From the NCBI GenBank assembly GCA_903923905.1, contig CAIXZH010000016.1, positions 1 to 36,758 of the forward strand: a stretch of DNA of 36,758 nt, given 5' to 3'. The notes under the pieces were generated by a model that was not told where the DNA came from, did no database searches, and saw nothing but the letters and a program-made list of their open reading frames with translations. Below are positions 1-36,758 of this stretch, in pieces. Positions within the stretch are counted from its first letter, which is position 1. The number at the start of each line of letters is the position of its first letter. Made by a program: the position numbers and the translations under genes. Source of the DNA: an uncultured Bacteroidia bacterium. GTDB lineage: Bacteria > Bacteroidota > Bacteroidia > Bacteroidales > Prolixibacteraceae.

Positions 1-17
1 AAAAGGTGAAGAAATAA

Positions 18-132
18 AACGCAAAGATCGCAAAGTCCGCCAGCTGGAGGATCGCAAAGGTCGCAAAGACCATAAATACAATATTTTACCTTTGCGTTCT
101 TAGCGCAACCTTTGCGCACTTTGCGGTTAAAA
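18..132. repeat. CGCAAAG-rich imperfect inverted repeat element (copy A)
   Basis: The left half carries four CGCAAAG units (around 20-68). After an AT-rich centre the right half carries the complementary TTTGCG units (around 90-126) and ends in GCGGTTAAAA. The two halves therefore fold on each other as a long imperfect hairpin. A related element lies at 32900-33009 with CGCAGAG variants and a similar TTAAAAC-type end. The right half also contains TACCTTTG (87-94), which fits the Bacteroidetes -7 consensus TAnnTTTG. No coding potential is apparent. Repeats of this look are common between genes in Bacteroidota; their function is not known to me. Confidence 0.6.
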
Positions 133-176
133 TAGACTTTTTGGACACCCCCTGACGCTATATTTGGTGAATTGAC

Positions 177-776
177 TTATTTACCCAGTCCCAATTGGGT
201 CATATAGGTCTGGTTATCCCAGAATAACGATTCTTCAAACATAATACCGTTCTTCCAATGCCCGATGGTACACATAGGCAATTTAAACGATTTCCCGGTA
301 GGTTGTATAAATTGTCCGTTGCCTATGGGCATAGGTTTGGTGAAAGTTCCTTCCATAATTCCCATAACACAAGTCCATTCGCCGGTGTTGTTCCCGAATC
401 GGATCGGATGTTGTTTGATCCTGGTATCAGGTGCATATACAAACATGGCGCTCAGATCTGCAATGTGTTTCTCGATACCTGTTGTGAAATGTCCATCAGG
501 CCAGTTTACCTTGATATCTTTTGAATGACTTTCATGTAACCGGACCCATTCCTGATTGGTGAATACGGTGAAGTCAAGAGTATCAAACTTAACCAGGTTT
601 TTTTTCAAAGTCGCTTCACCTTCTGCATACTTTTTTAAAACGATGGTCATTGAGTCAATCTTTGCCTGTAACGCTTTGGAATGCCCCATCTGGGCTGAAA
701 CGTTGCTAAAAGTTACTGTAGCTGCAATTGTCAGAACCATTGCAATTGCGTTGAAATTAAATGTGTTCCTTTTCAT
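177..776 (-). CDS. Secreted SnoaL/NTF2-like (ester-cyclase-like) protein
   Basis: A 199-residue protein. I chose the ATG at 776 rather than the upstream in-frame ATG at 818 because it opens directly into a signal peptide (MKRN, then a hydrophobic run ending in VSAQ), so export to the periplasm is likely. The mature part begins with a short helical stretch. It continues with a sequence resembling the SnoaL-like branch of the NTF2 fold: a WVRLHESHSKDI segment, a WPDGH segment, then alternating strands ending in an IGHWKNGIMFEESLFWDN segment, which is typical of ester cyclase/SnoaL-like proteins. Such proteins include polyketide cyclases and many of unknown substrate, so no reaction can be assigned. 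The gene is isolated: the next gene, gnd, is divergent and about 300 bases away. Confidence 0.65.
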   Translation of the reverse strand: MKRNTFNFNAIAMVLTIAATVTFSNVSAQMGHSKALQAKIDSMTIVLKKYAEGEATLKKNLVKFDTLDFTVFTNQEWVRLHESHSKDIKVNWPDGHFTTGIEKHIADLSAMFVYAPDTRIKQHPIRFGNNTGEWTCVMGIMEGTFTKPMPIGNGQFIQPTGKSFKLPMCTIGHWKNGIMFEESLFWDNQTYMTQLGLGK

Positions 777-1075
777 TTTAATAAACTTTAAATTATTTGT
801 GATGTTTCGACAATGCAAAGTTGCATCGGTTTAAGAAGGCTATGGTAACAGATTTAGGAAAGGTTGTGGTACAATTTGGAATTAGTGGAATAAACATTCG
901 GAGCTTAAAAAACGTTTCCAAATAGTACTATCTTTCTTCCGTTAAATGTCACCAAAAACCGGCTGGATCAACGCATCTTTGTACTGGTAAAAGGATATGA
1001 AAAGTAGTATATTCGTCCTGAGACGCCGATTTAAAATAGGAATGTAGGAAAAATAGCAGATTTAAGAATATAATT
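777..1075. other. Divergent intergenic region between the SnoaL-like gene and gnd
   Basis: About 300 bases without a convincing gene. It should hold the promoters of both divergent units. A short perfect palindrome with arms ATGCAA (813-818) and TTGCAT (821-826) lies just upstream of the SnoaL-like gene. For gnd, CATCTTTG near 974-981 is one mismatch from the Bacteroidetes -7 consensus TAnnTTTG, but no matching -33 TTTG is seen. Neither call is firm. Confidence 0.35.
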
Positions 1076-1972
1076 ATGAAACTTGGATTTATTGGTTTAG
1101 GAAAGATGGGCGGAAACATGGTTCAGCGCCTGTTGCTTTCCGGACATGAAGTGGTGGTTTATGACCGAAGTGCAGAGGCGATTGATCATCTTGTCGAAAA
1201 AGGGGCAATTCCAGCCGAATCCATTGAAGTTCTGATCCGAAAACTTAATAACAGAAGAATCGTCTGGCTCATGGTCCCTTCCGGTAAACCGGTTGACGAC
1301 ACAATCAGTTTACTTACCGGGTTGCTGAATAGTGAAGACATCATCATCGATGGTGGAAATTCAAATTACAAGCAGACCCAGGAGAGAGCGGTCCAACTGG
1401 CAGAACACCAGATCCATTTTCTCGATTGTGGTACCAGTGGTGGGATCTGGGGACTCGAAAACGGATATAGTCTGATGTCCGGAGGTAATAAGGAGGCATC
1501 AGAGTATGTGTTGCCAATTTACAACTCACTGGCCCCCGAAAACAGTTATACCTATTGCGGGGAAAGTGGTTCCGGCCATTTTGTTAAGATGGTCCATAAT
1601 GGCATAGAATATGGGATGATGCAATCTTTCGCCGAAGGTCTTGAGATCATGGAAAAATCACCTTATAATTTAGACTTGTTGGCTATTACCAGCGGATGGC
1701 AGCAGGGAAGCGTCGTGCGTTCATGGTTGTTGGAACTGTTGGTATTGGCTTTGAAAATGGATCCAAAACTTGAAAAGCTGAAGGACTATGTGGAGGATAG
1801 CGGCGAAGGTCGTTGGACTATCCAGGCTGCTATGGATCTGAACGTACCGGCGCATGTCATTACAGCAGCCTTATATACCCGCTTTCAGTCGAGGCAGGAC
1901 GAATCATTTGCTATGAAAGTTCTGGCATCATTACGCAACCAGTTTGGAGGACACGCTGTAATAGAAAAGTAA
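1076..1972 (+). CDS. gnd: 6-phosphogluconate dehydrogenase, decarboxylating (short, GntZ/YqeC-type)
   Basis: Converts 6-phosphogluconate to ribulose 5-phosphate and CO2 in the cytosol, the second oxidative step of the pentose-phosphate pathway. At 298 residues it belongs to the short bacterial form, not the ~470-residue E. coli Gnd form. Visible motifs are the Rossmann loop GLGKMGGNM (7-15), the substrate motif GTSGGIWG (119-126) and the catalytic KMVHNGIEYG (171-180, with Lys171 and Asn175). The residue after beta-strand 2 is Asp30 (VVYDR) where NADP-dependent Gnd has Asn, which suggests NAD preference (inference). It is the first gene of an operon with zwf, whose ATG follows after three bases, and rpiB. 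The start is well placed just before the Rossmann strand. Confidence 0.93.
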   Translation: MKLGFIGLGKMGGNMVQRLLLSGHEVVVYDRSAEAIDHLVEKGAIPAESIEVLIRKLNNRRIVWLMVPSGKPVDDTISLLTGLLNSEDIIIDGGNSNYKQTQERAVQLAEHQIHFLDCGTSGGIWGLENGYSLMSGGNKEASEYVLPIYNSLAPENSYTYCGESGSGHFVKMVHNGIEYGMMQSFAEGLEIMEKSPYNLDLLAITSGWQQGSVVRSWLLELLVLALKMDPKLEKLKDYVEDSGEGRWTIQAAMDLNVPAHVITAALYTRFQSRQDESFAMKVLASLRNQFGGHAVIEK

Positions 1973-1975
1973 ATA

Positions 1976-3502
1976 ATGGAAAAGCCAAAAAATCAAATAA
2001 TGGTCATATTTGGAGCCTCAGGCGACCTGACCTACCGTAAATTAATACCGGCGCTTTACGCCTTATACAATCAGAAGTTGCTACCGGATAAATTTCATGT
2101 CCTGGGTGTCAGCCGCACCACTATCCCTGACGGGGAGTTTCGTGAAAAGATGACCGAAGGGATCAGGAAGTTCTCTGAAAATATCCATCTCAATGACTTG
2201 CAAATAGAGGAGTTTAAGTCGCATTTATCGTATTTTCAGATGGATATGACCCTGGAAGAAGAATATTCCCGTCTGAAGAGTGCTTTGGATGAGACTAACC
2301 CGAACGAAGGTGCCGACTCTAATTATCTGTTTTATTTGTCGACTCCTCCCAGTCTTTTTAGTGTAATTGCCGGGAATCTATCCAAAGTTGGCTTTAGTAA
2401 TGAATCAGACGGTTTTAAAAGGCTGATCATCGAAAAGCCATTTGGTTACGATTTGGAATCAAGTTTAACGCTCAACAGCCAATTACATGATGCATTTCTT
2501 GAAAACCAGATTTACCGTATTGACCACTATCTGGGAAAAGAGACGGTTCAAAATCTTTTGGTTATGCGTTTTTCAAACGGCATATTTGAACCGCTTTGGA
2601 ACCGGAATTATGTTGATCATGTTGAAATCACATCAGCAGAAAGCATTGGAGTTGAAGGACGTGGAGGATATTACGATGGATCAGGTGCAATCCGCGATAT
2701 GCTTCAGAACCACCTGTTACAGGTTGTTGGTCTCACGGCCATGGAGCCACCATCTTCCATGGATGCAGATGCTATCCGGAATGAAACCATGAAAGTTCTC
2801 CAGTCTCTTAAACCGATAAAGCATGAAGATGTTGCCAGTCAGGTTATTCGCGGGCAATATGTGTCATCTCATATTCGCGGAGAATTAGTACCGGGTTACC
2901 GTGAAGAGAAAGGGGTTAATCCGGAATCCCGGACTGAAACCTTTATTGCCATGAAATTTTTTATTGACAATTGGCGTTGGGGGGGTGTTCCATTTTATAT
3001 CCGTACGGGGAAAAGACTTCCCACCAGGGTCACCGAAGTGGTCGTTCACTTTAAACCAACCCCTCAGAAACTTTTTCAGGTTGACGAAGCGTGCAAAAGT
3101 TGCAATCAGTTAATTATCAGAATACAACCAGATGAAGGTGTTTTACTTAAATTTGGTTTAAAACAACCCGGAGCAGGATTTAATGTGAAAACAGTGAATA
3201 TGGATTTCCATTATTCGGAGCTTTCAGATACTCATCTTCCATCCGCTTATGAAAGACTGCTCTACGACGTAATGGTTGGTGATTCCACCCTTTATGCGCG
3301 TGCCGATGCAGTAGAAGCCGCCTGGAAATTTGTTTCTCCGATACTCGAAGTTTGGAAAAACGATCCTGATCAGAAGATTTATGGTTATCCTGCAGGAACC
3401 TGGGGGCCGGAAAACGCGGATGATCTTATTAACGATGGGGAAACCGGATGGAGGTATCCTTGTAAAAATCTTGCCGACGATGGCAATTATTGCGAATTGT
3501 AA
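1976..3502 (+). CDS. zwf: Glucose-6-phosphate 1-dehydrogenase
   Basis: Oxidises glucose 6-phosphate to 6-phosphogluconolactone, the entry step of the oxidative pentose-phosphate pathway, in the cytosol. At 508 residues it is of normal family length. Motifs seen: the nucleotide-binding loop FGASGDLTYRKL (12-23), EKPFG (153-157), the active-site signature RIDHYLGKE (181-189), and the catalytic His in IRDMLQNHLL (His246). An Arg after beta-strand 2 (LGVSRT, Arg47) matches the 2'-phosphate-binding Arg of NADP-using enzymes, so NADP use is likely. It lies three bases after gnd and 26 bases before rpiB, so the three are probably co-transcribed. No 6-phosphogluconolactonase (pgl) is present in the cluster. 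Confidence 0.95.
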   Translation: MEKPKNQIMVIFGASGDLTYRKLIPALYALYNQKLLPDKFHVLGVSRTTIPDGEFREKMTEGIRKFSENIHLNDLQIEEFKSHLSYFQMDMTLEEEYSRLKSALDETNPNEGADSNYLFYLSTPPSLFSVIAGNLSKVGFSNESDGFKRLIIEKPFGYDLESSLTLNSQLHDAFLENQIYRIDHYLGKETVQNLLVMRFSNGIFEPLWNRNYVDHVEITSAESIGVEGRGGYYDGSGAIRDMLQNHLLQVVGLTAMEPPSSMDADAIRNETMKVLQSLKPIKHEDVASQVIRGQYVSSHIRGELVPGYREEKGVNPESRTETFIAMKFFIDNWRWGGVPFYIRTGKRLPTRVTEVVVHFKPTPQKLFQVDEACKSCNQLIIRIQPDEGVLLKFGLKQPGAGFNVKTVNMDFHYSELSDTHLPSAYERLLYDVMVGDSTLYARADAVEAAWKFVSPILEVWKNDPDQKIYGYPAGTWGPENADDLINDGETGWRYPCKNLADDGNYCEL

Positions 3503-3528
3503 CAATCACAGGAAATAATATTACGATC

Positions 3529-3984
3529 ATGAAAATAGGTATTGCTTCCGACCATGGAGGATTTGAATTGAAACAGCAGTTAAAGCAACGATTCTCCAAA
3601 TTGGATTATACGATTGTTGATTTTGGCAATAATACCTATGATTCAGAGGATGATTATCCCGATTTTGTGATACCACTTGCGAAATCGGTTGCGAATGGGG
3701 ATGTCGAACGGGGCATTGCAGTTTGTGGCAGTGGCGTAGGGGCATCGATTGCAGCAAATAAGGTTACCGGAGCCAGGGCCGCATTGATCACCGATCATTT
3801 TGCCGCACACCAGGGTGTAGAAGATGATAATATGAATATTATTTGTCTCGGGGGAAGAATTACCGGTGTTGAAACTGCGTTTGAACTGGTGCAGGCCTTT
3901 TTAAATGCCAGATTTTCATATGGAGAAAGGCATGTAAGACGACTAGAAAAGGCAGATCCTTTGGGAAGAATCTCTCCAGATTGA
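3529..3984 (+). CDS. rpiB: Ribose-5-phosphate isomerase B
   Basis: Interconverts ribulose 5-phosphate and ribose 5-phosphate, using the product of the preceding gnd reaction. The 151-residue product starts at the ATG at 3529. A longer in-frame start at 3490 would overlap zwf and add residues not found in the family, while the chosen start opens with the conserved MKIGIASDHGG. The RpiB signature is present: DHGG (8-11), YPDF (43-46), and CGSGVGASIAANK (66-78) with the catalytic Cys66, followed by DDNMNIICLGGR. RpiA is unrelated in sequence and excluded. It is the last gene of the gnd-zwf-rpiB operon and converges on the MG2-family gene, which ends 30 bases away. No clear terminator hairpin is visible in that gap. 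Confidence 0.93.
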   Translation: MKIGIASDHGGFELKQQLKQRFSKLDYTIVDFGNNTYDSEDDYPDFVIPLAKSVANGDVERGIAVCGSGVGASIAANKVTGARAALITDHFAAHQGVEDDNMNIICLGGRITGVETAFELVQAFLNARFSYGERHVRRLEKADPLGRISPD

Positions 3985-4014
3985 ACGAAAAGAGGCCTTC
4001 TTTCTAATTTAAAT

Positions 4015-6444
4015 TTAGCGCTTTAACGACTGTTTTGGGCCTTTTACGCTGAAAGAATCAATCCTGCTACCGGAACTACCGTCTGGTGCAATTCCCTGGA
4101 TCACTATAACATATTCTCCAATCCGGTCTGAAGTATAGAATCCAACCCGACCTTTCCCCAAGGAGTCTGTTTTTGAATCCGGGGACCAGAAAAGCAGATT
4201 ACGGAAATCGGGTAACCGGTTTCCCTTTTGCGAATCGGTCTCATAAACAGGGGAATAAAATTCTTTTTGCTTCTGCAACCCCTCATAATCAACGGTCATT
4301 GAATTTGCTGCTGGTTTTAATTCATTATAATTGCCCTTATAGGTTGACAGACTTAAAATGCCATCATACTGAGTATCCCCCAGGTAATATTTTTGATTAA
4401 TGATCTCTATTTTTTTTACCATCAGGGGATCAAATTCCATCACTTTGTTGAAATCGCAAACCGGAACACCATCGAACAGGACGAGTGGTTCTTTCTCGAA
4501 GGAGAGATGCTGATGCAAGTTCACGAGCTGAACAGAAAAATTGTTTTTCTTCCGATGTAAGGAAATACCTTCAACATACTCTCTGATAACTTCTTCCATA
4601 GTGCCAAACCTTGTGTAGGCATCAAGAAAATACTTTAGATCGGGCTTTCCGAAGAATGCGAGGGTATCCGCGGGTGGTTCTTTGATACGACCGATTGCCT
4701 TCGCAGAATAGATATTTTGTACCTGAACATCGATACTATGTTCTGCAATCTCCTTTTTTACATTCTCCGAAAGAACGAAACCGGGAACAAGTCGGGATGA
4801 ATAGTTGCTGCAAAACGGGTTACTAACTTCGAACCGGTAAGAGGAATCGGTCTGACAACCCGTTTGGACCATTATTTCACCCTGGGTATAGAATTTTCGG
4901 GTATAAAAGCGTATTAGTCCTTTCGAATTACTGGTTGAGTTGTAGAATTGAAAATGAATTCCGGGAACAAAGAGTTGCGTAAGAATATTGCCGGCTGGCT
5001 TCCCGGTTTTGTTGTCTGATATTTTTAAGTCAATGATATGTCCCTCATATTCTGGAAGGTATTGGGCGGAGTCTGCTTCATTCTTTAAAACATTTTCCCA
5101 TCTGAACCGGCTCCAGCCGTTGACGAGCATCAGGTTGTCAATGGCCTTTTTCCCCACTGCATCCTGATTAGTAAAGTAATATTCCGGTGACTCTATATTT
5201 CCTTTGAGATCAGAACTCAGCCACAAATAATTGAAAATGTTTGTTGGGTCAACTGTCTGAAGAGAGTCGTGCTTATAAACAGCCACGGACAAATCGGCTG
5301 GTTCAGGAGTTCCATCCGAATTTTGGGAAAAAATGTCCATAATGACTTTCCCACGGGGTGAATATTGTTGTGCTCCGGACTTAATTTCTATTTCTAATTT
5401 CTTCCTGGGAATTTTGAAAAATAAGCGTTCACAAACAGGTTGCTGGTTGGAATTAAAAAGTGTAAAATGGGAGATACCCTCTCCCAGTAAGCTTTTGCTG
5501 AATTTAAAGTCCCGCTTTCCATTAATCAGGGCAATTCTTTCGGCAATTTTTGTTTGCTGACGGGTATGTACAAATAAATACATCAGTCTGTCGGCTTCAA
5601 CGGGCGATTTTACCCTCTCCCGGATGGTTACCTCAATACTGTCATTCCTGTCCTCGTTAAGGTTCATGACATATCCTTGATCATGGATTAATGGTAGCTC
5701 CTTGGTAACATCCTTATTATCAAGCTTAATTATAGCCTTGTAGGAGTGGCCCTCCTCAGGTTTGAACATGAAGTTCCCGATCCCAAATTTCAACGGGTGA
5801 AATGTGACTATGTTCCTGTTGTTTTCATCAACTACCATTCCCTCGAAGTTCATTCCTCTTCCCTCCTGGTTAACAACCCTAAACCCAATTTTGGTTTCAA
5901 TATTTGTCACCAGGTTTCCACCCTCAGGAAAGAACTGAATGTCGTATAAACCATCCTTTTGATGCAGGCTCGCTGGGGCCGTTTTTAAGGTATTGATTAT
6001 ATTCAGCGGCTTCTCAAAAAAATACTCAGGGGCTGTATTTTTCATCCAGTTGGTATATGCCCTGAATTTGTAACTTCCGGAATTAATCGTGAATGGCAGC
6101 GAAAAGGAGCCGCTTCCACTTCCATTTTTAAGTGCAATTTTGGCTTGCAGAACAGGTTTATTCTCATGATCCAAAATCTCAGCATATGCCAACTTGCTGA
6201 TATCGAGTGGTATATGCGTTGTTGCTTCTACATCATAGATCTTAAACCACATTATTTCTCCGGCAAAATAGATTGGTTTGTCCGTATGAACAAAGATTTT
6301 TTCCTGTAAAACATGCTGCCGGTAATTGTCAAACTTTTCCGGGATGGCAAAAGGATCGCCTTGTCCTGAAGCGGATAAACAGGTCAGTAACAGAATCTGA
6401 ACCCACGTGAAATGTTTCACAACTTTTTTAACTGATTCCATCAC
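4015..6444 (-). CDS. Secreted MG2-like protein with C-terminal barrel-less TonB plug-like domain
   Basis: An 809-residue exported protein. A signal peptide (about 1-27, ending LSASGQG) precedes an MG2 (alpha-2-macroglobulin-like) domain with the family hallmark EKIFVHTDKPIYFAGE (48-63) and a strand repeat to about residue 145. Further beta-rich modules fill the middle. At roughly 600-705 a segment containing PLVLFDGVPV, VKKIEII and GILSLSTYKG matches the fold pattern of TonB-receptor plug domains. No beta-barrel follows, only an Ig-like tail with LLFWSPDS and GEYVIVIQGI. MG2-plus-plug proteins of this type accompany TonB receptors in Bacteroidota, but their role is not established to my knowledge. 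It is the last gene of a four-gene operon, 15 bases after the DUF4249 gene. The first two codons are both ATG, so the start could be 6441. Confidence 0.75.
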   Translation of the reverse strand: MMESVKKVVKHFTWVQILLLTCLSASGQGDPFAIPEKFDNYRQHVLQEKIFVHTDKPIYFAGEIMWFKIYDVEATTHIPLDISKLAYAEILDHENKPVLQAKIALKNGSGSGSFSLPFTINSGSYKFRAYTNWMKNTAPEYFFEKPLNIINTLKTAPASLHQKDGLYDIQFFPEGGNLVTNIETKIGFRVVNQEGRGMNFEGMVVDENNRNIVTFHPLKFGIGNFMFKPEEGHSYKAIIKLDNKDVTKELPLIHDQGYVMNLNEDRNDSIEVTIRERVKSPVEADRLMYLFVHTRQQTKIAERIALINGKRDFKFSKSLLGEGISHFTLFNSNQQPVCERLFFKIPRKKLEIEIKSGAQQYSPRGKVIMDIFSQNSDGTPEPADLSVAVYKHDSLQTVDPTNIFNYLWLSSDLKGNIESPEYYFTNQDAVGKKAIDNLMLVNGWSRFRWENVLKNEADSAQYLPEYEGHIIDLKISDNKTGKPAGNILTQLFVPGIHFQFYNSTSNSKGLIRFYTRKFYTQGEIMVQTGCQTDSSYRFEVSNPFCSNYSSRLVPGFVLSENVKKEIAEHSIDVQVQNIYSAKAIGRIKEPPADTLAFFGKPDLKYFLDAYTRFGTMEEVIREYVEGISLHRKKNNFSVQLVNLHQHLSFEKEPLVLFDGVPVCDFNKVMEFDPLMVKKIEIINQKYYLGDTQYDGILSLSTYKGNYNELKPAANSMTVDYEGLQKQKEFYSPVYETDSQKGNRLPDFRNLLFWSPDSKTDSLGKGRVGFYTSDRIGEYVIVIQGIAPDGSSGSRIDSFSVKGPKQSLKR

Positions 6445-6459
6445 ATTTTTCTTAATTTT

Positions 6460-7629
6460 TCAGAGGCTGTCCGGCCAAAAAACAGGCCGCAAACTTTTAC
6501 CCCCCATCCATTCGCAATTTATACAACTTGACGGAGCAATGATGTAGCCGGTTATTTCCTGAGTTATATGATCTCTAAGATAATCCACCGGATAATTAAC
6601 ATTTGGATATTGAATATCAGAGACATTGAGGCTGTGAAGTAACTGAAGCTTGCATGTTGGGGGATAGTGATAAAAGAAATCCTTGCTGATATAAACCCGG
6701 TTTGCAGATAGGGTTGAAATACTGACGTATCCGATCACCGGTTCAGCGGGATTGGTTATATTCTTAATATTTCCGTTAATTTCGGAAGGCTGAGGGTCAA
6801 AAAGTGAACCTGTTTGTTCAGAGTTCATTTTCATGATCCCGTAAAACTCATAAGCCTTTTGGGTTAATGCATATTGCTTAACTAAAATACTGTATATGAA
6901 TGACTTTTTAAGTGAATTTCCCTGAATTGAGGTGAGTTGTTTCATGGAAATAACATCCTGCGAAAGCTTCACCGTATTGTCGATAATTATCGAGCTCGAA
7001 TTGTCAGTTTGCCAGCAATAATATAATCGATCCTGGTCAGCCTGGGTGTTAACCAGGACCTGAAAATCATTGATATGAACCTTGCTTACAAGATCCGAAT
7101 GATATTTCCAGGTCTCTTCATAATTCCACCTGTAGTATTTGGTGTTGTTCAGGGGATCGTGGGTATTCACATAAATTGTGAGATCTTTCAGGGTCTGATC
7201 TACCTTGTCGGTATCCTGTTTCGAGGTAATACTGTCAATAGGCGGGGTTTTTATAACAGGAACGAAGTCGGAGACAAAGTTGCTCCCATCGGAAGTCTTG
7301 ATTTTTAACCGGTAAGTCAAATTCGGATTGAGGTTCAGACTGTCGCTGGTATATTGACCATTTGAGTTCTCTGTGAGTGGGAATACCGAATTGTCGGTTC
7401 CTTCAACCTGTACTTTGGCACTTTGCTCGTAAACAATATTTATCGAATCGTGCCAGCCAGTTGACCGGGTCAGGGTGACGGCAGTCTGACCTTTACCATT
7501 TACAATCATCCCATCGACTACCAGATAGCCTGTTTTTCCTTTAATTGCTGCAGGCTCATAGGGTACCCTGCATCCAACCAGCCGGAACAGGAAATGAATA
7601 AGCAATATGTACTTCAGATATTTTCCCAT
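6460..7629 (-). CDS. DUF4249 family lipoprotein
   Basis: A 389-residue putative outer-membrane lipoprotein. The N-terminal hydrophobic segment ends in a lipobox LVGC (Cys20), so lipid anchoring is expected. The following sequence, with GKTGYLVVDGMIVNGKGQ and a VTLTRS segment, is the characteristic start of DUF4249, a Bacteroidota family with a carboxypeptidase-regulatory-like beta domain and no known activity. The C-terminus carries a Cys pair (SSCINCEW), which could bind metal or form a disulphide. DUF4249 genes are typically found directly downstream of a TonB-dependent receptor. Here the gap is three bases, so the lipoprotein probably acts as the surface partner of the receptor, by analogy with SusD (inference). 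Confidence 0.8.
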   Translation of the reverse strand: MGKYLKYILLIHFLFRLVGCRVPYEPAAIKGKTGYLVVDGMIVNGKGQTAVTLTRSTGWHDSINIVYEQSAKVQVEGTDNSVFPLTENSNGQYTSDSLNLNPNLTYRLKIKTSDGSNFVSDFVPVIKTPPIDSITSKQDTDKVDQTLKDLTIYVNTHDPLNNTKYYRWNYEETWKYHSDLVSKVHINDFQVLVNTQADQDRLYYCWQTDNSSSIIIDNTVKLSQDVISMKQLTSIQGNSLKKSFIYSILVKQYALTQKAYEFYGIMKMNSEQTGSLFDPQPSEINGNIKNITNPAEPVIGYVSISTLSANRVYISKDFFYHYPPTCKLQLLHSLNVSDIQYPNVNYPVDYLRDHITQEITGYIIAPSSCINCEWMGGKSLRPVFWPDSL

Positions 7630-7632
7630 GTA

Positions 7633-10413
7633 TTAAAATCTTATGTTGTAGGTAATAAATGGAATAGCAGTTCCCAAAATAGAGAGTTTATATCCCTGTA
7701 CATGTCCGGTTGAATTGGTAATAAAATAGATCGAATAAGGGTTTTTCCGGGCAGTAAGATTATAGACTCCGAATGTCCAGGAACCATGAATCAGCTGTTT
7801 AACAACATGGTTGCCTTCCAGATTAAATGACAAATCCATCCGGAAATAATCCGGAACCCGGTAGGCATTCCGGGAGGAATAGAGTGGCCTGAATTCGCCA
7901 TTGTAATAAAACTTCCCGATTGGTAAGGTTATAGGTCTCCCTGTACTGTAAACTCCGTTCAAAGAAACGCTGTAACGATGTGAAAATTTATAATTCCCAA
8001 CCAGCGAAAAATCGTGGGGGACATCATAGTTGGCGGGGTAATATGCCCCTCCGTTAATGACTTCTCCCGCATTCGGGTCATCCATTTTTATGAATGTACG
8101 CGAATAGGTATATGTAATCCAGCCATTCAACTTACCGTTTGCCTTTTTCACCATAAATTCTGCCCCATAAGCCTTTCCCTTGGTTGTAAAAACCTCTGTT
8201 TCAATGTGATGATTCATTAAAAGCATTGCACCGCTTTTGTAATCCAAATAGTTTTGAATATTTTTATAATAAACCTCTACAGATGCTTCAATGGTATTTG
8301 ATACGAAATTTTTATAAACTCCAAGCGAATACTGATCCCCCAATTGTGGTTTAATATTCGGATCACTCAGTTTCCATATATCCGACGGGGACATTGCTGT
8401 AGTATTGCTGATCATATGAATATATTGTCGCAGTGTATTATAGCTCGCTTTAACCGACATATTCGAAGGGAATGAATACCTGATGGACAAGCGATATTCA
8501 GGACCCTGATAAGTTTTGGCTATTGCTCCCGGTTTAGTATAGAGAGAATCGAGTACGTTATCCATAGTCATCGGCATATTACTTCTGTAGGAATATATTT
8601 TAGACGGGCCTAAGAGATTAAATAAGGAGTATCTGATCCCTGCATTTACAGCCAGCCGGCTGGTAATATCGAATTCTTCGTTTGCATACAAGGCACTTTC
8701 CATAGCCTGTTCTTTCCGGACAACATCAGGCATAACCAAAGATTGGCTGGAAAAAGGTAAATATGTCCCTGGATGTAATTGGTAATGAATCGTATTTAAT
8801 CCGAAATTCAGACTGCTTGATGAATTGGAATAGTAATTAAAATCAGCCTTAAGATAGATCTGGTCAATATTGAAGGAAAATTTATATCCATCTGCCGGAT
8901 TCGAATTCATTGAAGTGCCGGATTTATAAAAGTCATTTCCTGTGACAAAAACACCGGAAAATTTGTTGCTGAACAGGTGGCGCCACTTTAATGATATGCT
9001 CTTATCTTCATAATTATATAAGGTATCTTTACTTAAACTAAAACGGTCACTGCTGAGATAGCCGGTAAAATAAAGACTGTTTTGGGAATTGAACTGATGT
9101 GTTATATTAACATTCACATCATAGAATGATGCAGAGCCGTTTGTGTATCCTGAGTTTTTTGGAAGTTGTCTTAACAGCCAGTCTGAGTAGGTGGTACGTC
9201 CTCCAATTAAATATGACGTTTTACCCTTCAGCAAAGGTCCTTCGATGGTAAAATGGCTGGTTACGAGGCCGATGCCAGCTGTTCCGGTAAATTTATTCAC
9301 ATTCCCATCCCGGCTGGTTATTTCGAGCAAAGATGACAATCGTCCCCCAAACTTAGGGGGGATGCCGCTTTTATAGAATTGGATGTCCTTTACTACATCG
9401 GAATTAATTGCAGAAAAGAAACCAAAAAGATGGGCAGGGTTATAAATGGTACCATTGTTAAAGAGAATGAGGTTTTGATCACTTGAACCGCCTCTGACAT
9501 TGAATCCGGCACTCCCTTCACCAACAGATTTTACTCCGGGAAGTGAAAGGGTGATTTTCAAAATATCCTTTTCTCCAAATAAAGTGGGTACCTGCTTGAT
9601 GGATTGCGCAGTAAGCTTAATAGCTCCCATTTGCAACTGTCTGAGGTTACTCCCCCTTTCTGAAATAACTTCGATACCCTTTAATGCAATAACTTTCTCA
9701 TTCATCTCGATATTCAGTCTTCCGTCTGATAATAATTTTACAGCGCTTTTTGCATCTTTCATACCCATATAGGTGTAATAAATGCTGTGACTCCCTAAAG
9801 TCAATGGAAGTGAGTAATAACCAAACTGATCGGAGACAACACCGATTCCTTTTTCTTCAGGATAGACCAAAACTCCCGGCAGCGGTTCCCCGGTTTTTGA
9901 GTTGTGCACATATCCAGATATAATTGCTTTGCCGTTAGGTTTTTCCCGGGATTTAAAACCTATTTCAATGACTTGATTCTCATTTGAAGTGCGGATAGAT
10001 TCAGATTCTTTAAATGGTTGGTCTTCTGACTTTACAGCTTCTTTCGGTATTTTTTCACTGAGGTATTCCCTGAAAAATCCGGCGGGCAAAACTGTCTCAA
10101 CTTTCCGGTCTTTGGTGATAAACACATGCCCTTCCTGATCAACAGCATATTTAACCATTGAATTTTCAAAAGCCTGCTCCAAAACCCTGGATAATGGTTG
10201 GTTCTCAACGTTGAGATATATTTTAAAGCTATCAGGTAAGGCTGGATCCACATAAAAAATAGAATTAACCTGAGATTCAATTTTTTGAACAAATTGTCGG
10301 ATTGTGAGTGTATTGAATGATCCGGTGATAAGTTCCTGCTTTTCCCCCTGGCCTTTAATATGCTGAGATCCAAAAAGCAAAATAAATAACAGGATTAACA
10401 AATTATATTTCAT
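7633..10413 (-). CDS. TonB-dependent receptor with N-terminal STN domain
   Basis: A 926-residue outer-membrane receptor. A signal peptide (1-21) is followed by a secretin/TonB short N-terminal (STN) domain (about 30-103), with FNTLTIRQFVQKIESQ and LPDSFKIYLNVENQPL. A linker leads to a carboxypeptidase-regulatory-like domain (about 163-240, SGYVHNSKTGEPLPGVLV). The plug follows, with NVRGGSSDQNLILFNNG and PAHLFGFFSAIN, and then a 22-strand-type barrel rich in aromatic residues up to a terminal aromatic-Arg-Phe. It lacks the SusC signature VVVGYG, so it is not a SusC-type transporter. The STN domain usually signals to a FecR-type anti-sigma factor, yet none is in this operon. It is the second gene of the four-gene unit, two bases after the preceding hypothetical gene. 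The ligand is unknown. Confidence 0.88.
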   Translation of the reverse strand: MKYNLLILLFILLFGSQHIKGQGEKQELITGSFNTLTIRQFVQKIESQVNSIFYVDPALPDSFKIYLNVENQPLSRVLEQAFENSMVKYAVDQEGHVFITKDRKVETVLPAGFFREYLSEKIPKEAVKSEDQPFKESESIRTSNENQVIEIGFKSREKPNGKAIISGYVHNSKTGEPLPGVLVYPEEKGIGVVSDQFGYYSLPLTLGSHSIYYTYMGMKDAKSAVKLLSDGRLNIEMNEKVIALKGIEVISERGSNLRQLQMGAIKLTAQSIKQVPTLFGEKDILKITLSLPGVKSVGEGSAGFNVRGGSSDQNLILFNNGTIYNPAHLFGFFSAINSDVVKDIQFYKSGIPPKFGGRLSSLLEITSRDGNVNKFTGTAGIGLVTSHFTIEGPLLKGKTSYLIGGRTTYSDWLLRQLPKNSGYTNGSASFYDVNVNITHQFNSQNSLYFTGYLSSDRFSLSKDTLYNYEDKSISLKWRHLFSNKFSGVFVTGNDFYKSGTSMNSNPADGYKFSFNIDQIYLKADFNYYSNSSSSLNFGLNTIHYQLHPGTYLPFSSQSLVMPDVVRKEQAMESALYANEEFDITSRLAVNAGIRYSLFNLLGPSKIYSYRSNMPMTMDNVLDSLYTKPGAIAKTYQGPEYRLSIRYSFPSNMSVKASYNTLRQYIHMISNTTAMSPSDIWKLSDPNIKPQLGDQYSLGVYKNFVSNTIEASVEVYYKNIQNYLDYKSGAMLLMNHHIETEVFTTKGKAYGAEFMVKKANGKLNGWITYTYSRTFIKMDDPNAGEVINGGAYYPANYDVPHDFSLVGNYKFSHRYSVSLNGVYSTGRPITLPIGKFYYNGEFRPLYSSRNAYRVPDYFRMDLSFNLEGNHVVKQLIHGSWTFGVYNLTARKNPYSIYFITNSTGHVQGYKLSILGTAIPFITYNIRF

Positions 10414-10415
10414 AA

Positions 10416-11192
10416 TTAATTTGCTATTTCACAGTAATGGGCTACTGTCTGAACCAGGGCATTATTAAAGTCCTTTTTGAATTTTATCTTCTTTTTCGTA
10501 ATAAAATGGCTTATTTCCTTCTTTTTATCCCTTAAGACATTCAAAACCGATTGCTTTCCATCCACTTCAAAATAGGTTCCCCCTTTTTCGATGTAATACC
10601 TGCTGTTTTCGATAGCAACTCTTTTCAATTGATATCCGAAATCGGTAACTTCGTCAATGGTCTTTTTATTTTTGGCCCAGGCCTTGATTCTACCATCGTA
10701 GAGTCTTTGGTAAAAGCCAGGTTCAGGAACTGATCCGATGGAAGAATTCCCTGATTTCCGAATAATTGTATAACCGAAACAGGTGAATTGACTTACCCGG
10801 TTACTTGCCAAAGAAGTAATTTGTATTTGGTTTAACCCCTGAATAACCAGGACGTCTCTAACGATATCATAAAGCATTGGAATATCCGGATACAGAATAT
10901 CCTCACAAATGATATTCCCACTGGTAAATCTTGCAGTATTAAAAAAAGCATGCCCGACATTGATCCGGTCAAACTGGTATTCGCACCCATTATAAATTGC
11001 GGATTGGGCCCCTTCTTTTTGAGCATAAAACGCGATAGTATTTGAAATTGCAATATCCCCGGTAAGACTTTTAGGGACCCGAACCTGGGCATGAATCATC
11101 TTCATGCCTGTCATAAGCATCAGAATAATAAGGGTTAACCTGAATTTTATTTTATTCCCCGGGCACAGGAATTTTAACCAGATTTCTTTCAT
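10416..11192 (-). CDS. Secreted protein of unknown function, first gene of the TonB-receptor operon
   Basis: I do not recognise this 258-residue protein. It has a basic N-terminus and a hydrophobic stretch (about 18-36) ending MIHAQ, consistent with a signal peptide. The mature part is beta-rich in its first half. It contains a distinctive DILYPDIPMLYDIVRDVL segment and then a Lys-rich helical C-terminus (KKKEISHFITKKKIKFKK). No catalytic motif is evident. It is the first gene of the four-gene unit and ends two bases before the TonB receptor start, so translational coupling is likely. It may be a periplasmic or surface accessory of the receptor, but this rests only on position. Confidence 0.6.
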   Translation of the reverse strand: MKEIWLKFLCPGNKIKFRLTLIILMLMTGMKMIHAQVRVPKSLTGDIAISNTIAFYAQKEGAQSAIYNGCEYQFDRINVGHAFFNTARFTSGNIICEDILYPDIPMLYDIVRDVLVIQGLNQIQITSLASNRVSQFTCFGYTIIRKSGNSSIGSVPEPGFYQRLYDGRIKAWAKNKKTIDEVTDFGYQLKRVAIENSRYYIEKGGTYFEVDGKQSVLNVLRDKKKEISHFITKKKIKFKKDFNNALVQTVAHYCEIAN

Positions 11193-11536
11193 GGTTTGAA
11201 TAGTTCTAACGATGAAATTTTCAGCAATTTAAGGATATTAAAATAATAATAAGATGATTTGCGGCATTTAAAAACAACTTTTTTAATGTCTATTGCTTTG
11301 TTTTAATTGAATTGATATAGCTTTCCTATCCGGATTAATCTGATTTAAAGTATTGTTATTTCACATAAAATACCGTGTTGACAACTGAATTAGGTGAAAG
11401 AATAACCGAATTAAGATTTGTATTCCTCCAGGTAGCTGGTAAAAACGGATGCACCAGGAGAAGTTACAATTAGTTAATATTTAATTAATTGTAATAATCG
11501 TTACTTTGCATAATTTTGCAAAAAATATTTTTATTT
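11193..11536. other. Divergent intergenic region between the TonB-receptor operon and the FSA-type aldolase gene
   Basis: About 340 bases of AT-rich DNA with no gene. The right end holds the promoter called at 11489-11518. For the leftward operon no CAAAnnTA (the -7 element read on the minus strand) is seen near 11192, so its promoter could not be placed. Confidence 0.4.
11489..11518 (+). promoter_or_regulatory. Bacteroidetes-type promoter of the FSA-type aldolase gene
   Basis: TAATTTTG at 11511-11518 fits the -7 consensus TAnnTTTG exactly. A TTG at 11489-11491 sits 19 bases upstream, within the usual 17-23 spacing for the -33 element. The ATG at 11537 is then 18 bases downstream of the -7 box. 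This also argues against a start at the TTG at 11516, which would fall inside the promoter. Confidence 0.6.
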
Positions 11537-12202
11537 ATGATTTACATGGCAGACACAGCTGATCTGGAAGAACTCAGAAAGCTGTACCTTTTTTTCCCGC
11601 TTCAAGGAGTAACCACTAATCCAACCATTTTAAGTCATGCAGGGAACAAACTTTCTGTTGCTATTGAAGGGATACAAGAGTTGGTTGGATCCGGAATGGT
11701 GCATGTTCAAATGATCTCGGCAGAATCGGATGATATGGTTCGTGAGGCAAAGAAATACCGCAGTTATTTTGATTTCGGAGACAATTTTTACGCCAAAATT
11801 CCGGTAACATCCAATGGTTACCGGGCAATACGAATATTGAAAGATGCCGGAATCAATGTCACTGCAACTGCTATTTTTACACAACAACAAGCCCTGGTTG
11901 CCATGAAGGCAGGAGCAGACTTTGTAGCACCCTATGTAAGCCGCCTGGACAATATATCATCACATGGTATTGAGGTTGTGGGAGATATCGTTAAGAATAT
12001 TGCTACCTATGATCTTAAAGGCAAAGTGTTAGCGGCGAGTTTTAAAACGGTGGACCAGATTTACCGGGTAAGTATGGCTGGTGCCCACTCAGCAACCATT
12101 GGTCCGGAGTTGCTCCACCAATTGATCAAACACCCTATGACAGACATTGGGGTAAATCAGTTTGAAATAGATTCAGAAGGTCTTTACGATATCGAATTTT
12201 AA
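11537..12202 (+). CDS. fsa: Transaldolase-like fructose-6-phosphate aldolase (TalC/FSA family)
   Basis: A 221-residue class I aldolase of the small TalC/FSA family. The ATG at 11537 aligns with the family N-terminus (MIYMADTADLEEL). Key residues are all visible: Asp6, TTNPT (26-30), the Schiff-base Lys in AKIPVT (Lys87), Thr111 and Tyr133 in VAPYVSRLD. At the position that separates the two activities the protein has Gln58 (VHVQM). This matches Gln59 of E. coli FSA, where true transaldolases carry Glu. By that rule, fructose-6-phosphate aldolase activity is more likely than transaldolase activity (inference from family knowledge). Annotation pipelines would probably call it transaldolase. It lies apart from gnd-zwf-rpiB, with the TonB operon in between. 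Confidence 0.88.
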   Translation: MIYMADTADLEELRKLYLFFPLQGVTTNPTILSHAGNKLSVAIEGIQELVGSGMVHVQMISAESDDMVREAKKYRSYFDFGDNFYAKIPVTSNGYRAIRILKDAGINVTATAIFTQQQALVAMKAGADFVAPYVSRLDNISSHGIEVVGDIVKNIATYDLKGKVLAASFKTVDQIYRVSMAGAHSATIGPELLHQLIKHPMTDIGVNQFEIDSEGLYDIEF

Positions 12203-12241
12203 TTCGAATCAGCTCCGGACGCTGAAAGATTGATAATAGAG

Positions 12242-12289
12242 TTCCATCAGTCATCCAAATCTTTCCAAAGAATTAAATGACTGATGGAA
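12242..12289. terminator. Perfect 13-bp inverted repeat between convergent genes
   Basis: Arms TTCCATCAGTCAT (12242-12254) and ATGACTGATGGAA (12277-12289) are exact reverse complements separated by 22 bases. They lie between the ends of the aldolase gene and the convergent GH78-like gene. A bidirectional transcription end is the simplest reading. There is no T-run on either side, so it is not a textbook intrinsic terminator. Confidence 0.45.
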
Positions 12290-12304
12290 TTACACAGACG
12301 TTAT

Positions 12305-14071
12305 CTATTCTATCAATATTTTAATTCCTGTTGGAGCATCAAATGAAGTTTTGACTGTTCCGGCATCCATTTTCCTGTGTTCAATTTTCAACACTCCCAA
12401 CGGGGTTGGAAAAGTTCCTTTAACCCATTGCAGGTCACCCAGGTGCGGTTCGATTTTGATGACTTTGCACCCTGGTTCCAAAACATTGATACCCAACACG
12501 TATTGTGTCAGCCATGATGTAGGACCTGAAGCCCATCCATGACAAAAACTGTGGCGGAATCCTTTATAACAATATCCTCCGTATGAGGCATGAACATCAA
12601 CTTTTCCGTCTGGAACCATTTCGTCAATCCGAGCACCGTTTTTCATCCAGTCGATGTCAAAATCTTCCCAGAAAGTGGTCGCTCCGAGATCGAGCATACC
12701 TCCCCAATACTGGCGCATATTGTCTATCGCACCCTTGTAATCACCGGCTTTGGCCCTGGCTTTAAGCATATAGTAGCCATAGAATGTTGACATTTTATGA
12801 ACTCCCTCTTTTGCCAGCATTCCCGAGTTTGCAAGTTGAGGCGATATCAATCCGGAAATGGCTAGAAGAGCTGCAGCCTGTTTGGATCCGGCCATTCCGG
12901 GAACATGTATTTTGAGTTTTTCAATACTTTTCCTGCAGATTTCAGCAGTTTCCGGATCACCTAATATTTTGCATAATTCGCCACCTGCCTCGAAAGTCAT
13001 CACCATCAATGACTGTAAACCTGCGTGAATTGCCTCCTTGTTTTCGCTGGATGGCCAGTCAAGGAACCGCCCTCCATCGAGGTTTTCCTTCCCGTCAGCT
13101 TCAATTTTGGTGGAAAGCTGCCGCAACAGGGCAGCAAGGTAATCCTTTTGATTTTTAAGGTATTCCAGATTCCCCTGATAATAGTACCAGTCGTGCTGAA
13201 TCAGTATCCACCACATGGAGTAGGAACTTATCCCGTTCATCCAATTGGGAAGTGGGGTCAGGTCGCGGGCAAGATCGAGACTTTTGGGCACTACATTGCA
13301 GTTCCCGAATACCGAATTAATGGTCATCACTTCAGGATGCATATCTCCTACCCATACTAATCGGTCACGTTTTATACCATCCCAAAGGTAATCCTGCATA
13401 TTTAGGTGAACGGTATAAGCACCTGTCATCCATATTTGATTGAGTCGTTCGTCGTCACATTGAAACGATCCCAGGTAGGGAATGTCGCGGTAATTAAATA
13501 TTGCGCTTAATTCTTTGATCTCCAGCTTAGAGTCAGGATCCCCAAGGTCTATCCGGACAAACCGGAAGCCGGAATTGCCCACCTCCAGACGTCCCAGCCA
13601 GGGTAACGTAACCGTGAAATCGCGCATTGCATGATCATTGGTAGCTCCGTCTTTCCCTGGGTCGCTCATCGCTTCGCTAACCGATTCTCCAAACCGGATA
13701 CGTAATCGACCAGCCGGATTTGGATTGCCGATAGTTGTTATGAGCTCCAATCCGCCCTGGATCTCCCTTCCAAAATCAAGAATAATCCATGGTTTTGTGT
13801 TCTGATCACTAATCAAAGTCATGTACTTTCCTTTGTTCAGGTCAGTCTGGCCAATGCCAGGTTTCAGAATACTTTCAACATTCAGGATTTGCTTGCCTGT
13901 CGGATCAGAAATTTTGACAATTCGGACTGGGGCCAGATACTTACGGATAAGATCTGTCGAGCGTATTGCGGATACTTCTTTAGGTTTAAAAGCTGCCGGA
14001 AGCTGGGCTGTTGCGGATCCGCTGGCGAATACGAAAACAGAAATAATCAGAAATTGGCAGGCAAAGTTCAT
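12305..14071 (-). CDS. GH78-like glycoside hydrolase (alpha-L-rhamnosidase family)
   Basis: A 588-residue exported enzyme with a signal peptide (1-22, ATAQ). The N-terminal half is a beta-sandwich with PWIILDFGREIQGGLEL and a FVRIDLGD strand, as in rhamnosidase accessory domains. An (alpha/alpha)6 barrel begins around residue 200. The GH78 catalytic block DCPQRERLGWTGD appears here as DGIKRDRLVWVGD (231-243). Both flanking Asp residues are kept, but the Glu at the 572 position of BsRhaB-type enzymes is replaced by Asp236. A C-terminal beta domain follows (PTSWLTQYVLGINVLEPG). Substrate prediction is therefore weak; an unsaturated or modified rhamnoside is possible. It is the last gene of the polysaccharide-utilisation locus and begins 25 bases after the GH71/99-like gene. 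Confidence 0.75.
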   Translation of the reverse strand: MNFACQFLIISVFVFASGSATAQLPAAFKPKEVSAIRSTDLIRKYLAPVRIVKISDPTGKQILNVESILKPGIGQTDLNKGKYMTLISDQNTKPWIILDFGREIQGGLELITTIGNPNPAGRLRIRFGESVSEAMSDPGKDGATNDHAMRDFTVTLPWLGRLEVGNSGFRFVRIDLGDPDSKLEIKELSAIFNYRDIPYLGSFQCDDERLNQIWMTGAYTVHLNMQDYLWDGIKRDRLVWVGDMHPEVMTINSVFGNCNVVPKSLDLARDLTPLPNWMNGISSYSMWWILIQHDWYYYQGNLEYLKNQKDYLAALLRQLSTKIEADGKENLDGGRFLDWPSSENKEAIHAGLQSLMVMTFEAGGELCKILGDPETAEICRKSIEKLKIHVPGMAGSKQAAALLAISGLISPQLANSGMLAKEGVHKMSTFYGYYMLKARAKAGDYKGAIDNMRQYWGGMLDLGATTFWEDFDIDWMKNGARIDEMVPDGKVDVHASYGGYCYKGFRHSFCHGWASGPTSWLTQYVLGINVLEPGCKVIKIEPHLGDLQWVKGTFPTPLGVLKIEHRKMDAGTVKTSFDAPTGIKILIE

Positions 14072-14096
14072 CTTTGAGTTTTAAAAGTTTTGGTTT

Positions 14097-16178
14097 TTAT
14101 TTTTGGCTCCAGATAAACCGGTAATTGAAACGGCGGTTAGGAGCCGTGTCTCCATTGGTGCAAAACGATATTGGATCACTAAGATCTGATGCATTGTCAC
14201 TCCATTTGAAGTCGAACGTAAAATTGGTGGTGGTAAGTCCAAGTAATTTCCGCGGGATTTCAATCTCCAGCTGATTTACGGCATAGCTTAACTTTAATTC
14301 TGCCACCTCTACCCATGGATGTTCAGGGTGTTTATTATCGTAACGCATGAGTGTCGAAGTATTTGGATCCTTTACATTTTTATTGATTAAAAAATCATAA
14401 CCAAACCATCCTGTTTGGGAATTGTTGTCTGCATCAATCAGCAAGAGCATCCAGTTATTACCAGTGGCAGGGGTGAGTTTTTCGGCTGTTTCAGCATAGA
14501 AATTGACAAATTGCTTATCCACAGCCACTTTGCAGGTGACTATATCGTTTCGGCCTGAATCATTTGTATAATGCAATCCTCCATAACCGTTGTGATTACG
14601 ATGGAAAGTGTCGCCTCTGGTATCACGAAATTCGGTGAGCCCTTTTCCCCAATCATCAAATTGTCCGTCAATTTTCACCTGGTGAAATCCCTTTTGTATG
14701 GGTATTGGTCTGATCCCTTTGTATTTGCGAATATTTTGAGCCATTTGCATGTAATAATTGTCAGTATAACCGCCTTTCATTGGGCTCACCGACCGGTTGA
14801 ATTCCGAATTGTACTGATCGACAAAACGGAATGGACTATTTCGACCCAGCCAGGGTGTCGTGCTTTCTCCATCCATTTGATATTTTCCGGCTGTCCATTC
14901 GTTCCAGTCATTGACATAGAGAAACTGAGGATTTGCAGCAATGGCTTCATCCCAGCGTTCCTGAAAATAGATTCCGTAACCTTCGGGGTTTTCAACCGTT
15001 TTACCTAACCACGGGACATAGGCTGGTTCTGGCAAATCGTATTCATTCAGTGTTGGTTCACCATTCTGGCGTGACCACGATTTACCCACGCCCATATTCA
15101 CACTGGTCATAGTTACAGGGTGCTGTGCTGGGGTAACTGCTGCTTCCTCCCTTTTGCCGTTGTGCGTTGAAAGCAACTCTTCTGGCTTCATGGCTTTCAC
15201 TTTAGGTTCAGCCATGCTGTAACCAAAACTCCAGTTGTCTTCAGTACCAATGAACCGTTTGCCACCCCATTCATAATAACCCCACCACATAGTCCGGGGG
15301 GTAAAGAAATTTTTAACTTCTTTAGTATAATCGGTATAAAACGCTTCTGTATAATCAGGATCTCCATAATGCTGGTGATTCCGATTCGTCCTGGCAGATG
15401 CATTATAGTTTGGATTGGGATTTTTCTCGCCTCCGCCATTGGCATCAAGTGATGGATTGCTATTATAAAGCAGCAGAGGTTTTCCGTCCCAATAAAACCA
15501 TAAATCGGAGAATCTGCCTTTCTTGTAAATTTTTTCATACAAATCCTGAACAACTGTGATTACTGGTCCATTGTATGCCCAAAAGACAAATTTCGGTACT
15601 TTATTCCCTTCTGCCTTCATTCTCTCCATAACATTAAATGTCACATCCCATTCGGTCCAGTATCGCACGGCGTTGGTTACATCCATCACGAGAACATCTA
15701 CACCGGCATCAGCAAGCATCGACATATCTTTCCGGATTACGTACTCGTCCTGACTCAGGAAATAACCCATCTCCGGTTCCCCCCAATGATACGATCCTTC
15801 GGACCAAAACGGATGTTTGGCATCCAGACGAGCCTTAGGATCAGCAGCCAGGATTTTTGTCACATCAGCCGAATACGGCGTTTTGAAGTTGGTATGATGC
15901 GCCTCTTCGTGCCACGTAATGTAGAATATTCCAACGATCCTGCACTGATCCTTTTTAACAGGCCCAACCTGTTGGTAATCGGGCATCAATCGTCCAAGAG
16001 CATCATTTGCTACCCAGGTATCCGGGTAAATATCGCGGTACGAATTTTCTCCTGAAGTGGTTGATGAGCCTTCGGTAATTCCTATTTTCTCTTGAGAAAA
16101 ACTGGATAGAGCAGACAATGCCATAGACAGCACAACAGCCATAAGAACATTCAAATAAAAAAATCTGTTCCTTGTCAT
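14097..16178 (-). CDS. GH71/GH99-like secreted protein with C-terminal CBM9-like domain
   Basis: A 693-residue protein with a signal peptide (about 1-29, ending SSFSQ). Residues ~50-480 form a TIM-barrel-like region with VGIFYITWHEEAHH near the start, then DMSMLADAGVDVLVMDVTNA and FVFWAYNG. Near the end of the barrel comes YVNDWNEWTAGKY. The NEW motif and the overall pattern recall GH99/GH71 and WbsX-like proteins, in which Glu residues of a similar motif are catalytic; the match is remote. Residues 500-693 look like a CBM9/DOMON-like sandwich, with QVKIDGQFDDWGKGL, LLIDADNNSQTGW and GYDFLIN. The gene sits between the GH20 and GH78-like genes of the locus, with a 215-base gap to GH20. An endo-acting role on the imported glycan is plausible but unproven. 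Confidence 0.65.
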   Translation of the reverse strand: MTRNRFFYLNVLMAVVLSMALSALSSFSQEKIGITEGSSTTSGENSYRDIYPDTWVANDALGRLMPDYQQVGPVKKDQCRIVGIFYITWHEEAHHTNFKTPYSADVTKILAADPKARLDAKHPFWSEGSYHWGEPEMGYFLSQDEYVIRKDMSMLADAGVDVLVMDVTNAVRYWTEWDVTFNVMERMKAEGNKVPKFVFWAYNGPVITVVQDLYEKIYKKGRFSDLWFYWDGKPLLLYNSNPSLDANGGGEKNPNPNYNASARTNRNHQHYGDPDYTEAFYTDYTKEVKNFFTPRTMWWGYYEWGGKRFIGTEDNWSFGYSMAEPKVKAMKPEELLSTHNGKREEAAVTPAQHPVTMTSVNMGVGKSWSRQNGEPTLNEYDLPEPAYVPWLGKTVENPEGYGIYFQERWDEAIAANPQFLYVNDWNEWTAGKYQMDGESTTPWLGRNSPFRFVDQYNSEFNRSVSPMKGGYTDNYYMQMAQNIRKYKGIRPIPIQKGFHQVKIDGQFDDWGKGLTEFRDTRGDTFHRNHNGYGGLHYTNDSGRNDIVTCKVAVDKQFVNFYAETAEKLTPATGNNWMLLLIDADNNSQTGWFGYDFLINKNVKDPNTSTLMRYDNKHPEHPWVEVAELKLSYAVNQLEIEIPRKLLGLTTTNFTFDFKWSDNASDLSDPISFCTNGDTAPNRRFNYRFIWSQK

Positions 16179-16297
16179 CTGTTTATAATTTGATTTTTAT
16201 TTGCCAGATGGAACTCGCCATTGATAATCATCCAAGTGTGTGAAAAAATATTGCTTATAGCTCGTTTCATAACTCAAAAATTTAGTATTCAGACAAT

Positions 16298-16382
16298 CTT
16301 TCTGGTTGTTTCGTGATAAATTCTTTATTCAGCCGGATCGTGCTTAAAAACGAAAGGTGATCCAATTATCCGAACCAGAAAG
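16298..16382. repeat. Perfect 10-bp inverted repeat between the GH20 and GH71/99-like genes
   Basis: Arms CTTTCTGGTT (16298-16307) and AACCAGAAAG (16373-16382) are exact complements with a 65-base spacer. They lie in the 215-base gap after the GH20 stop codon. This could be an mRNA 3'-end structure or a regulator site; the long spacer keeps confidence low. No gene is seen in the gap. Confidence 0.3.
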
Positions 16383-16393
16383 GTTTTATTAAA

Positions 16394-18268
16394 TTATTTT
16401 CGGCGTTTTAACTCTTCCAGATTAATTGTCAACAGTCGGCCAGCAGGTTTCCCGTTGCGGTAAGTAACAGCCCAGATATCCGTGGCTCCCTTTGGTACCG
16501 TTAACGGATCATTGTGATATTCTTCCGCGAAATTATCAGGGACGGTATAATTAAATGTGTAATAAATCTTGAGCCCTTTTATCTCCGTTTTAAATACGAT
16601 TTTGGTTTGTCCATCCTGATCTATAACCGTTGAAATAATCGGATCATAGATGCTCGGGGCATAATTTACATGCGCCTGTTCGAACCGTGGAAATTGGGCT
16701 TCCATCCGTGGGACAAAATTGTCCCAGTTTAAATGTGATTTAGGTGACCATAATATTTCGGACAAGGCCAAAGCACGGGGCCAGGTCATATATTCGGCCA
16801 AACGTGGCGACGCAACAAACTCTGACCATAAATTGGCCTGCGCTCCCAATAAATGTTTGGCATCCATTCCTTCCGGAAGCGGATCATACCCATAAATATC
16901 GGCTGTTCGTAGAATGACTCCTCCGGCATAAACCCGCTCGATATTCAGATCGCCCTGCAACTGATTCAGATACAGGTTGTCGCCTGGAGACATAATCACA
17001 TTATGACCTTCTTTAGCGGCAGTAATACCACCTTTGACGCCTCTCCACGACATAACTGTTGCTTCAGGGGCCAAGCCACCTTCTAGTATTTCGTCCCATC
17101 CAACAAGCTTTTTCCCATTGGAATTCAGAATTTTTTCTATTCTTTTGATGAAATAACTTTGTAATTCTTCTTCGTTTTTCAGCCCTTCTTCAGCCATTCG
17201 TTTCTGGCATCTGGGACATTTTTTCCAAAATTCTTTCCCTGCCTCATCACCACCAATATGAATGTATTTTCCGGGAAATAATGTAGCGATTTGCGAGAAA
17301 ATAATTTCCAGTTTTTTAAAGTTATCTTCATTCCCTAAACATAGGACAATATCATCTTTTTCATGGGAGAAACCCGCGTTGACATGATATTGTTTTTGTG
17401 TGCAGCACGCTTCAGGGAAGGAGGCTATAAATGCAAGACTATGACCTGGAATATCAATTTCGGGAACAATGTTAACGAACCGTTTCCCGGCATATTCCAC
17501 TACCTCCCTGATATCCTCCTGAGTATAAAATCCACCATCGGTAGCTTTTTCTCCCGATTCAGGGAATTCAAAAGTCCAGTATTTACCTGTACGCGGAACG
17601 CGCCACGCCCCAATATTAGTCAGCTCAGGCATTCCTTTTATTTCAATTCTCCATCCCTGATTGTCGGTCAGGTGCCAGTGAAACACATTCAATTTATATT
17701 TCGCCATCTGATCGATATAGCGTTTAACAAATTCTTTAGAAAAGAAATGACGGCTAACATCCAACATCAACCCCCGCCAAGCATAATGTGGATAATCAGT
17801 AATGGTTACGCATTGAACAGCGGTTTGACCATTCTGCTTCTCTACCGGAATAAGTTGCCGCAGCGATTGTATCCCATAAAACAATCCAACCGTTTTATTG
17901 GCCGAAATCGTAATTCTCGTCGGAGAGACAAGCAGCGTGTACCCTTCTGTCCCCAAAGTGGCATTAGGTCTATCATTTAACCTGAGAATAATTGCCTGTT
18001 TAGGCTCCTTTATTGAGTCAAAACTTACTTCAACTTTTGAACCAATAAGAGGCTCCAGTTCAGCAGCAAAGGTTTGTGCTATCTGAACTAATTCCTCATT
18101 TGCTGGTGAAATAATGATCCGGGTTTTGGATGACAGCAGGAATGCCCCATTCAGGATATTCACCTCAACAGCCTGTGGAATGAGCGGCAAACTATCCTGA
18201 GCAAAAACGCAGAAACCACCATTCCACACCGTAAACAGAACAATAAATAGCAATAATATTTTTTTCAT
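16394..18268 (-). CDS. Beta-N-acetylhexosaminidase, GH20
   Basis: Removes terminal beta-linked GlcNAc or GalNAc by substrate-assisted catalysis. The 624-residue product has a signal peptide (1-24, CVFAQ) and a GH20b N-terminal domain (about 28-155). The catalytic barrel (about 160-510) shows WRGLMLDVSRHF, NVFHWHLTDNQGWRIEI and VPEIDIPGHS, plus the catalytic Asp-Glu pair in HIGGDEAGK (Asp341, Glu342). A CPRC loop follows the active site, as in many GH20 enzymes. A Fn3/chitobiase-like C-terminal sandwich ends at about 620. It is likely periplasmic, since there is no lipobox. It is divided from the upstream lipoprotein gene by 512 bases, so it may have its own promoter, and it fits the locus as the exo-acting enzyme. 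Confidence 0.92.
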   Translation of the reverse strand: MKKILLLFIVLFTVWNGGFCVFAQDSLPLIPQAVEVNILNGAFLLSSKTRIIISPANEELVQIAQTFAAELEPLIGSKVEVSFDSIKEPKQAIILRLNDRPNATLGTEGYTLLVSPTRITISANKTVGLFYGIQSLRQLIPVEKQNGQTAVQCVTITDYPHYAWRGLMLDVSRHFFSKEFVKRYIDQMAKYKLNVFHWHLTDNQGWRIEIKGMPELTNIGAWRVPRTGKYWTFEFPESGEKATDGGFYTQEDIREVVEYAGKRFVNIVPEIDIPGHSLAFIASFPEACCTQKQYHVNAGFSHEKDDIVLCLGNEDNFKKLEIIFSQIATLFPGKYIHIGGDEAGKEFWKKCPRCQKRMAEEGLKNEEELQSYFIKRIEKILNSNGKKLVGWDEILEGGLAPEATVMSWRGVKGGITAAKEGHNVIMSPGDNLYLNQLQGDLNIERVYAGGVILRTADIYGYDPLPEGMDAKHLLGAQANLWSEFVASPRLAEYMTWPRALALSEILWSPKSHLNWDNFVPRMEAQFPRFEQAHVNYAPSIYDPIISTVIDQDGQTKIVFKTEIKGLKIYYTFNYTVPDNFAEEYHNDPLTVPKGATDIWAVTYRNGKPAGRLLTINLEELKRRK

Positions 18269-18780
18269 GAGAATAAGTAATTAGAATTAAATGACATATT
18301 TATTTAATATGGGGTAGCTCATTAACCTCACTCTTATCTGTTTGAAATGATATATTTATCTTACCATATGATAGATAACATTAAAACAGGTGAGATTGAG
18401 GCATTGGAGCAAAATTATAAAACAGCACTTATGGCACGACAAGAAAACGCGGTTAATGGCTTTGAATTATAAAAGAATAAGGAGAAATTTCAGATCAATT
18501 CACCTCATACATGATTGAAGACTTTAATTTATCCCAAGACCACAAATAGTATACATACGTTAAAAACAACAAACAAGTAAGCCGAACACCATATCGAATT
18601 TTTCTTCTGATGATTTTTCAAGCAAATACTATTATTCCGGTTGCAGTAGTTATTAATTTAAGAAACAAGGAAGTTTAATGTTGCACAAAAGGCATTGGAA
18701 TACATCAATAAGGGTCGTCATTTAAAATCCAAATTTTCTAATTAATGTTATCCCAAGGGATAAATCCCCTGGGATGACAC
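18269..18780. other. 512-base gap with possible decayed plus-strand coding remnants
   Basis: This is the longest gap in the window. A 34-codon plus-strand open frame (18368-18472) begins with MIDNIKTGEIEALEQ. A second protein-like stretch in the same frame (18674-18745, containing AQKALEYINKGRH) ends at a TAA. The bases between hold several in-frame stops. These could be the ends of a decayed small gene, or chance. No ribosome site or promoter supports expression. A hairpin at 18747-18778 closes the region next to the lipoprotein stop codon. Confidence 0.3.
18747..18778. terminator. Strong hairpin after the PUL lipoprotein gene
   Basis: Arms GTTATCCCAAGGG (18747-18759) and CCCCTGGGATGAC (18766-18778) pair over 13 positions with one G-T pair and one mismatch, around a 6-base loop. 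It begins two bases beyond the stop codon of the lipoprotein gene on the minus strand. It probably marks or protects the 3' end of the susC-susD-lipoprotein transcript. The T-run expected of an intrinsic terminator is poor. Confidence 0.5.
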
Positions 18781-19638
18781 TTACAATTTTTGAACTTTTA
18801 AATCGACAATAAGATCGCCCAGCGGGTCAGTCAGGCTTTTAACTCTTAATAGGCCTTTCCGGCCAATATTTGTTTGAAAGAAAATAACATCTCCCTGCTT
18901 TATTTGGATAACGCTTACCGTTCCCTGCATGGAAGAAAATAATTCATCATTTGTAATCCCATCAAAATCAGAAGAAGAAATAGTTGTGGTTGCAAATGTT
19001 GTTCCTGTTTCCGGAAACCTTGCACCGGAGTAATCTTCAGGATAAAAATCGACTGCGTCCAAATCGTGTGATGCAAGTTCTGAATTATCAAAAAATATGT
19101 CCACAATTGATCCTACAGTGCCCAATTGACTTGATCCATAAGGTGTTCCGGTATCTGCATCCAGAGCGCTTCCGTAATTACTATTCCATCCCCCCATGGG
19201 AACATTTAAATAGGAAATGATGTTGCTTTGACGAACAGTAATGGTATAAACCGAAGAAGATGCACTATTCCCATTTTTATCGGTCACCTGAATCCGGACA
19301 TTCTTAGTTGACATAAGATTTGGGACAGAAAGAGCAAAGCGATATGTTTTGGTTGTATCACTTGGAAATTTAAAAATTCCCGCTCCGGCAACTTCTACTT
19401 CAGAAACTCCGCCAAGCCAGGTAAAGCTCTGAAATATTTGAATCATTTTTAATTCTCCGGCAGCAGAAGCAACCCCGTTTATAATACAGTTATTACCCAT
19501 AAAGACAGAATCCTTAGTTGTTTTATTATCCAGATTAAGTGAAACCGGTAATTCAATATTGTTGTTTTTTTTGCAGCTACAATAGAAACATATCATGAAC
19601 AGCGCTGCGAGTATAGAAAGCTGTTTTAAATTTTTCAT
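18781..19638 (-). CDS. PUL-associated lipoprotein, candidate surface glycan-binding protein
   Basis: A 285-residue protein with a lipoprotein signal: a hydrophobic run ending CFYCSC, with Cys22 or Cys20 as the lipidated residue, followed by KKNN. Residues ~30-135 look like an Ig-like beta-sandwich, ending in VRIQVTDKNGNSASSSVYTI. The remainder (from about 150) is another beta-rich domain ending GDLIVDLKVQKL. No catalytic motif is seen. The position directly after SusD is where SusE/SusF-type or other surface glycan-binding lipoproteins usually lie, so that role is inferred. Sequence similarity to SusE/F is not apparent to me. It follows susD by 94 bases, with a terminator-like hairpin in between. 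Confidence 0.6.
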   Translation of the reverse strand: MKNLKQLSILAALFMICFYCSCKKNNNIELPVSLNLDNKTTKDSVFMGNNCIINGVASAAGELKMIQIFQSFTWLGGVSEVEVAGAGIFKFPSDTTKTYRFALSVPNLMSTKNVRIQVTDKNGNSASSSVYTITVRQSNIISYLNVPMGGWNSNYGSALDADTGTPYGSSQLGTVGSIVDIFFDNSELASHDLDAVDFYPEDYSGARFPETGTTFATTTISSSDFDGITNDELFSSMQGTVSVIQIKQGDVIFFQTNIGRKGLLRVKSLTDPLGDLIVDLKVQKL

Positions 19639-19688
19639 AAACCAAATTTTAAAGAATACATGTAATGCTTACAATTTAATTTGAAAAG

Positions 19689-19716
19689 AGAGACCAGTAG
19701 TTCAGAACCAGTCTCT
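19689..19716 (-). terminator. Hairpin plus T-run between susD and the downstream lipoprotein gene
   Basis: Read on the minus strand, AGAGACTGGT and ACTGGTCTCT pair over 10 positions (two are G-U) around an 8-base loop, followed by CTTTTC. It lies between the susD stop and the lipoprotein start. It could work as a partial terminator that keeps SusC/SusD levels above those of the downstream genes (inference). Confidence 0.45.
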
Positions 19717-19732
19717 GATTATAGTTAGCTTC

Positions 19733-21472
19733 TTACCATCCCGGATTCTGCCAGTTCAAAATTGCCGAATCATTAATCGGAATTGGGAATATTAAGTATT
19801 TAGTATCCCAGGATTGTTTATGCCCAACAACAAAGCGTTCATAACTAAATGTATTATTTGCATTCTTCGTTATCTTCATCCCTGTGGAGAGTCTATCCGT
19901 TTTATCCAGCATTTTCCAGCGACGTACATCCCAGAATCGTTGCTCCTCAAAAGCCATTTCCGTGAAACGTTCTTTCTGAATATATGCCCGCATCTCATCT
20001 TTACTGGTAATGCCGGTTTTGATATTGGGCATATTCACACGATCCCGTATAACTTTAAGTGCACTATATACAGCCTGATCAGGGCCATTCACCTCGTTTT
20101 CAGCTTCTGCATAGTTCAGATAAATTTCAGCTAAACGAATTTTTTTCCAGGGGGCACCACTTGGCTGATTAATAGGTACACTATCATTTATAAATTTGTT
20201 CATATAGTACCCGGTAAAAGTATTAAAACGACTATTGTTCAGAACCTCATCACGTCCTCCGGTATAGGTTTGAACGGTTAGTGTGGGATGAGTACAGCAA
20301 TTTGAACCATTAAATAAGACTGTTGCATAAAATCTGGGATCACGTCCAACATACGGATTTTGGCTGTCATATCCAGAATTTGCAATGTAATTGGGCAGCA
20401 AATGATTATCATCGGCATATCGGCTGGCAGGATCAATTACCGGCAACCCTGTACTTTTCATATCATAAGCATCCACTAATTCCTGTGAAGGGCAGTTTCC
20501 GGCTTTTCCCCTGTCAGCACGCTGAGGAATCGCATTAAATACATAAAAGGAACCATTCTGCATCGATCCGGCATTTTGATTTTCCATAATTGTTTCCTTG
20601 TCGCGTGGATCAGCATTAATATCCATTTGATTTACAAATAAATATGCATAAGAGTTATTCCCTAGAGAAGAAGAATAATATAATTTATACCCGTTTGCAG
20701 TCAACTGGTCTACTGCATCTTTAGCCGCATCCCGGGCAGTAACCCAAAGCGCCGGATCATTGGATGGATTCCATAACGGACTCGCAGCATATAGGGTAGC
20801 CTGTGATTTTAATGAAACAGCAATCGCTTTCGTAAATCTGCCACGTTCTCCTTCATAGGTAAGTCTCCATGGTAGCTGAGTAGTTGCCACAGCATCAGCA
20901 ACGTCTTTTGAAATATAATCAGCAACTTGTTTGAATACTGGCCTTGACAACTTACTAAAGTCGGTCATCAAGTCAAAAGGAACCGTAGTAAGTGGCTGCG
21001 GACCATATTTTCTAAACAATTCAAAATAATAAAAATCACGAAGAATTTTTGCTTCAGCTTTAAATCGTGGTTTATCGGCTGTTTTTATTGCAGAATTATC
21101 GACATTGAGCAGAAATACATTACACTGTCTGATTCCATCCCAACAGGAGTAATACAACGAAGCATCGGTGGGATCATTCGTTGTGGTCATGGCTCCATTG
21201 TACCACATATTTGCCATAAGCTGTCCCTGGGTGAAATCGGAATCCCATCCACAGTCGCTTAGTCCATCAAGCATGGTTACCCAGAAATAACTGAGGCCGT
21301 AACCATCCTGGTGCTGATAACACGAATTTAAATAAGCTTCTGACTCTTTTTGATCCGACCAAATTGTACTCATTGAAATACGGCCGTCGGGTGTAATATC
21401 CAACTCTTTTGAACATCCGGATAACATTAGGATGTAAGCGGATATAAAAATATAATAAAGTATTTTTTTCAT
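19733..21472 (-). CDS. susD: SusD/RagB family nutrient-binding outer-membrane lipoprotein
   Basis: Binds glycan at the cell surface and forms the lid of the SusC channel. The 579-residue form starts at the ATG at 21472. This opens directly into MKKILYYIF and a lipobox LSGC, while the longer in-frame start at 21505 would overlap susC and spoil the signal peptide. The N-terminus after the lipid Cys (SKELDITPDGRIS), the TPR-like helices, a DFYYFELFRKYG segment (SusD hallmark), the IRLAEIYLNYAEAEN helix and the ERFTEMAFEEQRFWDVRRWK C-terminal block are all typical of SusD/RagB. It lies ten bases after susC on the same strand. The glycan ligand cannot be read from the sequence. The gene symbol denotes the family, not the starch-specific protein. 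Confidence 0.93.
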   Translation of the reverse strand: MKKILYYIFISAYILMLSGCSKELDITPDGRISMSTIWSDQKESEAYLNSCYQHQDGYGLSYFWVTMLDGLSDCGWDSDFTQGQLMANMWYNGAMTTTNDPTDASLYYSCWDGIRQCNVFLLNVDNSAIKTADKPRFKAEAKILRDFYYFELFRKYGPQPLTTVPFDLMTDFSKLSRPVFKQVADYISKDVADAVATTQLPWRLTYEGERGRFTKAIAVSLKSQATLYAASPLWNPSNDPALWVTARDAAKDAVDQLTANGYKLYYSSSLGNNSYAYLFVNQMDINADPRDKETIMENQNAGSMQNGSFYVFNAIPQRADRGKAGNCPSQELVDAYDMKSTGLPVIDPASRYADDNHLLPNYIANSGYDSQNPYVGRDPRFYATVLFNGSNCCTHPTLTVQTYTGGRDEVLNNSRFNTFTGYYMNKFINDSVPINQPSGAPWKKIRLAEIYLNYAEAENEVNGPDQAVYSALKVIRDRVNMPNIKTGITSKDEMRAYIQKERFTEMAFEEQRFWDVRRWKMLDKTDRLSTGMKITKNANNTFSYERFVVGHKQSWDTKYLIFPIPINDSAILNWQNPGW

Positions 21473-21482
21473 GGCAGACATA

Positions 21483-24400
21483 TTAGAAATTAACATTTGC
21501 ACCAAAATTCACCACTCGTGTCATTGGATAGGTGTAATTACTTGTTACTTCCGGGTCAAGATTTTTACTGATCATGTGATCCACAGTAAATAAGTTTAAT
21601 CCATTCACGTAAAGTCTTATTTTGGATGATCTGATTTTTCCAGACACCCTCTTAGGCAACGTATATCCAATTTCCATATTCTTCAATCTCCAAAATGCAC
21701 AATTCTGGAAAAAGAAATCATTTTGACATTCACTTGCTGACTGAGCAGTACTTAGGGCAGGGAAAGTAATTTTAGATCCTGCTGCGGCTCTTTCCGGAGT
21801 CCAGGCAGCACGATCATTGCTGTAATATACCCCATTGCTGCCGGTGAATTCCCAAACACCCTGATCGTAATAATATTTCGATACATGAGCAACACCCTGA
21901 AAGAGCATCGATAAATCTACATTCTTAAAAGTCAAATTTATGGAAGCTCCGAAAGTATATTCAGGAACATCAGTATATTTCAGTGGAACTTTGTCAGCAT
22001 CATTAATGAATCCGTCGTGATTCAGATCTTTGTATTTAAAATCACCTGGGCGAGGTGCTCTGCCGGGATATTTTAACCCGGAGGCACTAATTTCATCCTG
22101 ACTTCTCCAATAACCGTCTGTTTCATATCCAAACCGGGTCCACCAACCGGCATTCATAATCGATATTCCAGTTTGCCTGTAACGATAAGCATAATCCGAC
22201 GGCAATTGAGGTTCATCTGCATAGAGTACTTTATTTTTTGCGTAACTCATGTTCAGATTAGACCTCACCGAGAAACTATTTGAGAAAGCATGATGAATAT
22301 TAAGCTCCATTTCGTAACCCTTATTGACTACGCGACCTTCATTCAATGGGGGAAGCGAATTCATTCCTACTATTGACGGAACTAAATTTCTATTAATCAA
22401 CACATTATCTCTTCTTTCATTGAAAAGATCAACACTAAATCGCAGAAGGTTAAAGAGACCGACCTCCGCCGCAATATTATTTTTCTTAGCTATTTCCCAA
22501 GACAAATTAGGGTTCCCAAAATAGTTTTCATTCACTGATTTTCCGTTACCGATAGACCCTGAATAGCCGCCTCCTATTGTAATATTATCCAGATATAAGA
22601 AACGAGCGCCACCTAACTGATCGTTTCCTACTTTCCCCCAGGAACCTCTGAATTTCAGGTAAGTAAGAATCTTATTGTCTTTTAAGAAATTCTCGTTTGA
22701 AACAACCCAACTGCCCGATATTGCGGGGAAGAAACCGAAACGATGTCCTGGCGCAAATTGTTCCGATCCGTTGTACCCGGCATTTAATTCTGCAAAGTAT
22801 TTATGATTATATCCATAAGTTACTCTTCCCGCTAAACCCAAATACCGATAAGGCAAACGATCCGCATTTTCAATCCTTTCGTCTCTTTGGAAAAGGAGCA
22901 TACCGGTAACATCATGCAAACTGTTAAATGATCTCGAATAATTCAGAAACCATTGATAATTAAAATAGGATTTAAAAGTAGCAACAGTTGATAATGAGAG
23001 AGGTGTGTTCTCCTGGGCATCTCTCCGGGTATAGGCTATTGAATCCTGACCTTTTGTTCCGGTTATTACATTGGCTAACCAATTTTGATGGCCCTGCGAT
23101 GCAGTCAAATTACGACTTGCATAGGAATCAAAAGAAGCAACCATTCTGGTGGAGAGTCCCTGAGTAAGAAAATCCAACTTTTGTTCCATTCCATACGTCG
23201 CTGTAACATTACTTCTTGTATCCTGTTCATATCCGCTCCTGTTAATCATAGCATAAGGATTCAGACCATCATTTGCCGCTGGAGCTATCACCTGTCCGCT
23301 TGGAGTAAGTGGCCCAACCTGCGTATTAGGCGTAACCATTGTATAGGCCATTATCATAAGTGCTGAATAGGCAGGGCTATTCACCTTTTCAAGGTATCCT
23401 CCCACATTTAAAAAAGCGGTAAGGGTCGGATTTAATTTTAAATCAATATTCGAACGGAAATTATAACGATGCAGGTAAGTACTTGGATTATAGGCTGTCT
23501 GATCAACTCTCCACTGTCCCCCCTGATCCAGAACACCCGCATTCACAAAATAGGTCGCTTTCTTATTACCTCCTGAAACGTTAAGGTTATATCTGGTTTG
23601 CGGGGTATAATCTTTAGCGACCATTTTCATCCAGTCATTATCCGGATAAACGCCAGACATATCCTGGCTTTTATAATGCTTTATTTGTTCCTGGGTATAA
23701 AAAGCTGGCAGACCATCATTTTGTAAAGCCTGATTTCTAAGAGTAGCATATTCCCAGGAATGAACCGGAGTTGGAAGTCGTGTAAAATCCTGAAGTCCTT
23801 TCTCCACCGTCACCGAAATTTGTTGGGTATCATCTGTTCCCCGTTTAGTGGTTACCAGGATAACCCCATTTGCCCCACGCACTCCGAAAACTGCAGTGGA
23901 TGAAGCATCTTTCAGAATAGAAACACTTTCAACCTCATTTGGATCGATATAAGTCAAATCTCGGGGAACACCGTCAACTAAAATCAACGGAGCAGCACCA
24001 TTTAAAGTACCCTGTCCACGCAAATACAAACTGGTAATATCTCTGCCGGGTTCTCCGCTAGTCTGAATGGTTGTCAGACCAGGCAAACGACCAGCAAGGG
24101 TAACCGCTAAATTCGCAGCAGGACTTTGTAAAATATCTTTCGTTTGAATTGTTGAAACAGCACCTGTTACGGTTTCCCTTTTCTGCTGACCATAACCTAC
24201 AACGACGACTTCATCTATTCCGTGAACATCCTCCTCCAACTTCACATTTATTTCCATTTTCCCGCTAATGGCAACGTTTTGCGCGATCATCCCTATAAAA
24301 GAGAATTGTAAATATTCAGTTCTAGATGGAACTTCAATTGAATATTTTCCATCAGGGTCAGAAAGAGAACCGATTGTTGTTCCGGCAACGGATATGGTTG

Positions 24401-24863
24401 CTCCAGGAAGGACTTGTCCCTTTGAATCAGAAATTGAACCTTTGACAGTTCGCTTTTTGGGTTGGGGGCTCTGTAGTTGAGGCTTATTATCTGACTTAGT
24501 TCTGTCAGGAGTAATAATAATCTGCTTTTTGTTGATTTCAAACTTTAAACCTGTGCCCTGAAGAGCACTTTCAAGAATTTTATCAATAGTAATATCCTGT
24601 ATATTAACACTTATCTTTCTGTTCAGATCAACAATCTCATTCTTATAAATAAACACGAATTCACTTTGAGATTCGATTTGTTTAAATAATTCAGATAACG
24701 AAACTCCTTCCAAATCCAGTGAGAATTTCTTGGTTTGTGAATAAGTTGAGGCCGACAAACTCATAAGTCCAAGAAAAAACAAAACAACAGTTAATTTCAT
24801 TATAAAAAATAATTTTCGTATACGGCTATCCAAACCGTATATCTTTAAACGGATTTTTTTCAT
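21483..24863 (-). CDS. susC: SusC/RagA family TonB-linked outer-membrane transporter with STN domain
   Basis: Imports oligosaccharides across the outer membrane using TonB energy. The 1126-residue product has an extended signal peptide (to about 42, STYSQ) and an STN domain (about 48-118, with FSLDLEGVSLSELFKQIESQ). A carboxypeptidase-regulatory-like domain (about 138-210) holds KGSISDSKGQVLPGATI, and the SusC signature VVVGYGQQKRETVTGAVS spans 220-237. The plug contains PLILVDGVPRDL and ANGVILVTTKRG; a large barrel ends in a terminal Phe. The STN domain is the part expected to contact the FecR protein encoded just upstream, so glycan binding would release the ECF sigma factor. The gene is paired with susD and separated from fecR by 136 bases containing a hairpin. 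The symbol marks the family only. Confidence 0.95.
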   Translation of the reverse strand: MKKIRLKIYGLDSRIRKLFFIMKLTVVLFFLGLMSLSASTYSQTKKFSLDLEGVSLSELFKQIESQSEFVFIYKNEIVDLNRKISVNIQDITIDKILESALQGTGLKFEINKKQIIITPDRTKSDNKPQLQSPQPKKRTVKGSISDSKGQVLPGATISVAGTTIGSLSDPDGKYSIEVPSRTEYLQFSFIGMIAQNVAISGKMEINVKLEEDVHGIDEVVVVGYGQQKRETVTGAVSTIQTKDILQSPAANLAVTLAGRLPGLTTIQTSGEPGRDITSLYLRGQGTLNGAAPLILVDGVPRDLTYIDPNEVESVSILKDASSTAVFGVRGANGVILVTTKRGTDDTQQISVTVEKGLQDFTRLPTPVHSWEYATLRNQALQNDGLPAFYTQEQIKHYKSQDMSGVYPDNDWMKMVAKDYTPQTRYNLNVSGGNKKATYFVNAGVLDQGGQWRVDQTAYNPSTYLHRYNFRSNIDLKLNPTLTAFLNVGGYLEKVNSPAYSALMIMAYTMVTPNTQVGPLTPSGQVIAPAANDGLNPYAMINRSGYEQDTRSNVTATYGMEQKLDFLTQGLSTRMVASFDSYASRNLTASQGHQNWLANVITGTKGQDSIAYTRRDAQENTPLSLSTVATFKSYFNYQWFLNYSRSFNSLHDVTGMLLFQRDERIENADRLPYRYLGLAGRVTYGYNHKYFAELNAGYNGSEQFAPGHRFGFFPAISGSWVVSNENFLKDNKILTYLKFRGSWGKVGNDQLGGARFLYLDNITIGGGYSGSIGNGKSVNENYFGNPNLSWEIAKKNNIAAEVGLFNLLRFSVDLFNERRDNVLINRNLVPSIVGMNSLPPLNEGRVVNKGYEMELNIHHAFSNSFSVRSNLNMSYAKNKVLYADEPQLPSDYAYRYRQTGISIMNAGWWTRFGYETDGYWRSQDEISASGLKYPGRAPRPGDFKYKDLNHDGFINDADKVPLKYTDVPEYTFGASINLTFKNVDLSMLFQGVAHVSKYYYDQGVWEFTGSNGVYYSNDRAAWTPERAAAGSKITFPALSTAQSASECQNDFFFQNCAFWRLKNMEIGYTLPKRVSGKIRSSKIRLYVNGLNLFTVDHMISKNLDPEVTSNYTYPMTRVVNFGANVNF

Positions 24864-24915
24864 AAATTTGTACTGATTAAATTAAATAAAGGATTTTAAT
24901 TTTCTTCAAATTCAG

Positions 24916-24943
24916 ACTGGTGGATGTTCGAGCATTCACCAGT
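24916..24943. promoter_or_regulatory. Hairpin in the fecR-susC intergenic region
   Basis: Arms ACTGGTGGATG (24916-24926) and CATTCACCAGT (24933-24943) pair over 11 positions with one G-T, around the loop TTCGAG. On the plus strand it is followed by six T, but all genes here run on the minus strand. There it lies in the susC leader or at the 3' end of the fecR transcript, without a T-run. It could be a leader structure, a processing site, or a terminator for antisense transcription. Confidence 0.45.
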
Positions 24944-24999
24944 TTTTTGTTGGTTTTTAGCAGATTACATAGGCTGAATTATTAAGTTGATTATTCTGT

Positions 25000-26211
25000 T
25001 TATTCCAATAATTTATATGTTGATTTCTCTCTCTTCTGATATTTAACTTCAAGTGTTTTTGCGAGATAATCAATGATATCATCGCTTTCATCTGTCAGAA
25101 CGAGCTTCCCGGATATGATCGTGCCGGCCAGCTTTTCATTTTCAATATCCACGGAAATATTGTAATACTTCTTCACTCGTTCAACAATCTGTCTTAAAGA
25201 TTGGTTATGAAACTGGTAGAGTCCATCCTTCCACAAAATATAATCATCAACATCCACCTTTTTAACCTCTGAATTTGATCTGTTTTTGGAATAAAAACAT
25301 CCCTCCCCAGGTTGAATCAGAAATTCTGCATTGTGAAAAAAACTATTTTTCTGAAAAATATGAACACTACCTTCAACCAAAACTGCCGACACAGTTTGAT
25401 CATCTCCATAAGCCGAGACATTGAATTTAGTCCCCAAGACTCTGATATCCAAATTTTCTGTTCTGACAATGAATGGTTTTAGCGGATTTTTCTCAACTTC
25501 AAAATAACCTTCCCCATTCAAATAAACCTCCCTGGTCGTCCCTCTGAATTCTGCCGGAAATACAAGCTTACTTCCGGAATTTAAATAAACCAGTGTCCCA
25601 TCAGACAACCTCACGGTATGGCGATGCCCAAAAGGAACAACAATCTGATTAATAAATACTTCTTTATTCTGAGCCTTGTTATCAAGTCTCTCTGCGGTTG
25701 ATTTCCTGCCTTTAACCGTAACCTCACCTCCATTTTGGCTATACTCAATTACCGAGTTGTTGACTCCCAAAATATGGTTTGATCCATCTGAAAGGATTAT
25801 AACAGCATCATTTGTTTTAGGATTGTCATATTGGGCAAATCTGGTTAATTTGTCAGGTTTGGTGTAAAGGTAAATTCCTATTGGTATTGAGAATAAAACT
25901 AAAATAATAGCGGCAACCTTCAATAAATTATTGATAATATGCAATCTACGGGAAACCCTTTCTGTCTTAGACTTTGTAAAATCAGTAATAACTGCAAGAA
26001 GACGATCTAAATCAACCTGGTCCAAAGCTTTTCTATCTGACTGATTAAATCTGACAAATTCAATGGCATAGTTCAGCGAATCCCCTAATTCGAGGTATTT
26101 AGTATGCAAATTAGCCAAGCCTGATTCAGAGACCAATGCATCTTTAATCTCATTTAAAAACTCTTCATCCTGAAGAATTGAAATGAATTCTTGTTTTGAT
26201 TTTTCCTTCAT
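25000..26211 (-). CDS. FecR-type anti-sigma factor
   Basis: A 403-residue inner-membrane protein that holds the adjacent ECF sigma factor and relays a signal from the STN domain of SusC. The cytoplasmic N-terminal part (1-95) contains helices such as ALDQVDLDRLLAVITDF. One transmembrane segment lies at about 100-118 (VAAIILVLFSIPIGIYLY). The periplasmic FecR domain shows VVPFGHRHTVRLSDGTLVYL, GEGYFEVEKNPLKPFIV and VRVLGTKFNVSAY-like strands (here IRVLGTKFNVSAY). The C-terminus is the DUF4974 domain common in Bacteroidota FecR proteins (NISVDIENEKLAGTIISGK). It follows the sigma factor gene by 103 bases and precedes susC, the classic order for a regulated polysaccharide-utilisation locus. Confidence 0.93.
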   Translation of the reverse strand: MKEKSKQEFISILQDEEFLNEIKDALVSESGLANLHTKYLELGDSLNYAIEFVRFNQSDRKALDQVDLDRLLAVITDFTKSKTERVSRRLHIINNLLKVAAIILVLFSIPIGIYLYTKPDKLTRFAQYDNPKTNDAVIILSDGSNHILGVNNSVIEYSQNGGEVTVKGRKSTAERLDNKAQNKEVFINQIVVPFGHRHTVRLSDGTLVYLNSGSKLVFPAEFRGTTREVYLNGEGYFEVEKNPLKPFIVRTENLDIRVLGTKFNVSAYGDDQTVSAVLVEGSVHIFQKNSFFHNAEFLIQPGEGCFYSKNRSNSEVKKVDVDDYILWKDGLYQFHNQSLRQIVERVKKYYNISVDIENEKLAGTIISGKLVLTDESDDIIDYLAKTLEVKYQKREKSTYKLLE

Positions 26212-26275
26212 ATTTTATTAAAAACATATAGTTAATGATTGATAAGCGCATTTATAGACAAAAAAATTAATTTAT

Positions 26276-26291
26276 TTTATCGGGCGATAAA
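26276..26291. repeat. Short inverted repeat between the sigma factor and fecR genes
   Basis: Arms TTTATCG and CGATAAA are exact complements with a 2-base centre. They lie in the 103-base gap between the two regulator genes. They could be a protein-binding site or a weak hairpin; nothing else supports a function. Confidence 0.25.
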
Positions 26292-26314
26292 TTAAATCCG
26301 GATTAAATAGCCGG

Positions 26315-26911
26315 TTATCTAGATTTTAATATATGTATTATAGAGAGAAGAAATATTCCCTTTCTACTGATATTCTCTTTTAATTCTTTTAAGGTTCGGT
26401 ACATAAGAGTCCGCACAGAAGCGATTTCGACATCAAGAATAATGGCAATATCTTCATAGTTAAGGCCTTCTGAAAATTTCAAAAAAATTGCCTCCTGTTG
26501 ATGCTCCGATAAAGATTTAATCGCATCGAAAATGATTTTCTTTTGAAAATGCTCATCCTCCGAAACAACAATTCGCTCTTCTGCACTTAAAATCTGATTA
26601 TCCAGGTCGTGCACCATATTTTTTTCAATATTCCGCTTCCTTGAGTTTGACCTATATTCTTCTATGATCTTGTTTCTTAGTGATTTAAAGAGATAAAGAT
26701 GCGTCTTATCCGAGATTATCAACCGATTCCTCTTGTCTGCTAAATTGATAAATACTTCCTGTATGCAGTCCTTTACAAGAGACTCTTCTCTGGAAATTTT
26801 AATGCCATATGAGTATAACTGGTTGGCATACAATTTATAAAGTACAGACAATGCCTGATTATCCCCTGATTTAAATCTAATCCATAAATTATATTCCTCA
26901 ATTTTGTCCAT
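26315..26911 (-). CDS. ECF-type RNA polymerase sigma factor
   Basis: A 198-residue sigma-70-family ECF factor that should direct RNA polymerase to the susC promoter once released from FecR. Region 2 (about 10-95) shows LYKLYANQLYSYGIKI, DCIQEVFINLADKR and LFKSLRNKIIEEYR. Region 4 (about 130-185) has LSEHQQEAIFLKFSEGLNYE followed by a helix-turn-helix ending VRTLMYRTLKELKE. Length and pattern are typical of the Bacteroidota ECF group linked to FecR/SusC. It starts the minus-strand locus, upstream of fecR. No promoter could be set with confidence: CAAATATA at 27123-27130 would be a -7 element read on the minus strand, but it is about 210 bases upstream and lacks a -33 partner. Confidence 0.93.
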   Translation of the reverse strand: MDKIEEYNLWIRFKSGDNQALSVLYKLYANQLYSYGIKISREESLVKDCIQEVFINLADKRNRLIISDKTHLYLFKSLRNKIIEEYRSNSRKRNIEKNMVHDLDNQILSAEERIVVSEDEHFQKKIIFDAIKSLSEHQQEAIFLKFSEGLNYEDIAIILDVEIASVRTLMYRTLKELKENISRKGIFLLSIIHILKSR

Positions 26912-27367
26912 CCGGTCTTGATAAGCTGCTCGTTTGATTGAATACCTCTAAAAAAACCTCTGTTAAATGATCATAAAAAACTTTGTCCTGAATGATTTGT
27001 CTACCGCGTCTTTACCGGTTTTTAAAATAAAAACAAGGAATTGGGATTCCCTAAATTTCGTAGGTCAGGCAAACTAATTATTTTCAAGTTCTATTTAAAA
27101 ATAATTATATTATGAAGAAGTACAAATATAGGGATATATTCAACGTTCATCATAAAGCTGAATATAATATTTTGCCTAAAACGACAACTACAAACGCTGT
27201 TCATCATTTCCGGACAATACTTTATTTTCGATAAACATGGAAACAATCAGTTTGCATGCTGAAATAACTGGTATTTAAAAGTTATATTTTGTTAATAGCT
27301 TGATTTTCTTCATTAATTCCCCAATGGATTGTTTAATTTTGCTGTAGTTTTTTAAAATATTTAAGAT
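26912..27367. other. Divergent intergenic region between the sigma factor and OmpA-family genes
   Basis: About 456 bases, strongly AT-rich, without an open frame that looks real. It must carry the start signals of both divergent units. The clearest element is the -7 box called at 27334-27341. I see no repeat or RNA structure of note. Confidence 0.4.
27334..27341 (+). promoter_or_regulatory. Candidate -7 element of the OmpA-family gene
   Basis: TAATTTTG fits the Bacteroidetes -7 consensus TAnnTTTG and lies 26 bases before the ATG. No TTG at the right distance for a -33 element is seen, so the call is tentative. Confidence 0.35.
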
Positions 27368-28234
27368 ATGAAAACAAAATTATGGGTATTCCTGCTTGTA
27401 TTTGTCTTGATTGAATCGTGTGTTAGCACGCGAAAATTTAAGGAGCAGGTTGGTCAGGTTGCACAAGAGAAGTCGGCTCATGCCGCAACGAAACAGGATC
27501 TGAATGATTGTGCAGGTTCCTTAAAGGTTGATGAGAAAAAAATTGCCGATCTTCAGGCCGAATTGGCAGCAGACCAGGACCAGATCAGCTTTCTGAAGCA
27601 GAATAACAATCAGGCGCTGAAACAACTTGAAAATCTTTCTGTGATTTCAAGTTCACAAGCTGAGAGCATCAAAAAATCGATGGAAAACATGGGTGTTAAG
27701 GATAATATGATTTTTAGCCTTCAGGCTTCTCTGGCACAACGTGATTCTTTAAATATGGCCCTTGTTTTGAATCTGAAAGGGGCAATCGGAAATCTTGACG
27801 ATAAGGATATAAATATAAAAGTGGATAAAGGGGTGGTTTATATCGATATCTCCGATAAAATGCTTTTCAAAAGCGGGAGTTATAATATAACGGAAAAGGC
27901 TAGTGAAGTATTGGGAAAGGTAGCAAAAGTCCTTAAAAATCAAAAAGATATTGAATTTATGGTTGAAGGGCACACCGATAATGTTCCTTTCAGGAGAGGT
28001 GATCTAATCGATAATTGGGATCTTAGTGTAAAGAGGGCAACAGCCGTTGTCCGCGTACTACAGGATAAGTACGATTTAAATCCAGCCAAGATGACTGCTG
28101 CCGGCCGAAGTGAATACCAGCCTTTAAACTCCAACGAGACCGAGGAGGGTAAAGCAGCCAATAGGAGAACCCGGATCGTTATCCTGCCTCAGCTCGATCA
28201 ATTCTTTAAATTATTGGAGCGACCAAGGAGATAA
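27368..28234 (+). CDS. OmpA-family peptidoglycan-binding lipoprotein
   Basis: A 288-residue protein with a short lipoprotein signal (MKTKLWVFLLVFVLIESC; Cys18 follows IES). It should sit in the outer membrane and reach the peptidoglycan. A coiled-coil-like region rich in Gln, Lys and Ala (about 25-125) is followed by the OmpA C-terminal domain (about 145-280). The domain shows MLFKSGSYNITEKASEVLGK, the peptidoglycan motif VEGHTDNVPF, NWDLSVKRATAVVRVL and the closing NRRTRIVI. These match MotB/OmpA-like domains, but there is no MotB transmembrane start, so a structural lipoprotein is more likely. It is a single-gene unit with its own terminator at 28332-28354. It is not obviously linked to the neighbouring loci. 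Confidence 0.88.
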   Translation: MKTKLWVFLLVFVLIESCVSTRKFKEQVGQVAQEKSAHAATKQDLNDCAGSLKVDEKKIADLQAELAADQDQISFLKQNNNQALKQLENLSVISSSQAESIKKSMENMGVKDNMIFSLQASLAQRDSLNMALVLNLKGAIGNLDDKDINIKVDKGVVYIDISDKMLFKSGSYNITEKASEVLGKVAKVLKNQKDIEFMVEGHTDNVPFRRGDLIDNWDLSVKRATAVVRVLQDKYDLNPAKMTAAGRSEYQPLNSNETEEGKAANRRTRIVILPQLDQFFKLLERPRR

Positions 28235-28252
28235 TACTTCTGACATTCTTAA

Positions 28253-28290
28253 ATCTTAGACTTACAAAATTCATTTTGCAAGTCTAAGAT
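28253..28290. repeat. Long perfect-like hairpin downstream of the OmpA-family gene
   Basis: Arms ATCTTAGACTTACAAAAT (28253-28270) and ATTTTGCAAGTCTAAGAT (28273-28290) pair over 18 positions with a single mismatch and a 2-base centre. It lies just after the stop codon and before the true terminator. It may stabilise the mRNA 3' end or be a remnant of a small palindromic element. Confidence 0.5.
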
Positions 28291-28331
28291 GCCTAAATGA
28301 TCCTGATTAAAGATCTATAAAATAAATCAAA

Positions 28332-28354
28332 GGGGACTAATGTCCTCTTTTTTT
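28332..28354 (+). terminator. Rho-independent terminator of the OmpA-family gene
   Basis: AGGGGAC (28332-28338) and GTCCTCT (28343-28349) form a 7-bp stem with one G-U pair and the loop TAAT, followed at once by a run of T. This is the classic intrinsic form and the best terminator in the window. Confidence 0.7.
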
Positions 28355-28519
28355 GTGTGATATTATTTATTTCAGTTAAGAAATAATTTGGCATTATTAA
28401 GGAATCAACCATTACTTACGAAAATTGCAATTAAAAAAGAAGTCCTAATATTATTAAAATTTAGACAAAAATTAAAGTCTAATTGTGGGTCATTTATTTC
28501 ATGAATTGAATCCAAACGG

Positions 28520-30307
28520 CTATAATTGTTTTAATTCCCTAAACCGTTTCTCAGTTTCCTTACCCCTGAATATAAACTTTTTGTCGTCCGGAAGCTGACC
28601 ATAAAGTCGCATAAAGTTAGTGACGCACGACGGAGCCGGAAAAACAATCGTCTGAACCCTGGTCAGATCCAAAGGCTTTAAATGATCAGGGTACTGATTC
28701 TCATAAAATACCAGGCGGATTACCTCCCAACCCAGCCTGGCTAAATTCTCGGGAAGTACTGGAAGACCCAGATTTGAACGGGGGATCAGCACACGACCTG
28801 CCGGAATTTTTTTCAGTTCAATCTCGCCGATCAACCCTTCGGAGCACTCTTCCCCAGGTTGTAAATCGGGCTTTATTCCATGTTTTTTAAGAGCGTCGGT
28901 GGTGAGCTTCCCCATGGATGCAATTTTGAGATGAGCCAGTGACCGGCTGTCTTTTCCATAAAACTCCAAAAAATCGAAAAAGAATTGAACCGTGTAACGG
29001 CTGGTAAAAAAGATCCAGTCAAACTGATCCAGATCCTGGATACATTTTTCAAGTTCGGGATTAGGTTCAATCCGGTTTATCTCAATCAATGGCTGGTGAA
29101 TCACAGTTCCCAGCGCATGGTATTTCTCTGCGGAAGTTCCGGTCACCAAAAACACAGGCTTTAGAACCTCAACCTCTGAATTGTTCCTAAGGGCAACCAC
29201 CTTGCCAATGACGATGATGATTGGTGTTGGAAATTTCTGATCACTTTGCGCAAGTTCTTCAAGGGTTGAGAAGAATTCCTGCTGATCGGGTAGCGATATA
29301 TTATGGACCAGCATTACGGGTGTGTCGGGTCTTTTGCCCTGAGCAATCGCCTTTTGGGCAATCATCCGGACATTAAAACCTCCCATAAAGCATACGAGAG
29401 TATCGGTTTCAGGAATCCTGACCGATTCCGAATGACCCGAAACAAACGCTACCGAAGATGAAATCCCCCGGTGTGTCAAGGAGATTTTCGTATAAGCTGC
29501 CACTGCAATACCTGCGGACACGCCGGGGATCACATTTACCTCCACAAAATTCCGGTGCAAATACTCGATCTCCTCACCCCCATGGGCAAAAACCATCGGA
29601 TCTCCACCCTTAAGCCGGACCACCCGTTTCCCGGCTTTGGCAGCATTAAACAATAGCCGGTTGATCCGGTCCTGTCTGAAGCTGTGGCAATCTTTCCGCT
29701 TCCCGACATAGAACTTTTCTGCACGATACCTCCCGGTGAAATTCTGATCGAGCAAATCGTCATGAAATATGATATCGGCCTTTTCAAGGGCTTTATCGCC
29801 GCCAAGTGTCAAAAGATCAGCATTACCGGGACCAAAACCCACCAGCGTAACTTTGCCGAATTTGCTTCGAACATCTTTCTGCCCGAAAAGTGTCTTTAAT
29901 TCAGAGTGTCCCGACCGGGCAACAATTACAGAATACCCGGCAAGGGGATCTGCCTCGATTGGTAATTGTTCCAAAGAAATATAATCAGAGCTTAACAACA
30001 GCTCATTCTGATCTCCTGAATCCAGTAAAGCGACCACTTCAAGACCTTCCGGTAGCGGATAAGGTAAATCAATGGCTTGAAAAACAGCAACATCAGAATT
30101 TCCGATAAGTAATGCATTGAAAACTCTTTCCGGATCAACCGACAAAGGATGTAAAATGGAAATTTGATTCTCCTCATCCGGGGCTGAGCCTATCGGAATT
30201 AATTCATATTCCAGATTGGGGAATAACTCCAATGTATCTGTCACATGCCTAAGGGCAAGTGGATTATTTAGACTGATTACTCGTAATTTCCCTTGTAAAA
30301 TGATCAT
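28520..30307 (-). CDS. cobA-hemD: Uroporphyrinogen-III C-methyltransferase/uroporphyrinogen-III synthase fusion with degenerate HemC-like N-terminal domain
   Basis: A 595-residue fusion acting on tetrapyrroles in the cytosol. I chose the ATG at 30307; an upstream in-frame start would run 80 bases into the preceding gene. Residues ~152-390 are a SUMT domain (GFGPGNADLLTLGGDKAL, VVRLKGGDPMVFAHGGEE, NVIPGVSAGIAVAAY, LTHRGISS) that methylates uroporphyrinogen III to precorrin-2. Residues ~395-595 are a HemD domain (DWIFFTSRYTVQFFFDFL; VLIPRSNLG) that makes uroporphyrinogen III. Residues 1-150 resemble part of porphobilinogen deaminase HemC: LRVISLNNPLAL, then SDVAVFQAIDLPYPLPEGL, where Asp80 aligns with the catalytic Asp84 of E. 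coli. The cofactor Cys domain and the Arg pair are missing. SUMT-HemD fusions are known; the HemC-like part is unusual. It follows the precorrin-2 dehydrogenase gene by 13 bases. Confidence 0.88.
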   Translation of the reverse strand: MIILQGKLRVISLNNPLALRHVTDTLELFPNLEYELIPIGSAPDEENQISILHPLSVDPERVFNALLIGNSDVAVFQAIDLPYPLPEGLEVVALLDSGDQNELLLSSDYISLEQLPIEADPLAGYSVIVARSGHSELKTLFGQKDVRSKFGKVTLVGFGPGNADLLTLGGDKALEKADIIFHDDLLDQNFTGRYRAEKFYVGKRKDCHSFRQDRINRLLFNAAKAGKRVVRLKGGDPMVFAHGGEEIEYLHRNFVEVNVIPGVSAGIAVAAYTKISLTHRGISSSVAFVSGHSESVRIPETDTLVCFMGGFNVRMIAQKAIAQGKRPDTPVMLVHNISLPDQQEFFSTLEELAQSDQKFPTPIIIVIGKVVALRNNSEVEVLKPVFLVTGTSAEKYHALGTVIHQPLIEINRIEPNPELEKCIQDLDQFDWIFFTSRYTVQFFFDFLEFYGKDSRSLAHLKIASMGKLTTDALKKHGIKPDLQPGEECSEGLIGEIELKKIPAGRVLIPRSNLGLPVLPENLARLGWEVIRLVFYENQYPDHLKPLDLTRVQTIVFPAPSCVTNFMRLYGQLPDDKKFIFRGKETEKRFRELKQL

Positions 30308-30320
30308 ATTATTTGTAGAA

Positions 30321-30791
30321 TTAAATAATAATCTTTCCGTCCTGAATAAGGGCAGTAATTTGATTCCGTATGGCGACCGATTGGAAGGCGTCCCGGCCAT
30401 TTGTGCCTACTGATATTGTTACGTGACCTTCATTATGGATAGCAGGGGAAACAAAATCACATAAAAACGGGGAGTCGCAAACACTGGTCAGAATCCCTAA
30501 AGCTTCGGCATCGGCCTTGATTTGGGCATTCAGTTCATGATTACCCGTGCAGACATAGACGAGGAAAAATCCGACTAAATCACTCTTTTCGTATTCCTTG
30601 GCAATGAAATTGAAAGGCAATTTTCTGATCTCTTCTGTAAATTCAGGAGCAACAACGGTGACCTGCTGGTCTAAGATCCGGGCCATGATCGTCCCCTTGT
30701 GAGTGGCCACCTTACCACCGCCAATCAATAAGATTTTCTTATTGGTCACATTGATTGAAATTGGTAAAAACTGAAGGTCCTCGCGTTTCAT
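30321..30791 (-). CDS. Precorrin-2 dehydrogenase (short CysG-N/Met8-like)
   Basis: Oxidises precorrin-2 to sirohydrochlorin with NAD, the step after SUMT in siroheme synthesis. The 156-residue product starts at the ATG at 30791 (MKREDLQFLPISIN). The longer in-frame start at 30821 adds no conserved residues. The Rossmann loop GGGKVATHKG (24-33) is followed by the region CDSPFLCDFVSPAIHN, whose Asp106 aligns with the active-site Asp of CysG (104/105). The protein stops soon after the SVGTNGRDAFQSVAIR segment. It therefore lacks most of the helical dimerisation/ferrochelatase part of CysG-N and Met8 (about 200 residues or more). It is co-directional with the SUMT-HemD gene and with cysI and cysJ. 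A palindrome at 30815-30827 lies just upstream. Confidence 0.87.
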   Translation of the reverse strand: MKREDLQFLPISINVTNKKILLIGGGKVATHKGTIMARILDQQVTVVAPEFTEEIRKLPFNFIAKEYEKSDLVGFFLVYVCTGNHELNAQIKADAEALGILTSVCDSPFLCDFVSPAIHNEGHVTISVGTNGRDAFQSVAIRNQITALIQDGKIII

Positions 30792-30814
30792 TGGATAATA
30801 ATTATTAAACAGGC

Positions 30815-30827
30815 ACCACAATGTGGT
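30815..30827. promoter_or_regulatory. 13-base palindrome upstream of the precorrin-2 dehydrogenase gene
   Basis: ACCACA A TGTGGT is an exact palindrome about 23 bases before the ATG at 30791. This is the size and place of a repressor operator, or of a small hairpin in the mRNA leader. Which protein, if any, binds it is unknown. Confidence 0.35.
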
Positions 30828-30838
30828 TAAATTTCAAT

Positions 30839-30980
30839 AACCCCCAGTGAAACCGGGAGTTTGAAATAGTATAAAGATTACAGCCCTGAAAGGGTTGATT
30901 ATATATGGATTATCAAATATTCAACCCTCTCCGGGGTTGCAGTTAATCCGTATCGTTTACCCCCAATTTTCATTGGGGGT
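30839..30980. repeat. Composite palindromic repeat element in the cysI-precorrin-2 dehydrogenase gap
   Basis: Within a 365-base gene-free gap three short palindromes follow each other. The first is CCCTGAAAGGG (30884-30894). The second is CAACCC/GGGTTG around 30922-30939. The third is a perfect 9-bp hairpin with arms ACCCCCAAT and ATTGGGGGT (30959-30980). The left part (30840-30862) resembles the third unit as a diverged copy. The first two units are also roughly inverted to each other. Such CCCTGAAAGGG-type arrays look like the small non-autonomous palindromic elements found between genes in many Bacteroidales. The rest of the gap (30981-31156) shows nothing. Confidence 0.5.
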
Positions 30981-31156
30981 CATTTAAATTTAGCACCTTC
31001 GGAGCAATAGAACAATGTTTATGAGTACTTTTTTAGAATTTAATAAAAAATAACCACCAAACCTCAGGAAGAAAAATCATCTCAGTTCAAGGTTGCGGAT
31101 TATTTTATCAATGCCAATCTTTGATCCTAATTATCAATATCTTCTAATAAATTTAC

Positions 31157-32860
31157 TTAATCATGAAAGTTCTTTCCGGCAGTGGTTGCTTTTAGATATC
31201 CTTTACGGATCACAAAATCTCCAAAATGTTCGTCTTTGGTCCGGCTTTGAGCAAAATGCTGAAGGATTGGTGAGAGTATATCAATAATTTGTTGCTCATT
31301 GACCATCTCCTTGTACAGCTTATTCAGCCGCTCACCGGCGAAACCTGCTCCTAAATACAGATTATAAAGCCCTGGAGCCCGGCCGACCAATCCGATCTCT
31401 GCCAAAAATGGTCTTCCGCAGCCGTTCGGACAACCGGTCATCCGAATGCTGATGGGCACTTGCAGCAGATCATTGGCTTCAAGGATTTTATCAATTTTAT
31501 CAATTAAGGTGGGCAGATAACGTTCTGCCTCTGCGAATGCCAGTCCGCAATAGGGCAAAGCCGCACAGGCAATTGAGTTTTGCCTGAGTAAGGAGATACC
31601 AGAGGCGTTAATCACATTGAATTTCTTTAATATCTTCTCAATCAAAGGTTTTTGTCCCTCAGAAACCTGGGCAATCACCACATTTTGATTTCCTGTAAGA
31701 ATAAACTTCCCCTGATGAATCAGGGCGATTTCGCGCAAGGCCGTTTTGGCCAGATATCCATTCCGGTTAATCAGTTTTCCCCCTTCTATAAATATGGTAT
31801 AGTGCCACATTCCGTCAGCACTTTTAATCCAGCCATACCGATCGCCCATGGTCTCAAACTCATATTCCTTGGTTGGAGCCAGATCAATCCCCTTAATCCG
31901 CTTAATCTCGGACCTGAAGAAATCGAGACCTACCCGGTCAACCGTATATTTCAAACGGGCGTTTTTACGGTCGGAGCGGTTCCCATGATCGCGCTGAAAA
32001 ATAAGTATCGCCTCTGCCACCTCAGCAATCTGCTCCTTCGGCACATAACCTACAACATCTGCAACCCGGGGATAGGTATCGGTATTTCCGAAGGTATAGG
32101 CCATTCCGCCCCCCACGGTCACATTGTAACCTGTTAGCTTCCCATTTTCAACGATTGCAATAAAGCCCAGATCATTGGATAAGACATCCGTATCGTTGCG
32201 GGGAGGAATGGCAATGGCAATTTTAAATTTACGGGGCAGGTAGAGTTTCCCGTAGAGCGGCTCCTCCTCTTTTTCACCACCTTCAATTAATTTACCATCG
32301 AGCCAGATCTCATGGTAGGCATTCGATCGGGGAAGAAGATGTGCCGAGATCCGTTTTGCATCTTCGGCAACCCCGGCATGAACGGGCGACTCAAACGGAT
32401 TTGCGGAACACATCACGTTCCGGTTCACATCGCCACAAGCCGCAATGGTATCGAACAACGATTTGTTGATCTCCTGCATCGTTTTTTTCAGATTGCGCTT
32501 AAGCACGCCATGGAACTGAAACGTCTGACGCGTAGTTAATTTCAAGGTCTTATCCCCATACTGATCCGATAAACTATCCATGGATAGCCACTGTTCGGGG
32601 GTTGCAATGCCGCCGGGAATCCGAACCCTTATCAGGAAAGAGTAAAGCGGCTCAAGTTTCTGACGTTTACGTTCCTCGTCCAGATCGCGGTCCTGTTGCT
32701 GATAAGTGCCATGAAACTTAATCAACACCTGATCGTCAGGCTGCATACCACCGGTCAGCGGATCAATCAGGCTCTCCTTAATCGTTCCCCGGAGGTAGTT
32801 ACTCTTATCTTTTATAATCTCAATTGGAGAAGGGGCTGGAATATCTTGTTCGTTATGCAT
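31157..32860 (-). CDS. cysI: Sulfite reductase hemoprotein, beta subunit
   Basis: Reduces sulfite to sulfide with six electrons in assimilatory sulfur metabolism; it carries siroheme coupled to a [4Fe-4S] cluster. The 567-residue length matches E. coli CysI. The N-terminal parachute-type repeat (FLIRVRIPGGIATPEQWL, LTTRQTFQFHGVLK, NVMCSANPFESPVH) and the cluster-binding motifs are both visible. The first is ACAALPYCGLAFAEAE near 427-442, with Cys spaced by five residues. The second is RMTGCPNGCGRPFLAEIG near 471-488, with Cys-x3-Cys. This is the siroheme client of the two genes downstream. CysJ is encoded upstream on the same strand after a 230-base gap that contains repeat copy B. The ATG at 32860 has no competitor in the aligned region. 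Confidence 0.95.
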   Translation of the reverse strand: MHNEQDIPAPSPIEIIKDKSNYLRGTIKESLIDPLTGGMQPDDQVLIKFHGTYQQQDRDLDEERKRQKLEPLYSFLIRVRIPGGIATPEQWLSMDSLSDQYGDKTLKLTTRQTFQFHGVLKRNLKKTMQEINKSLFDTIAACGDVNRNVMCSANPFESPVHAGVAEDAKRISAHLLPRSNAYHEIWLDGKLIEGGEKEEEPLYGKLYLPRKFKIAIAIPPRNDTDVLSNDLGFIAIVENGKLTGYNVTVGGGMAYTFGNTDTYPRVADVVGYVPKEQIAEVAEAILIFQRDHGNRSDRKNARLKYTVDRVGLDFFRSEIKRIKGIDLAPTKEYEFETMGDRYGWIKSADGMWHYTIFIEGGKLINRNGYLAKTALREIALIHQGKFILTGNQNVVIAQVSEGQKPLIEKILKKFNVINASGISLLRQNSIACAALPYCGLAFAEAERYLPTLIDKIDKILEANDLLQVPISIRMTGCPNGCGRPFLAEIGLVGRAPGLYNLYLGAGFAGERLNKLYKEMVNEQQIIDILSPILQHFAQSRTKDEHFGDFVIRKGYLKATTAGKNFHD

Positions 32861-32899
32861 GAATTTTTAAATATAAAGCAATAATAAATCTGAGTCCTT

Positions 32900-33009
32900 T
32901 TTACCGCTGAGTTTCGCAGAGAAGGCGCAGAGAACGGCAAAATTAATAAATTGAAATTTGTATCTTTGCGATTCTCTGCGTTTTGTCTTCGCTGCTCTTT
33001 GCGTTAAAA
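32900..33009. repeat. CGCAGAG/CGCAAAG-type inverted repeat element (copy B)
   Basis: The left half reads TTACCGCTGAG, then CGCAGAG and CGCAGAG. The right half reads TTTGCG, CTCTGCG and CTCTTTGCGTTAAAAC. The AT-rich centre is about 35 bases. It is the same design as the element at 18-132 with diverged units. TATCTTTG (32961-32968) in the right half is again a perfect -7-like TAnnTTTG. On the minus strand, TAATTTTG (32938-32945 as CAAAATTA) could be a -7 element for cysI. The element fills most of the cysJ-cysI gap. Confidence 0.6.
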
Positions 33010-33090
33010 CTTAACCGGCCCGGACAACCATTTAATCAATAAAATGTTTAGTGCAATATTTATAAGTTACTGAATCATATGTTTTAATCA

Positions 33091-34893
33091 TTAATACACA
33101 TCCAGCTGCAACCGTTTTTCTTTCTGCATGTTAGTAACATATTCCAGTGCACTTTCATTGTTCAGGTCACCCTCCTTTTCAATAATTTTGACCAGGGCCT
33201 TCTGCACATCGCCCGCCATTTTATTCATGTCGCCGCAGATGTAAAAGTGCGCGCCCTCCTGAAGCCAACGAAACAATTCTTTGGAATTCTCAATTAAACG
33301 ATCCTGAACATACTCTTTTTTCGAACCATCACGCGAAAAAGCCACGTTCATTTTGGTCAATGCGCCAGATTTCAGGAAGTTTTGCCACTCAGCCTGATAT
33401 AAAAACTCAGTTTCAAAGTTACGGTTTCCAAAGAAAAGCCAGCTTTTTCCCCGCTTCTCCGACAATTCCCGGTGCTGAACAAATGCCCGGTATGGGGCAA
33501 TTCCGGTCCCGGCACCAATCATTACGATCGGTGTCTCCTCATTTTTAGGTAACCTGAAATTCGGATTGGATTCAATAAAAATGGGGACATGCTCATCTTC
33601 AACCGCCACCTCAGAAAGGTAGGAGGAACATGCACCCCGTTTTGCCCTTCCGCTTTGTTCATAATTGACCACGCTCACCGTCAGATGCAATTCTCCCGGA
33701 CAGGCCAGTGGACTTGAAGATATGGAGTAAGAACGGGGCTGAATAGGCCGAAGCAGTTTTGACAATTCTGCAGAAGTTACTTTCGCCGGGAAATCCTGGA
33801 ATAAATCCACAATGTCACGACCGTACAAATATTCCTTAAATTTCGAGGCATTCTCAATCAGCTTCTTAAGCTTCGTATTCGGCGCAAAAGCAAGGTATCG
33901 GCTGGCGACATCGGTAGTTATCTTGGAGAGTTCAAAATTCCGGCGAAGTGAATCGTAAAGGGTGGTTTTGACTCCATTTACTTCCAGCTCCTCTTCTCCA
34001 TTCAGCCCGGTAACTTTAAGAACTTCGTTAATTAATTCCGGTGGATTTAATGGGATCACCCCTGCCGAGTCACCCGGTTCATAGGTCAATCCTTTGTCGT
34101 CAGTGGCTAGTTCCAGATGAAGGGTTTGCCGCTCACTTGGCTTACCGTGGAGGGTTATCTTTTCGTATACAGGGGCTTTAAATGGGTTCTTCTTCGAATA
34201 TTTAGGGGTTTCTGTGTTTATTTCATTCGAAGCTGTAACCTGATTTGCAGTTGAACCCTGTGATCCATTGACCAGTTCACCTCCAAAACTGTTCAGTGTC
34301 GATTTTATCCATTCATCAGCAGGTTGTTCAAAATCGAGATCGCAGGTGAGAACAGGAACCAGACGCTTTGCCCCTAATTTTTCAAGTTGCTCATCAAAAT
34401 CCCTACCGGTTTTACAGAACTGGAAATAGCTCGAATCGCCCAGTGCAAGTACGGCAAAATTGACCCCTTCGAGTTTAGGCGCCCGTTTACCAAAGATAAA
34501 TCCGTGTAACTCTTGTGCCGAGAATGGGGGAACTCCTTCACCATGGGTGGAAACAATGACCAGCAGATTTTTCTCTGCCTGCAGGTCACGGGTTCGGTAG
34601 GTCTCCATATTTTTCAGAACAACATTTAGCCCCTGAGCTTCAGCCAGAATTTTTGCCTTCTTTGCCAGCCTTTCGCCGTTTCCTGTGCGCGAACCATAAA
34701 GGATAGTCAGCACTGATTGAGCTGAAGTAGTTGCAATTTCAACCTGCTGACTTATCTGTTCTCCGTTTCGTTCCGAAAATCCGGCCAGATAACCCGCTAC
34801 CCATATCTGCTGTTCTTTGCTGAGAGATCCTGTTAGTTTTGTCAGAAGTTCGAGTTGTTCTGCTGACAATGCCCCTGATAAGCTATTTTCCAC
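33091..34893 (-). CDS. cysJ: Sulfite reductase (NADPH) flavoprotein, alpha subunit
   Basis: Passes electrons from NADPH through FAD and FMN to CysI. The 600-residue product has the CysJ N-terminal helix (LSAEQLELLTKL) and an FMN flavodoxin domain (about 61-205) with VLTILYGSRTGNGERLAK and VSTHGEGVPP. An FAD/connecting domain (about 235-450) shows GDSAGVIPLNPP, RSYSISSSP and RGACSSYL. The NADPH domain has GAGTGIAPYRAFVQH, FFGNRN and YICGDMNKMAGDV, ending in the typical aromatic tail LDVY. Family length and domain order are normal. It precedes cysI on the same strand but with 230 bases between, so the two may have separate promoters. A CAAAACTA at 34919-34926 is a -7 candidate for this gene. 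Confidence 0.94.
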   Translation of the reverse strand: MENSLSGALSAEQLELLTKLTGSLSKEQQIWVAGYLAGFSERNGEQISQQVEIATTSAQSVLTILYGSRTGNGERLAKKAKILAEAQGLNVVLKNMETYRTRDLQAEKNLLVIVSTHGEGVPPFSAQELHGFIFGKRAPKLEGVNFAVLALGDSSYFQFCKTGRDFDEQLEKLGAKRLVPVLTCDLDFEQPADEWIKSTLNSFGGELVNGSQGSTANQVTASNEINTETPKYSKKNPFKAPVYEKITLHGKPSERQTLHLELATDDKGLTYEPGDSAGVIPLNPPELINEVLKVTGLNGEEELEVNGVKTTLYDSLRRNFELSKITTDVASRYLAFAPNTKLKKLIENASKFKEYLYGRDIVDLFQDFPAKVTSAELSKLLRPIQPRSYSISSSPLACPGELHLTVSVVNYEQSGRAKRGACSSYLSEVAVEDEHVPIFIESNPNFRLPKNEETPIVMIGAGTGIAPYRAFVQHRELSEKRGKSWLFFGNRNFETEFLYQAEWQNFLKSGALTKMNVAFSRDGSKKEYVQDRLIENSKELFRWLQEGAHFYICGDMNKMAGDVQKALVKIIEKEGDLNNESALEYVTNMQKEKRLQLDVY

Positions 34894-34918
34894 CTTAAAC
34901 CGTATTAATGATTAGATA

Positions 34919-34926
34919 CAAAACTA
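34919..34926 (-). promoter_or_regulatory. Candidate -7 element of cysJ
   Basis: CAAAACTA on the plus strand is TAGTTTTG on the minus strand, matching TAnnTTTG, and lies 26 bases upstream of the cysJ start. No -33 TTG is seen at the expected distance. An activator bound at the inverted repeat just upstream (34948-34989) could make up for this. Confidence 0.35.
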
Positions 34927-34947
34927 CCATATCCGAAAGTGCTGTGC

Positions 34948-34989
34948 TATACCATTAATTCGGCATTTTGATACCTATTTTATGGTATA
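34948..34989. promoter_or_regulatory. Inverted repeat upstream of cysJ, possible operator
   Basis: TATACCAT (34948-34955) and ATGGTATA (34982-34989) are exact complements, 26 bases apart. A further ATACC (34971-34975) gives a third half-site. All lie in the 132-base gap between menE and cysJ, upstream of the cysJ -7 candidate, where an activator or a sulfur-responsive repressor would bind. The regulator is unknown. Confidence 0.35.
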
Positions 34990-35025
34990 AAATCCTTGCA
35001 GGATATTCAAAATTTCATAAATGAA

Positions 35026-36111
35026 TTACATTTGATTAAGATACCCGGAGACAATTAGTTTCTTCAGGATTTTACCGGCTGACGAGAGATCAAAGACTGG
35101 GATAAAAACGATCTTCCGGGGAAATTCAAACCGGGTTAGCAGGGAATCCATATTCGTGTCAAGGTCATGAAGTTGCTGCGGTTTATAAGGTTCACCTTCG
35201 ATAAATAGGGTTACTTTTTCGCCAAGCACAGCATCCGGCAAGCCTGCAATAAAAAACCGGCGGGGAATCAGGGAAAAAAGTTTCTTCTCCACCTGTTCCG
35301 GAAAAATCTTAAGACCACCCGAGTTAATGACATTATCGGAACGCCCGATCCATTCAAAATGAGTGTCGTCCTTTATTTCCACAACATCGTTTGTAACCAG
35401 TAATTCGGGAGTCAGTTGCGGGGCATTGATTACGAGGCAACTCCGCTCATCAACTGATACATGAACATTTTTCAGGAGCTCATAAAACGGTGATTTTTGC
35501 ATGCCGTTCACTGCCCGGATAGCAATATGCGAACTTGTTTCTGTCATGGCATAAGTGGCATACAGATTTGAAGGGACCTTCTGACACAGCTTCTCCAGAT
35601 CATAGGGGATCTCCCCACCCCCTACAATAACGGTATCAACAGGTACATTTTTGAGAGCTTTCAATGAGTGAGCCAGTTGAAACGGTGTAATAGCTGCAAA
35701 ATGAATCTTGTCCGAAAGCGTTGAAAAAGGATCCGATGATGGTTCAACCGTAATCAGGTTCATCCCGGTCACAAATGCCCTCACAATCATCATTTTGCCC
35801 GCAATATAACTCACTGGCAGACACAACAGCGCATTAGTCCTTTCATCCAATCCAAAATATTCCGCAGTCATCAGGGCCGAATTAATCATCCGTTCCTTTG
35901 GTTGCTTAATTGACTTGGGAATGCCTGTCGATCCGGAGGTGTGAAGGATTACAAAATGATCATCGGACACCCATTCCAGAATGAACTGGAAAATCTCACT
36001 TTCCCATCCGGAAATGTCCGGCCTGAGTAACTGTGCCCGGCTAAAAACAATCAGCTCCTCAGCACCAAAGTGATGGCCATTCAGCGTGATGGAGGTGTGA
36101 ATTTTCACCAT
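35026..36111 (-). CDS. menE: O-succinylbenzoate-CoA ligase
   Basis: Activates o-succinylbenzoate with ATP and CoA in menaquinone synthesis. The 361-residue protein belongs to the AMP-binding (ANL) superfamily. It shows the phosphate loop VILHTSGSTGIPKSIK (54-69), the ATYAMTETSSHIA A5 motif, WIGRSDNVINSGG near the hinge, and a C-terminal domain ending GKILKKL, with Lys in the place of the catalytic lysine. It is shorter than E. coli MenE (about 450 residues), which is usual in Bacteroidota because the N-terminal segment is reduced. The start codon overlaps the end of menC by seven bases, so the two genes are translationally coupled. Confidence 0.9.
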   Translation of the reverse strand: MVKIHTSITLNGHHFGAEELIVFSRAQLLRPDISGWESEIFQFILEWVSDDHFVILHTSGSTGIPKSIKQPKERMINSALMTAEYFGLDERTNALLCLPVSYIAGKMMIVRAFVTGMNLITVEPSSDPFSTLSDKIHFAAITPFQLAHSLKALKNVPVDTVIVGGGEIPYDLEKLCQKVPSNLYATYAMTETSSHIAIRAVNGMQKSPFYELLKNVHVSVDERSCLVINAPQLTPELLVTNDVVEIKDDTHFEWIGRSDNVINSGGLKIFPEQVEKKLFSLIPRRFFIAGLPDAVLGEKVTLFIEGEPYKPQQLHDLDTNMDSLLTRFEFPRKIVFIPVFDLSSAGKILKKLIVSGYLNQM

Positions 36112-36758
36112 TGCATCAGACTTAAGTCCCAGCTTTTCCCTGGTTGGTAATAGAGTTTCCCCGCTGAAATTGTCAGGGGTGATTCGATGTTATTGCTGTA
36201 AATCTGACCGGTTCCCAGCCCCTGTGGCATGGGATTGTTCAGGGTGAATGTCCATTGAGCAATGGCATTAAGTCCAATATTTCCTTCCAGTGCAGAGGTA
36301 ATCCACCAATCTATTCCATACTTCTCTGCCAGAGAAATCCAGGCCTCACATGCTGCAAACCCACCAACCAGACTGGGTTTCAGAATGATATATTGCGGCT
36401 TAATGGTTTTAAGCAGCTCTTCCTTTTGGGCCAGGGTGAAAATTCCTGTCAACTCCTCATCCAAAGCTACCGGGATTGGCGAAGTGCGGCACAATTCAGC
36501 CATTGCCTCGGTCTGCCCCTGCCGGATCGGTTGTTCAATGGAATGAATGAAGAATTCTGAAAAACGGGATAATTTCTCCATGGCATTTTTGGGCGTAAAT
36601 CCACCATTGGCATCAATCCGGATCGTGATATCGGCTGGAGAGAACTGTTTCCGGATATTGCGAAGGATATCTGTTTCAGTTTCGAAGTCAAGCGCCCCGA
36701 CTTTTAGTTTGATCGTGTCAAAACCTTGTGCGATCTTATCCCTGATTTGATTCTCCAT
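36105..36758 (-). CDS. menC: O-succinylbenzoate synthase, partial (C-terminal part)
   Basis: Dehydrates SHCHC to o-succinylbenzoate, the step before MenE. Only about 217 residues lie inside the window; the N-terminal ~120-130 are beyond its right edge, so the ATG at 36758 is probably internal. The enolase-superfamily barrel is clear: KxK in TIKLKVGAL, metal ligands in IRIDANGGF (Asp), SIEQPI (Glu) and VALDEEL (Asp), and the second catalytic Lys in IILKPSLVGG. These five residues correspond to the known OSBS active site. Dipeptide epimerases share this fold, but the overlap with menE makes OSBS the firm choice. Confidence 0.9.
   Translation of the reverse strand: MENQIRDKIAQGFDTIKLKVGALDFETETDILRNIRKQFSPADITIRIDANGGFTPKNAMEKLSRFSEFFIHSIEQPIRQGQTEAMAELCRTSPIPVALDEELTGIFTLAQKEELLKTIKPQYIILKPSLVGGFAACEAWISLAEKYGIDWWITSALEGNIGLNAIAQWTFTLNNPMPQGLGTGQIYSNNIESPLTISAGKLYYQPGKSWDLSLMQW

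Follow-up and report, generated by a model that had tools for sequence, protein, structure and literature searches.

Hydroxymethylbilane synthase (porphobilinogen deaminase, HemC) is described in PMC3945110 as a three-domain enzyme that carries its dipyrromethane cofactor on Cys242, in the turn of residues 240-243. Movement of Cys242, which pulls the chain, is a current mechanistic model (PMC8561815). Across titles and abstract openings of the open-access literature, no HemC lacking domain 3 or using another cofactor cysteine is reported. Bifunctional SUMT-HemD (CobA-HemD) proteins are a second described system. The NCBIfam model NF002202 (PRK01066), which we take to represent chlamydial HemC, spans 241 positions, and from this length the HemC group behind it probably lacks domain 3 too.

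The window, the whole stretch of 36,758 nucleotides analysed here, encodes a protein with the same domains in the same order as SUMT-HemD proteins, to which a relic of HemC domain 1 has been added in front (Table 1). E. coli HemC (1ah5/1pda) shares its fold both with this relic and with domains 1 and 2 of its putative parents, which are two-domain HemC proteins (D1D2) of other Bacteroidales. These parents have the catalytic Asp84 and most pocket residues in common with the E. coli enzyme, but lack domain 3, Cys242, R131, K55 and K59 and have a cysteine at position 172; the relic in the window has lost domain 2 as well. The explanation as a whole, that of a SUMT-HemD protein with a relic cap derived from a compact active HemC, Cys172 being the preferred tether, is given a probability of about 0.75. 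Within it, descent of the domain from a two-domain HemC is highly probable.

Table 1. Coordinates of features in the window and of short HemA frames at compact clusters
Feature	Position	Strand	Evidence or remark
SUMT-HemD fusion with HemC domain-1 relic at the front	28520..30307	-	595 aa; order relic, SUMT, HemD
HemC domain 1, first segment, residues ~1-115	29963..30307	-	PF01379 28.8 bits; predicted secondary structure
Junction of missing domain 2 (~68 residues)	29955..29970	-	Comparison with relative L037
HemC domain-1 return segment (strand 125-131, helix 135-142), directly before SUMT	29858..29962	-	Model and profile comparison
SUMT/CobA domain (uroporphyrinogen-III C-methyltransferase)	29186..29857	-	TIGR01469 230.1 bits, cut-off 185; PF00590 1e-41
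HemD domain (uroporphyrinogen-III synthase)	28532..29110	-	PF02602 2.1e-38, 132.2 bits, cut-off 27.5
SirC-like precorrin-2 dehydrogenase/ferrochelatase candidate	30321..30791	-	PF13241 4.6e-22; 24% to N-terminal part of E. coli CysG
CysI-like sulfite/nitrite reductase family protein (siroheme user)	31157..32860	-	PF01077 1.6e-45; PF03460
CysJ-like flavoprotein	33091..34893	-	PF00258, PF00667, PF00175
Short HemA frame, L142	10611-11513
Short HemA frame, L135	7268-8155
Short HemA frame, L138	9684-10592
Short HemA frame, L133	11062-11967

Scores above the family cut-offs place the protein in both the SUMT (TIGR01469) and the HemD (PF02602) families, and both domains look intact. The gene order in the window is CysJ-CysI-SirC-[D1-SUMT-HemD], where D1 is the domain-1 relic, and that at locus L142 is CysJ-CysI-SirC-HemA-[D1D2-SUMT-HemD]-HemB-HemL, with one frame of no assigned identity after HemA. 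The CysI-like protein of the window is 77% identical to its counterpart adjoining the two-domain fusion of L142, and the CysJ-like flavoprotein 63%. From domains and context, the enzyme would take its hydroxymethylbilane from a separate canonical HemC-HemD, close and methylate it, and pass precorrin-2 to the SirC-like protein and CysI. Such a HemC-HemD fusion (L001, 570 aa) is complete in the same genome, as the preliminary description had proposed to look for, and lies next to HemA, HemB, HemL and a gene for URO-D (HemE). It resembles the window protein in joining HemC to HemD; unlike it, L001 has a full three-domain HemC with the cofactor-cysteine domain, has no SUMT and belongs to a separate heme operon. 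It also contains the only domain 3 (PF03900) match of the genome.

The fusion has an in-frame ATG at nearly the same place in all 12 members of the genus that carry the relic (weak support, as the rows were cut at that ATG), and a frame begun at the ATG further upstream, at 30400, would run into the preceding gene. A translation start inside the SUMT domain was considered and found no support, since dN/dS of domain 1 is below 1 and an in-frame ATG precedes the first strand in 12 of 12 rows, cut there as noted.

The HemC origin of residues 1-150 (29858-30307), claimed from the letters alone, was borne out by several searches. The score against PF01379 was 28.8 bits (cut-off 22.1), and phmmer aligned residues 4-117 with residues 2-121 of E. 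coli HemC (E ~1e-5); in the TIGR00212 hemC equivalog the relic reached 25.4 bits, under the cut-off of 164. AlphaFold2, run on residues 1-150 with 12 sequences of the genus, gave a modest model (pLDDT 72.0, pTM 0.68) with strands 8-13, 34-39, 73-77 and 89-96 and helices 16-26 and 59-68, followed by strand 125-131 and helix 135-142. In Foldseek the first 32 matches to this model were all HemC structures, with TM scores by query length of 0.41-0.60 and an rmsd that was often high, so the structural check proposed earlier returned a HemC fold with modest scores. The motif pairings of SLEQLP with SLDALP and of DVAVFQAIDLP with DIAVHSMKDVP hold, and the SSLRR region and domain 3 are indeed absent, there being no PF03900 match at the locus. 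Asp80 of the window copy does occupy the place of Asp84, but as a conserved residue it fails, the 12 genus members having D in seven, E in four and S in one. Likewise, the arginine at position 11 is absent from the window copy (Leu), but Arg is still found in two of the 12.

The relic is more than the first half of HemC for which it had been taken. Many Foldseek alignments of the 150-residue query ran over 216-230 columns, a length expected if a stretch is skipped, but their rmsd was high; other alignments covered only 92-101 columns. A profile of the relics aligned by hhalign with one of relatives keeping domain 2 (E 8.6e-39, 147 columns) with one gap of 68 columns. This single gap, together with the returning strand and helix, indicates that domain 1 is whole, residues ~116-150 being its return segment, and that domain 2 (~68 residues) was cut out. 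With it went the domain 2 arginines R131, R132, R149, R155 and R176. In L037 the bases AGAATTACC are present at both ends of the stretch missing from the window, 68 codons apart, so that an in-frame deletion with short direct repeats as its end points is, from this one relative, a plausible cause of the loss of domain 2.

The 140 genomes of the family were surveyed, as the preliminary description had suggested; 18 members of the genus of the window were listed, and 12 of them have the relic. Outside this genus, the matches listed were on frames of the lengths expected for HemC or HemC-HemD, judged by length. The relic frame is open in all 12 bearers. Only the window copy passes Pfam PF01379; six others are listed below the cut-off (E up to 0.09) and five are not listed, and with a profile built here from canonical HemC, 10 of the 12 lie above the HMMER inclusion line. 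All 66 pairs of the 12 were computed for dN/dS and examined where SUMT identity reached 0.82 or more; in most of the pairs examined, synonymous sites were saturated. In the four pairs with usable divergence, dN/dS was 0.21-0.34 for domain 1 versus 0.02-0.08 for SUMT, a range that leaves out the near-identical pair L009/L010 (domain 1, 0.11). Domain 1 also had several times the dN/dS of HemD in three of these four pairs, the order being reversed in L011/L014 (HemD 0.30, domain 1 0.21). Domain 1 is thus kept folded, but loosely, under weakened purifying selection, and presumably persists as a folded N-terminal cap.

L014 and L011 (G081 and G082) have shorter relic fusions (frames of 545-550 aa), whose HemD parts are only 54% identical to each other (dN/dS 0.30), which may mean that HemD is decaying in them as well.

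Canonical HemC with domain 3 was found in 11 of the 12 relic-bearing genomes. The exception, G088, is rated 97% complete and has the relic fusion; HemC, domain 3 and HemB were not found in searches of its genome.

An ancestor joining HemC, SUMT and HemD had been postulated, and L037-L039 and others still carry all three; the parent differs from the ordinary HemC first envisaged. A tree on domain-1 columns, with 25 rows of the two-domain form, 11 of relics and 41 of canonical HemC, sets the first two kinds apart from the third with support of 100/100. It was computed without L012, L055 and L163; of the canonical rows, 13 of the 47 at loci numbered up to L100 and 24 of the 30 at later loci are also not in it. 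The relics branch beside L037 in two groups (97/52, an open fork), with few columns and three relics on long branches. The SUMT-HemD part of the window protein is 64% identical to that of L037.

HemC domains 1 and 2 without domain 3 occur in Bacteroidales relatives alone or fused to SUMT-HemD or HemA. In a sample of 393 genomes of the order, 11 had frames spanning the query into SUMT. Two more were positive: in G430 the form stands alone, and in G358 a contig end cuts it. Searches of two families added 12 genomes: in f53, seven of 18 were positive, six of them new, and in f17, seven of 101, again six new, one of which (G954) is partial. The protein of L054 is a stand-alone two-domain HemC, 217 aa long when counted from its ATG. 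Judged by frame length (221-261 aa), five of the six kin in f53 are stand-alone as well; in the sixth, L168 (7847-9373, 508 aa), HemA is fused ahead of the two-domain HemC within a heme operon. L051/L137 (980 aa) join HemA, D1D2, SUMT and HemD, four enzymes in one chain. The model of D1D2 from L037 is confident (pLDDT 92.9, pTM 0.87), and among solved structures it matches E. coli HemC 1ah5 best (E 1.6e-22, TM 0.83). Three of three two-domain proteins tested passed TIGR00212 (172.6, 170.5 and 181.8 bits, cut-off 164), so standard annotation would probably call them HemC without remark, and three tested matched NF002202 with 165-174 bits, below its cut-off of 251.

The form was also sought more widely. 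In 392 genomes of the phylum the best 30 loci had frames 313-327 aa long and scores no higher than 166.5 bits, none of them near the 311-385 bits of two-domain copies with both domains complete, 14 of which built the model. Of 83 matches in plasmid records, the 20 listed were all below 40% identity.

For the active site, 34 E. coli positions were compared, a selection made from established HemC residues and from the contact table in PMC3945110. In the first 15 two-domain sequences, 16 of the 34 are invariant where covered: R11, S13, Q19, D46, H80, S81, K83, D84, S128, S129, R132, R149, R155, R176, Q198 and G199. R131, K55, K59 and W18 are not kept, M82 is replaced by Ala, and R232 and C242 are absent. 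In all 27 aligned copies Asp84, R11, R132, R149, R155 and R176 are kept where covered, except for S149 and C176 in L162. R131, whose mutation to leucine in E. coli HemC reportedly affects cofactor binding (PMC3945110), is replaced in 27 of 27, and Cys242 is absent from the same 27; L055 is cut by a contig end.

Position 172 (E. coli numbering) is Cys in 25 of the 26 readable two-domain copies and Phe in one. Among 77 HemC frames with Cys242 it is never Cys (A in 73, S in two, T in one, V in one). Clustering at 90% identity, which left 25 two-domain and 47 canonical representatives, gave the same outcome. Cys172 is the only cysteine of D1D2 in L037, L043, L038 and L049. In simulations of the E. 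coli enzyme, A172 touches the pyrrole chain at the P4M, P5M and P6M stages (Table 1 of PMC3945110), and the nearness of Cys172 to the chain is taken from this published E. coli contact table.

Counts of genomes with the two-domain form refer to the 26 in which position 172 of D1D2 can be read, G491 and G528 being one genome counted once; G358, outside the 26, has a contig end before position 172, and domain 3 and HemB were not found there. Domain 3 (PF03900, E up to 0.1) was not found in 24 of the 26 and was found in G511 and G1018; HemB is present in 21 of the 24. Many of these genomes are fragmented or incomplete (G1017, 85%), and an absent gene may mean a missing contig. In the 18 genomes of genus g75, these searches found the two-domain form in seven, domain 3 in six others, neither in five and both in none. 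CysJ, CysI, a SirC-like gene, HemA, the fusion, HemB and HemL are clustered together at L137 (HemA fused), L138 and L142; the L135 cluster has no SirC-like gene, and no CysIJ occurs in the stretch read at L133 and L169. L140 and L168 have heme-type genes without a SUMT fusion, namely URO-D, an amine-oxidase-family protein (Pfam), HemA, HemD, HemB and HemL, and D1D2 is the only HemC-like gene seen there. The amine-oxidase-family protein is presumably HemG/HemY-like.

G522, G529 (L039/L170) and G942, one clade with support of 99/99, have an intact two-domain fusion and a SirC-like gene, with no HemB match in the genome; their D1D2 would need porphobilinogen from outside.

Decay of the two-domain form goes with a canonical HemC. 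G1018 has a canonical HemA-HemC-HemD-HemB-HemL operon (L165), and its two-domain copy, L162, has N13, D128, S149, F172 and C176, with neither HemB nor HemL beside it in the 18 kb read. It is the only one of the 12 genomes added by the family searches with domain 3; in G1017 of the same genus (85% complete) there is no domain 3 and none of the five residues has changed. A counter-example at the level of the site is G511 (L141, 7569-8984), whose two-domain HemC-SUMT keeps an intact site with Cys172 despite a canonical operon on another contig. This protein has no HemD and a 36-position HemB remnant lies at the 3' end; given these, it may be at the start of decay. Of the copies whose covered part is intact, 24 are without domain 3 in the genome and one is with it; of the degenerate copies (G1018 and the 12 relics), 12 are with domain 3 and one is without. 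The Fisher p of 6e-8 is uncorrected for kinship and overstates the support, as there were about three independent decay events. The relic of the window would have arisen in a lineage that also has the canonical heme operon, where the compact siroheme cluster would have lost the neighbouring HemA, HemB and HemL genes.

Several other explanations bear on the relic itself. That it came straight from an ordinary HemC, truncated while fused to SUMT-HemD, as its match to the canonical PF01379 model might suggest, is hardly credible given the grouping of the 11 relics tested with two-domain rows (100/100), the 64% identity of the SUMT-HemD part to that of L037 and the hhalign match to the two-domain profile (E 8.6e-39). 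The suggestion that the remnant binds hydroxymethylbilane finds no support, given the loss of the domain 2 arginines and, mostly, of Arg11. In the wider form that domain 1 still works, by docking the canonical HemC or holding hydroxymethylbilane for HemD, it would account for a frame open in 12 of 12, a dN/dS below 1 and a sequence predicted to fold. The same constraint is also accounted for by a cap whose one role is to help folding, and with domain 2 and its arginines gone, Arg11 in two of 12, D, E or S in the place of Asp84 and a domain 1 dN/dS several times that of SUMT in the four usable pairs and that of HemD in three, a retained job is improbable. The preliminary description was right that an apparently dead, HemC-derived domain stands ahead of SUMT-HemD; as read here, that domain is a non-catalytic relic.

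The nature of the parent is a separate matter. A two-domain protein that is non-catalytic, binding tetrapyrroles or regulatory, while an undetected enzyme makes hydroxymethylbilane, is quite improbable, although it fits the lack of Cys242, R131, K55 and K59, and the bilobed fold also matches periplasmic binding proteins, far below HemC. Such a role sits badly with the 16 of the chosen active-site positions that never vary, where covered, among the first 15 sequences, with D1D2 as the sole HemC-like gene seen in heme and siroheme clusters, and with its decay where canonical HemC is present. The two-domain parent is therefore regarded as very likely an active hydroxymethylbilane synthase, judging from its residues and setting; with Asp84 and most of the pocket kept, it probably makes the hydroxymethylbilane of those cells. 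If it is active, Cys172 is somewhat favoured as the tether: a pyrrole chain or dipyrromethane primer would be attached to Cys172 inside the cleft, in place of Cys242. An enzyme working without a covalent primer, with Cys172 structural or tethering only the four substrate pyrroles, is unlikely; R131 is lost and the part holding the dipyrromethane tail is gone, as such an enzyme would have it, but Cys172 is near-invariant and was lost in G1018 together with S13, S128, R149 and R176, which favours a chemical role of one kind or another. Cys172 could be structural instead of chemical.

The two-domain family would thus be a variant HemC, shorter than the known enzyme and with its cysteine relocated. 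It is an evenly balanced proposition that Bacteroidales have a compact, active hydroxymethylbilane synthase which dropped the cofactor domain, moved its anchoring cysteine from Cys242 to position 172 deep in the cleft and possibly tethers the tetrapyrrole without a dipyrromethane primer. If true, the same chemistry without domain 3 would put to the test what the mechanism can do without, including how the chain is moved and counted to four. The window is then an evolutionary epilogue, recording what became of the compact form where the canonical enzyme is also present.

HemA also differs between the two kinds of cluster. At compact clusters it is ~295-302 aa long versus 415 aa for the canonical HemA of the window genome (Table 1), and the short form may be without the C-terminal dimerisation part.
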